Part shown: piece after piece, positions 1 through 64,000 of the stretch | Layout: each line of letters opens with the position of its first letter | Numbering within the stretch: the stretch's first letter is position 1 | Assembly: GCF_014892575.1 (NCBI RefSeq) | Contig: NZ_JADBGI010000003.1 | Span: 62,001-126,000 of the forward strand | Direction of reading: 5' to 3' | DNA length: 64,000 bases | Source of the DNA: Nocardiopsis coralli | Lineage (GTDB): Bacteria > Actinomycetota > Actinomycetes > Streptosporangiales > Streptosporangiaceae | Translations under genes and position numbers: made by a program | Notes under the pieces: generated by a model | Told to the model about the DNA's origin: nothing | Database searches by the model: none | What the model saw: only the letters and a program-made list of their open reading frames with translations

Positions 1-72
1 GGCGACAAAATGGACGTCCAGTACCCGGTTCTGGCCGTTTGCGGCCCCCGCGGCCCCCTCCTGCCCTCCGGC

Positions 73-867
73 TCAGCTCTGTGACAGCGCGTTGCTCCGG
101 TCGCGTGCGGCCTCGATCGCGTCGGTGAACGCCGTGCGCACCCCGTGCCGTTCGAGCTCGCGCAGCGCCGCGGCGGTGGTGCCACCGGGCGAGGTGACGT
201 TCTCCCGCAGCACGACGGGGTGCTCGCCGGTCTCGTCGAGCATCGCGGCCGCCCCGCTGATGGTGCGGCCCACCAGGCGCTGGGCGGTCGCGCGCGGCAT
301 GCCCATGGCCACGCCCGCCTCGATCATGGTCTCGGCGATGAAGTAGAAGTAGGCCGGTCCGCTGCCGGAGATCGCCGTCACGGTGTCCATGTGGCGTTCC
401 TCGATGCGCAGTACCTCCCCGACCGTGCCCAGCAGCTCCTCGGCGCGGTCCAGGTGCTCCGGGCCGGTGTGGCTGCCGCCGGCGACCGCGGTCATGCCCT
501 CACCGACCAGAGCGGGGGTGTTCGGCATGGCGCGCACGACCGGGACGGAGACCGGAAGGTGGCTCTCCAGCGCCTCGGTGGTCAGCCCGGCGGCGACGGA
601 GACCACGAGCGTGTCCGCGGAGAGGTGGTGCCCGATCTGCTGCAGCAGTGCCGGCATGTCGTGGGGCTTGAGCGCCAGCAGCAGGGTGTCCGCCCGCTTG
701 GCGGCCTCCTCGGCCGGGACGGTATCGACCCCGTAGCGGGAACGCAGCTCCGCGGCGTGCTCCTCGCGGGGCTCGGTCACGAGGACGTCGTGGGGCGCGT
801 GGTCCTTGGCCAGCATGCCGGCGAGGAGCGCTTCGCCCATCTTGCCCGCACCGATGATCGCGATCAT
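73..867 (-). CDS. proC: Pyrroline-5-carboxylate reductase
   Basis: Catalyses the last step of proline synthesis, NAD(P)H-dependent reduction of 1-pyrroline-5-carboxylate. The 264-residue protein opens with a Rossmann motif GAGKMGEALLAG at residues 5-16 and carries the family signatures SGSGPAYFYF in the middle and VTSPGGTTAAAL near the C-terminus. Length matches the family (about 265-280). The ATG at 867 was chosen over an upstream in-frame start at 906 because AGGAAGGA lies just ahead of it and the Rossmann beta strand then begins directly. The gene stands alone, about 100 bp downstream of a TIM-barrel gene on the same strand. Confidence 0.95.
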   Translation of the reverse strand: MIAIIGAGKMGEALLAGMLAKDHAPHDVLVTEPREEHAAELRSRYGVDTVPAEEAAKRADTLLLALKPHDMPALLQQIGHHLSADTLVVSVAAGLTTEALESHLPVSVPVVRAMPNTPALVGEGMTAVAGGSHTGPEHLDRAEELLGTVGEVLRIEERHMDTVTAISGSGPAYFYFIAETMIEAGVAMGMPRATAQRLVGRTISGAAAMLDETGEHPVVLRENVTSPGGTTAAALRELERHGVRTAFTDAIEAARDRSNALSQS

Positions 868-963
868 GAAGAGTCCTTCCTGCTCTCCCTCCACGCTAGA
901 GGGCACCGCGCACCGGCGTGAACGCCGCGTCCCGATCTGTGGACAACGGTGGGGCGAGCCCGG

Positions 964-1902
964 TCACCCGCGGCCGTCGGTGCCGTCCTCGTCGACGGTC
1001 CCGGTGGGGTCGACGGAGAAATGGCGCGGCGGCCCGCTGCGCTTGCGGCGCAGCAGGGTGATGCGCTCGCGGCGGTCGGACGGGGGCGCCGCGGCCTGCG
1101 GCGAGGGTGAGAAGTGCAGCCGGGTGAAGGCCAGCGCCTCGGCGAGCTCGCGCATGCGCGCCTGGCGGTCGGGGGCCTTGCGCGTGCTGACCTCGAGCAC
1201 CAGCTGGCCGCCGTACCCGCCGTTGGCCAGGTGTTCGAGCAGCTCGGCGACGGGTTGGCGCCCGCGGCCGGGGATCAGGTGCTCGTCGATGTTCTGTCCG
1301 CCGAAGCCGTCGGCGACGTGGACGTGGGAGAGGCGGTCGCCCAGCTGCCGGGCCATGTCCATCGCGTCGGAGCCGGACATCGCGGTGTGCGAGAGGTCGA
1401 GCGTGACGTCGGGGTAGTCGCGGTCGAGCGGGTTCCAGCTGGGTGCGTAGGGCACGACCTCGCGCTCGCGCACACGGACCGGGTACATGTTCTCGACCGA
1501 GAAGACCACGTCGGTCTCGTCCTGCATGCGTGCGATGCCGCGTTCGAAGTCGCGGGCGTACTCGCGCTGCCACCGGAAGGCGGGGTGCACGACGATGGTG
1601 CTCGCCCCGAGGGCCTCGGCCATCTCCTTGGACCGCACGAGCTTGCCCCAGGGGTCCTTGCCCCACACCCGCTGGGTGAGGACGAGGCAGGGCGAGTGCA
1701 CGGCGGTCACGGGCATGTGGTGGTAGTCCGACAGACGCCGCAGCAGGTCGATGTCCTGGCTCGCCGGGTCGGAGGAGACGAGGACCTCCACGCCGTCGAA
1801 CCCCAGCATCGCCGCGATCTCGAAGGCGGCCGGGGTCTTCTCCGGGTAGACCGACGCCGACGACAGGACGACGGGCGCGTCTGGGACCTGGATAGGGCTC
1901 AC
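964..1902 (-). CDS. Sugar phosphate isomerase/epimerase family (TIM barrel)
   Basis: A 312-residue protein of the xylose-isomerase-like/AP-endonuclease-2 TIM-barrel superfamily. Visible metal-site-like elements are TAVHSPC and TIVVHPAF (His on strand ends), SVENMYP (Glu), [11 protein letters not shown] (Asp/His), HVHVADG and LVLEVST (Glu) in the usual order. Such proteins isomerise or epimerise small sugars or act on inositol-type substrates; the substrate here cannot be read from sequence. The last 40 residues are a Pro/Arg-rich tail without obvious fold. It lies upstream of proC on the same strand and may be co-transcribed with it, a common actinobacterial pairing. Confidence 0.85.
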
Positions 1903-2052
1903 CCGACCCAGACTATGCGCTCCCGGCGGGTCCGCGCTTCCGGAGCTCGGCGTGGCGGTGGGGACACGGGCAGCGCCCCGGCCCGGGCATCGGTGCGGTG
2001 ATGCTCGTGCCGGGGCGCCGGTCTGCGGGGATCATCGGGGCGGTCTCCGGGC

Positions 2053-2637
2053 TCAGCCGAGGCGGGCAGCCCCGACGAGGTTGGTGTGGTGGACGTCCCG
2101 CTCGCCGACGTCTCCCCCGGAGCTGGGCGCGTCGATCATGCGCCCGCCGCCGAGGTAGATGGCGACGTGGTAGGCGGTGCCCCCGTCGGCCCAGTAGAGG
2201 AGGTCGCCCCTCTGCGCGTTGCCGTAGGAGACCTTCTGGCCCTGGTCGACCTGGTCCTGGGCGATACGGGGCAGGTCCACACCGGCCTCGCCGAAGGCCC
2301 ACTGGACGAGCCCGGAGCAGTCGAAGGAGTCGGGGCCGGTGCCACCCCAGGCGTACGGGGTTCCGGCCTGGCTCTCCGCGGCGCTGATGGCCTGCTCGAC
2401 GGTGTCGGCGGGGAGGGCCTGGTGCACGCGCTCGGCGGAGGGTGTCGGTGGGGAGGAGGGGGTCTGTGCGGTGTGGGCGGCTGCGGGGGCCGCCCCGGAG
2501 GCGAGGGCCGCCGCGGCCACTGCCGCCGCGGTGAGTGCGCGTACCCCGCGCGTGGGGTTCCGGTCGGGACGGGCCTGTCGTTCCGGGGAGCGGCGTCGAC
2601 AGACCCCGGTTTGCTCGTGATGGCGGCGTTCACACAT
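2053..2637 (-). CDS. Secreted NlpC/P60 peptidoglycan hydrolase
   Basis: A 194-residue exported protein. An Arg-rich N-region is followed by an Ala-rich hydrophobic stretch ending AAPAAAHTA (about residues 35-57), a typical actinobacterial signal peptide. The C-terminal half is an NlpC/P60 domain: catalytic Cys in DSFDCSGLVQWAF, catalytic His in GTAYHVAIYLGGG, and the third residue expected in the following strand. Such enzymes cleave gamma-D-Glu-diaminopimelate bonds in peptidoglycan. CTGGAGG precedes the ATG. Actinobacterial NlpC/P60 genes are sometimes under c-di-AMP (ydaO) riboswitches; I looked in the 220 bp upstream and saw no convincing one. Confidence 0.9.
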   Translation of the reverse strand: MCERRHHEQTGVCRRRSPERQARPDRNPTRGVRALTAAAVAAAALASGAAPAAAHTAQTPSSPPTPSAERVHQALPADTVEQAISAAESQAGTPYAWGGTGPDSFDCSGLVQWAFGEAGVDLPRIAQDQVDQGQKVSYGNAQRGDLLYWADGGTAYHVAIYLGGGRMIDAPSSGGDVGERDVHHTNLVGAARLG

Positions 2638-2812
2638 GACTGGCCTCCAGCAGTGACACGGCGGCCCGCGCCCTCATGACGCAGATCTCTGAACCGCGTG
2701 CCCCCTATTCGTCACACACAGAGACGTTGATGTCACGGACAGTAGCCATTCTGTGGCCGGAAGTAGGCAAAGCCTGATTGACCTCGGGGCCCCGAAACGC
2801 CCACCCGGGCAC

Positions 2813-2845
2813 AAAAACGGCCGCGCCCTGTTCGGAGCACGGCCG
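2813..2845 (-). terminator. Intrinsic terminator of the SGNH hydrolase gene
   Basis: Read on the minus strand, CGGCCG arms (2840-2845 and 2818-2823), extended inward by mostly G-C pairs, are followed by TTTTTGT. It lies 20 nt after the stop codon at 2866, a canonical Rho-independent terminator that is rare in such GC-rich sequence. Confidence 0.85.
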
Positions 2846-2865
2846 AGTCGTGTTACGGGAACGGA

Positions 2866-3804
2866 TCAGGGCACGGGGACACCGAGGGCGTCACTGACGA
2901 ACGCGGTCGTGGCCTCCATCCCGGCCCGGTTCGGGTGGACCGGTGCGGCGGCGTTCTCGGGGATCACGCCCTCCACCCAGCGCACGTCGGAGGGCTGGCA
3001 GGAGTCGTACCCCCGCTCGAAGACGTCGACGAAGGTCGCCCCGTGTGCCGCGGACTCCTCCTCGAGCATCGCGTTGAGGTCGATCTGTGCCTGGTCCAGG
3101 TAGGGGACGTCCCCGCTGGAGATCGGGACGGTGGGCCAGCAGCCGTCACTCTCGGGCAGGATCTGCAGGTACCCCACGAACATCACGGTGGCGTCGGGGC
3201 TGCGCTCGGCCACGTCCTCGAAGACACCGGCGATGTCGCCGCGCAGCTCCTCGATGCGCTCGTCGAGCTCGTCGCCGTAGTGGTCGGCGCACGGGCTGCC
3301 GTTCGGGCTCGTGATGCTGCGGGTGGCGCACTCGATCATCACGTCGGCGAACCCGAAGTCGTTCCCGCCGATGCCGATGGTGACCAGGTCGGTGTCGGCG
3401 GTGAGGGCGTCCAGTTGGGGCGGCTGGTCGTCGAACTGGGCCTCGTAGAGGTCCTCGACGACCGCACCGGAACAGCTCACGTCGACGAGCTCGGTGATGC
3501 CGAGCTGCTCGGCGAGCATCTTGGGGTAGTTGGCGTCGGACTGCATGCAGCCCAGCAGCGGGGCCTTCTGCTGGACCACGAGGGGCCCGGCGGTGAAGGA
3601 GTCGCCGATCGCCACGTACTCCTCGAACGCCGCGGCCTCGGGGATCTCCTCGGCGGCCTCGGCGGTCTCGGCGGCGACGGGGGAGCCGGCCAGGGACAGG
3701 CCCAGGAGCGCGACGGCGGGAAGGGCCGCGCGGGCGGCCCATCTGCGCAGGCGCCCCGGGGTGGGGACGGGGGTGTGGACCGGCGTGTCGTCAGTACGGA
3801 ACAC
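2866..3804 (-). CDS. Secreted SGNH/GDSL-family hydrolase
   Basis: A 312-residue exported esterase/lipase-like enzyme. Residues 1-45 form a signal peptide (Arg-rich start, hydrophobic core LPAVALLGLSLAG, cleavage near VAAETA). The SGNH blocks are all present: block I GDSFTAG with the nucleophilic Ser, block II around the conserved Gly in CSGAVVEDL, block III GIGGNDFGF, and block V HPNRAGM with the catalytic His. Six cysteines in the mature part suggest three disulfides, as in Streptomyces extracellular SGNH lipases. The substrate (lipid, acyl ester or glycan acetyl) is not decidable from sequence. Monocistronic: strong terminator downstream, divergent radA upstream. Confidence 0.9.
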   Translation of the reverse strand: MFRTDDTPVHTPVPTPGRLRRWAARAALPAVALLGLSLAGSPVAAETAEAAEEIPEAAAFEEYVAIGDSFTAGPLVVQQKAPLLGCMQSDANYPKMLAEQLGITELVDVSCSGAVVEDLYEAQFDDQPPQLDALTADTDLVTIGIGGNDFGFADVMIECATRSITSPNGSPCADHYGDELDERIEELRGDIAGVFEDVAERSPDATVMFVGYLQILPESDGCWPTVPISSGDVPYLDQAQIDLNAMLEEESAAHGATFVDVFERGYDSCQPSDVRWVEGVIPENAAAPVHPNRAGMEATTAFVSDALGVPVP

Positions 3805-3896
3805 CGGGTCTCCTCTCCTGTGAGCGGGGGTTGATGGAGCGGGGACACGTGGATCTCACGCGACCCCGAAGGACCCTTGTGATGTCTCTAACATGA

Positions 3897-3927
3897 TTGA
3901 CATTTCCGGTCCCCTGACTCGTAGGTA
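3897..3927 (+). promoter_or_regulatory. Candidate radA promoter
   Basis: TTGACA at 3897-3902 and TAGGTA at 3922-3927 with a 19-bp spacer, about 80 bp before the chosen radA start. The -35 is consensus; the spacer is longer than ideal, so this is tentative. Confidence 0.3.
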
Positions 3928-4009
3928 ACTTTCATGTGTCCCGGGGACCCCGACCGTCTTCCTGTGGACGGCGACCGGAGTGTCCCCGGGGGCCGATACC
4001 GTGTCGGCC

Positions 4010-5383
4010 ATGGCCAAAGCAGCGAAGTCGACGTTCCGGTGCACCGAGTGCGGATGGTCCACGCTCAAATGGGTCGGCCGCTGCGGCGAGTGCCAGGCCT
4101 GGGGAACCGTCGAGGAGGCCGGGGCGCCCGCACCCGGATCCGTCGCCCCCGCCCCCGTGAGCTCCCGCGCCCGGCCCATCACCGAGATCGGTGTGGAGAC
4201 CGCCGAGGCCGTGCCCACCGGCGTCGACGAGCTCGACCGTGTGCTGGGCGGCGGCGCCGTACCCGGCGGGGTCGTGCTGCTGGCGGGCGAACCCGGCGTC
4301 GGCAAGTCCACGCTCCTGCTCGAGGTCGCCGCCATGCGTGCGCGCCAGGGCCCCGTCCTCTACGTCACCGGCGAGGAGTCGGCCGGGCAGGTGCGCCTGC
4401 GCGCCGAACGCCTGGACGCGCTCTCCGACCAGCTCTTCCTCGCCGCGGAGACCTCCATCGCCTCCCTGATCAGCCACGTCGACGCGGTCCAGCCGCGCCT
4501 GCTCGTGGTCGACTCGGTGCAGACGATGGTCTCCCCCGAGGTCAGCGGGGTTCCGGGCGGCGTGACCCAGGTCCGCCAGGTCACCGGCGCCCTCATCCAG
4601 ATCGCGAAGGAGCGCGGCATCGCGACCGTGCTCGTCGGCCACGTCACCAAGGACGGCTCCATCGCCGGCCCGCGCCTGCTGGAGCACCTGGTCGACGTCG
4701 TCCTGCAGTTCGAGGGCGAGCGCCACTCACAGCTACGGCTGCTGCGCGCGGTCAAGAACCGGTACGGGCCCACCGACGAGATCGGCTGCTTCGAGCTCAC
4801 CGAAGGCGGCATCGAGGGCCTGCCGGACCCGAGCGGGCTGTTCCTGACCGAGCGCACCGACCCGGTCTCGGGCACGTGCGTGACCGTGACCCTGGAAGGC
4901 CAGCGGCCCCTCATCACCGAGATCCAGGCCCTGGTCGCACCCACCCCGCTGCCGGCCCCGCGCAGGGCCACCTCGGGACTGGACACCGCGCGGGTGAACA
5001 TGATCCTCGCCGTCCTGGAGAAGCGCACCGGCATGAAGCTGGCCAACATGGACGTGTTCACCTCGACGGTGGGCGGCATGCGGCTGGCCGAACCGGCCGT
5101 CGACCTCGCGACGGCGATCGCGGCGGGCAGTTCCTTCAACGGCAAGGTCCTGCCCCCGGGGTTCATCGCCATCGGCGAGGTCGGACTGGCCGGGGACGTG
5201 CGAGCGGTGACCGGCGTGCGCCGCCGGGTCGCCGAGGCCCAGCGCCTGGGCTTCACCCTTGCGGTCGTGCCCAAGGGCTTCGGCGAGTCGATCCCCGGCA
5301 TCCAGGTGCACGAGGTCGAGGAGCTCAGCGAGGCCCTCGACCACGTGGCCAAGTACCCCAAGCCGCGCCTGGTCAAGAAGTGA
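4010..5383 (+). CDS. radA: DNA repair protein RadA
   Basis: RecA-like branch-migration ATPase acting on recombination intermediates. The 457-residue protein has the three expected parts: an N-terminal four-Cys zinc finger (CTECG...CGECQ, residues about 11-28), a RecA-type ATPase core with Walker A GEPGVGKST and Walker B LLVVDSVQT plus the RadA-specific KNRYGPTDEIG, and a C-terminal Lon-protease-like domain (from DVFTSTVGGMRL to KGFGESIPG). The ATG at 4010 puts the zinc finger ten residues from the start; GTG codons at 3980 and 4001 are alternatives. disA, often next to radA in actinobacteria, is not adjacent here. Confidence 0.95.
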   Translation: MAKAAKSTFRCTECGWSTLKWVGRCGECQAWGTVEEAGAPAPGSVAPAPVSSRARPITEIGVETAEAVPTGVDELDRVLGGGAVPGGVVLLAGEPGVGKSTLLLEVAAMRARQGPVLYVTGEESAGQVRLRAERLDALSDQLFLAAETSIASLISHVDAVQPRLLVVDSVQTMVSPEVSGVPGGVTQVRQVTGALIQIAKERGIATVLVGHVTKDGSIAGPRLLEHLVDVVLQFEGERHSQLRLLRAVKNRYGPTDEIGCFELTEGGIEGLPDPSGLFLTERTDPVSGTCVTVTLEGQRPLITEIQALVAPTPLPAPRRATSGLDTARVNMILAVLEKRTGMKLANMDVFTSTVGGMRLAEPAVDLATAIAAGSSFNGKVLPPGFIAIGEVGLAGDVRAVTGVRRRVAEAQRLGFTLAVVPKGFGESIPGIQVHEVEELSEALDHVAKYPKPRLVKK

Positions 5384-5404
5384 CCGCTGGGCGCGCCCGC
5401 CCCC

Positions 5405-5779
5405 CTAGAAGTCGAAGACCGCGCCCTTGGCCAGCCCGAGCAGGCAGGGGTTGCTGAAGGTCTCCTCGTACTCCTCCCACCCCATGGAGGACGCCCGGAC
5501 GGGGTTGTACTCCATCGTGCACTGGCCGTCCTCCGCCGGGACGGCCTCGATGGAACCGTGCTCCTCGATCAGGTCGCAGGCCTCCTGGGCCCTGGGGTGG
5601 GTGCCCTCCGCAGGGAGGCAGTCGAGGCTGACCTGGCGGTACTCACCGGAGTTCTCGAACTCCACCGACAGGACGTAGTCGGCGTCGGTACGCGCGGCCG
5701 AGGCCGGGTTGGTGAGGCCGACCGCGAGGGCGGCGGCTGCGGCACAGGCGAGAGCGGGACCGAGGATGGTGCGCTGCAC
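5405..5779 (-). CDS. Secreted subtilisin-inhibitor-like protein (SSI family)
   Basis: A 124-residue exported protein resembling Streptomyces subtilisin inhibitors (MEROPS I16), which block extracellular serine proteases. Residues 1-28 form a signal peptide ending NPASAAR. The mature part shows SSI landmarks: CLPAEGTHPRAQEAC, CTMEYNPV leading into the expected reactive-site region, GWEEYEETFSNPC, and four cysteines for two disulfides. A GTG start at 5779 is chosen because GGAG sits 5 nt upstream and the signal peptide starts there; an upstream ATG at 5860 adds 27 unlikely residues. Convergent with radA, with only about 20 bp between the stops. Confidence 0.8.
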   Translation of the reverse strand: MQRTILGPALACAAAAALAVGLTNPASAARTDADYVLSVEFENSGEYRQVSLDCLPAEGTHPRAQEACDLIEEHGSIEAVPAEDGQCTMEYNPVRASSMGWEEYEETFSNPCLLGLAKGAVFDF

Positions 5780-5860
5780 GATGGCTCCAGTGGCTGTGGG
5801 ATCAGTAGACAGCACACATGGTAACCAGTGCAGCACTCGGTGTACGTGAATTCGGCACAA

Positions 5861-5891
5861 GAAAGACCCGGCCCGAACATCGGACCGGGTC
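5861..5891 (-). terminator. Terminator of the acidic anchored-protein gene
   Basis: On the minus strand GACCCGG (5885-5891) pairs with CCGGGTC (5865-5871), extended inward by CGA/TCG pairing, then TTTCTTG. It starts 14 nt after the stop codon at 5906. Confidence 0.75.
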
Positions 5892-5905
5892 GGGGTCGGA
5901 GGGGA

Positions 5906-6694
5906 TCAGCCGACGCGGAAGCGCAGGTCGTCGGCGCCTTCGCTGTAGGTCCCGCGGAGTTCGGCGTGGTACCAGCCGCTGCCGGCGGCGGAGGTCTCGT
6001 CCCGGCAGTCGGAGAAGGAGCGCTCACGGTCCCAGTCGATGGTGTACCGGTGCGTGCGCCCCTGGTCGAGCTGGCGTTCGTCGGACGTGTCGCCCTCACG
6101 GCAGTGCGCCGTGGAGTAGACCGAGTCGTCGCCGGAGGTCACGACCATCTCCAGCTCCTCGGGGCCCACGTCGACGGTGCAGGTCTGCTCGCCGGTGTTG
6201 ACGACCTCGACGATGAACGAGGGGTCGACACCGGACGGGTACTGCTGCTCCTCGCCCTTCTTGTCCTCGAAGTCGAAGGTGATCACCACGTCCTGGGGGC
6301 GGCAGGGGTCCTCGGCGCGTTCAGGGGCAGCGATCTCGGCCTCGTCGTCGGAGCCCTCGTCCCCGTCCGAGCCCTCGTCATCACCGCCCTCGGCGCCCTC
6401 GTCGTCCCCGCCCTCCGAGGGGTCCTCGCTCGGGGAGGGCTCCTCGGTGGGTTCGGCGTCGTCCTCTTCGCCGTTCCCGTCCTCCTCGGGCTCCTCCGGT
6501 GGGACACTGGGTGAGGCCTCGGTGTCATCACCCCCGGCGCCGGCCTGGTTCTGCTGCCCCTCCTCGCCCGCCGAGGGTGAGCAGGCATAGGCCACGATGG
6601 CGACCACCACGAGGAAGGCCGCCAACACGAGGGCGCGCCGCTTCCAGTAGGTCTCGCGACTGACAGCTCCTGGGTGTCCGGTACTTGACGCCAT
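5906..6694 (-). CDS. Membrane-anchored protein with acidic linker, unknown function
   Basis: A 262-residue protein I do not recognise. Residues about 15-38 form one hydrophobic helix (RRALVLAAFLVVVAIVAYAC), followed by a roughly 90-residue Asp/Glu/Ser/Pro/Gly linker, then a compact domain of about 130 residues with four Cys (DPCRPQDV, EQTCTVDV, TAHCREG, FSDCRDE). This is the layout of an N-terminally anchored, surface-exposed beta-rich domain held off the membrane by a flexible spacer. The ATG at 6694 is preferred over one at 6724 because it lies just before the membrane segment; no clear Shine-Dalgarno is seen. Divergent from mutY with about 60 bp between start codons. Confidence 0.75.
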   Translation of the reverse strand: MASSTGHPGAVSRETYWKRRALVLAAFLVVVAIVAYACSPSAGEEGQQNQAGAGGDDTEASPSVPPEEPEEDGNGEEDDAEPTEEPSPSEDPSEGGDDEGAEGGDDEGSDGDEGSDDEAEIAAPERAEDPCRPQDVVITFDFEDKKGEEQQYPSGVDPSFIVEVVNTGEQTCTVDVGPEELEMVVTSGDDSVYSTAHCREGDTSDERQLDQGRTHRYTIDWDRERSFSDCRDETSAAGSGWYHAELRGTYSEGADDLRFRVG

Positions 6695-6757
6695 GGGCCG
6701 TAGTATTGCGTTTTTGCGCGTCACTCACCTACTCAACCCGCCGAATTCCCATAAAAG

Positions 6758-7633
6758 ATGAGCGACAACCCTTACAGCACAGCGGTTCTGGCGTGGTACG
6801 AGACCAACGCCCGAGATCTGCCCTGGCGTTCCATTGACGCTTCTCCCTGGTCGGTCCTGGTCAGCGAGATCATGCTCCAGCAGACACCGGTGGTACGTGT
6901 CCTCCCGGCCTGGCAGGCGTGGATGGAACGGTGGCCCACCCCGGCCGACCTGGCGAAAGAGCCCTCGGGTGAGGCCGTGCGCATGTGGAACCGGCTCGGT
7001 TACCCGCGGCGCGCGCTGCGCCTGCACGCCTGCGCGGTGGCCATCACCGAGGAGCACGGCGGGGAGGTCCCCAGCGACCACGCGACCCTGCTCTCGCTGC
7101 CGGGCGTGGGTTCCTACACCGCGGCGGCCGTGGCGAGCTTCGCTTTCGGACAGCGCCACGCGGTTCTGGACACCAACGTGCGACGGGTCCTCGCCCGTGC
7201 CGAAACCGGGATCGAGTATCCGCCGAAAACCCAGACCAAGGGCGAGGTCGCCCTGGCCGAGTCCCTGGTGCCCGAACTGCCGTCGGTGGCGGCGCGCTGG
7301 GCCGTGGCGGTCATGGAGCTCGGCGCCCTGGTGTGCACGGCACGTTCGCCCAAGTGCGCGGACTGCCCCATCGCCAACCAGTGCGCGTGGCGCCTGGCGG
7401 GCAAGCCGGCCCACGACGGCCCGCCGCGCCGGGGCCAGACCTACGCCGGCACCGACCGCCAGGTGCGGGGGCGGTTGCTGGCGGTGCTGCGCGAGGCCGA
7501 GCACCCGGTGCCCAAGGACGCTCTGGACGCCGTGTGGGACGAGAGCATCCAGCGCGAGCGCGCCCTGGACGGCCTGGTCTCGGACGGCCTCGTGGACCCG
7601 CTGGACGACGGGCGCTACGCCCTGCCCGGCTGA
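6758..7633 (+). CDS. mutY: A/G-specific adenine glycosylase MutY
   Basis: Base-excision enzyme that removes adenine mispaired with 8-oxoguanine. Over 291 residues it shows the catalytic Glu in VSEIMLQQTPV (about residue 37), the helix-hairpin-helix LPGVGSYTAAAV, the catalytic Asp in VLDTNVRRV, and a [4Fe-4S] loop with Cys spacing 6-2-5 (CTARSPKCADCPIANQC, about residues 192-208). The C-terminal MutT-like 8-oxoG recognition domain of E. coli MutY is replaced by a shorter Arg-rich and winged-helix-like tail of about 80 residues, as is usual in actinobacteria. Convergent with the DUF3105 gene. Confidence 0.93.
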   Translation: MSDNPYSTAVLAWYETNARDLPWRSIDASPWSVLVSEIMLQQTPVVRVLPAWQAWMERWPTPADLAKEPSGEAVRMWNRLGYPRRALRLHACAVAITEEHGGEVPSDHATLLSLPGVGSYTAAAVASFAFGQRHAVLDTNVRRVLARAETGIEYPPKTQTKGEVALAESLVPELPSVAARWAVAVMELGALVCTARSPKCADCPIANQCAWRLAGKPAHDGPPRRGQTYAGTDRQVRGRLLAVLREAEHPVPKDALDAVWDESIQRERALDGLVSDGLVDPLDDGRYALPG

Positions 7634-7663
7634 GCCCGGGCGGCCCCAGGGCACGGCGCGGCC

Positions 7664-8371
7664 TCAGGGCATGGCCCCCTGCGCGCCCTCGTCCTCCTCG
7701 CGCTCGACGCCGAGGTCGGCAGGGGTCTGCTCGGCGTCGAAGTCCTCCTCGGTCCCGTCGAACATCCCGCTGCACGGGGCACCGGGTTCGGGCACGTCGC
7801 GGGACTGCACGTACTGGCGCAGGAACGGGCCCAGCCGGGGGTCGTCGGCGTCGTCGAGCCGGATCTGCGTCTCCCAGCCGGAGGCCACCACCGGTGCGGG
7901 CAGGCCTTCCATGGGACTGACGATGATGTACTCGCCCGGGGTGTAGAGGTCGTGCAGCTGCTGGACCTGGTCGCGGTCCAGGTGCGGGTCGTGGGTGATC
8001 CACACGGCGCCGTGCTCCTGGGAGTGCACCGCGAACTCGGTGCGCAGCGGTTCGTCGTACACGCCGCAGTTCTGCCACGCGTCGTAGTGCTCACCGCCGG
8101 CCGGCGGGTACATCTCGTAGTCCGCCCGGGTGTCCATCGGCACGTGGGCCTTGGACAGCCCCTCCCACTCCTGGACACCCTCGACCGCCGAACCACGGGC
8201 CCGGTCCCCGGCGCCGAACATCGTGTAGGCGACCACTCCCCCGGCCAACACCAGGGCCAGGGCGAAGAAGGCCCCCACCGCGTACGGGGACGCCGGATCC
8301 TGGGTGGGCGGCCCGGCGGCAGGGGCCGAGGGGGCGGATGCGGGCTGCTGGGGTTCGGGCGCGTCAGTCAC
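7664..8371 (-). CDS. DUF3105 membrane-anchored protein (copy 1)
   Basis: A 235-residue DUF3105 protein. A Pro/Ala-rich cytoplasmic start is followed by one transmembrane helix (about residues 30-52), then the extracytoplasmic domain with the family hallmarks: YPPAGGEHYDAWQNCGVYDEPL, EFAVHSQEHGAVWIT and YIIVSPMEGLPAPVV. Two cysteines (in NCGVY and PCSGMF) could form a disulfide. Three invariant His suggest metal binding, but no activity is established for this family. It lies directly downstream of a second DUF3105 gene on the same strand and is convergent with mutY. Confidence 0.85.
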   Translation of the reverse strand: MTDAPEPQQPASAPSAPAAGPPTQDPASPYAVGAFFALALVLAGGVVAYTMFGAGDRARGSAVEGVQEWEGLSKAHVPMDTRADYEMYPPAGGEHYDAWQNCGVYDEPLRTEFAVHSQEHGAVWITHDPHLDRDQVQQLHDLYTPGEYIIVSPMEGLPAPVVASGWETQIRLDDADDPRLGPFLRQYVQSRDVPEPGAPCSGMFDGTEEDFDAEQTPADLGVEREEDEGAQGAMP

Positions 8372-8446
8372 TCTCCGCAGCCTAGTGGCACCCCTGGGTC
8401 CCTGTGGGCCGGTCGGGAAGATCCCCGCCCGGGGTCCGGCCGCGGT

Positions 8447-9196
8447 TCAGCCGTGCTCCTCCACCAGGTCCTCGATCAGATCCCCGTCCTCCTCGAACTC
8501 GGCCTCGGTTCCGGAGTACGCCCCGCTGCAGGGGCCGCCGTGCTCGGGCGTGGTGACGGCGCGGTCGAACTCGCGCAGGAACTCCTCCAGCTCCGGGGCC
8601 TCGGGGTCCTCCACGACCACCTGTGCGCCCCAGGCCGAGGCGACCACGGGCGCGGGCAGGTTCTCCATCGGGCTGACCAGGACGAAGTCGCCGGGCCGGT
8701 ACAGGTCGGCCAGCGTCTCGATCTCGCCGGGTTCCAGGGCGTCCTCGTCGTAGGTGATCCAGACGGCGCCGTGCTCCTGGGAGTGCACACCCAGCTCCGT
8801 GCGGATGGGCTCGTCGTAGACGCCGCAGTCCTGCCAGATGACGTAGTGGTCGCCGCCCACGGGCGGGTGCACGCCGTACTCCACTGCGGTGCCGACCTCC
8901 ACGTGCGAGGCGGTGGGGACACCGAAGTTCTGCACGGTCCCGATCTCGTCGGGGTCCGCGGGCTCGGCCGAACGGCTCACGTCCGCGATGTCGGTGCCGC
9001 TGCCGGGCCCCTCGCCCGACGAGCCGAGCAGGACGTTGCATCCGGCCGCTCCCCCGCCGACCACCAGGCCGGTGACGAGGAGGCCGACGGCAAAACCCCA
9101 CCCGCTGCCGGAGGCCGGCCGGGGCGGGGTGCTTCGGGGGGTGCTGTGTCTTCGCTCCGGAGGACCGGAGGCGTGGGGGGTGGGATCGTCAGTCAC
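8447..9196 (-). CDS. DUF3105 membrane-anchored protein (copy 2)
   Basis: A 249-residue paralog of the downstream gene: one transmembrane segment (about residues 32-55), then HPPVGGDHYVIWQDCGVYDEPI, LGVHSQEHGAVWITY, VLVSPMENLPAPVV and PCSGAY at equivalent positions. The residues between transmembrane helix and domain differ from copy 1 (short Ser/Gly/Asp spacer). The two copies are 75 bp apart in the same orientation, which points to tandem duplication followed by divergence. Function unknown. Confidence 0.85.
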   Translation of the reverse strand: MTDDPTPHASGPPERRHSTPRSTPPRPASGSGWGFAVGLLVTGLVVGGGAAGCNVLLGSSGEGPGSGTDIADVSRSAEPADPDEIGTVQNFGVPTASHVEVGTAVEYGVHPPVGGDHYVIWQDCGVYDEPIRTELGVHSQEHGAVWITYDEDALEPGEIETLADLYRPGDFVLVSPMENLPAPVVASAWGAQVVVEDPEAPELEEFLREFDRAVTTPEHGGPCSGAYSGTEAEFEEDGDLIEDLVEEHG

Positions 9197-9255
9197 GCTC
9201 GCACCTTAGCCCGCGCCCGCCCCCTCCACCAGGGCAGTGCACCCCGCACACACGC

Positions 9256-9289
9256 CGCGGGGGCGCCCCCGTCCAGGGACGCCCCCGCG
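9256..9289 (-). terminator. Hairpin terminator of clpC
   Basis: CGCGGGGGCG (9256-9265) and CGCCCCCGCG (9280-9289) form a long GC stem 27 nt after the clpC stop codon. No T-run follows, as in many actinobacterial hairpin terminators. Confidence 0.65.
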
Positions 9290-9316
9290 TCGATACCGGT
9301 CGAACCGGTGCGAGCC

Positions 9317-11827
<2,511 letters not shown>

Positions 11828-12075
11828 GTCTCGTCGCTCCTCTACAGAGCGGTCAGGCAGGGACGGTGTTTGCCGACCCAACTCTTCCGCATATCGGCCC
11901 CACAGGGATAACCGCCCCGGGGAGCTCTGCCGCACCCGTCCGTGGCCGGACGGCAGGCCCGCCGACCAGACGGACGCCTCCGCAAGGCCGGCCGCAGCCG
12001 CCCGTGCCAGAGACTTTCCCCGACGATAGGGCGTTCACCCAACATCCAACTACGAATTGCGCCGCCAGATTTCGG

Positions 12076-12093
12076 TGTACGCCGAAGGCGAAC
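12076..12093 (-). promoter_or_regulatory. ClgR-like operator upstream of clpC
   Basis: TGTACGCCGAAGGCGAAC on the plus strand fits, at every fixed position, the ClgR consensus WNNWCGCYNANRGCGWWS that I recall from corynebacterial work. In the clpC direction it reads GTTCGCCTTCGGCGTACA. ClgR activates clp genes in actinobacteria under proteotoxic stress. It lies about 250 bp before the clpC start, so clpC probably has a long 5' leader. Confidence 0.6.
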
Positions 12094-12132
12094 GGCCCGG
12101 GGACTCCCAACCTTCACGGAGTCCCCGGGCCG
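12093..12132. repeat. Perfect 15-bp hairpin between lsr2 and clpC
   Basis: CGGCCCGGGGACTCC (12093-12107) and its exact complement GGAGTCCCCGGGCCG (12118-12132) enclose a 10-nt loop. It abuts the ClgR-like box. It may be a distal terminator for lsr2 transcripts. The rest of the 689-bp gap 11828-12516 shows no convincing gene. Confidence 0.75.
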
Positions 12133-12516
12133 CACGTGTGCACGCCGAATTCATATGCTGAGAGCGAACAGGCCGAGCTGCTCGAAGACGATAGGAGCCT
12201 GACCGGAATCCGGTGGTACCGGCATCCGCAAGCCCCGGGGAGGGCCCGGTGCCCGCGGGAGGCCCGCCGGTCCCGTCATGTCTCGGCACTCGCGTGCCGC
12301 GGCGCCTCACTCGCGCCGTGCTCCGCCGCGGAACTCCGGTCGGGGGCCGTGTCACCCCCGCCGCCCGCGGCCCACGAGATATCCCCTGCACCCCCGTGCC
12401 ACGGGACCGATCGTTCACGGTCCCGGGATGTCCGCGCCCCGCGTCGCCCCTGTGCCCGCCGGAGCCATTCCATCAAGAAGTGACAACATTTCGGCGAACC
12501 GGGGCCGTGGGCAAAG

Positions 12517-12852
12517 CTATCCCTTGACCGCCTCGTATTCGGCGACGATGGCGGCGGGGATACGGCCACGCTCATTCACGGGCTTCCCGGCGGCCTTGGC
12601 CCACGCGCGAATCTCGGCGCTGCGCTCACGGCTGGGCGTATTGCGGGTGCCCTTCTTCGGGCCGCGGCCGGGCTTGCTCGGAGCCTTGCGGGCGGCCTCG
12701 ACGAAGGGACCGAGAGCTTCGCGAAGCTTGGCGGCATTACCCGCACTGAGGTCGATTTCGTACATCGAGCCGTCGAGCCCGAACGTCACCGTCTCCTCGG
12801 CCTCGCCGCCGTCGAGGTCGTCGACCAGGAAAACCTGGACCTTCTGTGCCAT
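12517..12852 (-). CDS. lsr2: Nucleoid-associated protein Lsr2
   Basis: H-NS-like xenogeneic silencer that bridges AT-rich DNA. The 111-residue protein begins with the Lsr2 dimerisation strand MAQKVQVFLVDDLDGGEAEETV, then the helix region SAGNAAKLREALGPFVEAAR, and ends with the DNA-binding domain whose AT-hook-like core is ERGRIPAA, preceded by the Trp of IRAWAKAAG. Length equals that of mycobacterial Lsr2. The start at 12852 has GAAAGG 7 nt upstream; an in-frame ATG at 12888 lacks family support. Placement between clpC and the lysS/coaX block is conserved in actinobacteria. Confidence 0.96.
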   Translation of the reverse strand: MAQKVQVFLVDDLDGGEAEETVTFGLDGSMYEIDLSAGNAAKLREALGPFVEAARKAPSKPGRGPKKGTRNTPSRERSAEIRAWAKAAGKPVNERGRIPAAIVAEYEAVKG

Positions 12853-12891
12853 GGAATCAAACCTTTCAGAAGCGCGGTGTCTCCACACCTG

Positions 12892-12921
12892 AATATAAAG
12901 CTATCTCGGGAGAACGCAGAA
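12892..12921 (-). promoter_or_regulatory. Candidate lsr2 promoter
   Basis: On the minus strand TTCTGC (12916-12921) and TATATT (12892-12897) are separated by 18 bp, about 40 bp before the lsr2 start. TATATT stands out in this GC-rich DNA and would give a leader of roughly 33 nt. Confidence 0.4.
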
Positions 12922-13059
12922 GACAATTCCCGGCGTGCCAGAAATCACCGGGATCCGGCCCCGGGTTTCGGTTGAGCACCTGATCGCCGCGCTGCGGAGC
13001 CCTCCGGCACAGGTCACCTGTACTCCGGGGCGACCGGGCGGAGTCGACCGGTTACCGTA

Positions 13060-13338
13060 TCAACGCCCGTCGGATTCCGCGCGTTCCCCGTCATCAGCAT
13101 TCGCTGCCCCGTTCGCCGCGGAGGTCTCTTCCGCACCGGAGGCGCTGTCGCCGCTGCCCGCGGTCTCATCGGATCCCTTGCCGACCAGGCTTCCGTCGGT
13201 CCTCCGCGGAGCCATCTCGTTCCGCAGGATCTTGATGATGAAGAAGCAGAAGGTACCACCGACGACCGCCGGCGGGAGCAGCGCCGACAATACATCGATG
13301 AGACCAGGCGGAAGCAGTGATGACAAAAAATCACCCAT
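13060..13338 (-). CDS. Small membrane protein, unknown function
   Basis: A 92-residue protein I do not recognise. Residues 1-20 (MGDFLSSLLPPGLIDVLSAL) look amphipathic to hydrophobic and are followed by one membrane helix PAVVGGTFCFFIIKILRN, then a polar, Ala/Ser/Glu/Asp-rich tail of about 45 residues with no fold signals. The ATG at 13338 is chosen because the hydrophobic part starts there; the longer frame to 13500 adds 54 residues of non-coding-like composition. GGAAGG lies somewhat far upstream. It sits upstream of lsr2 on the same strand with about 200 bp between. Confidence 0.5.
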   Translation of the reverse strand: MGDFLSSLLPPGLIDVLSALLPPAVVGGTFCFFIIKILRNEMAPRRTDGSLVGKGSDETAGSGDSASGAEETSAANGAANADDGERAESDGR

Positions 13339-13783
13339 CGAAGCGGCCCACCCTTCCCGGTTGTCACTTATCGCAGCAAATACCCGACCGAGGGTCGGGA
13401 CACTCCTGGGGGGATGGCGCCCGACGGACCGGGTAAACCGTGGCCCGATGCGCGTGATCCGGGCGTCCCCCGGTTTGTCGGCGGACGTACCGGACTCCAC
13501 CCCGGGCGAACCCGATCACCGCCAATGTCCGGTCGTGTGGCGCCCGTCCGTTTGGCGGGCGGGGGCGGCCCCGTGATCGGCGTGCCGTGAATACACGGTT
13601 CGGCCCTCGGCGGTGAACTCGGGTGCCTGTCGGCCCACCGGCGAACGCAGGTCCACATTACCCGCCCTCTTCCACTCCGATACCACCCGGTGGTGATTGA
13701 TCGTCCCACCGGAGGATGAGCGGAGTTCGACCGGGGCCCGGACGGTATCGGGAACACGTGCCCCACCCAGTGCCGGAAAACCT
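13339..13783. other. 445-bp gap without recognisable gene
   Basis: Between the small membrane protein start and the argA stop. Reading frames here are shadows or lack a start with a ribosome site. AT-richer patches (for example GTGGTGATTGATCG near 13690) may be promoters, but none could be assigned. Confidence 0.4.
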
Positions 13784-14350
13784 TTAGGCACCGACGGTTC
13801 CGTACGGCTCGTCGAGGTGTACCAGCATCCGGGTGTTCCCGAGGGTGTTGGGTTTGACTCGCTCGAGGTCGAGGAATTCGGCCACGCCCTCGTCATAGGA
13901 ACGCAGGAGTTCCTCGTAGACCCGGGCCGGCACAGGGGTACCCCGGATCGGGGAGAACCCGTGTTTGGCGAAGAATCCGGTCTCGAATGTCAGGCAGAAC
14001 ACACGGCGGACACCGAGTTCGCGTGCGGTGTCCAGAAGAGCGGAGACGAGGCGGTGGCCCACGCCGAAACCGCGCAGGGAGGGGTCGACGGCGACGGTGC
14101 GGACCTCGGCGAGGTCCTCCCACAGGACGTGGAGGGCGCCGCAGCCGACGACGCGGCGCTCGCCCTCACCACCCGGCACCTCGGGTTCGTCCTCGGCCTC
14201 GGCGACCCAGAACTCCTGGATGTCCTCGTAGAGGTTGACGGTGCTCTTGGAGAGCACACGGCGGTCGACGGTGTAGGTGTCGACGAGCCTGCGGACGTGG
14301 ACCACATCGGCCGTGCGCGCGCGGCGCACCTGAACATGACGAACGGGCAT
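13784..14350 (-). CDS. argA: Amino-acid N-acetyltransferase (N-acetylglutamate synthase type)
   Basis: GNAT-fold enzyme resembling mycobacterial Rv2747, which acetylates glutamate (and glutamine) in the first step of arginine synthesis. The 188-residue protein has the family features: DVVHVRRLVDTY, LYEDIQEFWVAE, VVGCGALHVLWEDLAEVRTVAV, the acetyl-CoA loop DPSLRGFGVGHRLV, FCLTFETGFFAKHGF, and the C-terminal GVAEFLDLERVKPNTLGNTRML. There is no N-terminal kinase-like domain, so it is the short actinobacterial form. It is not in an arginine operon; neighbours are a small HTH gene and lsr2, an arrangement also seen in other actinobacteria. Confidence 0.88.
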   Translation of the reverse strand: MPVRHVQVRRARTADVVHVRRLVDTYTVDRRVLSKSTVNLYEDIQEFWVAEAEDEPEVPGGEGERRVVGCGALHVLWEDLAEVRTVAVDPSLRGFGVGHRLVSALLDTARELGVRRVFCLTFETGFFAKHGFSPIRGTPVPARVYEELLRSYDEGVAEFLDLERVKPNTLGNTRMLVHLDEPYGTVGA

Positions 14351-14417
14351 AGCCGGACCAGCCTAAGGGTGGTTCCGGATATGCCCGTGATCGGACCCGG
14401 CCGGGGCCGGGTGCCCG

Positions 14418-14741
14418 TCAGATCAACTGACGCCGTGCGGCCCACACGACCGCTTCGATGGGCGTGTTCACGCCGAGCACGTCGCAGATGTTGCGGATGC
14501 GGCGGCGCAGCGTTCGGGCGCTCAGCTCCAGGTGCCGGGCGGCGACCTCGGTGGTCACCCCCGTGGCGATCTCGGCCAGCAGCTCCAGTTCCTCGCGGTT
14601 CAGTTCGACCGGGGTGTAGGTGCTGCTCAGCGCGGTCTCGCTCGAGCGGGCCTGGAGGGGCACCACGTTCTCCGGGTGCTCCCGGGTCCGGGGAGCGTTC
14701 TGGTCCTCTGCGGCACGTCGTACGAGTGTGGCCTGTTCCAC
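14418..14741 (-). CDS. Small LuxR-type helix-turn-helix regulator
   Basis: A 107-residue protein with an unstructured N-terminal half and a C-terminal HTH resembling LuxR/GerE domains: LNREELELLAEIATGVTTEVAARHLELSARTLRRRIRNICDVLGVNTPIEAVVWAARR (split here only for description). It lacks a receiver domain, so it resembles Streptomyces single-domain LuxR proteins. The GTG at 14741 is chosen because GGGAGGAC precedes it closely; the frame stays open to a GTG at 15026, which would add 95 residues of non-coding-like composition. A good promoter lies about 320 bp upstream, leaving either a long leader or the longer protein. Confidence 0.7.
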   Translation of the reverse strand: MEQATLVRRAAEDQNAPRTREHPENVVPLQARSSETALSSTYTPVELNREELELLAEIATGVTTEVAARHLELSARTLRRRIRNICDVLGVNTPIEAVVWAARRQLI

Positions 14742-15062
14742 TCCGTCCTCCCTCATCCATGTGAGTGCGGAACAACAACTCGTCACCTGTGTGGATGCCG
14801 ACGGGCTCGACCCGGTTCTGTGCACCGGGGCCATGATCGCCGGCTCGCTCCCGGGGGCGCCTTCCCTCTGGCACAGGGCAGGCGTTCGGAGGCGGGCACA
14901 GCGGAGCCCGCACGCCCCGGATCCGTGAGCTGGGACGGTCAGCTCACCTTCGGGGCGTTCGGCGTGTACGAGTCCGGAAGGGCCTGGGCCCGGCCCGGTG
15001 CTCGCCCACCGTCGATCTGTTTCCACTTAGGCAATCGGACGGACCTGAGTCCGCCAATCAGC

Positions 15063-15091
15063 ACGCTAAGCCGCGGAGTTCCGACCGTCAA
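15063..15091 (-). promoter_or_regulatory. Sigma-70-type promoter upstream of the HTH gene
   Basis: On the minus strand TTGACG (15086-15091), a 17-bp spacer and TAGCGT (15063-15068). This is the best promoter in the 677-bp gap 14742-15418. Transcription would begin near 15056, about 315 nt before the preferred GTG. Apart from this and the lysS hairpin I see nothing else in the gap. Confidence 0.5.
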
Positions 15092-15353
15092 GGCCCGATA
15101 AATGACCATGTGTGATCGCGCAAAGCCAAGGGGTGACCAGGCGCTCGGAGAAAACGATCGGGTCCGACCGTGACCTGCGTAAACAATCTTCATCGACCCA
15201 GGCGCCCCGAGTACAGCCCGTGACCGGGAAAAATGTCGACCTGTCCCGGCGGCGACCCTGCCGTGACCAGGGGGCGAGACGATCTGACCGAACGGTGAGA
15301 CGCCTCCGGGTGGGACCGGACACGTTCACGCGGGGTCACCTCCGAGCACGCAC

Positions 15354-15397
15354 GGAACCCCGGACCACACGGTGCGCCCGTGGTGGCCCGGGGTTCC
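15354..15397 (-). terminator. Long hairpin terminator of lysS
   Basis: GGAACCCCGG (15354-15363) pairs with CCGGGGTTCC (15388-15397), and CCACACGG with CCGTGGTGG inside, one mismatch bulge. It begins 22 nt after the lysS stop; no T-run. Confidence 0.75.
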
Positions 15398-15418
15398 TCT
15401 CGCGGCCGTGTCCCCGGC

Positions 15419-16921
15419 TCAGTCCCCGGAGGGCTTGACGATCGGGAAGAGCACGGTCTCGCGGATGCCCTTGCCGGTGAAGGCCATGAGCAGGCGGTCG
15501 ATGCCGACGCCCACACCGCCCGAGGGCGGCATGCCGTACTCCAGGGCCCGCAGGAAGTCCTCGTCCAGCTGCATCGCCTCGGGGTCGCCCTCCGCGGCCA
15601 TGAGGGACTGCTCGGTGAGGCGGCGGCGCTGCTCGACCGGGTCGACCAGCTCGGAGTAGCCGGTGCCCATCTCCATGCCGAAGCCGATGAGGTCCCACTT
15701 CTCGGTGAGCAGCGGGTCCTCGCGGTGCTGGCGGGTGAGCGGGCTGGTCTCGACCGGGAAGTCCCGCACGAACGTGGGCTGCATGATCGTGTGCTCGACC
15801 AGCTCCTCGAAGACGTGCTCGACGAGCTTGCCCTGGCCCCAGGCGTGGTCGAACTCCACACCCTTGGCCTCGGCCAGCCGGCGGACCTCCTCGACCGGGG
15901 TACGCGGGTCGACGTCGGCGCCCAGCGCCTCGGAGACCGCCCCGTACAGGGTGACCTCCGGCCACTCCCCGCCCAGGTCGTAGGTGACGCCGTCGCGCTC
16001 GATCACGGTCGAACCGAAGACGGCGCGTGCCGCCTCCTGGACGATCTCCCGGGTCACGTCCGCCATGACGTTGTAGTCGGCGTAGGCCTGGTAGAACTCC
16101 AGCATCGTGAACTCGGGGTTGTGCGTGGAGTCCGCACCCTCGTTCCGGAAGTTCCGGTTGATCTCGTAGACCTTCTCCAGGCCGCCCACGACCAGGCGCT
16201 TGAGGGACAGCTCCGGCGCGATGCGCAGGTAGAGGTCCATGTCGTAGGCGTTGATGTGCGTGGTGAACGGGCGCGCCGTGGCGCCGCCGTGCACCCGCAT
16301 GAGCATGGGGGTCTCGACCTCGATGAAGTCGCGGGTGTTGAGCCCCTCCCGGATCGCGCGGATGGCGGCCGAGCGGCTGCGCACCATCTCCTGCGACTCG
16401 GGGTTGACGATGAGGTCGACGTAGCGCTGGCGCACCCGGGCCTCGGGGTCGGTCAGGCCCTTGTGCTTCTCCGGGAGCGGGCGCAGGCACTTGGCCGTGA
16501 GCGTCCAGCTGTCGACCATGATGGACAGCTCGCCGCGGCGGGAGGTGATGACCTCGCCCTCCACACCGACGTGGTCGCCCAGGTCGACGTCGGCCTTCCA
16601 GGCGTCCAGGCGCTCCTTGCCGACCTTGTCCAGGGACAGCATGACCTGGAGGTCGCCGGTCTCGTCGCGCAGGGTGGCGAAGCAGAGCTTGCCGCCGGCG
16701 CGGTAGAGCATGACGCGGCCCGCGATCGCGACACGGTCACCGGTGCCCGTGTCGGGCTCCAGACCCTGGTGTTTGTCACGCACGGTGCCGATCGACGTGT
16801 CGCGAGGGAAGGTCACGGGGAAGGGGTCGATGCCCTCCTCCCGCAGACGGTCCAGCTTCTGCCGCCGGACGCGCATCTGTTCGGGCAGGTCGTCGTAGGT
16901 GTCGTCGTGCGCGTGATTCAC
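15419..16921 (-). CDS. lysS: Lysyl-tRNA synthetase, class II
   Basis: Charges tRNA-Lys. The 500-residue enzyme has the N-terminal OB-fold anticodon-binding domain (VAIAGRVMLYRAGGKLCFATLRD, about residues 55-150) and the class II core: motif 2 with RNFRNEG and THNPEFTMLEFYQAYADY, and motif 3 GVGIDRLLMAFTGKGIRE near the C-terminus. Length is standard for LysS. The GTG at 16921 with AGGA upstream is chosen; the frame stays open far upstream through the antisense-frame of coaX, which is an artefact of GC bias. It follows coaX by 62 bp on the same strand. Confidence 0.95.
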   Translation of the reverse strand: MNHAHDDTYDDLPEQMRVRRQKLDRLREEGIDPFPVTFPRDTSIGTVRDKHQGLEPDTGTGDRVAIAGRVMLYRAGGKLCFATLRDETGDLQVMLSLDKVGKERLDAWKADVDLGDHVGVEGEVITSRRGELSIMVDSWTLTAKCLRPLPEKHKGLTDPEARVRQRYVDLIVNPESQEMVRSRSAAIRAIREGLNTRDFIEVETPMLMRVHGGATARPFTTHINAYDMDLYLRIAPELSLKRLVVGGLEKVYEINRNFRNEGADSTHNPEFTMLEFYQAYADYNVMADVTREIVQEAARAVFGSTVIERDGVTYDLGGEWPEVTLYGAVSEALGADVDPRTPVEEVRRLAEAKGVEFDHAWGQGKLVEHVFEELVEHTIMQPTFVRDFPVETSPLTRQHREDPLLTEKWDLIGFGMEMGTGYSELVDPVEQRRRLTEQSLMAAEGDPEAMQLDEDFLRALEYGMPPSGGVGVGIDRLLMAFTGKGIRETVLFPIVKPSGD

Positions 16922-16983
16922 GCGGACGATCCTACCGGCGCCGGGGGCCCCGACTGACCGGGGCCGCACCACACGGTCCCGGC

Positions 16984-17766
16984 TCAGGCGGCGTTGCGGG
17001 CGAAGACCAGCCGCAGCCCGGTGAGCGTCAGCCAGGGTTCGTGCACGTCGACGGTCTCGCACTCGCCCACGACGGTTCCGGCGAGGCCCCCGGTGGCCAC
17101 GACCGTCACGTCGTCGGGGCTGTCGGTGAGCTCGGCGACCATCCGGTCGACGATCCCGTCCACCTGGCCGGCGAACCCGAAGACGATGCCCGAACGGAGC
17201 GCCTCGGTGGTGTTCTTGGCGATCGCGGCACGCGGGCGCACGACCTCGACCATGTGGAGCTGGGCGCCGCGCTGCGACAGTGCGTCGACCGAGATGTCGA
17301 TGCCCGGGGCGATGGCGCCGCCGACGTACTCGCCCTTGGCGCTCACCGCGTCGAAGGTCGTGGCGGTGCCGAAGTCCACGACCACGGTGGGACCGCCGTA
17401 GAGGTGGCTCGCGGCGAGCGCGTTGACGATGCGGTCGCTGCCGACCTCTTTGGGGTTGTCCATCCTGATCGGCACACCGGTGCGCACGCCCGGTTCGACG
17501 ATGACGGCGGGGACGTCGCCGTAGCTGCGCCGGAACATCTCCCGCATCTCGTGCTGGACGGAGGGCACCGAGCAGCACAGGGCGATGCCGTCGACCCCGT
17601 CCGGCCCGGCCACGGCGCTGCCGGACACGAGCCCGTTGAGCACCACGGCCCACTCGTCGGCGGTACGGCGGGTGTCGGTACCCACTCTCCAGTGTTCGAC
17701 GAGCTCTTCGCCGTCGAAGAGGCCGAGCACCGTCTCGGAATTGCCGACGTCGATCGCGAGCAGCAT
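16984..17766 (-). CDS. coaX: Type III pantothenate kinase
   Basis: First committed enzyme of CoA synthesis, phosphorylating pantothenate; type III kinases have an ASKHA fold. The 260-residue protein starts MLLAIDVGNSETVLGLFDG (phosphate 1 motif), has TGVPIRMDNPKEVGSDRIVNALA, the catalytic-Asp region VVVDFGTATTFDAVS, and GGAIAPGIDISVDAL. The ATG at 17766 has GAGGG 8 nt upstream; a longer start at 17781 is less likely. It lies 65 bp after the nadB-nadC gene in the same direction, so pantothenate synthesis (panC) and use (coaX) flank NAD synthesis. Confidence 0.94.
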   Translation of the reverse strand: MLLAIDVGNSETVLGLFDGEELVEHWRVGTDTRRTADEWAVVLNGLVSGSAVAGPDGVDGIALCCSVPSVQHEMREMFRRSYGDVPAVIVEPGVRTGVPIRMDNPKEVGSDRIVNALAASHLYGGPTVVVDFGTATTFDAVSAKGEYVGGAIAPGIDISVDALSQRGAQLHMVEVVRPRAAIAKNTTEALRSGIVFGFAGQVDGIVDRMVAELTDSPDDVTVVATGGLAGTVVGECETVDVHEPWLTLTGLRLVFARNAA

Positions 17767-17831
17767 TCTGTGGACCCTCATCCGTGGTCGAAGTGGCGTG
17801 TCATCCAGGAATCCTCTGCCGGCGCGGGCGC

Positions 17832-20444
17832 TCAGGCCAGGTCGAGGGCGAGGTCAAGGGCGGGGCTGGAGTGGGTGAGGCCGCCGACGGCGAGCAGGTC
17901 CACACCCGTGGCGGCGACCTCGGCGGCCGTGTCCAGGGTGAGGCCGCCGGAGGACTCGAGGAGCGCGCGGCCGTCGACCAGTTCCACGGCCTTGCGCAGG
18001 TCGGCTGGGACGAAGTTGTCCAGGAGGATCTCCTCGGCCCCGGCCTCCAGGGCCTCCTCGACCTGATCGAGCCGGTCGACCTCGACCTCCAGGGGCAGCT
18101 CGGGGAAGCGCTCGCGGATCGCGCGCACGGCGGCGCCGACCCCGCCCGCGGCGACGACGTGGTTGTCCTTGATCAGGCCGGCGTCGCTGAGGCAGTAGCG
18201 GTGGTTGGTGCCCCCGCCGCAGCGCACGGCGTACTTGTCCAGGGCGCGCAGGCCGGGGCGGGTCTTGCGGCTGTCGCGCACGCGCGCGCCGGTGCCGGCC
18301 ACGGCGTCGACCCAGGTGCGGGTGGCGGTGGCGATCCCGGACATGTGGGTGAGGAAGTTGAGGGCGGTGCGCTCGGCGGTGAGGAGGTCGCGGGTGCGGG
18401 CGGTGACGGTCATGAGGACGTCGCCGCGGCGGACCCGGTCGCCGTCGGCGGCGCTGCGCTCCACCTCGACGGCGCCCTCGGCCACGAGCCAGAAGACCAG
18501 TTCGGCGAGGGCCAGGCCGCTGATGGTGCCGTCGGCGCGGGCGGCCACGTGTGCGGTACGGACCTGGTCGGCGGGGATCGTGGCCACGGTCGTGACGTCG
18601 ATGCCGGGGCCCGCGGTGAGGTCCTCGCCCAGGGCACGGCGGACCGTGTCCACGTGGGACCGGTGGGGCGCGGTCCAGGGCAGCGTGAACTCGGCGCGGG
18701 CGTCCGGGTCGCGTTCGCCCTCGGGGGCGGCCAGGGGGAAGGAGATGCCGTCCAGCTCGGCGCGCAGGGCGGGCGGCAGGGGCGGGACGGTGTCCTCGAG
18801 TGCGGTCACGGGGGTGTCGCCTTCCTGTCGGACGATGACGGCGGTGGAGCGCAGGCCGGGGCGGGGGTCGGGGTGGTCGGCACGCTGGTGGGAGCCGCGG
18901 CTCTCCGTGCGGCTCAGGGCCGCCGAGGCCACCAGGCGGGCCACGGTCAGCAGGTTGGCCGCCTCCCAGGAGGACGTGCCGGGTGTGGGCGCCCCGTGGG
19001 CCGCGAGGGTGCCGAGCTCCCGGGTCAGGGCGGTGAGGCCCTCCCCGGTGCGCAGGACCCCGGCGTGCTGCGACATCAGGGACCGCAGGCGGGGGACGAG
19101 GGCGGGGTCGACGGGCGGCAGGGCGGTGGCGGCCGGTTCGAGCGTAGCCGGGTCCGCGGCGGTGCTGGGGCGTTCGGCGGCCAGGCGGACGGCGCTCCGC
19201 TCGGCCTGCACGAGGCCCTCCAGCAGCGAGTTGGAGGCCAGCCGGTTGGCGCCGTGCACACCGGTGCGGGAGACCTCGCCGACCGCCCAGAGACCCGGGA
19301 CCGAGGTGCGCCCGTCCACGTCGACCTCCACCCCGCCGGAGGCGTAGTGGGCGGCGGGCGCGACCGGAAGCGGCTGTTCCAGCGGGTCGATTCCGTGCTC
19401 GCGGCAGGAGGCCAGGATCGTGGGGAAGCGGCGTTCCCAGGTCCGGCGGCCGAAGTGGCGGGTCTCCAGGTACACGTGGTCGGTGCCCTGCTCGGCCATG
19501 ACCCGGGCGATGGTGCGGGCCACGACGTCGCGTGGGGCCAGGTCGGCGAGCTCGTGCACCCCGTCCATGATCCCGCGGCCCCCGGCGTCGACGAGGTGGG
19601 CGCCTTCACCGCGCAGCGCCTCCGAGACGAGGGGTTGGCGGCCGCGCGCGTCCGGGCCGAGCCACAGGACGGTGGGGTGGAACTGGACGAACTCCAGGTC
19701 GCGCAGGCGGGCACCCGCACGGGCGGCCAGGGCGAGGCCGTCGCCGGTGGACACGGGCGGGTTGGTCGTGGACGCGAAGACCTGTCCCAGGCCGCCGCTG
19801 GCCAGCACCACCGCCGGGGCGTGCACCGCGCCCACGCCGTCGCGTTCGCCCTCGCCCATGACGTGCAGGGTCACACCGCCCACGGCCTGCGTCGCGGGGT
19901 CGCGCAGGACGTCGAGGGCCACGGCGTGCTCGATGGTCTCGATGCGTTCCTCCGCCCGGACCGCCTCGACGAGGGCGCGCTGGATCTCGGCCCCGGTCGC
20001 GTCTCCCCCGGCGTGGGCGATGCGGTCGGCACGGTGGCCGCCCTCCCGGGTCAGGGCCAGGTCACCGGTGCTCGAACGGTCGAACTCGGCGCCCAGGGCG
20101 ATGAGCCGGCGCAGCGCCTCCGGGCCCTCGGTGGCGAGCACGTGCACCGCGAGCGGGTCGCACAGTCCGGCGCCGGCGAGGTGGGTGTCGACCATGTGCG
20201 CGACGGGGCGGTCGCCCGGGTCCATCGCGGCGGCGATCCCGCCCTGTGCGTAGGCCGTGGACCCGTGGGAGAGCAGCTCCTTGGTCACGAGCACGACCCG
20301 GCCGCCGGGGCGGTGCCGGGTGTGGGCCAGGGCTGTGCTCAGCCCCGCGATGCCCGAACCGACCACGACGGTGTCGGCACCGACGGACCACCCGGGGGCG
20401 GGGGCGTCGAGCCGGGTGGGGCGGGGCGGCGTCGGTGCGCTCAT
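17832..20444 (-). CDS. nadB-nadC: Fused L-aspartate oxidase / nicotinate-nucleotide pyrophosphorylase (NadB-NadC)
   Basis: One uninterrupted 870-residue frame holds both enzymes. Residues about 20-530 are NadB: FAD-binding VVGSGIAGLSTAL, TAYAQGGIAAAMD, SGGLGQVFASTTNP, GEVSRTGVHGANRLASNSLLEG and a C-terminal helical part ending near RTESRGSHQRAD. Residues about 560-870 are NadC: VAARADGTISGL, RTALNFLTHMSGIAT, and DSRKTRPGLRALDKYAV with GGGTNHRYCLSD. NadB makes iminoaspartate and NadC turns quinolinate into NaMN. No stop separates them; an internal GTG at 18809 with AGGAAGG upstream could also give free NadC (325 residues). nadA is not in the window. Confidence 0.88.
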   Translation of the reverse strand: MSAPTPPRPTRLDAPAPGWSVGADTVVVGSGIAGLSTALAHTRHRPGGRVVLVTKELLSHGSTAYAQGGIAAAMDPGDRPVAHMVDTHLAGAGLCDPLAVHVLATEGPEALRRLIALGAEFDRSSTGDLALTREGGHRADRIAHAGGDATGAEIQRALVEAVRAEERIETIEHAVALDVLRDPATQAVGGVTLHVMGEGERDGVGAVHAPAVVLASGGLGQVFASTTNPPVSTGDGLALAARAGARLRDLEFVQFHPTVLWLGPDARGRQPLVSEALRGEGAHLVDAGGRGIMDGVHELADLAPRDVVARTIARVMAEQGTDHVYLETRHFGRRTWERRFPTILASCREHGIDPLEQPLPVAPAAHYASGGVEVDVDGRTSVPGLWAVGEVSRTGVHGANRLASNSLLEGLVQAERSAVRLAAERPSTAADPATLEPAATALPPVDPALVPRLRSLMSQHAGVLRTGEGLTALTRELGTLAAHGAPTPGTSSWEAANLLTVARLVASAALSRTESRGSHQRADHPDPRPGLRSTAVIVRQEGDTPVTALEDTVPPLPPALRAELDGISFPLAAPEGERDPDARAEFTLPWTAPHRSHVDTVRRALGEDLTAGPGIDVTTVATIPADQVRTAHVAARADGTISGLALAELVFWLVAEGAVEVERSAADGDRVRRGDVLMTVTARTRDLLTAERTALNFLTHMSGIATATRTWVDAVAGTGARVRDSRKTRPGLRALDKYAVRCGGGTNHRYCLSDAGLIKDNHVVAAGGVGAAVRAIRERFPELPLEVEVDRLDQVEEALEAGAEEILLDNFVPADLRKAVELVDGRALLESSGGLTLDTAAEVAATGVDLLAVGGLTHSSPALDLALDLA

Positions 20445-20479
20445 CTGTCTCTCTCGGGAAGGGGGGGCCTGCGGTGCGT

Positions 20480-21343
20480 TCAGAGGGGCACCGAGGTGTT
20501 GTCGATGAGTCTGGTCGTGCCCACGCGGGCGGCTACGGCCAGGACGGCGGTGCCGGTGTGGTCGGCCGGCGCCTCCTCGAAGGTGGCCGGGTCGACCAGG
20601 GCGAGGTAGTCGAGCTGGACCGGCGGGGTCGCGTCGGCGGCCTCGTCCAGGACCTTGCGGGCGGCCGCGCGCACGGCGTCGGCGCCCCCTGGCGCGGCCT
20701 CGCGTCCGGCCTGCAGGGCACGCGGGAGGGACAGGGCGCTCGTGCGTTCGGCCTCCGACAGGTAGCCGTTGCGGCTGGAGGAGGCCAGGCCGTCGGCGTC
20801 GCGCTGCAGGGGCGCCCCGACGATCTCCACGGGCAGGTCGAGGTCGGCGACCATACGGCGCACGAGGGCGATCTGCTGGGCGTCCTTCTCCCCGAAGACG
20901 GCGAGGTCGGGGCGCACGAGGTGGAAGAGCTTGGCCACGACGGTGAGCACCCCGGTGAAGTGGCCCGGGCGGGAGGCGCCCTCCAGGCGTTCGCCCATGG
21001 TTCCGGCGTCGACCGTGACCATCTGCGGGGCCGGGTACATGGTCTCCGTCGCGGGCGCGAAGACCACGTCGGCCTTCTCCTCGGCCAGCACCCGGACGTC
21101 GGCGTCCAGGTCGCGGGGGTAACGCCCGTAGTCCTCGTCGGGGCCGAACTGGAGCGGGTTGACGAAGACGCTCACGACCACCGTGTCTGCGTGCTCGCGG
21201 GCCAGGCGCACGAGGCTGCGGTGCCCGCCGTGCAGGGCACCCATCGTGGGGACCAGCCCGACGCGGCCGGCGCCGGCGAGGGCGGAACGCAGTTCCCCGG
21301 GGGTGCGGGCGACGACGGGGCCGTGCGGGGCGGATGCGGTCAT
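20480..21343 (-). CDS. panC: Pantothenate synthetase
   Basis: ATP-dependent condensation of pantoate with beta-alanine. The 287-residue enzyme has the nucleotide-binding HIGH-like [14 protein letters not shown] (about residues 33-46), [35 protein letters not shown] and the KMSKS-like region [13 protein letters not shown]. Length is normal. The ATG at 21343 follows GAGGAAG. It lies between the DUF2520 gene (65 bp upstream) and nadB-nadC (35 bp downstream), all in one direction, indicating a cofactor operon. Confidence 0.95.
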
Positions 21344-21408
21344 GGGCGCTTCCTCGGTCGTGCCCGGGCGGGGGTGGGTCCCGGTCCCGGGCTGGGGCGG
21401 TGGTCGGG

Positions 21409-22293
21409 TCAGCGGCGCAGCACGTCGAGGAGGCGTTCGGCGTCCTCGGGTTTGAGCATGCCCGCCGTGATGGCGCGGTCGGCGGTGAGACGGGCGAGCT
21501 CGATGTAGCTGGCCACGCTCTCGGGGGCGTTCTCCCGGAGCTGTTCGATGTGGCCAGCCACGGTGCCGGAGTCACCGCGCAGGACCGGTCCGCTGAGGCC
21601 GTGGATGCCCAGGCGCAGGGCGTTGTCGAGGGACGCGCTGAGCATGGGAGCGAGCAGGCGGCCGGGGTCGGGCACCCCCGCCGACTCCAGGAGCCCGGCG
21701 CTCTCGGCGACCAGGGTGACCAGGTGGTTCGCGCCGCCGGCCAGGGCCGCGTGGTAGAGCGTGCGCTTGTCCTCGGCGATCCACACCGGTTCCGCGCCCA
21801 TCTCGACGACGAGGGCCTCGGCGATGGGGCGGAGCTGGTCGGGTGCGGTGACGCCGAACGCGCAGTCGGCCAGGCGTGCGATGTCCTCGTCGCGGCCGGT
21901 GAAGGTCATGGCGGGGTGCAGCGCCAGCGGCAGTGCTCCGACGACGGTGGCGGGGGCGAGCACCCCGTACCCGTGGGCTCCGCTGGCGTGCACGAGGATG
22001 GTTCCGCGCAGGTCGGCCCCGGTGCCCGCGAGCCCTTCGGCCACGTCGGCGAGAGCGTCGTCGGGGACGGTGAGCAGGACGAGGTCGCCGGCGGCGACGA
22101 CGTCGGCGGGTTCCATGATGCGGGCGCCCGGCAGCCGCTCCTCCACGTACCCGCGGGAGCGTTCGGAGACCGCCGCGGCCGCGACGACCTCGTGCCCGGC
22201 CCGGCCGAGCGCCTGGGCGAGGACCGATCCGACCCGGCCGGGACCGATGACCCCGACCCGCAGCCGTGCGGGACGCCCCTGCGTCGACTCCAT
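21409..22293 (-). CDS. Rossmann-like/DUF2520 dehydrogenase, possible ketopantoate reductase (PanG-type)
   Basis: A 294-residue NAD(P)-binding protein: N-terminal Rossmann domain with [16 protein letters not shown], then a helical DUF2520 domain (from about residue 150: [49 protein letters not shown]). PanG, the alternative ketopantoate reductase of Francisella, has the same domain pair, and position directly upstream of panC supports a role in pantoate formation. That role is inference; family members are often left unnamed. The ATG at 22293 follows GAGGGGG. First gene of the panC, nadB-nadC, coaX, lysS series. Confidence 0.75.
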
Positions 22294-22383
22294 CGTGCGT
22301 GCCCCCTCGGTGATCAGGTGTGTCCGGCCCGTTCTCCGGTCCGTGACGCCTGAGCACACGATAGCGGCCCCGCGGACACGTGC

Positions 22384-22411
22384 GGGGGCGGGCACCGCGG
22401 CGCCCGCCCCC
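22384..22411 (-). terminator. GC-rich hairpin terminator
   Basis: GGGGGCGGGC (22384-22393) and GCCCGCCCCC (22402-22411), perfect 10-bp stem with an 8-nt loop, 27 nt after the stop of the small secreted protein at 22439. Confidence 0.7.
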
Positions 22412-22438
22412 TGTATGTTCCTGCCGGTCCCCGCCCGG

Positions 22439-22678
22439 TCAGTCCTGGATGATCACGCCCGTGTTGAAGCACGAGGACTGCGTCTGGCCGAGCACGGCGT
22501 TGCCGTTGCCGCAGCCTTCGTTCTCGTTCTCGACCCCGTTGATGTAGGCGAGGTTGCCGCTCACGTCGGAGCCGTGGGGGTGCGTCCAGGCACCGGCGTG
22601 CGCGGCGGCCGGTGCGGCGAGGAGGACCCCGGCGGAGGCCAGGGCGACGGCACCGGTGGCAAGCGTCTTCTTGAGCAC
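22439..22678 (-). CDS. Small secreted two-cysteine protein, unknown
   Basis: A 79-residue protein with a signal peptide (VLKKTLATGAVALASAG..., cleavage near AAAHA, about residue 28) and a mature part of about 50 residues with two Cys 14 residues apart (NENEGCGNGN and QSSCFNTG). The N-terminal LKKxLA start and gene size resemble the neighbouring chaplins, and GNxxxxN/Asn-Gly content is similar, but the chaplin core (VPVNxCGNSxxxLG) is absent, so I do not call it a chaplin. GTG start at 22678 with GGAG 10 nt upstream. Own terminator downstream. Confidence 0.6.
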   Translation of the reverse strand: MLKKTLATGAVALASAGVLLAAPAAAHAGAWTHPHGSDVSGNLAYINGVENENEGCGNGNAVLGQTQSSCFNTGVIIQD

Positions 22679-22767
22679 TAGGCGTTCTCCTTCTGGGTCC
22701 GGTCGGGGGGACCGCCGGACCGCGTGTGTTTCCCGAGGGCACCTTCTGGGGGGCGCCGACTGGGAAC

Positions 22768-22881
22768 CTACCGACAGCACGCCCCGCAGTAACCCCCTTG
22801 AGCTGGGATGATCACGAAAGAGTCGGTGGGCCTGACTTTGTGTAGCGGCAGGGCGGGGTGCCGATCGGGATGTAGGTGCAT
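22768..22881 (-). CDS. Possible short ORF with Cys-rich C-terminus
   Basis: A 37-codon ATG frame ending in YCGACCR and stop, upstream of the small secreted-protein gene on the same strand. The terminal three Cys codons in seven resemble the Cys-rich leader ORFs of actinobacteria. There is no clear ribosome site, and no sulfur gene follows, so this may be chance. Confidence 0.2.
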   Translation of the reverse strand: MHLHPDRHPALPLHKVRPTDSFVIIPAQGGYCGACCR

Positions 22882-22998
22882 ACGTCCGCCGATGTTCTGT
22901 GGCGCTGCGTGACCGGCCCGGAGGATTCTCGCCGGACCCGAACGGGGGTAACGGTCCGGCCGGGCGGGTCGGGCTGAGCGGGGCACGGACACACGGAA

Positions 22999-23029
22999 GG
23001 GGTGCCGCCCCTGGGAGGGACGGCACCCC
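22999..23029 (-). terminator. Terminator of chaplin gene A
   Basis: GGGGTGCCG (22999-23007) and CGGCACCCC (23021-23029) with further CCC/GGG pairing inside; 60 nt after the stop codon at 23090. TTCC follows on the minus strand. Confidence 0.75.
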
Positions 23030-23089
23030 GTGGCTGTACCCGGCTCGGGGCCCTACGGTGGCGCCCCCGTACGGCCCGGCCGGAAGCGC

Positions 23090-23323
23090 CTACTTGACGG
23101 TGGCGCCGGACCCGGCGCAGTTGGCGCTGGAGATGCCCAGGAGGCCGATGGAGTTGCCGCAGGCGTTGACCGGCACGTCGAGGTCGGCGACGAGCTGGTT
23201 GCCCGAGACGATGCCGCCGTTGCCGGAGGTCGCGACGTCGCCGGCCATGGCGGGGGCGCCGGTGAACAGCACACCCCCGGCAGCGGCAGCGATGGCACTG
23301 GCGGCGAGAGCCTTCTTCAGCAT
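23090..23323 (-). CDS. Short chaplin A
   Basis: A 77-residue short chaplin, a secreted amphipathic protein that assembles into amyloid-like films on aerial hyphae and spores. Signal peptide of about 27 residues (MLKKALAASAIAAAAGGVLFTGAPAMAG), then a single chaplin domain of about 45 residues: SGNGGIVSGNQLVADLDVP, VNACGNSIGLLGI and SANCAG, with the two conserved Cys 15 residues apart. CAGGAGAG precedes the ATG. Monocistronic: own terminator and a conserved inverted-repeat promoter block. Name chp letter cannot be assigned by sequence alone. Confidence 0.92.
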   Translation of the reverse strand: MLKKALAASAIAAAAGGVLFTGAPAMAGDVATSGNGGIVSGNQLVADLDVPVNACGNSIGLLGISSANCAGSGATVK

Positions 23324-23387
23324 GTGTCTCTCCTGATGGCCCGGCCCGTGTGGGGCGGAACCGAGCTTTGACTGTCAGTGGAAAATC

Positions 23388-23422
23388 GAGCACTCACGGT
23401 GCTCATGTGCCATTCAGTCACA
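23388..23422 (-). promoter_or_regulatory. Conserved chaplin upstream block (gene A)
   Basis: In gene direction: TGTGACTGAAT (23412-23422), 7 nt, then the inverted repeat GAGCAC-N5-GTGCTC (23388-23404). It lies 64 nt before the start codon, the same layout as at genes B and C. Confidence 0.7.
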
Positions 23423-23589
23423 GGTACCGACTGTTCGTGATCGGAACCGTTGAATGTAACTCGGCTGTGACCTGTGAAAATGACGAAGAGTGTCGTTTCG
23501 TGCCGTATTTGTCAGCACATGGTGGCTGGGGTTTCGGCCTCCGCGAGGTTGGCCTTCGAGTCGACCGAAGCACCCCCGGACACAGCAGA

Positions 23590-23618
23590 GGCGCCACCCC
23601 ACGACACGGGATGGCGCC
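23590..23618 (-). terminator. Terminator of chaplin gene B
   Basis: GGCGCCACCCC (23590-23600) pairs with GGG-A-TGGCGCC (23608-23618), loop of about 7 nt; 83 nt after the stop codon at 23702. Confidence 0.7.
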
Positions 23619-23701
23619 CACACACTCACGCTCGCCGACCGGACGCCCGTCAGGGCCCCTCGGGGCGGGCCGGTCAGGCAGGAGCGCGTTCACTCACGGA
23701 A

Positions 23702-23944
23702 CTACCAGTTCTTGACGGTGGAGCCGGAGTCGATGCAGTTGGCGCCGGAGACACCCAGGATCGCGATGGAGTTGCCGCAGACGTTGACGGGCACGTCGGC
23801 GTCCACCACGGCCTGGTTGCCGGAGAGGACGCCGCCGTTGCCGGAGGTGGCAACGTCGCTGTTGGCCATGGCGGGGGCACCGGTGAACAGCACACCGCCG
23901 GCGGCGGCGACGATGGCACTGGCGGCGAAAGCCTTCTTCAGCAT
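23702..23944 (-). CDS. Short chaplin B
   Basis: An 80-residue short chaplin: signal peptide MLKKAFAASAIVAAAGG... ending PAMA (about residue 27), then SGNGGVLSGNQAVVDADVP, VNVCGNSIAILGV and GANCIDSGSTVKNW. The two Cys are 15 residues apart as in gene A. AGGAGA precedes the ATG at 23944; the frame remains open to 24052 but the longer product would bury the signal peptide. Own terminator and the shared promoter block. Closest in sequence to gene C (GVSGANC). Confidence 0.92.
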   Translation of the reverse strand: MLKKAFAASAIVAAAGGVLFTGAPAMANSDVATSGNGGVLSGNQAVVDADVPVNVCGNSIAILGVSGANCIDSGSTVKNW

Positions 23945-24012
23945 GTTTTCTCCTATGGACCGGCTCCCGTGGGGGAACCAACCGTCCGGAAGTCGACGAT
24001 TTGTATGACTGC

Positions 24013-24047
24013 GAACACTCCCCGTGTTCAGGAACCATTGAGCCACA
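24013..24047 (-). promoter_or_regulatory. Conserved chaplin upstream block (gene B)
   Basis: In gene direction: TGTGGCTCAAT (24037-24047), 7 nt, then GAACAC-N5-GTGTTC (24013-24029), continued by CG. 68 nt before the start codon. Confidence 0.75.
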
Positions 24048-24223
24048 TCCACCGCCGCTGTGGGCCCGGATTCCGCGAATTTTTTCCGGCTGTGACCTGG
24101 CGTTATGACCCGAAGTGACGTCGCATGTCGGACATGGAGTCGCCGACGGGCAGAAAATCAGTCCCCATATGTGTCATAGCTCACATGCCCCGCAGGCCAC
24201 ACATGCGACCCACACACGACGAA

Positions 24224-24252
24224 GCGCCGCCCCGCCGAAAACGGGACGGCGC
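24224..24252 (-). terminator. Terminator of chaplin gene C
   Basis: GCGCCGCCCCG (24224-24234) pairs with CGGG-A-CGGCGC (24242-24252); 28 nt after the stop codon at 24281. Confidence 0.7.
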
Positions 24253-24280
24253 CTGGCGCAGCTACCTGGCGAGCGGTGCC

Positions 24281-24520
24281 CTAGTGCTTGACCGACGCAC
24301 CGGAGTCGGTGCAGTTGGCGCCGGAGACACCGAGCACGGCGACCGAGTTGCCGCAGACGTTGATCGGGACGTCGAGGTCGGCGACGAGCTGGTTGCCGGA
24401 GAGGACGCTGCCGTTGCCGGAGGTCACGACGTCGTCGGCGGCCATGGCGGGGGCGCCGGTGAACAGCACGCCACCGGCGGCGGCAACGATCCCACTGGCG
24501 GCGAGAACCTTCTTCAGCAT
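24281..24520 (-). CDS. Short chaplin C
   Basis: A 79-residue short chaplin: signal peptide MLKKVLAASGIVAAAGG... ending PAMA, then SGNGSVLSGNQLVADLDVP, INVCGNSVAVLGV and GANCTDSGASVKH with the two conserved Cys. CAGGAG precedes the ATG at 24520. It is the first of three tandem short chaplins in transcription order, each separated by 330-380 bp that holds one terminator and one copy of the conserved promoter block. Confidence 0.92.
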   Translation of the reverse strand: MLKKVLAASGIVAAAGGVLFTGAPAMAADDVVTSGNGSVLSGNQLVADLDVPINVCGNSVAVLGVSGANCTDSGASVKH

Positions 24521-24578
24521 GTCTTTCTCCTGAATGTCGGAGCTGAGGCGCCGACGGTTGCTTACCTTTTGCAGTAAT

Positions 24579-24614
24579 GCGAACACTCTTTGTGTTCGCT
24601 GTTATTCAGCCACA
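24579..24614 (-). promoter_or_regulatory. Conserved chaplin upstream block (gene C)
   Basis: In gene direction: TGTGGCTGAAT (24604-24614), 6 nt, then the extended perfect repeat GCGAACAC-N5-GTGTTCGC (24579-24599). About 60 nt before the start codon. This is the best-conserved copy of the three. Confidence 0.8.
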
Positions 24615-24672
24615 CCACGGAGCAGGTGTGGCGATCACCGTCGGCGTGTCGCGGGACCGTGTCCGAAAACCC

Positions 24673-26325
24673 TCAGGGACTGCGGGGATCGTGCCGACCG
24701 CGGGTCAGCGTCGCGCGGGTCGCCCAGCGTTCCGTGCCCGCGTCGGGGTTCCGCGCCCGGCGCCCGTGTGCGACGAGGGCGTCCAGGACGGACCGCGCGT
24801 GGCCGGACTCCAGCCCGTACGCGCGGCCGTCCGCGGGCCCGGGCGGGGTGTCCGCGCCCACGGTCAGGCGCCCCGTGAACCGGGTCAGCGGGCCCTCGGC
24901 CAGGCGCAGGGCCTGCACACGTTCCACCGGGACCACGTCCGTCACGCGGCAGAAGAGCCCATGGGTGGTGACGAAGAGGTGCTCGTCGGCGCCGGCGTCG
25001 CTGTGGTGCAGGCCGCCACCCGACGCCAACGGCACGGACACCGCGTCGCTGTCCGGGAAGACCTCGTTGACCAGGGCGAACGCGCGGCTGCGGGGCGCCA
25101 CCGGGAGCAGGGTCGCCGAGTCGCCCTGGCGTGCGCCCGCGTAACCGGCGACGTTGGCCTCCACACGAGCGACACCGAGGGCCCGCCACAGGAGCGGTTC
25201 CACGACCCTCACGGCCTGGACGCGGCCGGGCGGCACCGTCTGCATCCGGCGCTGGAACATGCCGTAGCGCAGCCGGAGCCCGTCGCCGGACGTCGAGGCG
25301 TAGAAGTCGGTGTAGCGGGTGAGCGGGCCCCAGAAGTGGCCGAGCAGGCCGAGTACGAGCGGGACGACCGCGCCGAAGACCCCCGGTTCCCCGAAGACCA
25401 CACCGGCGGTCAGCAGCATCAACAGCGCCACGAACGCCAGCAGGACCGGGACGCGGAAGAGCAGCGCGCCCAACAGCAGCGGGAACGGCAGGCGGTAGAA
25501 CGGCCACTCGGGGGCCTCGGGGGCACGCCCCGGCAGGCCCGCGGCGTGTGCCAGGACCGCGACGCGCAGGCGTTCGGCGAGGTCGTGGCGGAGACAGCGC
25601 AGACGGACGACGCTGCCGTCGCCCCCGGCCAGTTCCACACGGAGTTCGGCCAGCCCGAAGACCTGCATGAGCAGCGGCCGCACCACGTCGACGGCCTGGA
25701 GCCGGCTGAGCGGTATCTCCCGGGATCCGCGCAGGACGAGGCCGCTGTGCACCACGAGGTGGTCGCCGCGCAGCCCGAACGTGGCGTACCACCAGGCGGG
25801 CAGGCAGTAGGCGAGCGATCCGAAGACGACCCCGACCGTCATCATGAGGACCCAGTCGAACCCGAACAGGCCCAGGATCGGCCCGGCGAGCGCGGCGAAC
25901 ACGATGGTGACCGCGATGACCTGGAACGGGACGACGAACCAGTGGGCGCGGAAGACACCCGTGGTGACGTCCTGGAGCGTGCGGGGCATCGGTGCGGCGT
26001 GCCACTGACCCTGGGGCGCGGGTGGCGCGGTGGGCGGCGGGGCCCACTGTGCGGCGTGCGGTCCGTGCGCGGAGGTGGGCCCGTGCGGGTACTGCGGCGG
26101 CCCCTGCCCCGGCGGCGGTGGCGGCGGCCCCTGGGGCGGGTACGCCCATCCGCCGGGCGGCGGTCCTGGCGGTGGCGGCGGGGGCGGCGGAGGCCCGGGC
26201 GGCGGCCCTTGGGGCGGGCCGGGCGGTGGGCCTCCTCCGGGTACGGCCCATCCCCCGCCGGGCCGGGGCGTCCCCCCGTGCCCGCGGTCGGCGTCCCCGT
26301 GTTCCGGCTGTGCTGGTCCGTGCAC
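24673..26325 (-). CDS. PH-domain membrane protein (YdbT-like)
   Basis: A 550-residue protein with an N-terminal Pro/Gly-rich segment (about residues 20-100, including runs of Pro) followed by bacterial pleckstrin-homology (bPH2/DUF304) units alternating with paired membrane helices. The hallmark core appears as LRGDHLVVHSGLVLRGSREIPLSRLQAVDV, then a second copy LRLRYGMFQRRMQTVPPGRVQAVRV and a third near VTDVVPVERVQALRL. Family function is unsettled; B. subtilis YdbS/YdbT affect antimicrobial-peptide resistance. The GTG start directly follows the TAG of the upstream gene (TAGGTG), so the two are translationally linked. Confidence 0.85.
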   Translation of the reverse strand: MHGPAQPEHGDADRGHGGTPRPGGGWAVPGGGPPPGPPQGPPPGPPPPPPPPPGPPPGGWAYPPQGPPPPPPGQGPPQYPHGPTSAHGPHAAQWAPPPTAPPAPQGQWHAAPMPRTLQDVTTGVFRAHWFVVPFQVIAVTIVFAALAGPILGLFGFDWVLMMTVGVVFGSLAYCLPAWWYATFGLRGDHLVVHSGLVLRGSREIPLSRLQAVDVVRPLLMQVFGLAELRVELAGGDGSVVRLRCLRHDLAERLRVAVLAHAAGLPGRAPEAPEWPFYRLPFPLLLGALLFRVPVLLAFVALLMLLTAGVVFGEPGVFGAVVPLVLGLLGHFWGPLTRYTDFYASTSGDGLRLRYGMFQRRMQTVPPGRVQAVRVVEPLLWRALGVARVEANVAGYAGARQGDSATLLPVAPRSRAFALVNEVFPDSDAVSVPLASGGGLHHSDAGADEHLFVTTHGLFCRVTDVVPVERVQALRLAEGPLTRFTGRLTVGADTPPGPADGRAYGLESGHARSVLDALVAHGRRARNPDAGTERWATRATLTRGRHDPRSP

Positions 26326-26880
26326 CTACAACCCCGTCGAGAAGCTCTCGCTGCGCGCCGCGAGGCGGCCCCGCAGCTGGACGGCCTGCTCCAGCGGCAG
26401 GCCCAGGACCCTTGTGTCGGCGGTGCTGGCCGCCGTGCGGATGCGGACCGTGGCGATGCCGAGCGCCTGTTCCAGGATGTCGGCGGTCATGTCGACGACC
26501 TGCATGCGCCCGTACGGGACCACGACGAGCTGGCGGAGCAGGACCCCGTAGGTCAGGTACAGCTCCGACGGTCCTTCCACGAACCCCCAGGAACGCCGGA
26601 ACGACCCCGCCACGAACCAGCTGACGACGAACGCGGCCACGACGGCCGCGCCCCAGCCCAGTGCCCAGGCCCAACCGGCCCAGACCAGGGCCATGACGCC
26701 GCCCAGGACACCTACCAGCAGGCAGACCCCCGCGGCGACCACGCGGCGGTACCACGCCAAGGCCCCGGGTACCCGGTTCCACTCTGTGCCCTCGGGCGGG
26801 TCGAAGGGCCCCGGGGGCCGCGCGGGCCCGGGGGTCACGTCCGGCGGGGTCGGCTCGCTGCTCTCCACGAGGCCAGTCAA
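26326..26880 (-). CDS. PH-domain membrane protein (YdbS-like)
   Basis: A 184-residue partner of the larger PH protein. A Pro-rich start is followed by two membrane helices (about residues 48-70 and 72-92), then one bacterial PH unit: LYLTYGVLLRQLVVVPYGRMQVVDMTADILEQALGIATVRI. This small-large pair is the same organisation as ydbS-ydbT. It follows the DUF3180 gene at the end of the fol series on the same strand. Confidence 0.85.
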   Translation of the reverse strand: MTGLVESSEPTPPDVTPGPARPPGPFDPPEGTEWNRVPGALAWYRRVVAAGVCLLVGVLGGVMALVWAGWAWALGWGAAVVAAFVVSWFVAGSFRRSWGFVEGPSELYLTYGVLLRQLVVVPYGRMQVVDMTADILEQALGIATVRIRTAASTADTRVLGLPLEQAVQLRGRLAARSESFSTGL

Positions 26881-26937
26881 CCATCCGTACGCAAGCCCCC
26901 GGAGGACCCTCCCGGGCCGCGTGCCCGAGCAGCCCCG

Positions 26938-27426
26938 TCAGGCGGCCGCGTCGTCGTCGCGTTCGTCGTCGGGAACCCGGCAGGACTGTTCCAGGTACAG
27001 CGCGGCGCCCAGCAGCAGCGCGGCGGAGGCCGAGGTGCCGAGGGCGTTGAGGAAGACCTCGCGGTGCACGGGCAGCGCGAGGGTCTCCACCAGCGGCAGG
27101 GCCAGCCCGACGAAGAAACCCGCGACGAGCGCGGCGAGCACCGCACTGGCCTTGGCCAGCGCCAACAGGCGTGCGGCGCTCAGCGGCTCCATGGGTTCGG
27201 TGCCCGGTGCACGGCGGATGCGGCGCCGGGTCCGGGACGCCGTGAACAGCTCGGCCAGTGCCAGGAGGAGCAGGGTCGGGATCGCCGACCACGGCACCAT
27301 CGGGGTCCCCGCGACGAGCTGGTTGGCCAGGAGCCCCACCAGCACCCCGCACACCGCGAGCAGCGCCGGCAGGCGCCACCCCGTGGGAGCGAGCCGGTTC
27401 TGCGGGTCCTGGTCCTCGTCGGCCAT
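26938..27426 (-). CDS. DUF3180 membrane protein
   Basis: A 162-residue protein with four predicted membrane helices (LPALLAVCGVLVGLLANQL, WSAIPTLLLLALAELF, ASAVLAALVAGFFVGLALPL, LGTSASAALLLGAALYL), the known shape of DUF3180. The ATG at 27426 shares its A with the TGA of folK, so it is translationally coupled. DUF3180 genes follow folK across actinobacteria; function unknown. Confidence 0.85.
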   Translation of the reverse strand: MADEDQDPQNRLAPTGWRLPALLAVCGVLVGLLANQLVAGTPMVPWSAIPTLLLLALAELFTASRTRRRIRRAPGTEPMEPLSAARLLALAKASAVLAALVAGFFVGLALPLVETLALPVHREVFLNALGTSASAALLLGAALYLEQSCRVPDDERDDDAAA

Positions 27427-27941
27427 CACGTCCCCCGCGGCAGGGACAGCGCCAGGTCGTCCCGGCGCTCCAGTTCCTGGTCCTCGCCCAGGCCACCGAG
27501 CAGGTCGGCGACGCTCCCCCGGCCGGGCAGCTCGGCCACGGGGTCGGCCTCCAACCACGGGCGCAGAACAAAGGCCCGCTCGTGCGCGCGCGGGTGGGGC
27601 AGGGTCAGCACCGGGTCGTCGGAACGTGTCTCACCGAAGGCGATGACGTCCACGTCCAGCGTGCGCGGGCCCCAGCGCACCTCGCGGACCCGGTCGAATT
27701 CCTGCTCCACGGCCTGGGCCCGGGCCAGCAGCGCGCGGGGGTCCTCGCCGGCCTCCACGACCAGCACCGCGTTGAGGAACGCGCCCTGCTCGGGCCCGCC
27801 CACCGGCGCGGTCTCGAACACCGGCGACAGGGCCACCGCACGCGGCGCGTCCGGGCCCGAGAGCAGCGCGTCGACCGCGCCCTGAAGCGTCGCCCACCGG
27901 TCGCCCAGGTTGGAACCCAGGGACAGTACCGCCGTGGTCAC
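27426..27941 (-). CDS. folK: 2-amino-4-hydroxy-6-hydroxymethyldihydropteridine pyrophosphokinase
   Basis: Transfers pyrophosphate from ATP to the pterin before dihydropteroate formation. The 171-residue enzyme has the N-terminal VLSLGSNLGDRWATLQGAV, SPVFETAPVGGPEQGAFLNAVL, the signature RWGPRTLDVDVIAFG and LPHPRAHERAFVL. The GTG at 27941 overlaps the folB stop (GTGA); the frame is open further upstream but without homology. Part of the folE-folP-NTF2-folB-folK series. Confidence 0.94.
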   Translation of the reverse strand: MTTAVLSLGSNLGDRWATLQGAVDALLSGPDAPRAVALSPVFETAPVGGPEQGAFLNAVLVVEAGEDPRALLARAQAVEQEFDRVREVRWGPRTLDVDVIAFGETRSDDPVLTLPHPRAHERAFVLRPWLEADPVAELPGRGSVADLLGGLGEDQELERRDDLALSLPRGT

Positions 27942-28309
27942 CGTTCCTCCTCGCGCCGCCGGTCGACGGTCACCGCCACGTCCGCAAACTCGTGCTCGAT
28001 CGGTGCGGACGGTTTGTGCACGGTCAGCTCCACGCGTTCCACGAGCGGTTCGGCAAGGCACACCCGGGCAAGGCGTTCGGCGAGCGTCTCGATGAGGTCG
28101 ACGGGTTCGCCCGTGACGACCTCCACGAGGCGGTCGGCGAGCACCCCGTAGTGCACGGTGTCCTCGACGTCGTCGGAGGCCGCGGCCGGGGCGGCGTCCA
28201 CGTGCAGGACCGCGTCCACGACGAACTCCTGGCCCTGGCGGCGTTCGAAGTCGAACACCCCGTGGTGGCCGACCGCCCGCAGCCCGCGCAGGGTGATGCG
28301 GTCACGCAT
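27938..28309 (-). CDS. folB: Dihydroneopterin aldolase
   Basis: Cleaves dihydroneopterin to the hydroxymethyl pterin used by FolK. The 123-residue protein is full length, with RITLRGLRAVGHHGVFDFERRQGQEFVVD at the start, the conserved DDVEDTVHYGVLADRL and the substrate Glu in IETLAERLA, then VELTVHKPSAPI. It overlaps both neighbours by a few bases (folK by 4, the NTF2-like gene by 8). Confidence 0.94.
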   Translation of the reverse strand: MRDRITLRGLRAVGHHGVFDFERRQGQEFVVDAVLHVDAAPAAASDDVEDTVHYGVLADRLVEVVTGEPVDLIETLAERLARVCLAEPLVERVELTVHKPSAPIEHEFADVAVTVDRRREEER

Positions 28310-28754
28310 CCGGGGTGCCCTCCCCCTCCTCGTCCTCCTCCATGAGGACCGGCGACGCGTGGTGCGACCACAGACGCCACCCCTGCTCGGTGTCGACGAA
28401 CAGGTTGGTGGTGACCACCTGGCCGCCGGCGACGAACCCGGGGCTGTCGTCCTCGGCCGTGAGCACGTTCTCCTCGCAGGTGACCATCGCGATGTCGCCG
28501 GCCACGCCGATGTGCGTCTCGGTGAGCACGTACTGGATGTAGGTCACGTTGGCCATGATCAGCGACCACGCCCGCATGATCTCGGTGCGCCCGCGCAACA
28601 GGGGCCAGCCGGGGTTGACGCACACCACGTCCGGGGCGTCGTGTTCCTCGGCCCAGACCGCCTGCATCAGGTCGATGTCGCCGTTCTCGATGGCGCTGTA
28701 GAACTGCGCGTTGGCGTCGGCAACGCGCTCCATGACCTCCTGCCGCGAATTCAC
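28302..28754 (-). CDS. NTF2-like (SnoaL fold) protein in folate operon
   Basis: A 150-residue protein of the nuclear-transport-factor-2 cone fold: VADANAQFYSAIENGDIDLMQAVWAEE, VCVNPGWPLLRGRTEIMRAWSLIM, IAMVTCEENVL, GGQVVTTNLFVDTEQGWRLWSHHASPV. The same gene sits between folP and folB in many actinobacteria. Whether it has an enzymatic role in folate synthesis is not known. The GTG start overlaps the folP stop (GTGA). Confidence 0.85.
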   Translation of the reverse strand: MNSRQEVMERVADANAQFYSAIENGDIDLMQAVWAEEHDAPDVVCVNPGWPLLRGRTEIMRAWSLIMANVTYIQYVLTETHIGVAGDIAMVTCEENVLTAEDDSPGFVAGGQVVTTNLFVDTEQGWRLWSHHASPVLMEEDEEGEGTPDA

Positions 28755-29656
28755 AGGCCGCCCCGGGCGGTGGGGCTCTCGCGGCCCTCGGTCAGGCGGG
28801 CACCGCCGTCGGACCAGGCGGAGGCCACCCGGACGGCGTCGGCGTTGGGGCGCACGTCGTGCACCCGCACCGCCCAGGCACCCCGGTCGGCCGACAGGGT
28901 CGTGACGGCGGCGGTCGCGGCGTCGCACTCGGTGAAGGGCCGGTCCTCGCCCTTGGGGGCACCGAGGAGCCGGCTCAGGAAACGTTTGCGGGACCCGGCC
29001 ACCAGTACGGGGCGGCCGAGTTCGTGGAACCGTTCGAGCTGGTGGAGCAGCGCCCAGTTGTGCGCCGGCTCGGGGCGTTTGGAAAAGCCCAGTCCCGGGT
29101 CCAGAACGATCTGGTCGGGAGCGACACCTGCAGCGATCATGGCCTCCATACGGTCACGGAGCTCATCGAGGACCTCCTGCACGACATCCGTGTACACGGC
29201 ACGGCTCTGCATGTCATGACTATGCCCACGCCAGTGCATCAACACGTACGCCACACCGGAAGAGGCGACCAGACGTGCCATGTCGGGGTCGGCCAGCCCG
29301 CCGCTCACGTCGTTGACCAGTACGGCGCCGGCCTCGACGGAACGCTCCGCGACCCGGGCCCGCATGGTGTCGACGCTGACGGCCACGCCGCTCGCGGAGA
29401 GCTCGCGGACCACCGGGACGACCCGGCGCAGTTCCTCCTCGGCCGACACCCGTTGGGCGCCGGGCCGGGTGGACTCACCGCCCACGTCGATGATGTCGGC
29501 GCCCTCCTCGACGAGGCGCAGACCGTGGTCGACCGCACGGCCGTGGTCGAACCACGCTCCGCCGTCGGAGAAGGAATCGGGGGTCACGTTGACGACCCCC
29601 ATGACCTGGCACCGCCCCTGTTCGGGCAGGCCCGGAACTGTGTAATTCGGCCCCAT
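28751..29656 (-). CDS. folP: Dihydropteroate synthase
   Basis: Joins pterin pyrophosphate to p-aminobenzoate; the sulfonamide target. The 301-residue TIM barrel has VMGVVNVTPDSFSDGG, DVGGESTRPGA, VSVDTMRA, LVNDVSGG, the Asp-containing VLDPGLGFSKR, LVAGSRKRFL and VRVHDVRPN. ATG at 29656 is preferred to GTG at 29665 because AGGG is then well spaced. A perfect hairpin between folE and folP may lower read-through from folE. Confidence 0.95.
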   Translation of the reverse strand: MGPNYTVPGLPEQGRCQVMGVVNVTPDSFSDGGAWFDHGRAVDHGLRLVEEGADIIDVGGESTRPGAQRVSAEEELRRVVPVVRELSASGVAVSVDTMRARVAERSVEAGAVLVNDVSGGLADPDMARLVASSGVAYVLMHWRGHSHDMQSRAVYTDVVQEVLDELRDRMEAMIAAGVAPDQIVLDPGLGFSKRPEPAHNWALLHQLERFHELGRPVLVAGSRKRFLSRLLGAPKGEDRPFTECDAATAAVTTLSADRGAWAVRVHDVRPNADAVRVASAWSDGGARLTEGRESPTARGGL

Positions 29657-29678
29657 GGGGATCACCCTACGCGCATGC

Positions 29679-29712
29679 GGAGGGGCCGGGAGCAGCTGCC
29701 CCCGGCCCCTCC
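29679..29712 (-). terminator. Perfect 12-bp hairpin between folE and folP
   Basis: GGAGGGGCCGGG (29679-29690) and CCCGGCCCCTCC (29701-29712) with a 10-nt loop, 20 nt after the folE stop and 22 nt before the folP start. It could terminate or attenuate the ftsH-folE transcript. Confidence 0.65.
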
Positions 29713-29732
29713 GGTCGTACGTTCGCGGCGGC

Positions 29733-30328
29733 TCAGCGCCGGTCCAGGATGAGGCTCATCGCCTCGGCCCGCGTGCGGTCGCTGGCGCGGAACGCACCCC
29801 GGACCGCGGAGGTCACCGTCTTGGCCCCGGGCTTGCGGATGCCGCGCATCGACATGCACAGGTGCTCGGCCTCGACGACCACGATCACACCGCGGGGGTC
29901 GAGGGAGTCCATGATGGCGTCGGCGACCTGCCCGGTGAGGCGCTCCTGCACCTGGGGGCGGCGAGCGTAGACGTCCACGAGGCGGGCCAGCTTGCTCAGT
30001 CCGGTGATGCGCCCGTCGGCGCCGGGGATGTACCCCACGTGCGCGACCCCGTAGAAGGGCACGAGGTGGTGCTCGCAGGTGGAGTAGAGCTCGATGTCCT
30101 TGACCAGGACCATCTCTTCGTGGTCGGCCTCGAAGGACGTGGTGAGCACGTCCCCGGGCTTCTGGTCCAGGCCGGCGAACTGCTCCTCGTAGGCCCGGGC
30201 GACCCGCGCCGGGGTCTGCTGGAGCCCGTCGCGGTCGGGGTCCTCGCCGATCGCGAGCAGGATCTCGCGGACGGCCTTCTCGATACGGGCGTGGTCGACG
30301 GATCTGGGAGGAATGTCCTCGATCTCGC

Positions 30329-30332
<4 letters not shown>
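29733..30332 (-). CDS. folE: GTP cyclohydrolase I
   Basis: First enzyme of folate synthesis. The 199-residue protein carries the zinc-site Cys and His in [55 protein letters not shown] (second zinc Cys) and ends FLDRR-like as SLILDRR. Length is standard. Its start overlaps the ftsH stop by 4 bases, so the two are coupled. Confidence 0.96.
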
Positions 30333-32332
<2,000 letters not shown>

Positions 32333-32617
32333 GTGAGCGGTCCCCTGACGGGTCCGTCCCTTCTGACCAGGCAGCAGCCCGCACCGGAGGAGTTTCCGAA
32401 GCAGGACCTATCGGACACGTGCTCCCCGCGAAGTCGCCGGGATCATCGACGGTACACCTCACGTCGCCGGGCAGGCACACCACTCTTGGGCAGCGGTGTC
32501 CCGCGCGGTCGAGGGGCGTGGGGCCGTCGAATGAACCAACGACGGCACCCCGCCGAGTTGTTCCCCGGACGGGCGCAGGGACCGGGGTGAGAAGCGCTAC
32601 GCGGCCGCCCGCGCCGC

Positions 32618-33178
32618 CTAGGCGTCGTCCTCGTAGACGTGCGGCGCCAGCGTGCCGATGAAGGGCAGGTTGCGGTAGCGCTCGGCGTAGTCGAGGCCGT
32701 AACCGACGATGAACTCGTTGGGCAGGTCGAAGCCGACGTAGCGCACGTCGAGGTCGACGTCGAAGGCCATCGGCTTGCGGACCATCGTGCAGATCTCCAC
32801 CGACTTGGGACCGCGCGACTTGAGGTTGCCGACCAGCCAGGACAGCGTGAGCCCGGAGTCGATGACGTCCTCGACGATGAGGACGTCGCGGTCCTTGATG
32901 TCGGTCTCGAGGTCCTTGAGGATGCGCACCACCCCGGAGGAGCTGGTGCCCGCCCCGTAGGAGGAGACGGCCATCCAGTCCATCGCGGCCGGCGAGTGCA
33001 GGGCCCGTGCGAGGTCGGCCATGACCATGACGGCTCCCTTGAGCACGCCCACGATCAAGAGGTCACGGCCCGCGTAGTCCGCGTCGATCTGCGCGCCCAT
33101 CTCCTGCAGGCGCGTGGTGATCTGCTCTTCTGTGACCAGGACCTTCTCGAGGTCCTGACCCATGTCCTTGGCGTCCAC
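32618..33178 (-). CDS. hpt: Hypoxanthine phosphoribosyltransferase
   Basis: Purine salvage enzyme converting hypoxanthine or guanine to IMP or GMP. The 186-residue protein has [21 protein letters not shown], the flexible-loop [11 protein letters not shown], and the PRPP motif [14 protein letters not shown], ending with [38 protein letters not shown] (split here for description). GTG at 33178 has GAGGAA 8 nt upstream; the frame is spuriously open to 34138. tilS-hpt-ftsH order is widely conserved in bacteria. Confidence 0.95.
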
Positions 33179-33255
33179 GCTCGTGTTCCTCGCTGCTGGG
33201 TTCCCCGTGTGCGGCACCAAGGATAAACGCGGAGCGAACCGGCACCGTGCGCCGG

Positions 33256-34230
33256 TCACCTCCCGATGGTGATCCGGCCGTCGCGGCGGCGCCCACGCAG
33301 GCCGCCGGGCAGGTCGATGTGGGACTGGCCACGCCATTCGGTCACCAGGCGGTCGAGTTCGCGCACGTGTCGGGCGTTGAGGTCCCCGGCGGGGCATCCG
33401 GCGTCGAGGGCGGCGCGGTGGAGGACCCGGGTCCGCAGGGCGGACGGGGCGGCCTCGAGTTCGGCGACGGAGAGCCCCTCGGCGGGGTCGTCGCCGGCGC
33501 GGCAACGCAGGTCGGCCGCGAGACCGTCGAGGGTGTCGGCGTCCGAGCGCAGCATCCCGGCGGTGCGGGCGAGCGCCCGTGCGATCCCCGGGCCGAGGGT
33601 CTTCTCCAGGGCGGGGAGGGCGTCGTGGCGGACCCGGGAACGTGCGAAACGCGGGTCGTGGTTGTGCGGGTCCTCCCACGGCGACAGGTCCATGCACAGG
33701 CAGGCGCGGCGCACGGTCTCGCGGTCCAGGTCGAGGAAGGGACGCAGGTAGGCGCCGGCACGCGGCGGCATCCCGGCGAGCGAGCGCGCGCCCGAGCCGC
33801 GGGCCAGCCCGAGCAGCACCGTCTCGGCCTGGTCGTCGAGGGTGTGGCCGAGCAGCACCGCGGCAGGGGCGTGGTCGGAGACGACGGTGTCGAGCGCGGT
33901 GTACCGGGCGGTGCGGGCGGCCGCCTCGGGACCGCCCCGGCCGGCCACCCGGACGGTGCGGACCAGCGCGGGGTCCAGGCCCAGGTCCGCCATGACCCCG
34001 GCGACAGCGCGGGCCCGTTCGGCCGAGCCGTCCTGCAGCCCGTGGTCGACGGTCACGCCCCCGGCACGGCGGCCGCGGCGGGGCGCCTCGAAGGCCAGGG
34101 CCCCGGCCAGCGCCAGGGAGTCGGGGCCACCGCTGCACGCCGCGAACACGGTGGTGTCCCGGGGCAGGGCGAGCAGAACCCGCCGCACCGCCGAACGTAC
34201 GGCGGCCACGGCGGGGTCGGGACCGGTCAT
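33256..34230 (-). CDS. tilS: tRNA(Ile)-lysidine synthetase
   Basis: Modifies C34 of tRNA-Ile(CAU) to lysidine so that it reads AUA. The 324-residue protein has the N-type PP-loop [51 protein letters not shown] and [13 protein letters not shown]. The C-terminal domain is short, as in actinobacteria. ATG at 34230 overlaps the upstream stop (ATGA). Confidence 0.93.
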
Positions 34231-35315
34231 TCCGCGATGGCGGCGGGGCGCACCACGCGGTCGATCCACGCGTTCGGGTCGCGGATCTCCGCCATCGTCG
34301 GCAGGGTCTCGCGGGAGGTCCACACCTTGTTGAACTCGGCCATGCCCACCTGGGCGACGACGGTGCGCACGAAGGCGGCGCCCTCCTCGTACTGCTTCAT
34401 CTTCATGTCCATGCCGAGGAGCTGGCGCATGATGCGGTCGAGCGGGTTGGCGGCCGCCCGGCGCTTCTGGAACCGGGCGCGGATGCGCTCCACGCTCGGC
34501 ACGACCTCGGGCCCGACGGCGTCCATGACGTAGTCGCCGTGCCCCTCGGCCAGGCTCATGACCGCGCTGACACGGTCCATGATCTCCTGCTGCTCCTGGC
34601 TCTGGAAGGCGGTGAGCAGCCCGCCTGCCTCACCGTCGCCGCGGACCGCCCCGGCCACGGCCTCGCCCGCAGCGCGCAGGCGGTCGGCGAAGACGGCGGC
34701 GTCCAGCTCCGAGGACAGCAGGAGTTCCTGCATGAGGTCCTGGACGTACCCGCGCAGCCACGGCGTGGACGTGAACTGCATCCGGTGGGTCTCCTCGTGC
34801 AGGCAGACCCAGAGGCGGAAGTCGTGCGGGTCGACGTCCATCTCACGTTCGGTGTTGACGATGTTGGGCGCGACCAGGGTCAGGCGCCCGGTCGGCATGT
34901 TCCCGTCGGGGTCGGGCGGGAGGAAGAGTTCGTACTGGCCCAGGACCTTCCCGGCCAGGTAGGAGAGCACCGCGCCGAGCTGCATCCCGGTCACACGGGA
35001 CCCGACGGCGCCCGCCAGGTTCGCGCCGGGGGTCTCGGAGCGTTCGCTGCTCATCTGTTCGAGGGCGGGTTCGAGCACGACCCGGAACCCGTCGACGTTG
35101 GCGCGGATCCAGCCGGGGCGGTCGACGATCGCCGCGGGGCCGGTCGGTACGAGAGGGTTCAAGCCGGTGAAGTCGCGCACGTGTCCGGCGGCCTCGGTGG
35201 AGAGTTCGCGCAACTGCGCGACGGCCTGCCGCGCGTCGGACAGTTCCACCTGCGGCCCCGGGCGCACGAGGCGGACACCGGTGCTGACGGCTACGTCCCA
35301 GTCGATCACAGTCAC
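34227..35315 (-). CDS. Zinc-dependent metalloprotease-like protein (DUF2342)
   Basis: A 362-residue DUF2342 protein, a conserved actinobacterial neighbour of tilS. The core [24 protein letters not shown] contains the HExxH zinc motif; downstream [13 protein letters not shown] supplies a likely third ligand. No signal peptide, so cytoplasmic. Proteolytic activity is predicted, not shown. GTG codons at 35333 and 35315 are both possible; 35315 gives the family-like start [13 protein letters not shown]. Confidence 0.85.
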
Positions 35316-35429
35316 ATCCGTCAGCCTACCCACGGGTCAGGCGCGGGCACCGGGATCGGAGTGGGAAATCAGGGCCCTGCGGGGGGTTCCCCCGATACCG
35401 GCGACCGGGCCGGGCGGCGTCGTTCCCGG

Positions 35430-36791
35430 TCAGGAACAGCCGCAGGCACTGAGCGCCGCGGCGATGGTGTCCAGCTGCGGCCCAGTGGCGCCGTCGACGT
35501 TGGCCACGAAGGCGTAGACGAAGACGTTGCCCTCCTGGTCGTGCACGGTCCCGGCCAGTGAGCTCACGCCGTCCAGGGTTCCGGTCTTGCCGCGCACCAG
35601 GCCCGCACCGTCGTGGGAGTCGGAGTGTTCGGAGTAGCGGCCGGACAGGGTCCCGGTGGCGTTGGCGGTGGGCAGCCCGGTCACGGTCGCGTCGAGGTCC
35701 GGGTGCTCGGGGTCCCCGGCGATCTGCACCATCTCCACGAGCGCGCGGGGTGTGATGCTGTTCTCCGGGCTCAGGCCGCTGTTGTCGGACAGCTCCACAC
35801 CCTCGATGCCGAGGTCGTCCAGGACGCTGTGGGTGGCCGCGGCGGCTCCGTCGAAGTCCGGCTCCTCCCCCAGTTCGAGGGCGGCGACCCGGCCCAGTGA
35901 CTCGGCCATGTTGTTGTCGCTGGCCAGCATCATGAACTCGACCAGGTCGGAGACGGGGCCCGACTCGACCTCGGCCAGGACCTCGCCGGAGGCCTCTTCC
36001 TCGGACGGGTCGCCGTCGACCTCGATGCCGGCGTCCTCCAGCTGTGTGGCGAAGGCGTCGGCGGCGGCGCGCGGCGGGTCGTCCTCGCGGGTGGAAACGT
36101 CCGGTTCGACCCGGCCGCCGTCGAGCAGGAGGGCATGGACGGCGGCGGTGCTGCCCTCGGTGATGTAGTTGGGTTTCCACCCGGGGCCGGTGTCGGAGCC
36201 GGTGAAGTGCGAGTCGTCGTAGCCGAGCGAGACCGAGGACACACCCTGCTCCTCGAGGGCCTCGGCGGTGCTCTCGGCCAGCTCCTCCAAGGTCGCCGCC
36301 TGCGGGTAAGCTGCCGTGTCGGCCGTCGCGGTCAAGGTCGCGTCGCCCGTCCCGCGCAGCACCAGGCTGTCGTCGTCCGGGTCCAGGTGGACCTCGGTGG
36401 TGAGCCTGTGGTCGGGGCCGGCGGCGGACAGCACCGCGATGGCCGTCGCGATCTTCGTGGTCGAGGCGGGTACCGCAGAGGTGTCGGCGTCGTGCTCGAA
36501 GAGTGTCTCGCCGGAGACGCCGTCCACGACGAAACCGGAGAGGCCCTCCTCGAGCCCGGAAGCCGACATGGGATCATCGAGAACGTCCGCGATCCGTTCC
36601 GGGTCGGCCGGAGTCGAGGCCGCGGGATCCACCGACGCCGCGCCCTCGGCGTCCGTGACCGGGTTGGGTGCCGCCGGGAGCGGTCTGGCCTCGATCATGT
36701 CGAGGGTGACGAAACCGGCGATCAGCACGAATATGTTGAGAAGGGCCAGCGTGACGAACGCTTCGCCTCGTACCCGTCGCACCCGGGGCAC
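35430..36791 (-). CDS. dacB: D-alanyl-D-alanine carboxypeptidase/endopeptidase (PBP4 type)
   Basis: Exported class C penicillin-binding protein trimming peptidoglycan stem peptides. Residues about 10-32 form a membrane anchor or uncleaved signal (VTLALLNIFVLIAGFVTL). Catalytic motifs are in order: SxxK as PASTTKIA, SxN as LASDNNMAES, and KTG as VRGKTGTLDG; the large insert between SxxK and SxN is typical of this class. 453 residues. GTG at 36791 with GAAGG close upstream. Divergent from ppa. Confidence 0.93.
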   Translation of the reverse strand: MPRVRRVRGEAFVTLALLNIFVLIAGFVTLDMIEARPLPAAPNPVTDAEGAASVDPAASTPADPERIADVLDDPMSASGLEEGLSGFVVDGVSGETLFEHDADTSAVPASTTKIATAIAVLSAAGPDHRLTTEVHLDPDDDSLVLRGTGDATLTATADTAAYPQAATLEELAESTAEALEEQGVSSVSLGYDDSHFTGSDTGPGWKPNYITEGSTAAVHALLLDGGRVEPDVSTREDDPPRAAADAFATQLEDAGIEVDGDPSEEEASGEVLAEVESGPVSDLVEFMMLASDNNMAESLGRVAALELGEEPDFDGAAAATHSVLDDLGIEGVELSDNSGLSPENSITPRALVEMVQIAGDPEHPDLDATVTGLPTANATGTLSGRYSEHSDSHDGAGLVRGKTGTLDGVSSLAGTVHDQEGNVFVYAFVANVDGATGPQLDTIAAALSACGCS

Positions 36792-36867
36792 CTGCCCTTC
36801 CTTCGGTGTCGCGGCCTGACGTTGTAGTTATACGGCGACATTAGTCGCATTGGGAGCCGAGATCAGC

Positions 36868-37392
36868 ATGGAATTCGACGTTACGATCGAGATCCCCAAG
36901 GGGGAGCGCAACAAGTACGAGGTGGACCACGAGACCGGCCGCATCCGTCTCGACCGCATGCTGTTCACCTCCACCACCTACCCCGCCGACTACGGCTTCG
37001 TCGAGGGGACGCTCGGCGAGGACGGCGACCCCTTGGACGCGCTGGTCCTGCTCAAGGCCCCGACGTTCCCCGGCTGCCTCATCCGCGCCCGTGCGATCGG
37101 TATGTTCCGCATGCGCGACGAGGCCGGCGGCGACGACAAGCTGCTGTGCGTCCCGTCGACCGACCCGCGCCAGGAACACCTGCGTGACATTCACCACGTG
37201 AACGAGTTCGAGCGCCTCGAGATCGAGCACTTCTTCCGCGTGTACAAGGACCTCGAGCCCGGCAAGTCCACCGAGGGCTCGACCTGGGTCGGCCGCCATG
37301 AGGCCGAGCAGGAGATCCTGGCGTCGATCAAGCGCGCCGAGGAGCACGGTTCCCACGGCGACGCGTCGCACATCACCACGGGTGACGAGTAG
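36868..37392 (+). CDS. ppa: Inorganic pyrophosphatase
   Basis: Soluble family I enzyme hydrolysing PPi to drive biosynthesis. The 174-residue protein shows [47 protein letters not shown] with the metal-binding DGDPLD signature, and [17 protein letters not shown] at 36868 with GGGAG upstream. The 76-bp gap to dacB contains TTATAC near 36829, a possible -10 element for ppa. Confidence 0.96.
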
Positions 37393-37415
37393 ACGGTTCC
37401 CGTACCCGGGCCCCG

Positions 37416-37994
37416 TCACCGCTGGCTCTGCGGCGTGACGGTGCCCGGGACCGGCCCGAACGCGGTGTCGTTGGAGAGCACGACACCTGCGAGGGTCAAC
37501 AGCAGCAGGGCGCCCAGCAGCGCCAACCCCACCGGCAGCAGCGGGAACAGCCCCCGCAGAGGCGCCGGTTCCCCCGGACGGCGCGGAAAGCCGTCCCTGC
37601 GGAAGTCGTCGGTACGCGCGGCCACGTGCGCGCGGTACCCGTCCAGCTCCGGGCCCGTGGCCGCGTTGAGCACACGGCGGCGCACCATCCCCGTGCACTC
37701 CGGCAGGCCCGCCGGAAGGGCCTCACCCGTGGCCGCCCGGTGCCGGGCGCACTCCGCCTCCGCCATCGCACGCAACCAGTCCCCGAGGTCGTCGGGGTCG
37801 CGCACCTTGTCGATGTGTGCGCGGGCGGCGATGAGCACGTCCCTCAGCACGACGTGGGCCGCGTCGCGGTCGGCCAGCTCGAGGATGCAGCACCGGTAGA
37901 GCTCGTCGCCGTAGGTGTCGAGGAGTTCGGTGTAGGCCTCGTGCGGAGGGATGCGACTGGAGCTCAGGGTCAGGAGCAGGTCCCGGTCGGTCAT
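37416..37994 (-). CDS. Membrane-tethered protein with sigma-70 region-2-like domain
   Basis: A 192-residue protein. Residues about 15-85 resemble sigma-70 region 2 of ECF factors: YTELLDTYGDELYRCCILELADRDAAHVVLRDVLIAARAHIDKVRDPDDLGDWLRAMAEAEC (helix pattern and the DWLRAMA equivalent of region 2.3/2.4; described in parts). No region 4 follows; instead an Arg-rich stretch and one membrane helix LLPVGLALLGALLLLTLAGVVL near the C-terminus, with a short extracytoplasmic tail. It could be a degenerate sigma or a sequestered DNA-binding protein. ATG at 37994. Neighbour upstream is a small membrane protein. Confidence 0.6.
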   Translation of the reverse strand: MTDRDLLLTLSSSRIPPHEAYTELLDTYGDELYRCCILELADRDAAHVVLRDVLIAARAHIDKVRDPDDLGDWLRAMAEAECARHRAATGEALPAGLPECTGMVRRRVLNAATGPELDGYRAHVAARTDDFRRDGFPRRPGEPAPLRGLFPLLPVGLALLGALLLLTLAGVVLSNDTAFGPVPGTVTPQSQR

Positions 37995-38036
37995 AGACCA
38001 AGAATCTACGCCGGGTACGGCGCCCGCCCCCGCCAT

Positions 38037-38372
38037 TCAGCGAAAGTCGGTCGGGTCGGGGGCCTCCCCGGCGTCCTCCCCGTGGCCAGGGAGGAAGGGC
38101 CACGCTCCCCCGACGAAGCGGGAGCGCAGCCACAACAGCACGTAGGTGAGCACGGTCAGCGCCGCCACCAGCACCGCCGCCCCCGCGCCGAGGAAACCCA
38201 GGGCCATGACCCCGGCGGCCGCGACGACGAGTGCACGCACGAGCAGGCGCGCCCACAGGCCCTGTGCCTGGGGCGTCAAGTGGGCCCACCGAGGGATGCC
38301 ATCTCGGCCACTCCTGTCACTACCGCGGGGGATGCTGCCCGTGTCGGCGGTGGGGCCGCCGTCGGGGTGCAC
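38037..38372 (-). CDS. Small two-helix membrane protein, unknown
   Basis: A 111-residue protein with a polar N-terminus, two membrane helices (ARLLVRALVVAAAGVMALGFLG and AVLVAALTVLTYVLLWLR) and an acidic C-terminal tail. The GTG at 38372 is the first plausible start; GGGAG is rather far upstream. It is followed 42 bp later by the sigma-region-2-like gene and may be co-transcribed with it. I do not recognise the family. Confidence 0.55.
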   Translation of the reverse strand: MHPDGGPTADTGSIPRGSDRSGRDGIPRWAHLTPQAQGLWARLLVRALVVAAAGVMALGFLGAGAAVLVAALTVLTYVLLWLRSRFVGGAWPFLPGHGEDAGEAPDPTDFR

Positions 38373-38445
38373 ATGTCACCACCACGGGACTCCCGCCGCA
38401 ACACACCCGGGGCAGGCACCGGACGCACGTGTGTCCCGGACCGGC

Positions 38446-38474
38446 TTGACTACCCCCGTCGATGCTGGTGTCCT
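38446..38474 (+). promoter_or_regulatory. Candidate promoter of the Cys-rich leader ORF
   Basis: TTGACT (38446-38451), 17-bp spacer, TGTCCT (38469-38474); the ATG of the leader ORF follows 7 nt later, so the transcript could be leaderless. The -35 is good, the -10 weak. Confidence 0.4.
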
Positions 38475-38481
38475 TGCAACC

Positions 38482-38577
38482 ATGGATCCGCACACCCGCA
38501 CCGCCGTCCCGGCTCGCACGGCCCCTTGGGCCCCCTGCCGCCTGGCCTGTGCGGCGTGTCCGTGTTGTCGTCCCTGA
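38482..38577 (+). CDS. Cys-rich leader peptide (putative cysteine attenuator)
   Basis: A 31-codon ORF whose product ends PCRLACAACPCCRP: six Cys in the last 14 residues. Polycysteine leader ORFs, often leaderless, act as cysteine-responsive attenuators in mycobacteria, and a promoter-like pair sits just upstream. The next gene on the strand, 204 bp after the leader stop, encodes a cupin that resembles cysteine dioxygenase, which fits cysteine-dependent control. Attenuation itself is inferred. Confidence 0.55.
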   Translation: MDPHTRTAVPARTAPWAPCRLACAACPCCRP

Positions 38578-38686
38578 GCCACCGCCACGGCCGCTGTCAC
38601 TGACCGGCCCGGTGTCTCCCACCGTCCGAACGCGCACTCGCGACGACGGTGGCCTGCTCTTTCCACCGCGGGAGACCTGTGTCCGC

Positions 38687-38702
38687 GGCGCCGTTCGGCG
38701 CC
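38687..38702 (+). other. Short hairpin in leader-to-cupin gap
   Basis: GGCGCC-GTTC-GGCGCC, a six-bp perfect stem with a UUCG-like tetraloop (GUUC), between the Cys-rich leader and the cupin gene. Possible part of an attenuator; no T-run. Confidence 0.35.
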
Positions 38703-38781
38703 CGCCGCTCCCCGGTTTCCTCGGACGACCCACGCGCCCCGCCATGGTGCCGGGCGCGCACACGTGAAGGATAGTGCCCCG

Positions 38782-39324
38782 ATGTCCCGTCAGGTCTCGC
38801 CCACCGCCCCTGCCGCGCCCGAAGCCGGACCCTCCCGTGTCTCGTTGGAGGGGATCGGCGACGTCGTCGACGCCGGAGCGAGGTCCGGTTACGCCCACCT
38901 CGGTGAGCGCCGCGCCCCGACCCTGGGCCAGCTGTGCTCGGCCGCCCGGGAGGCCGCCGCGGCGCTGGTCCGGCCGTCGCTGTGGCCCGTGCGCCGCGGC
39001 CGTTGGCAGCCCGCGCCCCGCAGCGCCCGGCGCCACGCGGTCGGAAGGCTGCGGGTGAGCGTGGTGGCGCTGGAGCCGAACAGTTTTGTCGCGGGCCCGC
39101 AGTCGCCGGCGCACCGCCGCAGCCCCATGGAGGTCCTGCACCTGGTGGGTGGGCGCGCGCACCTCATCGACTCCGGCGCGGACGGGTGGATGCGGTCGGC
39201 GGCCGAGCTGGCACCGGGCCGCAGCAGGGTCGTGGGGACCCCGGCCGCGGGTGGTCCGCGCGGGCACCAGTTCCTCGTCAACACCGGCGACGAGGTGGCG
39301 GTCGTGCTGCGGGTGACCGCCTGA
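38782..39324 (+). CDS. Cysteine-dioxygenase-like cupin
   Basis: A 180-residue protein. The C-terminal half reads as a cupin: motif 1 near GPQSPAHRRSPMEVLHLVGG, spaced as G-x5-H-x-H-x3-E-x6-G but with Arg for the second His, and a closing strand GHQFLVNTGDEVAVVLRV like the HxxxNTGDExAVxL end of actinobacterial cysteine dioxygenases. The N-terminal 90 residues are Ala/Arg-rich helices. With one metal His altered, activity is uncertain; it may be a binding or divergent form. ATG at 38782 (AAGGA upstream) is preferred over GTG 38764. The Cys-rich leader ORF upstream supports a cysteine link. Confidence 0.5.
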   Translation: MSRQVSPTAPAAPEAGPSRVSLEGIGDVVDAGARSGYAHLGERRAPTLGQLCSAAREAAAALVRPSLWPVRRGRWQPAPRSARRHAVGRLRVSVVALEPNSFVAGPQSPAHRRSPMEVLHLVGGRAHLIDSGADGWMRSAAELAPGRSRVVGTPAAGGPRGHQFLVNTGDEVAVVLRVTA

Positions 39325-39334
39325 GCGGGGAGGC

Positions 39335-39712
39335 TCAGGTGTCATCGGCCCGCCCGGCGGCGGCCTCGCGCAGGGCCGCGTCGACCGCCTCGATCGAACG
39401 CAGCAGTGCCGCCGTGCGCTGCCCCTCGGCCAGGTAGGCGTTCATGACCTGGTCCAGCGCGTGCGGCGGCAGGTGGTCGCGCAGGTCGACGCGTGCGGTG
39501 CGGTAGCCCTCCCGCGCGGCCTCCAGTGCGGCGGTGACGTACTGGAGGGCCAGGCGGGACAGGGCGACGGGATGGCGGCGCAGGACACCGTGCAGGCGGT
39601 AGTCGGCGGGCACGTGGTCGAACAGCCACACCAGGGCCGTCTGCTCGAAGGAGTCCGACCCGGGTGGGTGCACACTCGCGGGCCAGTCGGGTGTCAGCGA
39701 CTGATCGGGCAT
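39335..39712 (-). CDS. Conserved-looking helical protein, unknown
   Basis: A 125-residue soluble, mostly helical protein with no signal or membrane segment. Visible segments: FEQTALVWLFDHVPADYRLHGVLRRHPVALSRLALQYV and a C-terminal helix LAEGQRTAALLRSIEAVDAALREAAAG. The charge pattern and intact reading frame over a GC-rich background indicate a real gene, but I do not recognise it. Convergent with the cupin gene, 10 bp apart. Confidence 0.6.
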   Translation of the reverse strand: MPDQSLTPDWPASVHPPGSDSFEQTALVWLFDHVPADYRLHGVLRRHPVALSRLALQYVTAALEAAREGYRTARVDLRDHLPPHALDQVMNAYLAEGQRTAALLRSIEAVDAALREAAAGRADDT

Positions 39713-39760
39713 GACCCCAGCATACCCCGGCCTTCGTAAACCTGTTCGATCGGCGTTCGA

Positions 39761-39988
39761 TCAGCTCTCGGTTCCACCCCCGGAGGTGGTTCCGGAACCG
39801 CCCTCGGCCTCGGCGGCCCGTTTCTCCAGTTCCACGTTGAGGGCGTGCTCGGCGGCGTCGATCGCGGCGCGTGCGGTGATGGCGTTCGTGTGCGCCCGAT
39901 CGACCTCGTCCAGGAGGATGCAGTCGAAGGAGACCCTGGCGTCGTGGATCGCGGCTTCCAACTGGCGTGATGCCTCTTGCAGACTCAT
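39761..39988 (-). CDS. Small helical protein, unknown
   Basis: A 75-residue protein starting MSLQEASRQLEAAIHDAR and predicted almost wholly helical (heptad-like spacing up to ALNVELEKRAAEAE) with a Gly/Ser/Thr tail. GGAGGGG lies 4-9 nt before the ATG at 39988, a strong ribosome site. It could form a short coiled coil. About 50 bp upstream of the preceding helical gene's start on the same strand. Confidence 0.55.
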   Translation of the reverse strand: MSLQEASRQLEAAIHDARVSFDCILLDEVDRAHTNAITARAAIDAAEHALNVELEKRAAEAEGGSGTTSGGGTES

Positions 39989-40156
39989 GCCCCTCCCTTC
40001 CCCGCAAAAGTGGCACCGCACACACGTTCCCGGGGCCCCTCCCGCCCCAGGAGGCCCGCGCCCACGGGAGAATCGTTGCGGCCGTGCACCGGCGACCCCG
40101 GGCACGGCAGAGGCCCCGCACTCCCGGCGGGGCCGACGACGTCCGAAGGGGAGACC

Positions 40157-40312
40157 ATGCTCCGTATCGTCCTGGTGCTGCTCGCGATCTGGCTCGTCCT
40201 GGGGATCCTGGGTGCGGTCCTGCGGGGCCTGTTCTGGCTCACGGCGATCGCGGCCGTGCTGTTCGTGGCGACCGCCGCCTGGGGGTGGTTCACCGGCTCG
40301 AAGAAGAGCTGA
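40157..40312 (+). CDS. Tiny two-helix membrane protein
   Basis: A 51-residue protein, almost entirely hydrophobic: MLRIVLVLLAIWLVLGILGAV, a short turn RGLFW, LTAIAAVLFVATAAWGWF, then GSKKS. AAGGGGAG precedes the ATG at 40157. Many actinobacteria carry such hydrophobic microproteins; the lysine-tipped C-terminus suggests a cytoplasmic end. Function unknown. Confidence 0.6.
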   Translation: MLRIVLVLLAIWLVLGILGAVLRGLFWLTAIAAVLFVATAAWGWFTGSKKS

Positions 40313-40334
40313 CCCCGGGGCCGCGGGCCCGCCC

Positions 40335-40685
40335 CTAACCGGAGGCGGGGTCGCCGGCGGCCCCGGGCTCACCGAGGTCTGCCACGATGCGGCGGGCGCG
40401 TGCGTGGTCGGCGCGCAGGCGGTCGGCGACCATACGCACGGCCTCCTCGCGGCGCCCGTCGGCGATCAGGGCCAGCGCCCGGTGGCGCACGGTGTCCGGC
40501 AGCTGGTCGTGCGAGCGTGCCGCGGGGACGTACCCGCCCACCTGCGCCTCGGCCGGGCGGCCGGCGGTCCGGGGCGGGCGGGGCCCCTGCTCGAGCCGCG
40601 CCACGACCCGGCGCAGGGCGTAGGAGCCGCCGCCCAGGACCACGACCGCCCCCAGCAGCGCGATCATCATCAGCATCAGACTCAT
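40335..40685 (-). CDS. Single-pass membrane protein, unknown
   Basis: A 116-residue protein with an N-terminal membrane helix (MSLMLMMIALLGAVVVLGGGSYAL), a Pro/Arg-rich spacer and a C-terminal helical domain LPDTVRHRALALIADGRREEAVRMVADRLRADHARARRIVADL that resembles the short helix pairs found in actinobacterial ribosomal-accessory or chaperone-like proteins. Orientation would put the domain in the cytoplasm. Not recognised further. Confidence 0.6.
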   Translation of the reverse strand: MSLMLMMIALLGAVVVLGGGSYALRRVVARLEQGPRPPRTAGRPAEAQVGGYVPAARSHDQLPDTVRHRALALIADGRREEAVRMVADRLRADHARARRIVADLGEPGAAGDPASG

Positions 40686-40760
40686 GGCGCGAGCCTACAC
40701 AGTGTCATGACAAGAACACGCAAAGCTGACAAAAGGTTTGGCAGTGGAGGTCGCGGGCGA

Positions 40761-43700
40761 TCACGGGGCGACCAGGACACCGCCCGGCTCGGGCCCCTCC
40801 GAGGGGCCGTCGGCGAGCTCGCAGTCCTCGGCCTTGACCACGGCCCCGGGAAGCTCGGCGACCGCCACTCCCCCGTTGCCGGTGACCGTGCAGCCGCGCA
40901 TCGACAGCCTCGCGCCGTCGCCCAGGGCGATGCCGGCGAGCCCGTTGCCGCACACGGCGGTGTCGGTCATCTCGACCGTGCCGCCGTCCGGCACCGACAG
41001 CCCCTCACCGGCGTTGCCGCACAGCGAGCCCGACCGGAGCACGAGCGCGCCGTCCTCCACGAGCACACCCCCGGTGGCGTCGCCGCACCGCAGACCGGAG
41101 ACCTCCGCCTCGGCTCCGTCCTCCAGAACCAGGCCCCGTTCGCCGGTGCCGTGCAGGGTCAGCCCGGAGGCGTAGAGGCGTGCGCCGCGCACGGTGAGAC
41201 CGCCGCGGCCCCCGGTGTCGACGATCCACAGGTCGCTCAGGACCGGCGCGGTCCCCCTCCGTGAACCGGTGACCATGACGGCGATCCGGTCCTGGGCGCC
41301 CCGGCCGGTGATGCGGCAGTCGCGCACGTGCGGTGCGGCGTCCTCGATCCAGAGCAGCGGGCCCGGGCCGGGGACGGGGCCGCTGCTGTCCACGCGCAGA
41401 CCCTCGACCTCGACGTGGCCGCGGCCCGAGACGCGGAGCGCGCCCTCCTCGACACGGCAGCCGCGCACGTGTCCGTTCGAGCCGTCGAGCCGGAGCCCGC
41501 CGCCGCGGAACACGCAGTCCTCGACCGCGACGTCGGCCTCCTCCACGAAGACCCGGGACGGGCTCAGGAACGTGCATCCCCGGGCGGTGAACCGGGTGCC
41601 CTCCTGCAGCAGGACGGGCGGGCAGTCGTCGGCGGTGTTGTGGACCGTGACCCCGTGGAGCTCCAGGTGCCCGTGGCGCACCGCGAACACGTTGCCCCCG
41701 CCGCCCTCCAGGGCGACGGTCCCGGGGCCCTGGGTGGGGACCACGGCCACGTCCCCGTCGATCTCCTGGGACACCGTGTAGACGCCCGGGTCGACGAGGA
41801 GGCGCACGGGGTGCCCGTCGCCGCCCGCGTGCGCGAGGGCCTCGCGGATGCCGGGGTGTGCGGAGCGGTCGGCCCAGGAGACCCGGAGCTCCCGCGGCTC
41901 CCGGGGCAGGGGTTCGGGCTCCTCGGGGGTGGCGGGCTCGGCAGTGGCGGCCGGCTCATCGGGCTCGGGCTGCTCGGACCCGGGCGCTTCGGAACCGTGG
42001 CCGGTCGGCTCGGCGGGGGCGTCGGCGTCCTCTCCGGGGAGATCGACGGCCTCGACCACCACCGTCGACCCGGGGTGCTCGACGATCCGGCCGCCGGTGT
42101 TCCCCTCGACCGTGCCGCCCCGCACGGCCAGGAACGCGTTCGGGGCCACGTCGATCCCGGCCCCGCCGTTGCCCGTCACGACGGTGTCGATGAGGTCGAC
42201 GGTGCTGCCCCGCCCCACGTCCGCGCCCGCGCCCGCGTTGCCCTCCAGCAGGCCCGCCGTGGCCACGAAGGAACCGCCCCGCACGTGCACACCGTGTTCG
42301 GGCAGGTTGACGGCCTCGAACCGCTCCGCCCACACCTCGGCGCCGCCCGTCACGGACAGGCCCGCGCGGTCGCCCTGCTCCGTGTCGGCCACGGCCGCCG
42401 CCAACCCGGTCACGCGCACCTCCCGCAGCGTCGCCCGGGCCCCCTCGCCGGCGCGGATGCCCGCCGGACCCCCGGAGACGGTGGCGCCGATCAACGTCGC
42501 GTGGGTGTCCACGAGGGACACCGCGGTTCCCGGCGAGCCCTCGACCGCGAGCCCGCGCACGCGCAAGGTGGAACGGACCGCCTCCAGGGCGCCCACCCCG
42601 TCGGCGATCCCCCACTGCGCCGCACGGGAGACCTCCGGGACGTCGATCAGTTCCGAGTCGGCGAGGTCGAGCGTGCTGTCCAGACACACCACCGCCCAGC
42701 CGGCGTAGGCCAGGCAGCGCAGGCGTTCGAGCGTGACCGTCGCGCCCTCGCGAACGGACATCCCGCGGTCGCCCGCGCCGCGCAGGGTCAGCCCGGCGGC
42801 CTCGACCGTGCCGCCCTCCACCAGGATCCCGTCGGACCCGCGGGTGTCGACCACCGTGCTGTCGCGGATCACCGCGTCGGCCGACCCGACGAAGCCGACC
42901 TCGCCACCGTGCGAACCCCTGCCGCCCTCGACGTGCAGGCGCGTGAACTCGCTGCGGGTGTTGCCCCTGCACCAGAGCGCGGGGCCGTCGCTGCCCAGCA
43001 CCGACAGGTCGGTGAAGACGGGCGCCGCGTGGCCCCGCTCCCCGACGACCCGCACCGCGGCGGTGCCCTGCTGGTGGCCGCCGCCGACGACACGGCAGTC
43101 GCTCACCCGGGGCGAGGCGCCGTCGATCTCCAGGTTGGCGAACCCGGCGGCCGCCCCGTCGAACCGGAGCCCGTGGAGTTCGAGGTCGCCGCCGGTGCTC
43201 TCCCCCACGGCCGCGAGCATCGCGGCGCTGAAGGTGCACCCCCGGACGTACCCCCGGCTCTCGCCCAGGGCGAGGCCCCCGGCGTCGAACCGGCAGTCGT
43301 CGATCTCCACCAGGGCACCCTCGGCACACACGGGCACGGCGGACTCGACGGTGCAGTTCCGCGCGGTCACCCGGCTGCCCGGGGCCGCGTACAGCGGCGG
43401 GTACTCGGTGCAGGTGGAGCGGACCGTGATCCCGCGCAGGTCGACGAGGTGGCCGCGCGCGTTGAACACGTTGTCCTCGTCGCTCTCGAACACGACCGTG
43501 CCCGGTCCCTCCGCAGCGACGACGCGCACGGGGCCGTCGCTCGGCAGAGGGGTGCCGCCGATCGCATAGGTGCCCGGTGCGACCACGAGGGAGACGCCGT
43601 GCCCCTCGGCCTCCGGGGCCATGAGCGCCTCACGCGGGCCGGGCCAGGCGTCGGGGTCGGACCGTGACACGTGCAGGGTCACCGTGCCGAGGTCGGGGTC

Positions 43701-46700
43701 GAGCTCGTTGTCGGCGATCGTGCAGTCCTCGACCGTCACCGACGCCTCGGGGTCCTCCTCGAACGCCCGCCCCTGGTGCCCGGTCAGAGTGCACCGGCGC
43801 AGGACCGCCTCGGCCCCGTGTTCGGCGACGACCGCGTGGCCGCCGCCGTCCTGGAGCACGGTGTCCTCGGCCGCCACGGATCCGCCGGTACCGACGAGGA
43901 AGCCCGTTCCGGTCAGCCCGCGGAACCGGCTCGAGCGCACCCGGATGTGTCCGCCCGCAGCCTGGCACCCCGTGCCTTCGACACCCTCGGCCAGCACGTT
44001 CTCGGCCGCGATCTCACTGTTCTTCTCGGCACGCAGGAGGAACGGCAGGGCCTGTGGTGTCTCCTCCACGGGAAGGGTGATCCGCCTGAACGCGGCCCCG
44101 ACCAGATCCACGTGCGCACCCTGGTGCGCATACACACCGCGGGTGGCACCGGAGACGGCCAGCCCGTGCACGCTCACGCGGGAGTCCTCGGCCTCCACGG
44201 CGTGGTCGGGCGAGCCTTCGACGGTCAGGGACCGGGCCGTCAACGCCGAGTTCAGGGCGATCACGGAGCCCCTGCCCCGTTGCCCGTCCCGCGTCGGCCC
44301 CTGCCCGCGCACCAGGAGGGTGTCGGTGAGGTCGGCCTCGGCGGCATGGAGCAGGACCCCGTTCAAGCGGTAGTCGCGGCAGCGCAGGCCCTCGCTGTGA
44401 ACCTGGGCACCGTCCTCTGCGATCACCCCGGTGTCACCGGCGCGCTCCACGGTCAGGCCGTTCAGGAGCAGTGTGCCGCCCTTGGCCCAGAGCCCGCAGA
44501 CGCCCTCGGCGCCGAGGATCTCCCCGTCCCGGATCACGGTGTCGGCTTCCACGAGGGCCACGACCCCGTTCGCGAGCCCGTCCCCGCCGCGCACCGACAG
44601 AGCGGAGAACTCGGCCCGCGAGCCCTCGCGACAGAGGATCGCCTGTGCCCGGCTGTCGACGACCGACAACCCGGTGAAGACGGGGGCGGCCCTCCCGACC
44701 ACGACCACGGCCGCCGTCCCGTCGTCATCACCGCCGCCCGTGACGGTGCAGTCGGTGACACGGGGCGAAGCGGCACTGATCCGGATACTGGGGCCGCCCA
44801 GGTGGTCGGCCCCCTCGAAACGCAGCCCTTCGAGGTCGGGGCCGTCGCCCCCGAGGACGAAGGCACTGGCGTACTCGAAGGAGCACCCGCGCACGGCCCC
44901 GGACGCGGAAGCGAGCCTCAGCCCTCCGCCCCGGAAGAGGCAGTCCTCGAGGTCGGCATCGGCCCGGTCGACGACCACCCTGGTGTTGGAGACGAACACG
45001 CTGTCCCTGGCCCACCAATGCGTGCCGACACCCACCCGGACCGGTGCGTGTTCCCGGCCCCGGTTGCGCACGGTGATCCCGCGCATCCCGAGCCGGCCGG
45101 CGCCCGCGACATCGAACACCACGCTCTGCCCGGTCGCGAAGGTGACCGTGCCCGGGCCCTCCGCGGCGGTGAGCTCGACGGTCCGCTGGACCGCGATCGG
45201 CTCGTGGACCGGATAGGTGCCCGGGTCGACCGCGACGAGGAGGTCCCCGCCCCCGAGCCCGGTGTCCTCCAGCAGTGCGCGCAGGTTCGTGTAGGCGTCG
45301 GGGTCGGTCTGCGAGAGGCGCACGTGCACCGGTTCCGGCCCCACGGCGGGCGCCTGCGGCTCGGGCGGCGGTGCGTCCGGGTCGGCCGCGTCTCCGGGTC
45401 CCTGCTCCGGTTCCCCGTTGTCGGCGACCTCGCAGTCCTTCACGGAGATCGCGGTGTCGGGGTGCTCGACCAGGCCCGGCCCCGCATGGCCGGTGACGGT
45501 GCACCGGTGCAGGACCACGTCGCTCTCGGGCTCGGCGATCACCACCCCGGAGGAGGCCCCGTCCGCGAACACGGTGTCCTCGGCCTCGACCGTGCCGCCG
45601 CCCAGCGCGTGCACCCCGTGACCGGCCAGGCGCTCGAACCGGCTCGACCGGAGCACGACCGCTCCCCCTTCGACCCGGACGCCACACGCCTGCGCGCCGC
45701 GTGCCTCGACCCGGTCCGCGGTGATCCGGCCGCCCTCCACCCCCAGGAGCAGGGGGCCGGGGGTGCCGTCCCCGCCCCGTTCGGGTGAGCGCACGTCCGC
45801 ACCGAAGCGCACCCCGTCGACGATCGCGTGGCCGGAGCCCGCGGCGCGCACGCCCGCACTCTCACCGGAGACGTCCAGGCCGCTCACCCGGGCCTCGCCC
45901 TCACCCACGAGCAGGGCCGGCCCCGGGACGCCGCCGACCACGACCCCGCGGGCCTCCAGGGCCGCACCGACGACGGCCACGGCCCCGGCGCGCTCGGGCC
46001 TGCCCTCGTCACGAGAGAGCTCCGGGACATCGCTCAGCTCGGCGTCGGAGAGCCTCACGTCGGCGCCTTCCTGCAGCCGGATCCCCCACTGGCCGAACCC
46101 GGTGCACCGCACACCGTCGATCTCGGCCTCACCCTTGCCGTACACGAAGAGGGAGTTCTGGCCGGCCCGGTCCAGCACGAGACCGGAGGCGCGCAGCACG
46201 CCGCCGTTGACCAGGATCCCGGACAGGCCGCGGATGTCGCGGAACTCCCCCTCCCGGATCCGTACCGATCCGAGCAGGTACGCCGCGCTTCCCTCGGGCG
46301 CGCCCCCGCCCCTGACCAGCAGGCGGGTGAACTCCGCGGCGCTCCCTCGCGTGCAGGAGAGCGCGGAGGTGACGCTGTCGACCACCTCCAGCCCGGTGAT
46401 GCGGGGCGCCGTCTCGGCCGTGCCCTTGCTGTGCACGAGCACGGCGGACTTCTTCTCCGACCCGGCCGCCTCGACCCGGCAGTCGCCGATGCGGGGTGAG
46501 GCGTCGATGACCACCAGGGCCGGACCCTGGATCCCCGGGCCCGCGAACCGGAGCCCGTCGAGCGCGGCCTCGCCCCCGTCGCAGAGCCACAGGTCGGAGC
46601 GCTCGAAGGAGCACCGCCGCACACGCGCCTGCACCCCGACCATCAGCAGGTGTGCGTCCTGGAACCCGCAGTTCTCGATGTCGGCGTGCGAGCCCGATGC

Positions 46701-47057
46701 CATCCCGATCGCGCCGGAGGCCAGGGTGCTGTCGCGCGCGGTGAGAGCCGCCCCGTCCCGCACGACCACGGTCTGGGACTCGGGGTCGGGTCCGCGCAGG
46801 GTGACCCCGTGCAGTTCGAGGCGCCCGGCGGCCACGTCGAAGATCCGCCCACCGGGCGACTGGAGGAACACGGTCCCGGGCCCGTGGGTGGGCACGACCA
46901 TGATGTGCCGGCCCACCGTCACGTGCTCGGGGAACACGTAGGTGCCGGGCTCGACGTGGAAGTAGACGTCCTGTCCGGTGATCCGCGGGTCCGCCAGGGC
47001 ATGGTCGATCCCGGAGAAGAGGCGGGGATCGGACTGCGAGATACGGACCGTGAACAT
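40761..47057 (-). CDS. Giant right-handed beta-helix repeat protein (four modules)
   Basis: A 2,098-residue protein with no signal peptide or membrane segment. It consists of four modules, beginning near residues 1, 576, 1125 and 1721, each opening with a conserved cap (VRISQSDP, VRLSQTDP, LHVSRSDP, LRVSWADR) followed by a DPGTY-type strand (VEPGTY, VDPGTY, VAPGTY, VDPGVY) and then dozens of short coils with repeating G-x-V/L-x-V/A-x-D/R-x-x-V and Cys at coil corners, the pattern of pectate-lyase/NosD-like parallel beta-helices. Acidic Pro/Glu-rich linkers join modules 1-2 and 3-4. ATG at 47057 has GGGAG 7 nt upstream. The absence of a secretion signal is odd for this fold; substrate unknown. 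Confidence 0.85.
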   Translation of the reverse strand: MFTVRISQSDPRLFSGIDHALADPRITGQDVYFHVEPGTYVFPEHVTVGRHIMVVPTHGPGTVFLQSPGGRIFDVAAGRLELHGVTLRGPDPESQTVVVRDGAALTARDSTLASGAIGMASGSHADIENCGFQDAHLLMVGVQARVRRCSFERSDLWLCDGGEAALDGLRFAGPGIQGPALVVIDASPRIGDCRVEAAGSEKKSAVLVHSKGTAETAPRITGLEVVDSVTSALSCTRGSAAEFTRLLVRGGGAPEGSAAYLLGSVRIREGEFRDIRGLSGILVNGGVLRASGLVLDRAGQNSLFVYGKGEAEIDGVRCTGFGQWGIRLQEGADVRLSDAELSDVPELSRDEGRPERAGAVAVVGAALEARGVVVGGVPGPALLVGEGEARVSGLDVSGESAGVRAAGSGHAIVDGVRFGADVRSPERGGDGTPGPLLLGVEGGRITADRVEARGAQACGVRVEGGAVVLRSSRFERLAGHGVHALGGGTVEAEDTVFADGASSGVVIAEPESDVVLHRCTVTGHAGPGLVEHPDTAISVKDCEVADNGEPEQGPGDAADPDAPPPEPQAPAVGPEPVHVRLSQTDPDAYTNLRALLEDTGLGGGDLLVAVDPGTYPVHEPIAVQRTVELTAAEGPGTVTFATGQSVVFDVAGAGRLGMRGITVRNRGREHAPVRVGVGTHWWARDSVFVSNTRVVVDRADADLEDCLFRGGGLRLASASGAVRGCSFEYASAFVLGGDGPDLEGLRFEGADHLGGPSIRISAASPRVTDCTVTGGGDDDGTAAVVVVGRAAPVFTGLSVVDSRAQAILCREGSRAEFSALSVRGGDGLANGVVALVEADTVIRDGEILGAEGVCGLWAKGGTLLLNGLTVERAGDTGVIAEDGAQVHSEGLRCRDYRLNGVLLHAAEADLTDTLLVRGQGPTRDGQRGRGSVIALNSALTARSLTVEGSPDHAVEAEDSRVSVHGLAVSGATRGVYAHQGAHVDLVGAAFRRITLPVEETPQALPFLLRAEKNSEIAAENVLAEGVEGTGCQAAGGHIRVRSSRFRGLTGTGFLVGTGGSVAAEDTVLQDGGGHAVVAEHGAEAVLRRCTLTGHQGRAFEEDPEASVTVEDCTIADNELDPDLGTVTLHVSRSDPDAWPGPREALMAPEAEGHGVSLVVAPGTYAIGGTPLPSDGPVRVVAAEGPGTVVFESDEDNVFNARGHLVDLRGITVRSTCTEYPPLYAAPGSRVTARNCTVESAVPVCAEGALVEIDDCRFDAGGLALGESRGYVRGCTFSAAMLAAVGESTGGDLELHGLRFDGAAAGFANLEIDGASPRVSDCRVVGGGHQQGTAAVRVVGERGHAAPVFTDLSVLGSDGPALWCRGNTRSEFTRLHVEGGRGSHGGEVGFVGSADAVIRDSTVVDTRGSDGILVEGGTVEAAGLTLRGAGDRGMSVREGATVTLERLRCLAYAGWAVVCLDSTLDLADSELIDVPEVSRAAQWGIADGVGALEAVRSTLRVRGLAVEGSPGTAVSLVDTHATLIGATVSGGPAGIRAGEGARATLREVRVTGLAAAVADTEQGDRAGLSVTGGAEVWAERFEAVNLPEHGVHVRGGSFVATAGLLEGNAGAGADVGRGSTVDLIDTVVTGNGGAGIDVAPNAFLAVRGGTVEGNTGGRIVEHPGSTVVVEAVDLPGEDADAPAEPTGHGSEAPGSEQPEPDEPAATAEPATPEEPEPLPREPRELRVSWADRSAHPGIREALAHAGGDGHPVRLLVDPGVYTVSQEIDGDVAVVPTQGPGTVALEGGGGNVFAVRHGHLELHGVTVHNTADDCPPVLLQEGTRFTARGCTFLSPSRVFVEEADVAVEDCVFRGGGLRLDGSNGHVRGCRVEEGALRVSGRGHVEVEGLRVDSSGPVPGPGPLLWIEDAAPHVRDCRITGRGAQDRIAVMVTGSRRGTAPVLSDLWIVDTGGRGGLTVRGARLYASGLTLHGTGERGLVLEDGAEAEVSGLRCGDATGGVLVEDGALVLRSGSLCGNAGEGLSVPDGGTVEMTDTAVCGNGLAGIALGDGARLSMRGCTVTGNGGVAVAELPGAVVKAEDCELADGPSEGPEPGGVLVAP

Positions 47058-47151
47058 ACGTCGGCTCCCGGGGGACACGAGGGGCGTACGGGGGTGGGGA
47101 TGCCACGTACGGTATCGGCCCCCGCCGACAAGCCCGGTGTCAGGGGAACGA

Positions 47152-47186
47152 CGAAGGCCCGCCCGGGTGGACCGGACGGGCCTTCG
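47152..47186 (-). terminator. Hairpin terminator after tRNA-Thr
   Basis: CGAAGGCCCG (47152-47161) and CGGGCCTTCG (47177-47186), perfect 10-bp stem, 10 nt after the tRNA on the minus strand. Confidence 0.75.
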
Positions 47187-47195
47187 ATGTGTCGG

Positions 47196-47268
47196 AGCCG
47201 CCTATCGGAATCGAACCGATGACCTATTCATTACGAGTGAATCGCTCTGCCGACTGAGCTAAGGCGGC
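47196..47268 (-). tRNA. tRNA-Thr (anticodon CGT)
   Basis: 73 nt with all arms: acceptor GCCGCCT/AGGCGGC, D-arm GCTCAGTCGGCAGAGC, anticodon stem ATTCA/TGAAT with loop CTCGTAA (anticodon CGT, reading ACG), T-arm ATCGG-TTCGATT-CCGAT, discriminator U. CCA is not encoded. Confidence 0.97.
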
Positions 47269-47350
47269 ACCGCGCCGCACGTTCCGTGCGGCGAAGCAGG
47301 CACCAGTCTAGCGCCTTCCCGGAGTGCTGGGTACACCGTTTCCGGTGCGG

Positions 47351-48910
47351 TCAGGCACACGCCTCGCCGTCCTCGGGCACGTCGAGATCCACGAGGTAGT
47401 CGTCGACGACGGCGTCGATGCACTCGTCACCCATGCGGTAACCGGTGTGGCCGTCGCCGTCGCGGGTGAGCAGGAACCCGGGGTCGAGCTGCTCGGCCAG
47501 CGCCTTCGACCACGCGTAGGGCGTCGCGGAGTCACGGGTGGTCCCGAGCACCATGATCGGGTCGGCGCCCTCGGCGGTGAGCACGCCCCCGTCGGCGACG
47601 GCTTCCTCCGGCCAGTACGCGCAGGTCAGTGCACCCCAGGCGAGGCCGGGACCGAAGAGCGGCGACTCCTCGCCCGCCGCCTGCGCGGCCTGCTCGTAGG
47701 CGTCGACCTCGCGCGGCCCGGGGGCATCGGTGCAGTTCACGGCGGTCAGCATCGCCGTGGAGTTCTCGTAGGCGGCCGGGTCGCCGCGGCTGTACAGGTC
47801 GTCGCCGAGCTGCACGAGCACGGTCCCGTCGCCGTCCTCCATGCCGTCGGTCAGGCCCTGGCGCACCCGTTCCCAGAGCTCCTCGCTGTAGAGGGCGGAC
47901 ATCACACCGAGTTCGGCGCGGGCCCGGTTGACCTCACGTCCGTCCTCGGTGTTGTCGAGGGGCTGCTCGGCGGTGCCCTCCAGGAACTCGGTGAGGGTCT
48001 GAACGCCGTCCTCGACGTCGTCTCCGGCCTCTCCCAGCGGGCAGCCCCCGCGGCCCAGGCAGTCCTCGACGAAGGCACGCAGCGCGGTCTCGAACCCGGT
48101 CGCCTGCGCCACGCTCGCCTCGAGCGGCGCCTGGCTCGGGTCGACCGCGCCGTCGAGCAGGAGCGCGCGCACCCGGTCGGGGAACTGGTCGGCGTATTGG
48201 GCGCCGATGTGGGTCCCGTAGGAGGCGCCCATGTAGGTGAGCCGGTCGTCGCCGAGCAGGGCGCGGAGCACGTCCATGTCGCGGGCCACGTCCGCGGTGC
48301 CCACGTTCCGCATGAGGTCGGGGTCCTCCTGCTCGCAGGCCTCCACGAACTCGCGGCTGCTCTGCTCGATCTCCTGCACACCCTGTTCGGTGAGGTCGGC
48401 GGGGTCGCCGCTGCCGTCGGCGGTGTCGTACTCCGCACCGAGGAACTCGTCGACGCCTTCGGAGTCCAGGCAGGTCAACGGGGTGCTGCGGCCGACACCG
48501 CGCGGGTCGAACCCGACCACGTCGAAGTTCGCGCGCACCTCGTCGCTGGTGACGAAGGGGGCCGCGTCGGCGAAGTCGTACCCGGAGCCGCCCGGCCCGC
48601 CGGGGTTGACCACGAGGGACCCGGCGGGGTCACCGGACTCCGACGGGAAACGCTTCACGGCGATCTCGATGCGCTCGCCCTCGGGTTCGTCGTAGTCCAG
48701 CGGCACCTCGAACGTGGCGCACTCGGTTCCGGAGGCGCCCTCCTCACAGGCGCCCCAGTCGAGGCCCTGCTCGGTGAACTCCTCGGGCGCGGCCTCGGAG
48801 GTGGCCGGGCCGTCCTCGGACCCGTCGGTCTCCTGGCCCGTGCACCCGGTGACGGCCAGCACCGCCCCGGCGACCAGGCCGGCCACCGCGTTCCTCACCC
48901 TCGTGCTCAC
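47351..48910 (-). CDS. Lipoprotein alpha/beta-hydrolase (TAP/Hip1-like peptidase)
   Basis: A 519-residue exported lipoprotein: lipobox AVTGC at about residues 19-23. The hydrolase shows oxyanion segment VVNPGGPGGSGYDF, FDVVGFDPRGVGRS, the nucleophile elbow MGASYGTHIGAQYADQFPDRV and, near the C-terminus, the TAP-like domain with PIMVLGTTRDSATPYAWSKALAEQL and the catalytic His in DGDGHTGYR. Streptomyces tripeptidyl aminopeptidases (SlpD/E) and mycobacterial Hip1 share this layout. GTG at 48910 has GGGAGG upstream. 77 bp after holB. Confidence 0.9.
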   Translation of the reverse strand: MSTRVRNAVAGLVAGAVLAVTGCTGQETDGSEDGPATSEAAPEEFTEQGLDWGACEEGASGTECATFEVPLDYDEPEGERIEIAVKRFPSESGDPAGSLVVNPGGPGGSGYDFADAAPFVTSDEVRANFDVVGFDPRGVGRSTPLTCLDSEGVDEFLGAEYDTADGSGDPADLTEQGVQEIEQSSREFVEACEQEDPDLMRNVGTADVARDMDVLRALLGDDRLTYMGASYGTHIGAQYADQFPDRVRALLLDGAVDPSQAPLEASVAQATGFETALRAFVEDCLGRGGCPLGEAGDDVEDGVQTLTEFLEGTAEQPLDNTEDGREVNRARAELGVMSALYSEELWERVRQGLTDGMEDGDGTVLVQLGDDLYSRGDPAAYENSTAMLTAVNCTDAPGPREVDAYEQAAQAAGEESPLFGPGLAWGALTCAYWPEEAVADGGVLTAEGADPIMVLGTTRDSATPYAWSKALAEQLDPGFLLTRDGDGHTGYRMGDECIDAVVDDYLVDLDVPEDGEACA

Positions 48911-48987
48911 CCGTCACCCTCCCGTCACGGCCGCACCGCGGGGGTCGCGGCGCCCGCCCATTGTGCCCGACGGCCCGGGAAGCGGGG

Positions 48988-50160
48988 TCAGCCGGCCAGG
49001 AGGGCCGAGGTCATGGCCTCCATGGCGATCTGCGGGTGCACGTTGGCGGCGATGCGTTCGCGGCACGACATGATCGCGTCGATGCGGCGCAGGGTGTTCT
49101 CGGGCGACCCGGACCGGGCCAGGCGCTGCAGGTCACCGGAACGCTCGGCCGTGGAGAGCTCGACCTGCGCGCCGAGCTGCAGGGTGAGCACGTCGCGGTA
49201 GAAGGCGGCCAGGTCGAGCAGGGCTCGGTCGTAGGAGTCGCGTTTGATGCGGGTGGCGCGGCGCTTCTGGCGTTCCTCGAGCTCCTTGAGGGCGCCCGCA
49301 CCGCCCCGGATCGCCTTGGCCACGCCCTTGCCCTTGGACCCCTCGCCGAAGGCGGCCTTGAGCTCCTCGCGCTCCTTCTCGTCGAGCGCTCCGGTGAGCG
49401 CCTTGGCCTCCTGCTCGGCGATCTCGTAGAGGCGGGAGGCCGCGGTCACGCACGCGCCCAGGCCGTCGAGGCGCGCGGGGATGGACAGGACCTCCTCGCG
49501 GCGGCCGCGGGCCTCGGCGTCAGTGGCCAGCTGGCGGGCACGGTCGATGCGCCCGGCCGAGGCGCGGGCGGCCTGTTCGGCGGTGGAGCGGTCGATGCCG
49601 TCGCGTTCGGTGAGAGCGGTGACGAGCTCGGAGGTGGCGGGGCTGGTGAGTGTGACGAGCCGGCAGCGCGAGCGGATGGTGACGAGCAGGTCCTCGGGGG
49701 TGGGCGTGCACAGCAGCCACACGGTGCGCGGGGAGGGCTCCTCCACGGCCTTGAGGAGCGCGTTGGAAGCGGCCTCGGTGGCGCGGTCGGCGTCCTCGAA
49801 CAGCACGATGCGGAACCGGCCGCCGGAGGGCTTGGACCCGGCGCGCAGGACGAGGTCGCGGGTGGCGGCCACACCGAAGCTGAGGCCGCTCGGGCGCACG
49901 TAGAGCACGTCGGGGTGGGTTCCGGACAGCGTCTGGTGGCAGGCGTCGCAGTGCCCGCAGCCGCCGTCGGAGCACTGCAGGGCGGCCGCGAAGGCGCGGG
50001 CGGCCTCCTCGCGGCCGGACCCGGGGGGACCGGTGAAGAGCCAGGCGTGGGTCATGCCGGTGCCCGGGCCGCCGGAGACCAGGTCGTCGGCCCCGGTGAC
50101 GGCACGGCCGAGCTGGGCGACGGCCGTCCGCTGGCCGACGAGGTCGTCGAAGACCGTCAC
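48988..50160 (-). CDS. holB: DNA polymerase III subunit delta'
   Basis: Clamp-loader subunit. The 390-residue protein has VFDDLVGQRTAVAQL, a Walker-A-like loop GPPGSGREEAARAF with the Lys replaced by Arg (delta' does not need ATP binding), the zinc module CSDGGCGHCDACHQTLSGTHPDV, EDADRATEAASNALLKAVEEP and RSRCRLVTL. The C-terminal helical half is longer than in E. coli, as in other actinobacteria. GTG at 50160 with GGGGG 6 nt upstream. In actinobacteria holB usually follows tmk, but here an opposing Pro-rich gene lies between. Confidence 0.92.
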   Translation of the reverse strand: MTVFDDLVGQRTAVAQLGRAVTGADDLVSGGPGTGMTHAWLFTGPPGSGREEAARAFAAALQCSDGGCGHCDACHQTLSGTHPDVLYVRPSGLSFGVAATRDLVLRAGSKPSGGRFRIVLFEDADRATEAASNALLKAVEEPSPRTVWLLCTPTPEDLLVTIRSRCRLVTLTSPATSELVTALTERDGIDRSTAEQAARASAGRIDRARQLATDAEARGRREEVLSIPARLDGLGACVTAASRLYEIAEQEAKALTGALDEKEREELKAAFGEGSKGKGVAKAIRGGAGALKELEERQKRRATRIKRDSYDRALLDLAAFYRDVLTLQLGAQVELSTAERSGDLQRLARSGSPENTLRRIDAIMSCRERIAANVHPQIAMEAMTSALLAG

Positions 50161-50307
50161 GCGTACCCCCGGGGAGAGTGTGCCTTGCAGGTGCGCTCCC
50201 CAGGATAGGAGCGCCCGGCGACGTTCGGGCCGGTCCCGGTAACGTTGGCCCGTTCGGCGGACGTCCTTCCCGTCCGCGGCGCCCCGAAGAGATCCCGGAG
50301 CCACCGC

Positions 50308-51390
50308 ATGCAGAATCCCCCGCCCCATGACCCCAACGGCGTCCCCCACCCCGGCGGGAACCCGACGGGAGGCCAGGGGCCGTACCCGCAAGGGCCGCCT
50401 CCCCAGGGTCCGCCGCAGGGCCACCCGGCCGGCCCGTACCAGCCGGGACCGCCGCCCCCTCCGCCCGGGCAGCCCCCGTACGGGCACCCGCAGGGCGGCC
50501 ACCCCTACGGTCCCGGTTTCCCGCCGCACGGCCAGGGACAGCCGCCGTACGGGCCCGGGCAGCCTCCCTACGGTCCGGGGCAGCCCCCGTACGGCCCGGT
50601 ACCGCCCCAGGGCGCCGGCGGCGGGATGTCGAAGGGCGCCAAGATCGCCCTCGTCGGCGGCGCCGGGGTGCTGGTCCTCGTGCTGGTCGCCGGCACCGTC
50701 GTCGCTCTCTCCCTGGGACAGGGCAGCGACGAGACCGTCGCGTCGGCCGCCGACGACGAGGACCGGGACGAGGACGACGCACAGGGGGACGACGACGCCG
50801 GCGGCGAGAACGACGGCGCCCCTTCCGCCCCCTCCGACGGCGAGAGCGAGGTGTTCGAGGGCAGCGGGGACGAACTCGTCGAACTCGACCCACCGCACGC
50901 CGACCCCCAGATCCTCACCGTCGAGGGCAACGGCGACGGCATGGTCTCGGTCACCGTGGTCTCCGAGGACGGCGACGAGGTGGGCCACGCCAGCAGCCTG
51001 CGCGGGGAGGAAGGCGGCACCCGCACCATCTACAACCACCGCGGGTACGACCACGAGATCACCGGACTCGACGTGCGCACCAGCAACGACTCCTGGACCC
51101 TCACCATCGAGCCCCTCGACTCCCTCGACCCCTGGACCGACCCGGACGAACCCCTGGAGGGCAGCGGCCGCGACGTCGTGCTCATCGACTGGGACACCTC
51201 CGGCGTCGAACTGGAGATGGAGCACGACGGGACGTCCAACTTCATCGTCTGGGGCGGGAACCCCGACGACGGGGTGACCGACCTGCTCGCCAACGAGATC
51301 GGCGAGGTCGACATGGGAGAACAGCTCTCCGACGGCACGACCCTGCTCGAGATCGACGCCGACGGGGACTGGACCCTCACCCCCGCCTAG
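50308..51390 (+). CDS. Pro-rich membrane-anchored protein, unknown
   Basis: A 360-residue protein. Residues 1-105 are a Pro/Gly/Gln/Tyr-rich cytoplasmic segment with repeated QPPYGPG, then one membrane helix (about 110-135: KIALVGGAGVLVLVLVAGTVVAL), an acidic linker and an extracytoplasmic domain of about 165 residues rich in beta strands with repeated DxxW/T segments (ILTVEGNGDGMVSVTVVSEDG, HEITGLDVRTSNDSWTLTIEPL, NFIVWGGNPDDG). This is common for actinobacterial surface proteins; I do not recognise a specific family. ATG at 50308, GGAG upstream. It sits between holB and tmk on the opposite strand. Confidence 0.75.
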   Translation: MQNPPPHDPNGVPHPGGNPTGGQGPYPQGPPPQGPPQGHPAGPYQPGPPPPPPGQPPYGHPQGGHPYGPGFPPHGQGQPPYGPGQPPYGPGQPPYGPVPPQGAGGGMSKGAKIALVGGAGVLVLVLVAGTVVALSLGQGSDETVASAADDEDRDEDDAQGDDDAGGENDGAPSAPSDGESEVFEGSGDELVELDPPHADPQILTVEGNGDGMVSVTVVSEDGDEVGHASSLRGEEGGTRTIYNHRGYDHEITGLDVRTSNDSWTLTIEPLDSLDPWTDPDEPLEGSGRDVVLIDWDTSGVELEMEHDGTSNFIVWGGNPDDGVTDLLANEIGEVDMGEQLSDGTTLLEIDADGDWTLTPA

Positions 51391-51397
51391 GCCCCTC

Positions 51398-51457
51398 GGG
51401 GATCTTGCTACTGGAGCCGGTTTCAGCGCTGACATTTACTCCAGTAGCAAGATCCCC
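51398..51457. repeat. Perfect 19-bp inverted repeat with 22-nt loop
   Basis: GGGGATCTTGCTACTGGAG (51398-51416) and its exact complement (51439-51457). AT-richer than surroundings, without a T-run; lies between the stop codons of convergent genes. It may be a bidirectional terminator or a dispersed palindromic element. Confidence 0.85.
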
Positions 51458-51485
51458 GCCGAACAGGTCGTGGACCCGCACACAC

Positions 51486-51519
51486 AGGAGGCCCCGGCAC
51501 GCGCGTGCCGGGGCCTCCT
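51486..51519 (-). terminator. 17-bp palindromic terminator after tmk
   Basis: AGGAGGCCCCGGCACGC (51486-51502) and GCGTGCCGGGGCCTCCT (51503-51519) form a perfect uninterrupted palindrome 15 nt after the tmk stop; no T-run. Confidence 0.75.
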
Positions 51520-51533
51520 CGTGGTTCCGGGGG

Positions 51534-53675
51534 TCAGTCCTCGTCGCGGATGATCGGGATCATGCCGGTGACCGCCTCGGAGCTGCTCGGCACCGGGTCC
51601 GGGAGCAGGCTGCGCACCCGCTTCTGGATCTGCCGGGTGATCTTCTCCCGCGGCTCGCTCGCGTCCACGACCAGGTAACGGTCGGGGTCGGCGTCGGCCA
51701 GGGTCCGGAACTCGCGCCGCACCCGCTCGTGGAAGTCCACCGACTCCGACTCGATGCGGTCGGCGGGCCCGCCCAGGCGGCCCAGGCCGTCCTGGGGCCG
51801 CACGTCCAGCAGCACCGTCAGGTCGGGGACGAGGTTCTGCGTGGCCCAGCGGTTGACCTCGCGCAGGTCGTCGATCTCCAGCTCACGGCCGGCCCCTTGG
51901 TAGGCGAGGGTGGAGTCGACGTAGCGGTCGCTGATGACCACGGCGCCGCGGCGCAGTGCGGGCAGGATCTCCTGCTCCACGTGGTCGGCCTTGTCCGCGG
52001 CGTAGAGCATCGCCTCTGCGCGCGGGGTGATGTGCGAGTTCTCCCGGTCCAGCAGGATCCCGCGCAGGCGCATGCCGAGCTTGGTCGCGCCCGGCTGGCG
52101 GGTCCCGACGACCTCGAAGCCCTGGTCGCGCAGCCACACGGTGAGCTCGCGGACCTGCGTGGACTTGCCGGCGCCCTCGCCGCCCTCGACGACCACGAAC
52201 GCGCCGGGGGTGCGCACCTCGCCGTCGCCGTCGTCGGCGTTGGGGTCGATGCCGCGCAGGGCGGCGAACAGCTCCGGCAGCAGGCCCGGACCGGCCTCCG
52301 GGTCGTCCCGGTTGACCAGGCGGTGCGCCACCGCGCTGAGTACGAGCGCGACCAGGCCGACCGCGGTGAGCACGATGCCGGTGCCCCACAGGTCGTACTC
52401 CAGCTGCGCGCCGATCGGCACGGTGTGGTCACCCGCCAGCCCGGCGAGCACCGGGGCGAGCACGGCCGCGACCAGGAAGGTCAGGCGTGCGGCACCGTGC
52501 ACGAACGCGAACGCGCGCTCGCGGTGGACCGACTCCTCGGACGTGGTGCCGGCGGTCGAGGCGGCGGCGGTACCCAGCAGGCGCAGACCGGTTCCGGCGG
52601 CCACACCCGAACCGAACCCGAGCACCAGCACGAGCACGGCCGAGAGCACCATGTCCCAGACCAGGCCGGTGAACAGCAGCGCGATCGAGGCGAGCACGAG
52701 CACGAGCCCGAACAGGCGACGGCGGCTGAACTTCTTGAGCAGGCGCGGACCGGAGACCATGCCCAGGGCGACGCCGCCGAAGACCGCGGCGAAGAGCACA
52801 CCGAACCCGCCGTTGCCGGCCCCGAGCGCCTCCACGTGGGCGCGGCCCACACCGATGACGGCGGCACCCGCGGCGACCGCGGTGAGCAGACCGACGACCA
52901 GGCCGCGGCCAAGCGCGGTGGCGCCGACGTGGCGGGGACCGGTCAGTACCGAGGAGAGGACGGCACCGTCCCGGTTGGGGCTCGCCGCGGAGAGGCCGGG
53001 GTTGTGCTTGGGGATCGGCAGCGTCGCCACGACGATCGCGGCGACGAAGAACGTGAGGCCGTTGAGGTAGAGCGCGATGTCGGCCTCGGGGTTGGCCAAC
53101 GACGGAACGAGCGCGCCCAGGATGTTGCTGATCGAGGCCAGGGCGGCGAAGAGGAGCGCGGCCACCGGCGCGGTCATGTACGCGGCCAGCAGGGTGAGGC
53201 GGTTGGCCTCGGCGAGTTGGCGGCGCGGCACGAGGCTGGGGACGGTGGAGTCCTTGGCCGGGGTCCACAGCAGGGCGACGACCTCGGCGAGCAGGCTCGC
53301 GATGAACAGCCACTGCAGCGCGAACGCCGGCCACAGCAGGCCCACGACCGGGATGGACACGTAGAGCAGGCCGCGCACGACGTCGGCGCCGACCATGGTC
53401 CAGCGGCGGTCGAGCTTCTCGGCCAGTGCACCGGCCAGCGGGCTGAACAGGATCGACGGTGCGAGCTTGATGGCCACGACCGCGGCCACGGCGAGGTGGC
53501 CCGCAAGTGGCGCGGCGTCGGCGGTGAAGATCACCGCGAGCGACATCAGCGCCAGGAGGCTCAGCCAGTCACCCAGGCTGGAGAGGGAAAGCGAGATCCA
53601 CAGCCTCCGGAAGGATGTGATCGCCAGGACGTTGCGCGCCTCGGACGGCGCTCCCAAGGGTGCAGATCTGCTCAT
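51534..53675 (-). CDS. tmk: Fused MFS transporter / dTMP kinase
   Basis: A 713-residue fusion known in actinobacteria. Residues about 20-450 are an MFS-like membrane domain with about 10-12 hydrophobic helices (start SFRRLWISLSLSSLGDWLS). Residues about 485-690 are thymidylate kinase: Walker A VVEGGEGAGKSTQ, ISDRYVDSTLAYQGAGRELE with the DRY-type motif, VPDLTVLLDV and DRIESESVDFHERVR. The kinase makes dTDP for DNA synthesis; the role of the transporter half is unknown. ATG at 53675 is chosen, GTG 53684 possible. Note that topA lies upstream in the same direction. Confidence 0.92.
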   Translation of the reverse strand: MSRSAPLGAPSEARNVLAITSFRRLWISLSLSSLGDWLSLLALMSLAVIFTADAAPLAGHLAVAAVVAIKLAPSILFSPLAGALAEKLDRRWTMVGADVVRGLLYVSIPVVGLLWPAFALQWLFIASLLAEVVALLWTPAKDSTVPSLVPRRQLAEANRLTLLAAYMTAPVAALLFAALASISNILGALVPSLANPEADIALYLNGLTFFVAAIVVATLPIPKHNPGLSAASPNRDGAVLSSVLTGPRHVGATALGRGLVVGLLTAVAAGAAVIGVGRAHVEALGAGNGGFGVLFAAVFGGVALGMVSGPRLLKKFSRRRLFGLVLVLASIALLFTGLVWDMVLSAVLVLVLGFGSGVAAGTGLRLLGTAAASTAGTTSEESVHRERAFAFVHGAARLTFLVAAVLAPVLAGLAGDHTVPIGAQLEYDLWGTGIVLTAVGLVALVLSAVAHRLVNRDDPEAGPGLLPELFAALRGIDPNADDGDGEVRTPGAFVVVEGGEGAGKSTQVRELTVWLRDQGFEVVGTRQPGATKLGMRLRGILLDRENSHITPRAEAMLYAADKADHVEQEILPALRRGAVVISDRYVDSTLAYQGAGRELEIDDLREVNRWATQNLVPDLTVLLDVRPQDGLGRLGGPADRIESESVDFHERVRREFRTLADADPDRYLVVDASEPREKITRQIQKRVRSLLPDPVPSSSEAVTGMIPIIRDED

Positions 53676-53855
53676 AGCGCTCACGATTATCGATGAGGGG
53701 AGAGGGAAGTGCGGGCCGATCGACCCGCACGAAGTATTTCGGTGGGCGTTGACAGGGTTCGCTTACGTTTCAGCTTCCCCGTCCGCCTCACCCAGACTAG
53801 TACGGCGCGGCAACACGGCACAGTTCACGATCGTCACGAGGGGATCTCGGACACG

Positions 53856-53888
53856 GCACGGCCCGCCCCCGTGGAGGGCGGACCGTGC
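53856..53888 (-). terminator. Hairpin terminator of topA
   Basis: GCACGG-C-CCGCCC (53856-53868) pairs with GGGCGG-A-CCGTGC (53876-53888) with one mismatch; begins 21 nt after the topA stop. Confidence 0.65.
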
Positions 53889-53909
53889 ATGTGCGTACCG
53901 GTGACCGGG

Positions 53910-56723
53910 TCAGGCCTCGTCGGACCCCGTCGAGGTGCTCTTGGGCTCCCCGGTCTTCTTCGCGGCCGGCTTCTTGGCCGTCGACTTCTTGGTGGTCGAG
54001 GCCTTCTTGGTGGTGGTGCTCTTCTTCGCCGCGGTCTTCTTGGCCGGCGCCTTCTTCTTGGCGGGGGCCTTCGCGCGGCGCTCGGCGAGCAGTTCGGCGG
54101 CGCGCAGGTCGCTCAGGGACTCGACCTCGTCGCCCTTGCGCAGGGAGGCGTTGATCTCCCCGTCGGTGACGTAGGGCCCGAACCGGCCGTCCTTGACGAC
54201 CATCTTCACGCCGGAGGCCGGGTCCTCGCCCAGCTCGCGCAGCGGCGGGGCGGCGGCGCGGCGTCCGCGCTGCTTGGGCTTGTCGAAGAGCTCCTTGGCC
54301 TGCTCCGGGGTGACCGTGAAGATCTGGTCCTCGGTCTCCAGGGAACGGCTGTCGGTGCCCTTCTTCAGGTAGGGACCGAAGCGGCCGTTCTGCGCGGTGA
54401 CCTCCTCGCCGTCGACCTCGCCGACCAGGCGGGGCAGCGACAGCAGGCGCAGCGCGTCCTCGAGGGTGACGGTGTCCAGGTCCATGCCCTTGAACAGGGA
54501 GCTCGTGCGCGGCTTGACCTTGGCCTTGCTCTTGGGCTTGCTCTCGCCCTCGGCCGGCTCCTCCAGCACCTCGGTGACGTAGGGGCCGAAGCGGCCGGTC
54601 TTGGCCAGGATCGCGCGCCCGGTCTCGGGGTCGGTGCCGAGCTCGCGGTCGCCGCTGGGCTGGGCGAACAGCTCCTCGGCCTTCTCCTGGGTGAGCTCGT
54701 CGGGCGCCAGGTCCTCGGGCACGTTGACGCGCTCGCCGTCGCGGTCCAGGTAGGGCCCGTAACGCCCGACCCGCAGGAGGATGTCGGTGCCCGGAACGGG
54801 CACGGAGCTGATCTCCTTGGGGTCGATGTCGGCGAGCTGGTCCCCCACGAGGTCCTTCAGCCCGACCTCGGACTCGCCCTCGGGGGTCTCGCCGCCGAAG
54901 TAGAAACGGCGCAGCCACGGAAGGCTCTGAGCGTCACCCCGGGCGATGTCGTCGAGCACGTCCTCCAGGCGGGCGGTGAACTCGTAGTCCACCAGGTTGC
55001 CGAAGTGGCGCTCCAGCAGCTGCACGACGGCGAAGGCCAGGAAGGACGGCACCAGGGCCGTGCCCTTCTTGAACACGTACCCGCGGTCGAGGATCGTGCC
55101 GATGATCGAGGCGTAGGTGGAGGGGCGGCCGATCTCCCGCTCCTCCAGCTCCTTGACCAGGGTCGCCTCGGTGTAGCGCGCCGGCGGGCGGGTGGAGTGG
55201 CCCTCCGCCTCCAGGCTCTCGGCCTTGAGCGGGGCGCCCTCCTCCATCGAGGGCAGGCGGCGCTCGCGGTCGTCGAGGTCTGCGGCCGGGTCGTCGGAGC
55301 CCTCCACGTAGGCCTTGAGGAAGCCGTGGAAGGTGATGACCTTGCCCGTCGCGGTGAACTCGGCGGTCTCACCGGCGCTGGAGGTGCCCTCGATGCGGAC
55401 GGTGACGGACTCACCGACGGCGTCCTTCATCTGGGAGGCGACGGTGCGCTTCCAGATGAGCTCGTACAGGCGCCCTTCGGGGCCGTTGAGGCCGACCTCG
55501 GCGGGCGTACGGAACGTGTCGCCGGCCGGGCGGATGGCCTCGTGCGCCTCCTGGGCGTTCTTGACCTTCTTCGCGTACACCCGGGGCTTGTCCGGCAGGT
55601 AGTCGCCGCCGTAGAGGCGCCGCACCTGGTCGCGGGCGGCCTTGACGGCGCTCTCCGACAGCGTGGTGCTGTCGGTACGCATGTAGGTGATGTAACCGTT
55701 CTCGTACAGGCGCTGCGCGACCTGCATCGTCTGTTTGGAGGACAGCCCGAGCTTGCGGGAGGCCTCCTGCTGCAGCGTCGTGGTGCGGAACGGCGCGTAG
55801 GGCGAGCGGCGGTAGGGCTTGCGCTCGACCGAACTGACCGCGAACCCGGCCCCGTCCAGTCGGGACGCGAGCCCGCGGGCGGCCTGCTCGTCCAGGTGGT
55901 GCACGTCGCGGTCGGAGCGCAGGGCACCCTGCGGGCTGAAGTCGCGGCCCACGGCCACTCGGCGGCCGTCCACCGACATCAGGGTGGCGGGGAAGGTCGC
56001 GGGGCCGTCGGAGGCGCCGGAACCGGTGGCGTCGAAGACCGCCTTGAGGTCCCAGTACTCAGCGGAGGTGAAGGCGATGCGCTCGCGCTCGCGCTCGACC
56101 ACCAGGCGGGTGGCCACCGACTGCACACGGCCCGCCGAGAGCTTCGGCATGACCTTCTTCCACAGCACCGGCGAGACCTCGTAGCCGTAGAGGCGGTCGA
56201 GGATGCGCCGGGTCTCCTGTGCGCTGACCAGGCGGGTGTTGAGCTCGCGGGTGTTGTCGGCGGCGCGCTGGATCGCGTCCTTGGTGATCTCGTTGAAGAC
56301 CATGCGGCGGACGGGGATCTTCGGCTTGAGTTCCTCGCGCAGGTGCCAGGCGATCGCCTCGCCCTCGCGGTCCTCATCTGTCGCGAGCAGGAGCTCGTCG
56401 GCGTCGGCCATGAGCTCCTTGAGCTTCTTGACGTGCGCCTTCTTGTCGGTGTTGACGACGTAGAGCGGCTCGAAGTCGCCGTCGACGTCCACGCCGAGGC
56501 GCGCCCAGGCCTGGCCCTTGTACTTGGCCGGGATCTCTGCGGCCTTGGTCGGCAGGTCACGGATGTGACCGATGCTGGACTCCACGACGTAGCCGCGCCC
56601 CAGATAGCCGGCGATGGTCTTCGCCTTGGCGGGGGACTCGACGATGACGAGCGCGGTGCCCTCGCCCTGACGTCCGCTGTCCTTGGAGCCGTTCTTGCCG
56701 GCGCTGCCCTTCGTGGCTGGCAC
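53910..56723 (-). CDS. topA: DNA topoisomerase I
   Basis: Type IA enzyme relaxing negative supercoils. The 937-residue protein begins after about 22 residues with the Toprim LVIVESPAKAKTIAGYLG, has ATDEDREGEAIAWHL (metal-binding Asp/Glu), the catalytic Tyr in NGYITYMRTDSTTL, and then actinobacterial C-terminal repeats (GRFGPYVTE, GRFGPYLKKGT, GRFGPYVTDG) without zinc fingers, ending in a Lys/Ala-rich tail (APAKKKAPAKKTAAKKS...) as in mycobacterial and Streptomyces TopA. GTG at 56723 after AGGGGAA. Confidence 0.96.
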   Translation of the reverse strand: MPATKGSAGKNGSKDSGRQGEGTALVIVESPAKAKTIAGYLGRGYVVESSIGHIRDLPTKAAEIPAKYKGQAWARLGVDVDGDFEPLYVVNTDKKAHVKKLKELMADADELLLATDEDREGEAIAWHLREELKPKIPVRRMVFNEITKDAIQRAADNTRELNTRLVSAQETRRILDRLYGYEVSPVLWKKVMPKLSAGRVQSVATRLVVERERERIAFTSAEYWDLKAVFDATGSGASDGPATFPATLMSVDGRRVAVGRDFSPQGALRSDRDVHHLDEQAARGLASRLDGAGFAVSSVERKPYRRSPYAPFRTTTLQQEASRKLGLSSKQTMQVAQRLYENGYITYMRTDSTTLSESAVKAARDQVRRLYGGDYLPDKPRVYAKKVKNAQEAHEAIRPAGDTFRTPAEVGLNGPEGRLYELIWKRTVASQMKDAVGESVTVRIEGTSSAGETAEFTATGKVITFHGFLKAYVEGSDDPAADLDDRERRLPSMEEGAPLKAESLEAEGHSTRPPARYTEATLVKELEEREIGRPSTYASIIGTILDRGYVFKKGTALVPSFLAFAVVQLLERHFGNLVDYEFTARLEDVLDDIARGDAQSLPWLRRFYFGGETPEGESEVGLKDLVGDQLADIDPKEISSVPVPGTDILLRVGRYGPYLDRDGERVNVPEDLAPDELTQEKAEELFAQPSGDRELGTDPETGRAILAKTGRFGPYVTEVLEEPAEGESKPKSKAKVKPRTSSLFKGMDLDTVTLEDALRLLSLPRLVGEVDGEEVTAQNGRFGPYLKKGTDSRSLETEDQIFTVTPEQAKELFDKPKQRGRRAAAPPLRELGEDPASGVKMVVKDGRFGPYVTDGEINASLRKGDEVESLSDLRAAELLAERRAKAPAKKKAPAKKTAAKKSTTTKKASTTKKSTAKKPAAKKTGEPKSTSTGSDEA

Positions 56724-57062
56724 GCTGTTCCCCTACGTCTAGCCTTACCTGATCTGTTCGGCTGTGGTCCGTCGGTGTTCCGTGGGAACCGACAGTAACC
56801 GAATACCGGGCCCTCCCCCGTCGGTGGGACTCCGGGGCGTGCCCTGTGCGCACGGGAGACGTGTCACCACTGCCGCCCGGACCCCACCGGCACCCGCAGA
56901 ATAAGCGTTCGAGGCACCGGTACCGGCCCGTAACCCCGAACAGCGCGGACGGCGGCGAGGGCCTCAGCCCTTCCACCGCCTCTGTCGAGCACCCGGAACG
57001 CCACATCAGGGTGACTTCGATCACACTTGTCGGCGCTCGCTCTGCCCGCTACCGAAATGCGG

Positions 57063-57094
57063 CGAGTCCTCCCGGAAATTCCCGGGAGGACTCG
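57063..57094. repeat. Perfect 13-bp hairpin in topA upstream gap
   Basis: CGAGTCCTCCCGG (57063-57075) and CCGGGAGGACTCG (57082-57094) with a 6-nt AAATTC loop, in the 626-bp gap 56724-57349. It is 255 bp from the nearest stop codon, so its role is unclear. Confidence 0.75.
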
Positions 57095-57137
57095 ACTGTG
57101 TTCCACGCCTGTTCTCGAGTGGAGGTCACCCCGCTCC

Positions 57138-57251
57138 CCCGCGGTCCACCGCGACATCTGCGAGCAGGGGTGCGGAGGCGACCACCCTCGGTGGGGCCGT
57201 TCCCGTGGTGGGGCGCCTCAGGTCTCCCGCGGTCCACCGCGACCTCTGCGA
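57138..57251. repeat. Two 26-bp direct repeats
   Basis: Copies at 57138-57163 and 57226-57251, 25 of 26 bases identical, each containing the small palindrome CGCGGT-CC-ACCGCG. They lie 88 bp apart in the gap between topA and the multi-repeat chaplin gene. No open frame uses them; possible protein-binding or duplication scar. Confidence 0.7.
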
Positions 57252-57318
57252 CCAACAGAGGCGGGACACCTTCGGCTCCCCTGGCCCCGGCCTGCACGCC
57301 GGGACCCGCCACGCTCAC

Positions 57319-57349
57319 GGCCCCGAGTGGGGCGCGTTCGGCTCGGGCC
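57319..57349 (-). terminator. Hairpin at end of the multi-repeat chaplin gene
   Basis: GGCCCCGAG (57319-57327) pairs with CTCGGGCC (57342-57349) with one bulged base, immediately after the stop codon. Confidence 0.4.
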
Positions 57350-59059
57350 TTACAGGCCCAGGCCCGCGGCGCCCAGCAGGGCGTCGACCGGGTTCCCCTG
57401 GTCGCCCATCGGGGCCTCGGGCAGCTCGGCACCCTCGAGAGCCTCGGGGGCCTCCTCCAGCGGCGCCTCCTCGACGGGCGCCTCCTCGACCGGAGCCTCC
57501 TCGGCGGGCGCCTCCTCGACGGGGGCTTCCTCGACCGGAGCCTCCTCGGCGGGGGCCTCCTCCAGCGGGGCCTCCTCCGCGGGGGCCTCCTCGGCCGCCG
57601 GCTCCTGCGTCTCCTGCAGGTCGTAGTCGACCGGCAGCTGCTCGGAGACCGGGACCTCGGGCAGCTGGTCCACGACCGGCAGGCCCTCCAGCGCGGACTG
57701 CTCCTCGGTCGCGCTCTGGTGCTCGACCTCGGCCTCGGTGTCGGGCGCGTTCGCGCCGGCCACACCCAGGACGCCGATGCCGTTGCCCGCGGCGTTCACC
57801 GGAACGTCCAGGTCGCCCACCAGCTGGTTGCCGCCCAGCACCGAACCGTTGCCGGAGGAGCGCACGTCCTGGTGCTGCCCCTCGACCTCGGCCTCGGTGT
57901 CGGTCGCGTTCGCGCCGGCCACACCCAGGACGCCGATGCCGTTGCCCGTGGCGTTCACCGGAACGTCCAGGTCGCCCACCAGCTGGTTGCCGCCCAGCAC
58001 CGAACCGTTGCCGGAGGAGCGCACGTCCTGGTGCTGCCCCTCGACCTCGGCCTCGGTGTCCGTGGCGTTCGCGCCGGAGACACCCAGGGCGCTGCTCGCG
58101 TTGCCGGACAGGGTCACCGGGACGTCGCCGTCGACGACGGCCTGGTTGCCGCCCAGGAGCGAACCGTTGCCGGAGGCGCGCACGTCCTGGTGCTGCTCCT
58201 CGACCTCGGCCTCGGTGTCCGTGGCGTTCGCGCCGGAGACACCCAGGGCGCTGATCGCGTTGCCGGACAGGTTCACCGGGACGTCGCCGTCGACCACGGC
58301 CTGGTTGCCGCCCAGGAGCGAACCGTTCCCGGACGTGGCGATCGAGTCGTCGTCGTGCTTGATCGGCGCGGCCTGCTGGAGCACGCCGGCGTCCACCCCG
58401 GAGGTGTCCGCGGCGGGCAGCAGCTGCGCGTTCTCGGCGGCCTCACCGAGCACGTCCGTGGCGGAGACGTCGCTCGGCGCGGACTGGTGCTCGACCTCGG
58501 CCTCGGTGTCCGTGGCGTTGGCGCCCGCGACGCCGCCCAGGGCACCGACCGCGTTGCCGGTCGCGTTCACCGGCACGTCGGCGTCGACGCCCAGCTGGTT
58601 GCCGCCCAGCACCGAACCGTTGCCGGAGGAGTGGGTGTCGTGGTGGCCGTGGTCCTCGACCTCGGCGCTGGTGTCGGGCGCGTTGGCACCGGCGATCCCG
58701 CCGACCGCGCCGACCGCGTTGCCGGTCGCGTTCACCGGCACGTCGGCGTCGACGCCCAGCTGGTTGCCGCCCAGCACCGAACCGTTGCCGGAGGAGTGGA
58801 TGTCGTGGTCGCCGTGGTCCTCGACCTCGGCGCTGGTGTCGGTCGCGTTGGCACCGGCGATCCCGCCGACCGCGCCGACCGCGTTGCCGGACAGGTTCAC
58901 CGGGACGTCGCCGTTGACGACGGCCTGGTTGCCGCCCAGGAGCGAACCGTTCCCCGAGGTCGCGGCGCCGGTGTCGGCGAAGGCGACCCCGCTGCCCAGG
59001 GCGACGAAGCCCGCCGCCAGGAGCAGGGACTTGGCGGATGTGCTGGCCCACTGACGCAT
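57350..59059 (-). CDS. Multi-repeat chaplin-like surface protein without cysteines
   Basis: A 569-residue exported protein. Signal peptide about 28 residues (RQWASTSAKSLLLAAGFVALGSGVAFA). Then seven chaplin-like repeats of about 50 residues, each with SGNGSxLGGNQ, a D-V-P-V strand, a GNxxxxxLG/VGG strand and GANA(T/P)DT followed by an acidic AEVE segment. The two chaplin Cys are replaced: NxCGN becomes NLSGN or NATGN, and NCTD becomes NATD. Repeats 6 and 7 are nearly identical. The C-terminal part (about 110 residues) is Glu/Pro/Ala repeats (EEAPAEEAP, EEAPVEEAP) ending DALLGAAGLGL, with no sortase motif. ATG at 59059 with AAAGGAAG. Likely co-operates with the LADTG chaplin just upstream. Confidence 0.85.
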   Translation of the reverse strand: MRQWASTSAKSLLLAAGFVALGSGVAFADTGAATSGNGSLLGGNQAVVNGDVPVNLSGNAVGAVGGIAGANATDTSAEVEDHGDHDIHSSGNGSVLGGNQLGVDADVPVNATGNAVGAVGGIAGANAPDTSAEVEDHGHHDTHSSGNGSVLGGNQLGVDADVPVNATGNAVGALGGVAGANATDTEAEVEHQSAPSDVSATDVLGEAAENAQLLPAADTSGVDAGVLQQAAPIKHDDDSIATSGNGSLLGGNQAVVDGDVPVNLSGNAISALGVSGANATDTEAEVEEQHQDVRASGNGSLLGGNQAVVDGDVPVTLSGNASSALGVSGANATDTEAEVEGQHQDVRSSGNGSVLGGNQLVGDLDVPVNATGNGIGVLGVAGANATDTEAEVEGQHQDVRSSGNGSVLGGNQLVGDLDVPVNAAGNGIGVLGVAGANAPDTEAEVEHQSATEEQSALEGLPVVDQLPEVPVSEQLPVDYDLQETQEPAAEEAPAEEAPLEEAPAEEAPVEEAPVEEAPAEEAPVEEAPVEEAPLEEAPEALEGAELPEAPMGDQGNPVDALLGAAGLGL

Positions 59060-59367
59060 GTGGGACTTCCTTTCGAGAGTTCGGGAAAAGCGTTCTGCTG
59101 TTGCTGAGAAGGTTGTGCCGCCGGATCCGGGCCGTCCGTTGCCCCTGGCTGGGGAACGGCGCCCCGGTCCGACCGGGGAGCATCCGGTCGGCCGCGCACC
59201 TGGACGGTGCGTGTCTGCCGGGTCGAGGAGCGCGCCGCCACCGGTGACCACTGGAGGTGGCCCGGCGCCCGCGCCCTGTCCGATCAACCCCGCCCCTTCC
59301 GGGACGGCGGCTGACGTGAACCCCGCGAACATGGCCTCTGACCCGTGCTGCGGGACTCGCGTCAACC

Positions 59368-59393
59368 CCCGGGCCGCACGGCGGCGGCCCGGG
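59368..59393 (-). terminator. Hairpin terminator of the long chaplin
   Basis: CCCGGGCCGC (59368-59377) and GCGGCCCGGG (59384-59393), perfect, 7 nt after the stop codon at 59401. Together with another hairpin at 59162-59178 it occupies the 341-bp gap 59060-59400. Confidence 0.7.
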
Positions 59394-59400
59394 AGGCCGA

Positions 59401-60075
59401 TCAGGCTCCTGCGCGGCGGCGCAGCCCGAAGACCAGGCCGGCGCCGACGGCCACAGCGCCCACGGCGGCGGCGATCAGACCGACCAGCGGGCCGCGCTCG
59501 GTGCCGGTGTCGGCGAGCTCCGCACTGGCCGGGGAGGCGTCGGTGACCGGGTCGGCCTCACGCAGCTCCTCGGTCGCGGGGGCCTGCTGCTCCTCGGTGG
59601 TCTCACCGGGGACGCGCATCTGGTCCTCGGTCTCGGCGGGCTCCTCACCGGTGTCGGTGCCGCCCTCGCCCGGGTTCTCACCGCCGTCGCCGGGGTCGCC
59701 GGGCGTCTCGCCCTCATCGTCCGGGCCGGGGTCGACGCCCGGGTCCTCCTCGCCCGGCTCGGGCTCCTCGGGCGGCTGCGGGGCGTCGGTGCTGGAGGCG
59801 TCCTCGTCCTCCTCGCGGTCGTCCGTCCCTTCGTCCTCGGAGCCGTCCTCGACGGAGGCCTCGGAGTCGGTGCAGTTCGCGCCGGCCACACCGAGCAGGC
59901 CGACCGCGTTGCCGCAGAGGTTGACGGGGGCGTCGACGTCGGCGCCCACCTGGTTGCCGCCACCGATCGATCCGTTTCCGCTGGTGGCGGTGTCGGCGAA
60001 CGCGGCACCCCCGGAGGTCATCAGGAAGCCGGCGGCCACCAGGGCGGCGATGCGGGCGTGGGTTTCGTGGGTCAT
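59401..60075 (-). CDS. Long chaplin with LAXTG sortase motif
   Basis: A 224-residue cell-wall-anchored chaplin. Signal peptide about 27 residues ending GAAFA; one chaplin domain (TSGNGSIGGGNQVGADVDAP, VNLCGNAVGLLGV, GANCTDSEASVED) with both Cys; a roughly 95-residue acidic, Pro/Gly/Glu-rich spacer; then the class-E-type sorting signal LADTGTERG, a membrane helix PLVGLIAAAVGAVAVGAGLVFG and RRRAGA. Streptomyces long chaplins usually have two chaplin domains; this one has one. ATG at 60075. Confidence 0.92.
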   Translation of the reverse strand: MTHETHARIAALVAAGFLMTSGGAAFADTATSGNGSIGGGNQVGADVDAPVNLCGNAVGLLGVAGANCTDSEASVEDGSEDEGTDDREEDEDASSTDAPQPPEEPEPGEEDPGVDPGPDDEGETPGDPGDGGENPGEGGTDTGEEPAETEDQMRVPGETTEEQQAPATEELREADPVTDASPASAELADTGTERGPLVGLIAAAVGAVAVGAGLVFGLRRRAGA

Positions 60076-60241
60076 CGCATGTCCTTCGGTCAGCGAGAGA
60101 AGAGTTGACTGGAGCCACTCGTTCGACCGCGGACGGGCGTGACCCGGGCGCTGGGGCCGGGACTGGGGGCGCTACCCGCCGGAGAGGGCGGGGCGACTGT
60201 GCGCAGGCGCACTGACCGGCCGCGGTCGAGGAAGAACGCGG

Positions 60242-61357
60242 CTAGTCAGGGGAGTACGACGGGTCGTCGGCAGCGTCGCGGACCACGATGTCGGGGTCCC
60301 CGGGCATGACGACCCGCAGCGCCCGGGGAGCCAGGTGATCGGCCCGGGCGGTGAGGAACCCGGCGGCGCCGGGCGCGGGGAAGCTCGGCGCGGAGGCGCC
60401 GGTGGAGTCCGTCCCCGCAGAATGCTGGCCACCACCAGCGATGAGGCGGATGCGCTCCGCCTCGTCGTCCTCGTCGGAGGAGGCGTGGTCGGCGGCCTCT
60501 GCGGCCGCGGCCCGCCACGCGGGGTCCTCGGTGGTGGTGATGGCCGACGCGGCGTTCTCCGACGCGGGGGCCTTCTCGTCCCGGTCGTCGTCGCCGCGCC
60601 CGTTGCTCTCGGGTCCCGTGGAGAGTTCGCCGTCGTCGTCGGTGGTGCGTGCCTCGTCGGCGGTGATGTCACTGCCGTCGACGGACACACCGACGGAGCG
60701 GGCCGACTCGGTCAGCCCCTCGGTGACGGTGTCGACCAGGGCGGTCTCGCCCCGCAGAGAGCTGTCGGTGGAGTCCACGACGCCCTGTCCGGTGCGGGCC
60801 AGTCCGGTGACCAGCTCACCCGCGCCGCGGGCGGTGCCGTCGACGGCCTGGGAGGTCTCGTCGACGACCCGGCCGGCCTCGGCGTTGGTGTCCTCGAGGG
60901 TTCCCGAGACGCTGGAGCCCTCCAGGGACCCGGCCACCTCCGCGGTGCCCTCGAGGGACTCGGCGACGCCGGTCTCCTCCAGGGTGTCCGCAGGAAGGGA
61001 GACCGCCCGGGAGGCGGTCTCCTCGGTGACCTGACCGGTGGTCTCGGCGACCTGGCCGGTGGTCTCGGCGACCTGGCCGGTGGTCTCCGCGGCCTGCGAG
61101 GCCGTGTCGGAGATCCGGGAGTCCCGGACCTCGCCCTCGGCCTCCTGCCCTGCCTGCTCGGCGGTGTCGTCGAGCTCCAGGACGTTGTCGACGAGCCCTT
61201 CGGACTCGGAGGCGGTGTCACTGTGGGCGACACCGATGCCCCCGGCCAGCCACGCGACGGCGACGATGCCGGACAGGAGCAGCAGCCGGGCCAGGGCGTG
61301 GGAGCTGTGGGCAGCGCGACCGGTCGTGACCGGCCACCCCCGACCCACGAGCACCAT
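60242..61357 (-). CDS. Secreted repeat protein associated with chaplins, unknown
   Basis: A 371-residue exported protein. Signal-anchor at about residues 20-45 (ALARLLLLSGIVAVAWLAGGIGVAHS). The next 150 residues are coiled-coil-like and include three near-exact AETTGQV heptads and similar degenerate repeats (ASLEGTAEVAGSLEGSS, TDSSLRGETALVDTVTEGLTESA). The C-terminus has an Ala/Asp-rich region and a compact end APGAAGFLTARADHLAPRALRVVMPGDPDIVVRDAADDPSYSPD (quoted in parts). A similar VRDAADxPSxSPD ending occurs in Streptomyces proteins near chaplins, from memory. ATG at 61357 with GGAAAGGGG upstream. Function unknown. Confidence 0.6.
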   Translation of the reverse strand: MVLVGRGWPVTTGRAAHSSHALARLLLLSGIVAVAWLAGGIGVAHSDTASESEGLVDNVLELDDTAEQAGQEAEGEVRDSRISDTASQAAETTGQVAETTGQVAETTGQVTEETASRAVSLPADTLEETGVAESLEGTAEVAGSLEGSSVSGTLEDTNAEAGRVVDETSQAVDGTARGAGELVTGLARTGQGVVDSTDSSLRGETALVDTVTEGLTESARSVGVSVDGSDITADEARTTDDDGELSTGPESNGRGDDDRDEKAPASENAASAITTTEDPAWRAAAAEAADHASSDEDDEAERIRLIAGGGQHSAGTDSTGASAPSFPAPGAAGFLTARADHLAPRALRVVMPGDPDIVVRDAADDPSYSPD

Positions 61358-61598
61358 GGATGCCCCTTTCCTCGCTGCTGCTGGACGGTCCCGCGCGGCG
61401 GCACCGACGCGGTCGCACGGCGGGGTCGGGCCGTCCGCACACACCTGTTCCGGTGGTGAGGAGGAGCTCCAACCCCTCGAACTCGATGCAACCGTAGCAT
61501 CACGTTCCGTGACTACGCACGGGATTACCAGGCCGGACCGAGAAGATCTCGGCCCGGCCGGAGGGCGTCTCGGGGCAAGCCCTCCCGAGGCGGACGAC

Positions 61599-62921
61599 TC
61601 AGCTCATGCCGACGAATCGGTCGAGTACACGCACACCGAACTGGAGACCGTCCACGGGCACCCGCTCGTCGACGCCGTGGAACATCCCGGCGAAGTCGAG
61701 CTCGGGTGGGAGCTTCAGCGGGGAGAAGCCGTAGTTGCGGATCCCCAGGCGGTGGAAGCTCTTGGAGTCGGTGCCGCCCGAGAGGCAGTACGGCACGGCC
61801 TTGGCTCCCGGGTCCTCGGCGAGCAGCGACTCCGACATCGCGTTGACCAGGCCGCCGTCGAAGGAGGTCTCCACGGCGGGCAGGTGCTGGATGAACTCGC
61901 GGCTCACCTTCGGGCCGAGGAGCTCGTCGATCTTGGCGAAGTACTGCTCCTCGGTGCCCGGCAGGAACCGGCCGTCCAACTGGGCGGTCGCCTCACCCGG
62001 GATGACGTTGGCCTTGTAACCGCCGCCCAGAACCGTCGGGTTGATCGTGTTGCGCAGCGTCGCGCCGATCATCTTCGCGATCGGACCCAGGCGCGCGACC
62101 GTGCCCTCGACGTCGCGCTCGTCGAAGGGGATGCCGAACTCCTCGCACACCTCCTCCAGGAACGTGCGCACGGTCGGCGTCAGGTGCACCGGGAACTCGT
62201 GCTCGCCCAGCCGCGCGACCGCCGCCGCGAGCTCGGTCACCGCGTTGTCCTTGTTGGTCATCGACCCGTGGCCCGCCGTGCCGCGCGCGGTGAGCTTCAT
62301 CCACGCGATGCCCTTCTCGGCGGTCTCCACCAGGTACAGGCGGCGGTTCTCCTCCATCGTCACGGAGAACCCGCCGACCTCGCTGATGGCGGAGTCGCAG
62401 TCGGCGAAGAGTTCCGGGTGCTCGTTGACCAGGTACTGGGCGCCCCAGGTGCCGCCGGCCTCCTCGTCGGCCACGAACGCGAGCACGATGTCGCGCGGGG
62501 GACGGCGGCCCTCGCGCAGGCGCTGGCGCAGCGTCGCCAGGACCATCGCGTTCATGTTCTTCATGTCGACCGCGCCGCGGCCCCACACGCACCCGTCGGC
62601 GACCTCGCCGGCGAAGGGGTGGTGGGTCCAGTCGTCGGCGGCCGCAGGGACCACGTCGAGGTGGCCCTGGATCAGCAGCGGCGGACGGCTGGGGTCCTCA
62701 CCCGTGATGCGTGCCACGAGGTTGCTGCGCCCGGGGTGCTTCTCGTAGATCTGCGACTCCACGCCGACCTCGTCGAGACGGCCCGCGACGTACTCGGCGG
62801 CCTTGCGCTCGCCGGGCCCCGAATGGTCGCCGTAGTTGGAGGTGTCGATCTCGATGAGCTCCCGGCAGAGGTCGGTGACCTCGGCCTCCGCCGCGCTCAG
62901 GTCCTTGCCGGGTTCGGCCAT
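61599..62921 (-). CDS. M20 family metallopeptidase
   Basis: A 440-residue M20 (ArgE/DapE/carboxypeptidase-G2-like) enzyme with two metal sites: LLIQGHLDVVPA, WGRGAVDMKNMNAM, the catalytic Glu pair in VADEEAGGTWGA, ISEVGGF and a C-terminal His in AGMFHGVDERVP. The dimerisation domain lies in between (ARGTAGHGSMTNKDNAV...). No signal peptide. Substrate (peptide, acylamino acid) undetermined. ATG at 62921 with GGAG upstream; an extension to 63062 lacks homology. Confidence 0.9.
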   Translation of the reverse strand: MAEPGKDLSAAEAEVTDLCRELIEIDTSNYGDHSGPGERKAAEYVAGRLDEVGVESQIYEKHPGRSNLVARITGEDPSRPPLLIQGHLDVVPAAADDWTHHPFAGEVADGCVWGRGAVDMKNMNAMVLATLRQRLREGRRPPRDIVLAFVADEEAGGTWGAQYLVNEHPELFADCDSAISEVGGFSVTMEENRRLYLVETAEKGIAWMKLTARGTAGHGSMTNKDNAVTELAAAVARLGEHEFPVHLTPTVRTFLEEVCEEFGIPFDERDVEGTVARLGPIAKMIGATLRNTINPTVLGGGYKANVIPGEATAQLDGRFLPGTEEQYFAKIDELLGPKVSREFIQHLPAVETSFDGGLVNAMSESLLAEDPGAKAVPYCLSGGTDSKSFHRLGIRNYGFSPLKLPPELDFAGMFHGVDERVPVDGLQFGVRVLDRFVGMS

Positions 62922-63002
62922 CTCTGCACTCCGTCCGTCCGCACCTTGTGCCCTGCTTTCCCACAGAACACTGCCACGCGGACCCCCGCCCGGAAAACAT
63001 GG

Positions 63003-63031
63003 TTCGGGCACCCTCACGGCTTTGCTATGGT
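63003..63031 (+). promoter_or_regulatory. Candidate tRNA-Leu promoter
   Basis: TTCGGG (63003-63008), 17-bp spacer, TATGGT (63026-63031); transcription would start near 63038, 30 nt before the tRNA. Confidence 0.5.
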
Positions 63032-63067
63032 TGAGGTGTCCGGAGCGAGAGCCCCGGAACAACCCAC

Positions 63068-63152
63068 GTCCGGGTGGCGGAATAGGTAGACGCGCTAGCT
63101 TGAGGTGCTAGTGCCCGTTAAGGGCATGGGGGTTCAAGTCCCCCCTCGGACA
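63068..63152 (+). tRNA. tRNA-Leu (anticodon GAG)
   Basis: 85 nt with the long variable arm of a class II tRNA: acceptor GTCCGGG/CTCGGAC, D-arm GCGGAATAGGTAGACGC, anticodon stem CTAGC/GCTAG with loop TTGAGGT (anticodon GAG, reading CUC), variable arm TGCCCGTTAAGGGCA, T-arm GGGGG-TTCAAGT-CCCCC, discriminator A. CCA is not encoded. Confidence 0.97.
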
Positions 63153-63163
63153 CAGCGAAGGAA

Positions 63164-63189
63164 GGCCCCGCACAGCGGGGCCTTTTTTG
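63164..63189 (+). terminator. Intrinsic terminator of tRNA-Leu
   Basis: GGCCCCGC-ACA-GCGGGGCC (63164-63182) followed by TTTTTT (63183-63188): textbook hairpin plus U-run, 11 nt after the tRNA. Confidence 0.9.
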
Positions 63190-63218
63190 TGCGCGGGCAC
63201 CTGCCGCTGGGCACCGGT

Positions 63219-63374
63219 TCAGGCAGGTGTCCTCGCGCGCAGCGGGACGCCCGCCCGGTGCATGTGCGTGAGGGCCTCGACATACGAACGCACGAAACCC
63301 GTCTCGTGGTACGCCACCCCGATCTCCGCGCAGTGGTCGCGCACGGTCGGTTGCGCCTTCGCCAGGTGCGGGCT
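63219..63374 (-). pseudogene. Fatty-acid desaturase C-terminal remnant
   Basis: The last 51 codons of a membrane fatty-acid desaturase on the minus strand. The recognisable end is SPHLAKAQPTVRDHCAEIG, VAYHETGFVRSYVEALTHMHRAGVPLR, as in the C-terminal (MPRPHLRKAQPxVR...) region after the third His box. The catalytic His boxes and all upstream sequence are missing; homology stops at about 63374, where a nuclease remnant begins on the other strand. The frame remains open to 63506 but without desaturase sequence. Confidence 0.6.
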
Positions 63375-63387
63375 GGTCACGAGCGGC

Positions 63388-63738
63388 CACCCGGTCCCGC
63401 CGGTGGCCCCCTCCGGAATCGAACGGTGGACGTACGAGACGGCGTCGTTGCCCGAGGCGGACGACGGCGGCCCGCTCCGCATCGTCGCGGGCGACTTCAA
63501 CGCCACCCTCGACCACGCCGCCCTCCGCGACCTCCTCGCGTCCGGCTACGTCGACGCCGCCGCCGAGACCGGCAACGGCCTCGAACCCACCTGGCCGAAC
63601 GGCCGCCCCTCCCCGCCCCTGACCATCGACCACGTCCTGGTCGACGGAACCGCGAGCGTCGATGCCACGAGCGTGCACGACGCCCCCGGTTCCGACCACC
63701 GCGCGGTCCTCGCCACGCTGACCCTGCCCGCCGGGTGA
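63388..63738 (+). pseudogene. Endonuclease/exonuclease/phosphatase C-terminal remnant
   Basis: The final 116 codons of an endonuclease/exonuclease/phosphatase-family protein: HPVPPVAPSGIERWTYETASLPEAD, then LRIVAGDFNATLDHAALRDLL (catalytic DFN), IDHVLVDG and the C-terminal GSDHRAVLATLTL (catalytic SDHRAV). The N-terminal half with the first metal-binding Glu and His is absent; upstream residues do not match. The remnant starts within about 15 bp of the end of the desaturase remnant. A short translated product from an in-frame ATG/GTG at 63187 would be inactive. Confidence 0.65.
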
Positions 63739-63772
63739 CGGCCCGGGGGCCGGGCCCTTCGCAGGGAGGGTC

Positions 63773-64000
63773 TCAGGGCCCGGGAACGTGGCGGCCGAGG
63801 GCGAACCACAGCCGCATGCGCTGTTCGGCATCGGACAGGTCCACGTCCAGGTCCCGCTCGATCCGGCCGATCCGGTAGCGGACGCTGTTGCGGTGGATCC
63901 CCAGGTCGGCCGCGGCGCGGTCCCAGTTTCCGTGGCGGGCGAGCCACGTGCGCAGGGTCTCCCGCAGGGTCCGGGCCGCCTCCGTGGGTTCGGCCAGCCG
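63773..64000 (-). CDS. PucR-family transcriptional regulator, C-terminal part (cut by window end)
   Basis: The last 75 residues of a PucR-type regulator: ETLRTWLARHGNWDRAAADLGIHRNSVRYRIGRIERDLDVDLSDAEQRMRLWFAL (described in parts), the HTH_30 domain with the NxxRYRIGRIExDL core. The 5' portion lies beyond position 64000, so start, ligand domain and regulation cannot be judged. PucR-type proteins control purine, proline and other catabolic genes. Confidence 0.85.
   Translation of the reverse strand, partial: RLAEPTEAARTLRETLRTWLARHGNWDRAAADLGIHRNSVRYRIGRIERDLDVDLSDAEQRMRLWFALGRHVPGP

Follow-up and report, generated by a model that had tools for sequence, protein, structure and literature searches.

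In the published work, chaplins are defined by three GN motifs 12–13 residues apart (PMC13251363) and are mostly disordered or in part random coil in solution (PMC4929970). The initial annotation of the locus described here had stated that known chaplins keep both cysteines of the domain, which is contradicted by ChpE of Streptomyces coelicolor (PMC3079736) and by the C-terminal domain of ChpB (PMC13251363), both of which lack them; cysteine-free chaplin domains are already known. ChpE has surface activity and assembles into fibrils, and the absence of cysteine has been proposed to favour its monomeric surface-active form. According to the same paper, fibrils form in vitro without the chaplin cysteine pair, but in vivo the pair is needed in ChpH, where a cysteine-less version gave severely compromised aerial hyphae in a minimal strain (PMC3079736). 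Chaplin-like genes are mentioned in Nocardiopsis dassonvillei and Thermobifida fusca in a further paper (PMC4255298).

The locus lies in the window, that is, the whole 64,000-nucleotide stretch of Nocardiopsis coralli DNA that was analyzed, which corresponds to positions 62001–126000 of contig C23 in a 6.40-Mb draft genome of 80 contigs; the host is a filamentous soil bacterium. Translation of the minus-strand open reading frame at 57350–59059, which starts with an ATG preceded by a conserved AAAGGA, by eye its ribosome-binding site, gave a protein of 569 aa with no cysteine. Its signal peptide (aa 1–28, 58976–59059), recognized by eye and ending in GVAFA before a D, is strongly kept in the aligned orthologs as M..W..TSAKS.LL.AGFVALG.GV.FAD. 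Seven repeats follow on the same strand, of which repeats 1 (aa 35–80, 58820–58957), 2 (aa 90–135, 58655–58792) and 3 (aa 145–190, 58490–58627) are separated by a conserved, non-chaplin hinge (aa 191–242, 58334–58489), with an SGVDAGVL-type motif in orthologs, from repeats 4 (aa 243–287, 58199–58333), 5 (aa 296–340, 58040–58174), 6 (aa 349–393, 57881–58015) and 7 (aa 402–446, 57722–57856). An acidic EEAP-rich tail (57353–57721) closes the protein, its C-terminal end PVDALLGAAGLGL resembling that of most genus orthologs, and no LxxTG, hydrophobic anchor or sortase signal was seen in it. The repeats are mildly hydrophobic (GRAVY 0.18), while the tail is hydrophilic and acidic, with 36 acidic residues and no Lys or Arg among the last 119 aa; the mature protein has a calculated pI of 4.05 and a size of about 52 kDa.

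Assignment of the repeats to the chaplin family, as first proposed, was borne out by the Pfam profile PF03777 (ChpA-C), which matched the whole protein in hmmscan at E 3.2e-12, scoring 46.5 bits where the gathering threshold is 21. The possible refutation named by the initial annotation, that no chaplin profile would match, is therefore not realized, though single repeats lie near the cut-off: scanned singly, repeats 1–7 scored 18.9, 22.2, 23.4, 21.9, 16.2, 21.9 and 21.2 bits (E 5e-5 to 0.009), so that five of seven reached 21 bits and repeats 1 and 5 fell below. Within the whole protein, seven PF03777 stretches passed only the loose limit of E 10 and none passed 0.001. The same Pfam scan gave no binding domain. 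A PDB sequence search with the array gave a best match of only E 0.24, and AlphaFold2 on a 36-row alignment produced no usable model (pLDDT 36.2, pTM 0.16).

Inspection of the motif sites confirmed that both cysteines are lost from all repeats. Site 2, NC in chaplins, is NA in 7/7 repeats as had been claimed; at site 1, CGN in chaplins, the claimed SGN or TGN holds for repeats 1–6, with S in repeats 1, 4 and 5 and T in 2, 3 and 6, and repeat 7 has AGN. Thirteen residues separate GGN from the S/T/A-GN motif in all seven repeats, as in chaplins. The third motif is AN instead of GN in every repeat, and the same is found in the neighboring chaplin and in three short cysteine-bearing chaplins of the window. 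As in other PF03777 proteins, a secretion signal (by eye) is followed by hydrophobic domains of about 40 aa; none of the seven repeats has the two cysteines of a canonical chaplin domain. It resembles the long chaplins ChpA-C in having several chaplin domains and a hydrophilic tail, but those have two domains and a C-terminal sorting signal, whereas the array has seven domains and lacks LxxTG. Like ChpE, it is secreted, unanchored and without the cysteine pair; unlike ChpE, which has one domain, a size of 5–6 kDa, a pI of about 6.8 and Gly and Val in place of the cysteines, it is a 569-aa precursor of seven domains with a pI of about 4.05 and with S/T/A and A at these sites. ChpB also contains a cysteine-free domain within a multi-domain chaplin (PMC13251363), but has two domains, one of them cysteine-bearing, and a sortase anchor, compared with seven cysteine-free domains and no anchor here.

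Repeats are 69–96% identical to one another in protein and 75–99% in DNA. Codon differences numbered 2/45 between repeats 6 and 7, 4/45 between 4 and 5, and 10/46 between 2 and 3, in keeping with the earlier view that repeats 6 and 7 are almost identical and recently expanded. By best DNA identity, window repeats 1, 2+3, 4+5 and 6+7 map onto repeats 1, 2, 3 and 4 of G023, the nearest relative found (TopA 98% identical). The seven repeats of the draft assembly would fit three recent single-unit duplications relative to the four of G023.

Directly upstream on the same strand stands a long chaplin of 224 aa (59401–60075), with one cysteine-bearing domain and a C-terminal LADTG-type sorting signal, and beyond it gene X (60242–61444, minus strand), encoding a secreted or membrane protein by eye that ends in DDPSYSPD and has no Pfam match. 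Downstream of the array lies its constant neighbor at 53910–56723 (minus strand), whose product we take from its sequence to be a TopA-type DNA topoisomerase I. Cysteine-bearing chaplins had been noted next to the array, and both the one-domain protein at 59401–60075 and three short ones at about 23.1–24.6 kb of the window, about 35 kb from the array, were found. A genome-wide PF03777 search at E 0.001 gave ten places, from which the cysteine-free array repeats were absent; apart from the one-domain neighbor and the three short chaplins, these places are six cysteine-bearing domains of a single protein on contig C21, 483 aa long and with an LPVTG tail. The genome holds two sortase genes. Beside the three short chaplins, at about 22439–23026 on the minus strand, a frame encodes a small secreted-looking protein with two cysteines (GCGNGNAV...SSCFNTG), which by eye may be chaplin- or rodlin-like.

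Next, conservation of the array was evaluated across the genus and order. The protein search matched 40/40 genus genomes, with the window's genome and paralogs counted, and the locus, fetched from 36 of the 39 other genus genomes, held an orthologous array of 3–6 repeats every time, one of them (L064, three repeats) being cut by a contig end. In G018 the end of an array stands at a contig edge, and in G019 no repeat was detected, although the leader is there, close to the end of a contig. In G004 (99% complete), topA is preceded by a gene of the gene X type and by one for a sortase-signal protein in which no chaplin repeat was detected, with no array; since this genome is without it, the array is dispensable there. 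That locus (L223, G004:C8:84000-92000) looks like a natural loss, with neither array nor leader match between the sortase-signal protein gene and topA. In 36/36 loci topA follows on the same strand, 609–797 nt downstream (median 648). Ten ortholog pairs had dN/dS of 0.20–0.51, and by this sequence measure the array is under purifying selection. The SGNGS and GGNQ positions of the first repeat are invariant in 36 aligned rows, a hinge before the last repeats and a C-terminal end are conserved in most arrays, and genus arrays lack a sorting signal. The initial annotation had also pointed to an AEVE spacer after each repeat (seven copies) and an EEAP tail; both are present in the window, but neither is a family feature, as AEVE spacers were found in 2/37 genus arrays (window and G014) and EEAP tails in 4/37 (window, G014, G023 and G039).

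Arrays with a nearby topA occur in further genera as well (17/19 loci, L138–L156, show topA), in records named Murinocardiopsis, Marinactinospora and Allonocardiopsis, and one within the window's genus code is named Streptomonospora. It had been asked whether the architecture is a well-known one in the group: it is widespread in Nocardiopsis and related genomes, and a literature search of open-licence PMC papers, in their accessible portions, found no description of a cysteine-free multi-domain chaplin. Because the gene is conserved across the genus and near relatives, the cysteine-free array is a real, apparently undescribed protein variant. At E 0.001 the array alignment matched 302/345 order genomes; among 394 class genomes at E 1e-15 only four genomes outside the family (genus code g127) matched.

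To describe the cysteine pattern, both sites were scored in the 37 genus arrays including the window. Of their 180 repeats, 171 lack both cysteines, nine have both and none has one; the nine belong to nine different arrays and are always repeat 1, and complete cysteine loss is therefore not essential. Both cysteines are present in 43/43 domains of 34 sortase-type proteins (33 neighbors and the six-domain paralog of the window's own genome) and in 2/2 domains of two neighbors without a recognized tail. An outer set of 20 array or array-fragment entries, which includes L155 although this entry belongs to the genus genome G018, had 75 repeats with neither cysteine, two of them resting on a gapped alignment, and six with both; the Murinocardiopsis array is mixed (-C---CC-), and G240 has cysteines in its three detected repeats. 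On a quick TopA tree without a mixture model, built without L064, whose first repeats lie beyond the end of its contig, the cysteine state of repeat 1 changed at least four times among 36 genus rows and five times among 50 rows with outer genera.

The spacing between the two sites also differs between protein types: 14 residues in 166/180 genus array repeats (157/171 cysteine-free, 9/9 cysteine-bearing), against 13 in sortase-type domains (43/43) and short chaplins (3/3). The 14 array repeats without the extra residue are in the window's clade. Gene conversion from the neighbor, considered as a source of the cysteine-bearing repeat 1, is disfavored since those repeats have the 14-residue spacing of arrays. 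G009 (L062) and G020 (L067) have nearly identical TopA, and one of their arrays has a cysteine-bearing repeat 1 together with a different N-terminal half. At the sequence level, this contrast suggests that segments inside the array gene were exchanged by recombination.

Across the wider order, the positional pattern is inverted. Like the array, topA-linked multi-domain chaplins of other genera (e.g. Actinomadura) combine several chaplin domains with an adjoining topA; unlike it, a cysteine-free first domain is found in 19/25 multi-domain chaplins and later domains are cysteine-bearing, with 0/112 lacking both. The 25 are those with at least three domains (e.g. L102, L164 and L175) among the fetched loci, which were picked from the best matches to the array alignment plus five further named records. 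None of the 19 cysteine-free first domains has Cys at site 1, and three of them show a gap at site 2; such a gap is also seen, together with Cys at site 1, in eight later domains. As topA stands beside the multi-domain chaplin gene in 16/26 wider-order loci, a count that includes one locus fetched at 20 bases and too short to show it, these genes and the array probably derive from the same ancestral locus.

The intergenic leader that precedes the array, separating it from the sortase-type chaplin gene (59060–59400, minus strand), is conserved genus-wide; the spacing is long, 308–434 nt in 35 loci, and unusually conserved in 34 aligned loci. No Rfam family matched it at the gathering score; with the limit relaxed to E 5, a single human lncRNA family came up (E 4.8). 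A near-invariant dyad of about 58 nt, GGTTGACGcGAGTCCCGC...GCGGGGTTCaCGTCAGCC (hairpin A, 59310–59367, minus strand), stands out, and since 13 of its 16 pairs never vary, covariation is no test of this hairpin. Helix B (59291–59307, minus strand) shows compensatory changes, with both sides changed in 4/6 pairs, and its outer extension would exclude hairpin A. A five-helix set had 23 both-side-change cells against 7.4 in shuffles, with 0/500 shuffles as high, in a comparison uncorrected for relatedness of the loci. Alternative leader folds are possible, because an extended helix B, which shares a strand with hairpin A, scored likewise.

A covariance model of hairpin A and its flank matched 62/342 order genomes at E 0.001, from 14/69 genera, and 19 of 394 sampled class genomes, all sharing the same family code; because the element is a dyad, the model also matched, as it should, on the other strand. 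Of 12 loci in which a weaker second dyad site was examined, nine have behind it a gene whose product carries a similar signal peptide of the AGF(V/I)ALG type; the first 110 aa of one protein behind such a site gave no Pfam match. The window's own genome has two further good copies and a weak one (E 1.1e-5, 4.5e-5 and 0.019), L216 at G000:C23:24245-24306, L217 at C34:175594-175674 and the weak L218 at C34:186677-186742, each preceding a protein with the same signal-peptide type. Genes with a gene X-type ending stand upstream of other dyad copies; in the own genome, the upstream gene ends in SPD at 2/3 further dyads, as gene X does. The dyad at 59310–59367 is a candidate new cis-regulatory element, which might act as RNA leader, operator or terminator.

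For the function of the array, the reading that we favor, at about an even chance, is that of a secreted, unanchored, soluble, multivalent ChpE-like chaplin co-assembling with the anchored and the short cysteine chaplins on hyphae. It draws on a by-eye signal peptide, seven chaplin-type units, no cysteine or sorting signal, and conservation beside a cysteine-bearing sortase-type chaplin and topA; the whole-protein PF03777 match, the paired cysteine loss and the dN/dS values also speak for it. The chaplin unit would be retained and the disulfide given up; the released protein would be kept soluble by acidic and His-rich linkers and the missing cysteines, as proposed for ChpE, and its strand-forming repeats would co-assemble at the air–water or hyphal surface with two kinds of partner, the anchored long chaplin and short cysteine chaplins. 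Each molecule could then bridge several fibrils, such that the cysteine chaplins would give disulfide-linked nuclei and the array length and cross-bridges. The low-pLDDT model (pLDDT 36) fits the disorder of chaplins in solution without demonstrating it. The suggestion of the initial annotation that the array may serve as scaffold or matrix beside the cysteine chaplins is plausible; its step from cysteine loss to a different assembly mode is unsupported, because reduced ChpD, ChpF, ChpG and ChpH and the cysteine-free ChpE all form fibrils in vitro. Against ChpE-like co-assembly, single repeats lie near the PF03777 cut-off and are omitted by the genome-wide search at E 0.001, and cysteine-free units may not form a coat at all, given the severely compromised aerial hyphae with cysteine-less ChpH. 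The nine arrays with a cysteine-bearing repeat 1, the lack of an array in G004 and the differences from ChpE in size and pI also count against it.

Histidine in the linkers allows another reading, which we consider unlikely: a metal- or pH-switched matrix protein whose His-rich linkers bind metal or titrate near neutral pH, with reversible coordination replacing the disulfide. In the 37 genus arrays, linker His has a median of 12.7% (range 3–21%), with runs such as HHGHHGHHGHHGH, and the domains are nearly without His (0–2 per array), compared with 0/97 linker residues in the six-domain cysteine paralog, a median of 0.6% (at most 5%) in 34 sortase-type neighbors and 1.0% in TopA. However, some of the mostly cysteine-bearing arrays of the order also have His-rich linkers (22 arrays, median 5.1%, up to 17%), related genera include fully cysteine-free arrays with little His (L150 4%, L147 5%), and the window protein is just moderately His-rich (12/113 linker residues). 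The four His-poorest genus arrays (3–6%) keep the repeat-1 cysteines, but others keeping them reach 13–21%. A simple rule that His replaces Cys was rejected as stated, because His-rich cysteine-bearing, His-poor cysteine-free and His-rich repeat-1-cysteine arrays all exist and the two residues are not simply traded.

That the array is an adhesin or biofilm-matrix protein used for attachment instead of an aerial coat, its chaplin repeats acting as sticky strands and its acidic tail left free, seems quite improbable: the protein is unanchored, long and acidic, its repeat number varies among genomes, and chaplins are reported to help mycelium attachment (PMC4255298), but it is usually partnered by a sortase-type chaplin, which is the arrangement of coat systems, and no binding domain turned up in the Pfam scan. 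That the array is a relaxed leftover, a chaplin paralog that lost its function and then drifted, its cysteines going by decay, is very hard to sustain, for although G004 lacks the array and dN/dS is only moderately below 1, the 36 orthologs have open frames, interrupted by nothing but a contig end, no single-cysteine intermediate occurs in 180 repeats, the SGNGS and GGNQ positions do not vary and the long leader is conserved.

One may also suppose, in what we offer as a long shot, that Nocardiopsis and its relatives have their own coat system, in which a cysteine-free multivalent chaplin is cross-linked by metal or protons through His linkers and not by disulfides, and the dyad, as RNA leader or operator, co-regulates it with several undescribed secreted proteins. 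The shared dyad would be a handle on which other secreted proteins are candidates for membership. At present, in vitro and in vivo data contradict each other on what the chaplin cysteine pair does; its removal from up to seven successive domains, always as a pair in the 180 repeats counted, while the anchored neighbor keeps it, is a natural experiment on the role of the pair, and the inverse positional rule in relatives, cysteine-free first and cysteine-bearing in the rest, sharpens it.
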